A stretch of 8,913 nucleotides of DNA from Pseudomonadota bacterium. Its GTDB lineage: Bacteria > Pseudomonadota > Gammaproteobacteria > Burkholderiales > Thiobacillaceae. The stretch covers positions 1 to 8,913 of the forward strand of contig JAJYXA010000299.1 in NCBI GenBank assembly GCA_021791235.1, written 5' to 3'. Position 1 is the first letter of the stretch, and the number at the start of each line of letters is the position of its first letter. Positions 1 to 8,913 of this stretch are shown in pieces. The position numbers and the translations under genes are program-made. The notes below the pieces were generated by a model. It saw nothing but the letters and a program-made list of their open reading frames with translations. It did no database searches and had not been told where the DNA came from.

Positions 1-1389
1 GGCGATGGTGCAGATCCAGGTCTGGAAATCGGTGAGGCTCGCGTAGTTTGTAGCGGGGCCCACCTGGTTCAGCCCGGGGCCGGTGTTGTTGATGGAAGCG
101 ATCACCGCGGAAAACGCCGTGATGAACTCCAGCCCGCTGGCGGTCATGAGCAGGGTCATGACGATGATGGCGAACACATACAGGAAGGCAAAAGCCAGCA
201 CGGCATAGATGACATTGTTGGGCACCACCTGACCGCCCAGTTTGACCGGCAACCGCGCTGCCGGATGAATCAGGCGGGTCAGTTCGCGTCGCCCCTGCCT
301 GAACAGGAGCTGGGCGCGCACCATTTTCATGCCGCCGCCGGTACTGCCCGAGCAGGAGGCGAAGCAGGACAGAAACAGCATCCACAGCGGCGCAAAAATG
401 GGCCACTGGTTGTAATCGGTGTTGGCGAACCCGGTCGTCGTGGCGATCGAAACGGTATTGAACAAGGAGAAGCGCAACGCCTGAAAAAAGTCGGGGTAAA
501 CCCCCATGGCGGTCAGGTAAATCGCGATCATGAGCGCGCTGGCGAGGGTCACGGTCAGAAACCAGCGCGCCTCCGGATCAAGCCGGTAGGCGGTGGCCGA
601 ACGTTGCCGCCACGCCAGAAAATGCGTGGAGAAATTGATCCCGGCCACCAGCATGAACACAACCGTGACTGCTTCGATAACGGGCGAGTCCCAGTAAGCG
701 AAACTGGCATCGTGCGAGGAAAACCCGCCCAGCCCCATGGTGGAAAAGGTGTGCATGACGGCGTCGAACGGCGTCATGCCGGCCAGCCAGTAGGAGAGGC
801 CGCACGCGATCGAGATGCCGACATAGACCAGATACAGTCCCTTGGCCGTTTCGGTAATGCGCGGCGTGAGTTTGGTATCTTTCATCGGCCCCGGGGTTTC
901 GGCCTTGTATATCTGCATCCCGCCCACGCCCAGCAGCGGCAGGATGGCGACCGCCAGCACGATCAGCCCCATGCCGCCCAGCCAGACCAGCAGGCCGCGC
1001 CACAGATTGATGGACATGGGCAGCGTGTCCAGACCGGACAGAATCGTGGAGCCCGTCGTGGTAATGCCCGATACCGTTTCGAAATAGGCATCGGTAAACG
1101 AGAGATCCGGCAGGTATATGAGGAGGGGCAGGGTGGCAAAGGCCGGCAGGCCGGTCCACGCCAGCAGCACCAACAGGAATCCGTCGCGGGTCTGCAGTTC
1201 GCGCTGCGATTTCCGGGTGAAAAGCCAGATCAGCGCCCCCGCTGCAAACGTGATGACGATGGCTTCGTCGTAGGCGCGCTGCGCCCCGTCGGCGAGCAGC
1301 CAGGACAGGGTCAGCGGCAGAAGAAAGGTGGCCGAGAACAACATGATCACCTTGGACAGCACATTCAGAACGGGGGCAATGCGGGACAT
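1..1389 (-). CDS. trkH: TrkH potassium uptake protein, channel subunit (C-terminal end cut by window)
   Basis: Membrane K+-translocating subunit of the Trk system, a tetra-repeat (M1-P-M2) protein that works with the cytoplasmic TrkA ring. The frame is open from ATG at 1389 to the window edge, giving 463 residues; E. coli TrkH has about 483, so roughly 20 C-terminal residues are missing. All four selectivity-filter segments are visible: SGITTTGST (about 107-115, filter glycine G113), STMGLGGFS (216-224), SIATTTGFAN (314-323) and SINNTGPGL (432-440). The glycine-rich SGSTGGGMK (347-355) matches the conserved segment following the third repeat, which forms the intramembrane gating loop. The start codon shares one nucleotide with the trkA stop (TGATG), so translation is probably coupled; I see only a weak Shine-Dalgarno. 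Third-position GC is lower than in trkA. Family assignment is very safe; TrkG-type paralogues cannot be separated by sequence alone, but the trkA neighbour supports TrkH. Confidence 0.96.
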   Translation of the reverse strand, partial: MSRIAPVLNVLSKVIMLFSATFLLPLTLSWLLADGAQRAYDEAIVITFAAGALIWLFTRKSQRELQTRDGFLLVLLAWTGLPAFATLPLLIYLPDLSFTDAYFETVSGITTTGSTILSGLDTLPMSINLWRGLLVWLGGMGLIVLAVAILPLLGVGGMQIYKAETPGPMKDTKLTPRITETAKGLYLVYVGISIACGLSYWLAGMTPFDAVMHTFSTMGLGGFSSHDASFAYWDSPVIEAVTVVFMLVAGINFSTHFLAWRQRSATAYRLDPEARWFLTVTLASALMIAIYLTAMGVYPDFFQALRFSLFNTVSIATTTGFANTDYNQWPIFAPLWMLFLSCFASCSGSTGGGMKMVRAQLLFRQGRRELTRLIHPAARLPVKLGGQVVPNNVIYAVLAFAFLYVFAIIVMTLLMTASGLEFITAFSAVIASINNTGPGLNQVGPATNYASLTDFQTWICTIA

Positions 1390-2762
1390 CAGAAGTAACC
1401 GAAGCCCACCTGGAGCAGTTTTTCCACCTTGGGAATGATGCGCTTGTTGAGCGCGAACAGGATGAGGTGATCCTCCGCCTCGATCAGCGTGTCATGGTGG
1501 GCGATGATGACGTCGTTGTTGCGGATGAGCGCGGCGATCGCCGCGCCTTCGGGCAGGTCGATCTCCTCGATGCGCCGGCCCACGACCCGGGAGGTCCTGG
1601 CGTCGCCATGCACCGCCGCCTCCAGCACCTCGGCCGCGCCGCGTCGGAGGGAATGCACCGCCACCATGTCGCCGCGCCGGATTTTGGATAGCAAGGGTCC
1701 GACCGTGGCCTGCGCAGGTGAAATGGCGATGTCGATTTCGCCGCCCTGCACCAGGTCGACGTAGGCCGAACGGTTGATCAGGGCGATCACCCGCTGCGCG
1801 CCCATGCGCTTGGCCAGCAGCGCCGACATGATGTTGTCCTCGTCGTCGTTGGTGAGCGCGCAGAACACGTCGATCGATTCGACGTTTTCCTGCTCCAGCA
1901 ACTCTTCGTCGGTGGCGTCGCCCTGCAACACCAGGGTGCGGTGCAGCTGCTCGGCCAGCAGCGCGCAGGTGGCCTTGTTGTGGTCGATCAGCTTGACTTC
2001 GTAATTGCGCTCGAGCGATGCCGCCAGACGCCGTCCGATGTTGCCGCCGCCGGCGATCATCACGCGCTTGACCGGCCGCTCCATGCGGCGCAGTTCGCGC
2101 ATGACGACGGAGATGTCCTGTTTGCGGGCGAGGAAGAACACCTCGTCGCCCGGCTCGATCACCGTGATGCCCTTCGGCACGATGCCGCGGTCGCGCCGGT
2201 AGATCGCCGCCACCCGGGCGTCGATCTTCGGCGTGTGACGCTTGATGTCCCGCAGTTCGTGGCCGACCAGCGGCCCGCCGTGGTAGGCGCGCACCGCCAC
2301 CAGCCGCAACTTGCCGTCGGCGAAATCCAGCACCTGCAGCGCCTCGGGATGCTCGATCAGGCGGCGCAGGGTGTCGGTCACCTCCTGCTCCGGGCTGATG
2401 ATGTGATCGACGCCGAAATGCTCGGCCAGGAAGTCGCCTTCGGTCTCCAGGAAATCGTTCGAGCGGATCCGCGCGATGCGGGTGGGAATGTTGAACAGGG
2501 TGGCCGACAGGCGGCAGGCCACCAGATTGGTTTCGTCGCTCTGGGTGACCGCCACCAGCATGTCGGCATCGTCCGCCCCGGCCCGCTTCAGGGTGGAGGG
2601 ATGGGCCGCGTGGCCGCGCACGGTGCGCAGGTCGAAGCGGTCCTGCAGCAGCGACAGCCGCCCGGTGTCCAGGTCGACCACGGTGATGTCGTTGTTTTCC
2701 GCCACCAGGCTGGCGGCGAGGTTGGCGCCGACCTGGCCGGCGCCGAGGATGATGATTTTCAT
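1389..2762 (-). CDS. trkA: TrkA, NAD-binding regulatory subunit of Trk K+ uptake
   Basis: Cytoplasmic peripheral protein that binds NAD(H) or adenine nucleotides and gates TrkH. At 457 aa it has the normal length (E. coli 458). It shows the duplicated RCK layout: first Rossmann fold starting MKIIILGAGQVG (glycines 7, 9, 12) with the acidic residue D30 at the end of beta 2, a first TrkA_C domain around 145-225, a second Rossmann fold with AGGGNIG (237-243) and D260 in LIDHN, and a second TrkA_C domain around 375-455. The start is fixed by the Rossmann fold beginning right at the N-terminus. The leader immediately upstream is pyrimidine-rich on the coding strand and has no recognisable Shine-Dalgarno, unlike ntrX. 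The stop overlaps the trkH start by one nucleotide. It follows ntrX after 99 nt, the largest gap in this gene run, so a separate promoter or RNA-level control could act here, although I cannot identify a promoter. Confidence 0.97.
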   Translation of the reverse strand: MKIIILGAGQVGANLAASLVAENNDITVVDLDTGRLSLLQDRFDLRTVRGHAAHPSTLKRAGADDADMLVAVTQSDETNLVACRLSATLFNIPTRIARIRSNDFLETEGDFLAEHFGVDHIISPEQEVTDTLRRLIEHPEALQVLDFADGKLRLVAVRAYHGGPLVGHELRDIKRHTPKIDARVAAIYRRDRGIVPKGITVIEPGDEVFFLARKQDISVVMRELRRMERPVKRVMIAGGGNIGRRLAASLERNYEVKLIDHNKATCALLAEQLHRTLVLQGDATDEELLEQENVESIDVFCALTNDDEDNIMSALLAKRMGAQRVIALINRSAYVDLVQGGEIDIAISPAQATVGPLLSKIRRGDMVAVHSLRRGAAEVLEAAVHGDARTSRVVGRRIEEIDLPEGAAIAALIRNNDVIIAHHDTLIEAEDHLILFALNKRIIPKVEKLLQVGFGYF

Positions 2763-2861
2763 AATGAGGCGAGGGGCAAGGGGCGAGGGGTAAGCCGGAA
2801 AACCGAAGCCTTGCCTCTTGCCGGGGGCGGCCCACTCCTCACGCCCGACGTCTCACCCATG
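2763..2861. other. ntrX-trkA intergenic region (99 nt)
   Basis: The only non-coding gap of note in the window. It contains the heptamer repeat described separately, and a minor hairpin with CGG-TTTT-CCG on the coding strand. TGAGG just after the ntrX stop can pair with CCTCA just before the trkA start, so the leader could fold back on itself. I see no convincing -35/-10 pair, no T-tract terminator and no known riboswitch. Confidence 0.6.
2765..2791. repeat. Short tandem heptamer repeat in the trkA leader
   Basis: On the plus strand three consecutive 7-mers gaggggc, aaggggc, gaggggt occupy 2771-2791, preceded by a degenerate unit (tgaggc). On the coding strand this makes a C/T-rich tract ending 8 nt before the trkA ATG region, exactly where a Shine-Dalgarno would be expected. 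Because the unit is 7 nt, copy-number change would alter leader length but not any reading frame. Units are imperfect and few. Confidence 0.6.
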
Positions 2862-4136
2862 TCACAGGTCTTCGTCGAGACGCCGGCCATGCCGGATATT
2901 CAGCTGTTTGAGCTTGCGGTAGAGGTGGGTACGCTCCAGGCCGGATTTGTCGGCAACCCGCGTCATGCTGCCGCCTTCCTTCTGGATCAGGTGCTCGAAA
3001 TACATGCGCTCGAAGGCGTCGCGCGCCTCGCGCAGCGGGATGTCGAGCGGGATGCCGTGGGCCACGGCGGGCGCCGCGTGCTTCATCGGGGCGAGCACGC
3101 GGTTGACGTCGACGGCGTCGATTTCGCTCGCCAGCGCGGTGACCGCCAGCGTGCGCACCACGTTGTTGAGCTGCGTCAGATTGCCCGGCCAGTCGAAGTT
3201 GCGCAGCTGGTTCAGGGCCGGCGTGGTCAGCCGCCGCACCGGGCAGACGCCCGCTTCGATCAGCTGCGCCAGCATGAAGTTGGCGATCTCGGGCACGTCT
3301 TCGCGATGCTCGCGCAAGGGCGGCACCTGGATGGCCAGGCTGGACAGACGGTAGAACAGGCGGCTGTCGAATTCGCCCGCCGCTACCATGGCGTCGAGGC
3401 TGCGGTTGCTGGCGCACACCAGACGCGCGCCGCTGCCTTCCATGCGGTCGAGCAGCAGTCCCAGGCCTTTCTGCTCCAGGCGTGCGAGCTCACAGGCATC
3501 CGGCAGATAGAGGGTGCCGTTGCCGAGCGCCTCGACAAAGCTCAGCGGGTCGGACACCAGGCGCGCGCGGTCCTTGATCTCGACCCACGGACTGCCGGGC
3601 TGATGCAGGAAATGGGCGCAGATTTCGAAGCCGCTGCCGGGCTCGCCCAACAGCAACACCGGCGCGGTGTTGCCGGCGATCTGGGTCAGGCGCTTTTTGA
3701 GTTCGAGAATCAGCGGGCTGCGGCCGAGCGCCGACAGGTCCATGCTGGGCGCGCGCCGGGGCAGGGCCACGCCGCGCTTGATCGCCTTGCCGACGGTGTC
3801 GATCAGCTTGGCCAGCGCTACCGGTTTTTCCAGGAAATCGGCCGCGCCGAGCTTGGTGGCTTCGACCGCGGTATCGATCGTGCCGTGGCCGGACATCATC
3901 ACCACCGGCATGGTGAGCTGGCCGCCCCCCGCCCATTCCTTCAATAGCGTCACGCCGTCGGTGTCGGGCATCCAGATGTCGAGCAGGACCAGATCCGGGC
4001 GACGCGCTGCGCGAAAGGCCCGCGCCGCCTCGGCGTTTTCCGCCAGATGCACGTCGTAGCCCTCGTCGGTCAGGATTTCCGACAACAACTCACGAATGCC
4101 CACTTCGTCGTCGACGACGAGAATATGCCCGCTCAC
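2862..4136 (-). CDS. ntrX: NtrX-type response regulator with degenerate AAA+ domain and Fis-type HTH
   Basis: DNA-binding response regulator, partner of the kinase encoded just upstream. Receiver domain 1-120: acidic pair D9/D10, phospho-acceptor D53 in LVLLDIWMPDTDG, switch S82, K104. Central region 135-335 is recognisably derived from a sigma-54-activator AAA+ domain (RLFYRLSSLAIQVPPLREHR at 259-278, FDWPGNL at 314-320) but is crippled: the Walker A is GEPGSGFE (164-171) with F where lysine belongs, the GAFTGA loop region is deleted, and Walker B reads GTLYLPDA instead of GTLFLDE. The C-terminal Fis-type helix-turn-helix (388-414, GGSMTRVADKSGLERTHLYR) is intact. It should therefore bind DNA as a phosphorylation-controlled repressor or activator without sigma-54 ATPase work. 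Start is GTG overlapping the ntrY stop (GTGA), with a good Shine-Dalgarno. The name ntrX rests on gene pairing and architecture; the target genes are unknown. Confidence 0.88.
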   Translation of the reverse strand: MSGHILVVDDEVGIRELLSEILTDEGYDVHLAENAEAARAFRAARRPDLVLLDIWMPDTDGVTLLKEWAGGGQLTMPVVMMSGHGTIDTAVEATKLGAADFLEKPVALAKLIDTVGKAIKRGVALPRRAPSMDLSALGRSPLILELKKRLTQIAGNTAPVLLLGEPGSGFEICAHFLHQPGSPWVEIKDRARLVSDPLSFVEALGNGTLYLPDACELARLEQKGLGLLLDRMEGSGARLVCASNRSLDAMVAAGEFDSRLFYRLSSLAIQVPPLREHREDVPEIANFMLAQLIEAGVCPVRRLTTPALNQLRNFDWPGNLTQLNNVVRTLAVTALASEIDAVDVNRVLAPMKHAAPAVAHGIPLDIPLREARDAFERMYFEHLIQKEGGSMTRVADKSGLERTHLYRKLKQLNIRHGRRLDEDL

Positions 4137-6265
4137 GTGCGCTCCCCGACTGCTGCGAAAACGGGCAGTGCGATGCGGATGGCGGCACCGCCTGATTTGA
4201 GGTTTTCGATCTGGATTTTACCGTGATGCTCTTCGACGATTTTCTTGACGATGGCCAGACCCAGACCGGTTCCCTTGGCCTTGGTGGTTGCGTATGGCTC
4301 GAACAGCCGCGTCATCAGATGCTCCGGAAACCCGGCTCCATTGTCCGTTACGGTCAAACAAACTGCATGGTTGTTGAGGCGCGTGCTGACTTCGACACAC
4401 GGTGCGGAGTGACCGGTCAGCGCATCCTGCGCATTTTGCAACAGATTATGTATCACCTGGCGCAATAATGTGGAGTCGCCCGCAATGCGCGGCAAATCGG
4501 CATCGAGGTGCAGCTGCAATCCGAGGGCCCTGGCGTCATATAACGCCAGCACTTCGCGCACCAGCGCATTGAGGTCGAGCGCATCGAGCTTGGCACGCGG
4601 CATCCGCGCATAGCCGGCAAATGCGTCGACCATGCTTTTCATGGCGGCGACCTGGCTGACGATGGTTTGCGTGGCGCGCGCCAGAAACTCGGCGTCCGCC
4701 GCTTCCAGCCGCCCATCGAGCTTGCGCGCGATGCGCTCGGCCGACAGCTGGATCGGAGTGAGCGGGTTCTTGATCTCGTGCGCCAGCCGCTGCGCCACTT
4801 CGCTCCATGCGGCATTGCGTTCGGCATCGATCAGCTTGGTCACGTCGTCGAACACCAGCACGTAGCCACGTTCCACGCCCGGCGGCAGGCGGGTGCCGCG
4901 CAGCAGCAGCGACTGGTTGCCGCCGGGGCCGGCATAATCGACCTGCTCCTGCCATTCGCCTTCGTGCTCGCCGAAGTGCGCGGCCACCGTCGCGCCGAAC
5001 GCGTGCAGGGCCTCGCCCGGCTGCCCCAGCCCGGCGAGCGGCCGGGTGTCGAGCGCAGCCGCGTCCACACCCAGAATCTGCGCCGCCGCGCTGTTCATCG
5101 TGCGCACCCGCAGGGCGTCGTCGAACACCACCACGCCGGACGACAGGTTGGCCAGCACCCGTTCGAGAAAGGCCTTAGCCTGCTCGGTCTGCTGATGGTT
5201 CCGCGCAACCTGTTCGCGCGCGTCGGAGAGCTGGCGGGTCATGCGGTTGAACGACTGGATCAGCACGCCCAGCTCGTCGCGGCTTTTCACCGACGGCATC
5301 TGCGAGAAATCGCCCTTGGCCACCGCACGGGTGCCGCGCGCCAGCGAGCGCAGCGGCGCACCGAGGCGCTCCGACAGCAGATAGGCGATGACCAGGGTCA
5401 TCAGCAAGGCCAGCATCAGCGTCAGCGTCAATGCGACGCCGTAGATACGCTTCAGCCCCAGCCGCGAGACCGCGATCTGCTGGTATTCCTGGTACGCCAG
5501 CTGCACCGCCTGCGCGTCGCGCGCCAGGCTGGCCGGCACCGGCTGCACCAGCTGCAGCACGCGCGTATCGCCGGCCAGTGAACTGGTATACACCGGCACG
5601 ATGACGTGCATGACGAGACCGCGCTCGGGCACTTCCTCGATGCGGCTGTAGGGCTGCTGCTGCCGCACCTGCCACAGCACGCTGCGCTCGGGCAGCACCG
5701 GCAGCAGGGTGCCGCGCTCGCCGCTGACATGGGCGATCACGCCGCCGCGCTCGTCGAACAGCGTCAGTTCCTGCACCGCGCTTTGCTCGCGCAGGGTGGA
5801 GAGGCTGGTGATGATCGAGCCCATGCCTTCGTCCGACAGCGTCAGCGCCATGCGCTGCGCCTTTTTTTCCAGTTCGCGCAGCAGGTCGTCGAGCGCCGCC
5901 TGGCCGAGATTGACGCCGGAGGCCAGCGCGTTGTCGACCCGCACGTCGAACCAGGTTTCGATCGAACGATTGAGAAAGAACACCGAGGCGCCATATACGA
6001 CCAGACCGGGCAGCATGGCGACGACGCCGAACATCGCCAGCAGCTTGAGCGTGAGCTTGGCGCCGAACACGCCGCGGCGGATGCGCTTTTGCAGCCACCA
6101 CAGACGCCAGCCCAGCAGCACCAGCAGCGCCACCCCGAGCACGCCGCCGCCGACGAACAGGGTAGGCAGGGTGTCGGAGAATACGGCGCTGTCGCCGCTG
6201 GCATAAAACAGCAGCGTCAGCAGCGCGATGCCCATGATGAGGGCGGCGGCGATCAGACTGCGCAT
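4133..6265 (-). CDS. ntrY: NtrY-type membrane sensor histidine kinase
   Basis: Inner-membrane sensor kinase, 710 aa from the chosen start. Two N-terminal membrane segments (about 1-21 and 35-57), a third at about 75-98, a periplasmic sensing region of about 175 residues (99-274), a fourth membrane segment (about 275-298), a HAMP linker (298-350), a PAS domain (about 360-480), and a kinase core. The phospho-accepting H496 lies in HEIKNPLTPIQLSAERI, the N box in NLLQNAQDAL (N611), the G1 box in DNGAGFP (641-647) and the G2 box in GTGLGL (665-670). All catalytic motifs look intact. The ATG at 6265 overlaps the DUF4390 stop by one nucleotide (TGATG) and gives a first residue directly before the first membrane helix; an in-frame ATG at 6343 would add 26 residues lying entirely within the DUF4390 gene and is less likely. 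There is no obvious Shine-Dalgarno, so coupling is likely. Codons after about residue 600 are less GC-biased. Confidence 0.92.
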   Translation of the reverse strand: MRSLIAAALIMGIALLTLLFYASGDSAVFSDTLPTLFVGGGVLGVALLVLLGWRLWWLQKRIRRGVFGAKLTLKLLAMFGVVAMLPGLVVYGASVFFLNRSIETWFDVRVDNALASGVNLGQAALDDLLRELEKKAQRMALTLSDEGMGSIITSLSTLREQSAVQELTLFDERGGVIAHVSGERGTLLPVLPERSVLWQVRQQQPYSRIEEVPERGLVMHVIVPVYTSSLAGDTRVLQLVQPVPASLARDAQAVQLAYQEYQQIAVSRLGLKRIYGVALTLTLMLALLMTLVIAYLLSERLGAPLRSLARGTRAVAKGDFSQMPSVKSRDELGVLIQSFNRMTRQLSDAREQVARNHQQTEQAKAFLERVLANLSSGVVVFDDALRVRTMNSAAAQILGVDAAALDTRPLAGLGQPGEALHAFGATVAAHFGEHEGEWQEQVDYAGPGGNQSLLLRGTRLPPGVERGYVLVFDDVTKLIDAERNAAWSEVAQRLAHEIKNPLTPIQLSAERIARKLDGRLEAADAEFLARATQTIVSQVAAMKSMVDAFAGYARMPRAKLDALDLNALVREVLALYDARALGLQLHLDADLPRIAGDSTLLRQVIHNLLQNAQDALTGHSAPCVEVSTRLNNHAVCLTVTDNGAGFPEHLMTRLFEPYATTKAKGTGLGLAIVKKIVEEHHGKIQIENLKSGGAAIRIALPVFAAVGERT
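4142..4147 (-). promoter_or_regulatory. Shine-Dalgarno of ntrX
   Basis: GGGGAG on the coding strand, 5 nt before the GTG start at 4136 and inside the last codons of ntrY. It supports choosing GTG as the start and is the clearest ribosome binding site in the window. Confidence 0.7.
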
Positions 6266-6888
6266 CAGGGCAGGGGCTGCGAGGAGGAGGGCGCGGCGGG
6301 CGCATCGAACGACCAGTCGAACCAGGGGGTGGCCAGTTCCCATTTGTCGCTGGTGACCGCGCCGATGGACAGCGGCTTGGGCAATTGCGCGGTGTCGAGG
6401 CGCAAACGCAGGCGGGCGTCGTAGCGCTGTCCGGGTTTGAGCGCGCCGCGCTCCAGCACCTGCCAGTCGTCGACCCGTCCCAACAGGGCCAGCGCTTCGC
6501 CCAGGGTGGCGGCGGTCCGCGTGACGTAGCCCGACTCGACGACATAGCGGCGCAGCAGCAGATGGTAGTAAATCCGCATCTTGCGCACCGGCTCGGCCAC
6601 GTCTTCGTCAAACCACCAGCTGCGCGGCCGGGTCAGTTCAAGTTCGAGCAGAAAATGCAGGTTGATGCCCTTGGTCAAGGCATCTTCCAGCGTGCGGTTG
6701 AGCACGATGTCGACATCCGCATCCAGCACATAGCCTTGCGGCGCGGCCCGGATTTCGGCCCGTTTGATCGCGCTTTTGTCATTGGCCAGCGCGCTGCCCG
6801 CCGCGCCCAGCCAGCAGCCCAGCAGCAGCGCAGCCAGCCAGCGCAATGCCGGGTCAAGTCTTGCGCAGCAGGGCGTAAAAGAAACCAT
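6265..6888 (-). CDS. DUF4390 family exported protein
   Basis: Small protein of unknown function that in betaproteobacteria usually sits between rsmB and the ntrYX genes. The N-terminus carries a signal peptide: hydrophobic WLAALLLGCWLGAAG, then SALA before ND, a plausible signal peptidase I site. The mature part contains LTKGINLHFLLELELTRPRSWW-like and LPKPLSIGAVTSDKWELATP stretches typical of the family, with alternating polar/hydrophobic strands suggesting a beta-rich periplasmic domain. The start is uncertain. ATG at 6888 (207 aa, used here) overlaps rsmB by 35 nt and gives a 16-residue leader before the hydrophobic core. TTG at 6846 (193 aa) begins 7 nt after the rsmB stop and gives the neat signal peptide MRWLAALLLG. 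Neither has a good Shine-Dalgarno. The stop overlaps the ntrY start. A role as an accessory of the NtrY periplasmic sensor is possible from position alone. Confidence 0.82.
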   Translation of the reverse strand: MVSFTPCCARLDPALRWLAALLLGCWLGAAGSALANDKSAIKRAEIRAAPQGYVLDADVDIVLNRTLEDALTKGINLHFLLELELTRPRSWWFDEDVAEPVRKMRIYYHLLLRRYVVESGYVTRTAATLGEALALLGRVDDWQVLERGALKPGQRYDARLRLRLDTAQLPKPLSIGAVTSDKWELATPWFDWSFDAPAAPSSSQPLP

Positions 6889-8239
6889 CATGCTCGGCAT
6901 CGGGCAGCAGCGGCCCGTCGGACAAAGGTTCAGGAAGCGGACAGCGCTCGGCATCGCTTGCATGGCGCGCCAGGAACGCACGCACCTGGCCTTCGTTTTC
7001 TTCATCGAATATGGAGCAGGTGGCGTAAAGCAATGTACCACCCGGGGCCAGCAGCCGCCAGAGTGCCTCCAGCATAACGGCCTGCTGCGCGGCAAATTGA
7101 GCGATGTCGTCGGGACGGCGCAGCCATTTGATGTCGGGGTTGCGGCGCACCACGCCGGAGGCGCTGCACGGCACGTCGGCCAGGATGCGGTCGAACGGCC
7201 GGCCGTCCCACCAGGCGTCGGGCCGGGCGGCGTCGCCCTCGACCAGCGTGGCAGAGAGCTGGAGCCGGTCGAGATTTTCCCGCACCCGCGCCAGCCGCGC
7301 CGCATCGGCGTCGAGCGCGGTGAGATCCACATCGCACCCGCCAGGAGTACGCCGCCAGACGTTTATGCCCTTCGGGGTGCTCGCCCCTTGGGCGGTGCGT
7401 GGTTGTTGCCGATTGATCGGCTTTACAACCACGGCCTGCCCCTTGCGGGCGGTCTTGGCGCAGGCGCGCTCGAGAATATGGCCGGTCTTGCCGCCGGGCG
7501 CGGCGCAGGCATCCAGGACTCGCTCGCCCGGCTGCGCATCGAGCAGGCGCGCCGCCCACTGCGCGCCGGCATCCTGCACCGACACGTCGCCCCGGTCGAA
7601 GCCGGGCAGCGTGTGCACCGGCACCGCCTTGTCGAGGGTGACGGCGTCCGGGCCGGTCTGGTGCGCGGGCAGCCCGGCCTCGTTCAGGCGCCGCAGATAA
7701 CCCGCGACGTCGCCGTGGCGGCGATTGACGCGCAGGGTGAACGGCGGGTGCAGCAGGCTGGCTTCGAGGATGCCTTGCCAATGGTGCGGGTGTTCGGCTT
7801 GCAGTTTGGCGATCCACCAGTCGGGGTGCGACCAGCGTGCGGACGGCAGTTCGGCCGCGATTTTTTCCAGTTCGGCGCGGCGGCGCTGGAAGTTGCGCAG
7901 CACCGCGTTGGTGAGCCCGCGCCGCCAGCCCGGTCCCGCCGCGGTGACGGCGTTGTGCACCACGGCGTGCGCCGGCGCGCGGGTGTAGGCCAGCTGATAC
8001 AAGGCCACGCGCAGCAGCCGGCCGAGTTCGGGATCGGTCAGCGGGCGTTCCAGCAGCGCCGCCAGCCAGGCGTCCAGGCGCCCCAGCTGGCGCAGGCTGC
8101 CGTACACGATGTCCTGCAGGGCGCCGCGCTCGCCCGGCGTTTGCAACTGCTGCAGGATGCGGGGCAGCACCTGATGCAGCGCCGCGCCGGCGAGCACCTC
8201 TTCCAGCGCGCCGGCGGCCAGTTTTTGCAGCTTACGCAT
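6854..8239 (-). CDS. rsmB: RsmB, 16S rRNA m5C967 methyltransferase, carrying a 42-codon in-frame insertion
   Basis: SAM-dependent methyltransferase that makes m5C967 in 16S rRNA. The N-terminal NusB-like helical domain (about 1-140) binds RNA; the catalytic NOL1/NOP2/Sun domain follows. Motif I is DACAAPGGKT (243-252), the acidic SAM-ribose residue is D310 in LTALD, motif IV is DVPCSASG with C358, and the nucleophile motif is ATCS with C408. The protein has 461 aa against about 429 in E. coli. The excess is residues 261-302, between HILERAC and DVDLTALD: basic, low in hydrophobics, with less GC-biased codons (GTT, GTA, AAT, CAA, ATA, CGT, ACT, CCT). Removing it leaves 8 residues between HILE and ALD, as in E. 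coli. No stop or frameshift is introduced and all catalytic residues remain, so the gene is probably functional with a surface loop added. The ATG overlaps the end of fmt by 8 nt. Confidence 0.95.
   Translation of the reverse strand: MRKLQKLAAGALEEVLAGAALHQVLPRILQQLQTPGERGALQDIVYGSLRQLGRLDAWLAALLERPLTDPELGRLLRVALYQLAYTRAPAHAVVHNAVTAAGPGWRRGLTNAVLRNFQRRRAELEKIAAELPSARWSHPDWWIAKLQAEHPHHWQGILEASLLHPPFTLRVNRRHGDVAGYLRRLNEAGLPAHQTGPDAVTLDKAVPVHTLPGFDRGDVSVQDAGAQWAARLLDAQPGERVLDACAAPGGKTGHILERACAKTARKGQAVVVKPINRQQPRTAQGASTPKGINVWRRTPGGCDVDLTALDADAARLARVRENLDRLQLSATLVEGDAARPDAWWDGRPFDRILADVPCSASGVVRRNPDIKWLRRPDDIAQFAAQQAVMLEALWRLLAPGGTLLYATCSIFDEENEGQVRAFLARHASDAERCPLPEPLSDGPLLPDAEHDGFFYALLRKT
7333..7462 (-). 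mobile_element. Small palindromic element inserted in-frame in rsmB, with 4-nt target duplication
   Basis: A 122-nt segment (7337-7458) is bounded by TGCG on the coding strand at 7459-7462 and again at 7333-7336. Unit plus one TGCG is 126 nt, exactly 42 codons, which keeps rsmB in frame. The core is a strong hairpin (7398-7433). A second inverted repeat, gcaccc (7334-7339) with gggtgc (7375-7380), lies near one end, and a near-direct repeat gccccttgggcggt / gccccttgcgggcggt (7383-7396, 7438-7453) flanks the core. The ends share a weak inverted motif CGCCA(A/G)GA. There is no transposase, so it would be non-autonomous. Four of its six frames are open. The closest conceptual match I know is Rickettsia palindromic elements, which also sit in-frame inside genes; I do not recognise this family. 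Confidence 0.75.
7398..7433. repeat. Core palindrome of the rsmB insertion
   Basis: Inverted repeat with a 9-bp outer stem (cgtggttgt at 7398-7406 with acaaccacg at 7425-7433), an asymmetric internal loop (t against ttt), and a 6-bp inner stem (gccgat at 7408-7413 with atcggc at 7416-7421) around a 2-nt centre. It can form in DNA or in the rsmB mRNA. Confidence 0.9.
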
Positions 8240-8913
8240 GAGGGGGCACGCTCCGGTTGGCCTTCCGGTTCATGTAGCGGCCGAGACGCGTGCCCGCTGC
8301 CAGCGGCCGTCCGGCGAGAAACGCCGCAGCGAGCATCCGTTTGCCGCCCGCCGGCTGGACCTCCTGCAAGGCGAGCGCACCTTTGCCGCAGGCGACGACC
8401 AGTTGCTCCGCGTCGGCGCGCAGCACCATGCCCGGCACATACGATCTTTCACGCGCTTCAGCCCGTAGAAAGTCGGCGTCCTTTAGGGCGCCGGTCCCGC
8501 CCACCGCCTGCGCGGACCAGATTTTCAGCGGTGCGCCGTCCAGCAGCGTCCACGCGCCGGGCGTCGGATTGTAGGCGCGCACCGCGCGCGCCAGCGCCTC
8601 GGCGGGCTGGCGCCAGTCCAGTTGCGCCTCCTCCTTGCTGAGTTTGGCGGCATAGGTGGCCTGGCTGTCGTCCTGCGCCACCGGCACCAGCGTGGCGATA
8701 TTCGCCAGCGCCGCCACGATGGCGGCCGCGCCCGCTGCCGCCAGGGCGTCGTGCAGGCTGGCCGCGGTGTCGCTGTCGCCGATCGGCACGACGGTTTTTG
8801 CAAGCATCGCCCCGGTGTCGAGCCCGGCATCCATCCGCATGATGGTGATGCCGGTTTCCGTGTCGCCCGCCAGGATCGCCCGCTGGATCGGCGCCGCCCC
8901 GCGCCAGCGCGGC
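8232..8913 (-). CDS. fmt: Fmt, methionyl-tRNA formyltransferase (5' part beyond window)
   Basis: Transfers a formyl group from 10-formyl-THF to initiator Met-tRNA. The window shows 226 C-terminal residues; about the first 120 are outside, including the N-x-H-P active-site segment. The visible part opens with PRWRGAAPIQRAILAGD and continues with the conserved GITIMRMDAGLDTGAML, whose Asp in GLDTG matches the catalytic aspartate (D144 in E. coli). The C-terminal OB-fold domain includes AKLSKEEAQLDW, RAYNPTPGAW, and LALQEVQPAGGKRM. Two oddities: the stretch between KIW and PGMVL is about 15 residues longer than in E. coli and holds a palindrome; and about 15 residues (RYMNRKANRSVPPHA) follow the usual end of the family, running into the rsmB start. 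The stop TAA is at 8232-8234. Confidence 0.96.
   Translation of the reverse strand, partial: PRWRGAAPIQRAILAGDTETGITIMRMDAGLDTGAMLAKTVVPIGDSDTAASLHDALAAAGAAAIVAALANIATLVPVAQDDSQATYAAKLSKEEAQLDWRQPAEALARAVRAYNPTPGAWTLLDGAPLKIWSAQAVGGTGALKDADFLRAEARERSYVPGMVLRADAEQLVVACGKGALALQEVQPAGGKRMLAAAFLAGRPLAAGTRLGRYMNRKANRSVPPHA
8446..8472. repeat. 27-nt imperfect palindrome inside fmt
   Basis: On the coding strand CTTTC pairs with GAAAG, then after a one-base bulge ACG with CGT, then after a G-G mismatch GCT with AGC around a GA centre: 11 pairs in 27 nt. It lies in the apparently expanded loop of Fmt and the local codons (CTA, TTT, CTA, GCT, CGT, AGA, TAT) differ from the GC-rich flanks. I cannot define ends or a target duplication. 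Confidence 0.6.

Follow-up and report, generated by a model that had tools for sequence, protein, structure and literature searches.

A putative mobile hairpin repeat of Thiobacillus, found in frame in rsmB and other genes

The rsmB gene in the window (the whole 8,913-nt stretch of DNA analyzed here) carries an in-frame insert that, judged by comparison with related sequences, is a copy of a dispersed family: a 54-nt core in which a 57-nt palindromic repeat (pal) and an 18-nt cassette are nested. An initial annotation of this DNA had described one unnamed palindromic element; we find two nested repeats plus the cassette. The same annotation proposed a non-autonomous mobile repeat that is translated in frame in a betaproteobacterium and behaves like the Rickettsia palindromic elements (RPEs), and the dispersed copies and the filled and empty sites described below argue for that proposal. 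We consider it probable that the core is a non-autonomous, REP-like hairpin element of Thiobacillus, moved by an IS200/IS605/RAYT-like enzyme and filtered by selection on the host protein. In-frame selfish repeats are best known from Rickettsia, and reduced genomes offer a ready explanation for them. Here a free-living genus of sulfur oxidizers shows a Rickettsia-like habit at dozens of sites, and its related genomes offer empty sites, full inserts, tandem copies, nested composites, and remnants. This makes two subjects testable: the tolerance and later use of inserted DNA by proteins, and the movement of palindromes without target duplication.

The composite insert in rsmB

The rsmB gene of the window encodes 16S rRNA (cytosine-967-C5)-methyltransferase (6854-8239, minus strand) and is an intact 461-aa ORF with the insert inside it. 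The ORF passes the NCBIfam RsmB cut-off in two stretches, the better of which ends at residue 260. Its nearest named homologues among the matches listed are Thiobacillus proteins, mostly of 418 aa, and by this measure the window RsmB is of the Thiobacillus type. By eye, the neighboring ORFs (1389-2762, 2862-4136, 4133-6343, and 8232-8840) resemble trkA, an ntrX/ntrY-type pair, and fmt. The palindrome-bearing segment that had been placed at 7333-7462, in frame and stop-free within rsmB, is borne out by the intact ORF and by the fold of 7320-7475, which only 1 of 200 dinucleotide shuffles beat (z -3.0). Its size had been given as 42 codons or 126 nt; RsmB normally has 418 aa, and relative to that form the window gene carries a net 43 extra codons, or 129 nt (7334-7462).

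Aligning RsmB with relatives, as the annotation had proposed, yielded the empty site. Of 8000 homologues scored, 120 were listed; at the window's site, 109 of these lack an insert, three have 18 aa (P0001, P0002, and P0019), six have five residues, and two have a single residue. The annotation had also stated that deletion of the segment with one TGCG joins HILERAC to DVDLTALD. An empty site does exist, but nearly all insert-free homologues among those listed read HILERA^DVDL; HILERAC^DVEL was found once, in P0110, where it may be a deletion footprint. The insert is thus not general among relatives and other copies of it exist, so neither of the two outcomes that had been named as contrary to a mobile element occurred. 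No second close RsmB was found in four carriers. At the same rsmB site, a five-residue insert of the ASNSS type is seen in P0032, P0035, P0089, P0109, P0114, P0120, and L009; it may be an eroded element or an unrelated indel.

The window insert contains the 18-residue form and two extra blocks of 19 and 6 residues. It runs from TGC to TGC on the minus strand, with limits defined by the 418-aa homologues and the 18-aa form at the same site. First come the left 15 nt of the core (TGCGCCAAGACCGCC, 7448-7462), recognized from the core alignment and from L192 at the same rsmB site. Pal (7391-7447) follows inside the loop of core hairpin 1; its junction recurs in other composites, and its boundary in the window is ambiguous by 5 nt, with GGCGG on either side. 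The middle 11 nt of the core (7380-7390), placed by comparison with the core alignment, are followed by the 18-nt cassette (CACCCCGAAGGGCATAAA, 7362-7379), and the right 28 nt of the core (7334-7361) close the element with hairpin 2, which covaries, and the terminal TGC.

These parts recur elsewhere. The cassette is also present in L107, L146, L197, and L203, twice in L104, and together with pal in L310. A search for further copies in related genomes, likewise suggested at the outset, found relatives of the window copy, the closest examined being the composite L310, with the same parts in the same order and 117 of 129 positions identical. Composites of core and pal (111 nt) share one junction in L102/L152, L160, L206, and L322. 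The 129-nt form, which has the 18-nt cassette as well, is that of the window and L310, and a different 57-nt cassette is found in L106 and L217. The window composite would have formed from a core already in rsmB, as in P0001, P0002, and P0019, by gaining pal and the 18-nt cassette, whether through nested insertion or through conversion from a composite copy.

What would such an insert do to the protein? In the predicted RsmB structure, residues 266-300 have pLDDT <50 and are flanked by a helix (251-267) and a strand (304-310), and the remainder is mostly confident. RsmB is therefore predicted to fold normally, with a disordered loop made by the insert. The core also occupies a second rsmB site, with a copy in L009 and remnants in L007 and L012; among the 120 listed homologues, this site holds four full and three short forms.

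Structure and distribution of the core

The core was defined by aligning 23 copies: it is 54 nt (18 codons) long, TGCGCCAAGACCGCCCGCAGGGCGAGYGTCTGGCGGCGTACCCCTTGCGGGTGC, and has two hairpins in the order TGC, hairpin 1, hairpin 2, TGC. Both sides had changed in 5 of the 18 pairs, against 1.3 ± 0.8 in shuffles (none of 500 as high), and the signal was lost when the pairing partners were slid. The covariance model made from this alignment, R1, misses the window copy because the nested blocks split its core; that copy is tied to the family by BLAST, by the composite L310, and by L192, in which the short form occupies this rsmB site.

The first further copies in Thiobacillus came from the second rsmB site (L009) and from dprA (L003 and L013). 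BLAST matches to the element, some of them partial, were present in 15 of 18 genomes. With at most 96 candidates scored per genome, the covariance model found a match of ≥50 bits in 35 of 56 genus genomes and matches at E ≤ 1e-3 in 44 of 56, nine of the latter having only weak ones (best E 4e-6 or worse). The best matches reach E 1e-15 per genome, with up to 16 matches in one genome. These figures bear on the proposal that a lineage-specific RsmB loop grew by replication slippage and that its resemblance to other loci reflects GC-rich low complexity. The sequence is indeed GC-rich, and tandem copies exist in L088, L129, and L161. Matches of such strength, together with an identical 54-nt unit, identical ends, and covarying hairpins in dozens of unrelated genes and in five reading frames, speak against slippage, which by sequence comparison appears already refuted by the dispersed copies; we give it next to no chance.

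Loci were read from six of the nine genomes with weak matches. Four of the six (G024, G025, G053, and G056) carry a sibling repeat with hairpin 2 in common, and the matches in the other two, G020 and G055, resemble cores that have diverged. The nine also include G007, G029, and G052, and an rsmB remnant is present in G007. The sibling repeats share hairpin 2 (GTACCCCTTGCGGGTGC) and differ in the first hairpin, for example CTGCGGAAGGGTCGCCGC.CAGCGGCGGGG; they were seen in L208, L210-L214, and L216-L218 (low-scoring R1 matches) and in L095 (207-269). Possibly the family consists of various hairpins attached to a shared 3' end.

An order-wide search with 13 candidates scored per genome gave E ≤ 1e-6 in 8 of 399 genomes, three of them from the genus set. 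Ten loci from the five others mostly place the core within compound repeats that no convincing gene encloses, L360 and L366 being ambiguous. In genomes outside the genus set, the core forms part of a longer repeat that seems to be mostly intergenic and whose flanks resemble AGGGTCGCTGCC and AGCAGCGGGG (L358, L359, L361, L362, L366, L367, L369, and L373; also L069 at 5313). This larger repeat outside the genus set may be the ancestral form of the core. Rfam returned no match at gathering scores, plasmid sequences gave no match, and viral contigs had none to one exact 34-nt pattern. Seven phage records contained one and the same 30-nt match (90%, E 0.1), which we took as chance.

Within the genus, we count at least 94 copies drawn from the best-listed places of the search, with eleven loci that repeat others left out: the 96 model matches of ≥50 bits, less the duplicates L098 and L102 and the tandem unit L161:2109, plus the tandem unit of L088. 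They fall into 33 sites, a hand merge of 44 clusters. Twenty-nine of the 33 are in frame in genes; the rho leader, L096, and L103 lie outside, and L087 is unresolved. At one copy per site, the element is 54 nt long in 32 of 33.

Copy lengths follow the codon. Of 123 pattern matches, 106 were cleanly anchored, and every one of these has a length divisible by three: 54 (86 copies), 57 (2), 69, 72 (5), 75, 90, 111 (7), 129 (2), and 165 nt. The other 17 were left out as mis-anchored (nine not divisible by three and eight divisible). The pattern is blind to indels inside its end anchors, and covariance-model spans are the fairer figure: of the 96 matches of ≥50 bits, 94 have spans congruent to 62 modulo 3. 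The exceptions are L103, which at 52 nt lacks 2 nt and lies in no long ORF, and L206, a composite that was aligned in part. Selection on gene-resident copies alone could produce this length rule.

Pal, the palindrome that stands out in the window, has a different distribution. It matches in 55 of 56 genus genomes. The 30 loci fetched for it contain 37 copies, and for most of these codon-position GC, the sole criterion applied, gave no sign of a convincing surrounding ORF. Two of the 37 measure 53 nt rather than 54 nt.

Target sites, probable mode of movement, and relation to known repeats

Empty-site DNA was compared at 30 loci each for dprA, coaBC, and fructosamine kinase (of 58, 59, and 60 listed places, respectively). 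At dprA, 16 loci have an insert or remnant, 13 have none, and one is unresolved; the corresponding figures are 4, 23, and 3 for coaBC and 2, 27, and 1 for fructosamine kinase, where two empty sites were judged by eye. All inserts in these genes have lengths divisible by three, and the basic insert is exactly 54 nt. Comparison of filled with empty sites revealed no target-site duplication at rsmB sites 1 and 2, dprA, coaBC, or fructosamine kinase. In the element's sense, coaBC reads GGACC^element^GGCGCC when filled and GGGCC^GGCGCC when empty. The TGCG duplication once read around the rsmB insert does not survive this comparison: the TGC at both ends is the element's own. A MITE of a DDE transposon does not fit either, given the absence of duplication at these five sites and of terminal inverted repeats in the core.

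The left flank is nearly fixed. Of 33 sites, each represented by one copy, 32 have C at -1 and 28 have G at -4; automatic grouping gives 34 and 29 of 35. This G-N-N-C target resembles the element's own right end, GGGTGC. In an exploratory tabulation of right end against left flank, G at -3 accompanies a G end in 4 of 5 groups and a T end in 8 of 30. Head-to-tail tandem arrays occur in aat (L088), coaBC (L129), and L161, as would be expected if the element's right end could itself serve as a target.

Transposition of the IS200/IS605 type is characterized by subterminal hairpins, a fixed left target, no target duplication, and an element end resembling the target. The core shares the fixed short left target, the lack of duplication, and hairpins near both ends; it differs in that no transposase gene could be linked to it in the loci fetched. 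We favor single-strand transposition because of the absent duplication, the likeness of left target and right end, the hairpins at both ends, and the tandem growth. In this model, the core hairpins would be recognized by a trans-acting single-strand transposase of IS200/IS605/RAYT type, which would paste the element behind GNNC without duplication.

No enzyme could be tied to the core, which weighs against this mechanism. Of 18 genomes, 13 contain PF01797 (Y1_Tnp), as do 8 of 10 genomes selected for bearing copies, four genomes being common to both sets; the five of 18 in which it was not detected are drafts, and all five have element matches. Among 37 fetched Y1_Tnp loci, again from draft genomes, none had a core copy nearby and two had pal copies. 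Two tests for an association with RAYT showed none for the core; the one 20-nt match, in L123, is a pal copy. Pal copies lie within about 600 bases of Y1 transposase genes in L347 (919-1348, G021) and L123 (2007-2064, G002), once as an inverted pair; by a rough estimate, pal density may place pal beside two RAYT loci by chance.

Alternatively, the core might spread as an excised circle that enters new sites through site-specific or homology-driven recombination at a short sequence common to both partners, such as GGNGC^TGC, with no IS200/IS605-like enzyme involved. The right flank is biased too (T in 17, G in 18, and C in 19 of 33 at +1 to +3), a feature that a pure left-target model does not predict and that is expected from a circle recombining at a short shared core; both flanks then resemble the element junction GGGTGC^TGCG. 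Composites with identical junctions could also arise by conversion between copies. Several targets, however, have no TGC on the right, among them coaBC (^GGCGCC), rsmB site 1 (^GACG or GATG), and hrpA (^TTTT), and we regard the circle as rather unlikely, well behind transposition by a single-strand enzyme.

How does the core compare with repeats already described? Thauera and Neisseria are betaproteobacteria. In-frame palindromic repeats in betaproteobacteria are already in print (Thauera REPs, PMC3733652; the 107-bp Correia element of Neisseria, PMC2229807), and in-frame insertions of RPE, ERIC, or Correia elements have been described (Delihas 2007, PMC2229807; a 2024 MITE review, PMC10969869). 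RPEs are 105-146 bp long with 12-bp terminal inverted repeats, and the RPE host enzyme gmk stays active with its insert (PMC2229807). Like RPEs, the core is a small palindromic repeat lying in frame in conserved, unrelated genes, as Pfam and the empty sites indicate. Compared by description, it differs in its 54-nt length, its lack of target duplication, and its sulfur-oxidizer genus; moreover, its ends, TGCGCC and GGGTGC, are not mutual inverted repeats, so terminal inverted repeats of the RPE type (~12 bp) are absent.

Di Nocera et al. (2013, PMC3733652) report intragenic REPs from several species, including Thauera, some of them in replication or repair genes; most GTAG/CGTC REPs described there are intergenic, with the GTAG or CGTC tag left unpaired. 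RAYT transposases are presumed there to mobilize GTAG REPs, and RPE-6 and RPE-4 are equated with CGTC REPs; Thiobacillus is not mentioned in the paper. The core resembles these REPs in its short hairpins, tandem clusters, and in-frame gene copies, whereas it lies mostly in genes (the 29 of 33 sites), has no RAYT neighbor in the loci fetched, and has no unpaired tag: GTAG is absent from its consensus, and its GTAC and YGTC sit in covarying stems. Correia elements include a 107-bp class used in frame in genes and a related intergenic class, a division comparable to that between core and pal; they have terminal inverted repeats and target duplication (PMC2229807), both of which the core lacks. 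In behavior, the core is thus akin to RPEs and to intragenic REPs, yet for each of the two a defining feature is absent. Among open-licence papers, covered by titles and abstract openings, searches brought up no account of the Thiobacillus family, its duplication-free 54-nt unit, or its gene-centered distribution.

Host genes, reading frames, and probable decay

The hosts include rsmB (two sites), dprA, coaBC, coaE, hrpA, aat, a relA/spoT-type gene, and ribonucleotide reductase. In a Pfam scan of 30 element-bearing ORFs covering 30 sites, 29 matched. Host gene names come from Pfam and recall (the lptC-like site has no Pfam match), and hrpA, tsaB, addB, and the kinase of L130 are names that we presume for Pfam-matched ORFs. 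Twelve sites lie within a single Pfam domain: RsmB site 1, HrpA twice, Aat, the RelA/SpoT HD domain, fructosamine kinase, a P-type ATPase, TamB, MFS, TsaB, CoaE (from a split match), and ribonucleotide reductase. Five lie between domains (RsmB site 2, HrpA, DprA, CoaBC, and an FtsX-type permease). Twelve more are inside the ORF but beyond the matched domain, including AroE (C-terminus) and SNase-like and trypsin-like proteins (near the signal peptide); sites near protein ends may depend on start-codon choice. The rho site is in the leader ahead of the gene, and L096 and L103 have no fitting ORF.

A unit of 18 codons that is often stop-free would leave the host protein readable after many insertions, and selection would keep those landing in loops, linkers, and ends. 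The annotation went further and held the sequence to be tuned to be stop-free. The core consensus is stop-free in all six frames, but dinucleotide shuffling of it gives the same outcome in 10.6% of cases. Simulated substitution puts a stop in at least one frame of 32.9 ± 4.4 of 86 copies; the observed number is 28. Six-frame openness is within chance on both counts, and we rejected it as a sign of tuning. Pal has stops in two of six frames.

Five of the six core reading frames are in use, with hand-assigned counts of 1, 13, 2, 10, 0, and 3 over 29 gene sites. From the target phase in 19 host genes, a more even use of frames would be expected (p about 0.0002-0.0007 under three target definitions). 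The Pro/Gly/Ala frame is in excess, and the frame of the window copy was seen at only one site. A peptide-level filter on insertions is likely because frame use departs from the target-phase prediction.

The same departure could be read as a sign of domestication, in which the element is selected for a function of its encoded peptide, such as an RNA-binding loop or a linker, and is not tolerated selfish DNA. Inserts of ≥48 nt are kept in 12 of 30 dprA loci, which agrees with that reading. Yet five different peptides serve in unrelated proteins, the window's frame is a rarity, four of 30 dprA loci retain remnants of 9 or 30 nt only, and a filter against harmful peptides accounts equally well for the frame bias. 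We therefore hold domestication to be very improbable.

In dprA, there are also strongly diverged inserts of 57 or 48 nt (L231, L232, and L234). We read the short and the diverged dprA inserts as probable erosion in frame; on the reading that we prefer, a tolerated mobile element, a kept insert would decay in this way into an ordinary linker. A tentative and somewhat doubtful extension is that the core is a codon-periodic transposable element: core (54 nt) and cassettes (18 and 57 nt) are all multiples of three, found mainly in genes and without duplication, and their frame-preserving jumps would be a source of linkers of 18 to 43 residues that erode in frame. In that case, the genus would offer a natural series that runs from recent insertions to relic linkers.

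Insertion also affects protein ends. One copy forms the C-terminus of AroE just ahead of a transglycosylase gene (L170, L173, L177, L181, and L195, with L091 and L176); it is present in several genomes, and the repeat therefore supplies the last codons of a gene. At the other end, the "-" frame of the element gives TLALRAVLAL beside the hydrophobic part of apparent signal peptides in the SNase-like and trypsin-like proteins (L097, L146, L090, and L153).
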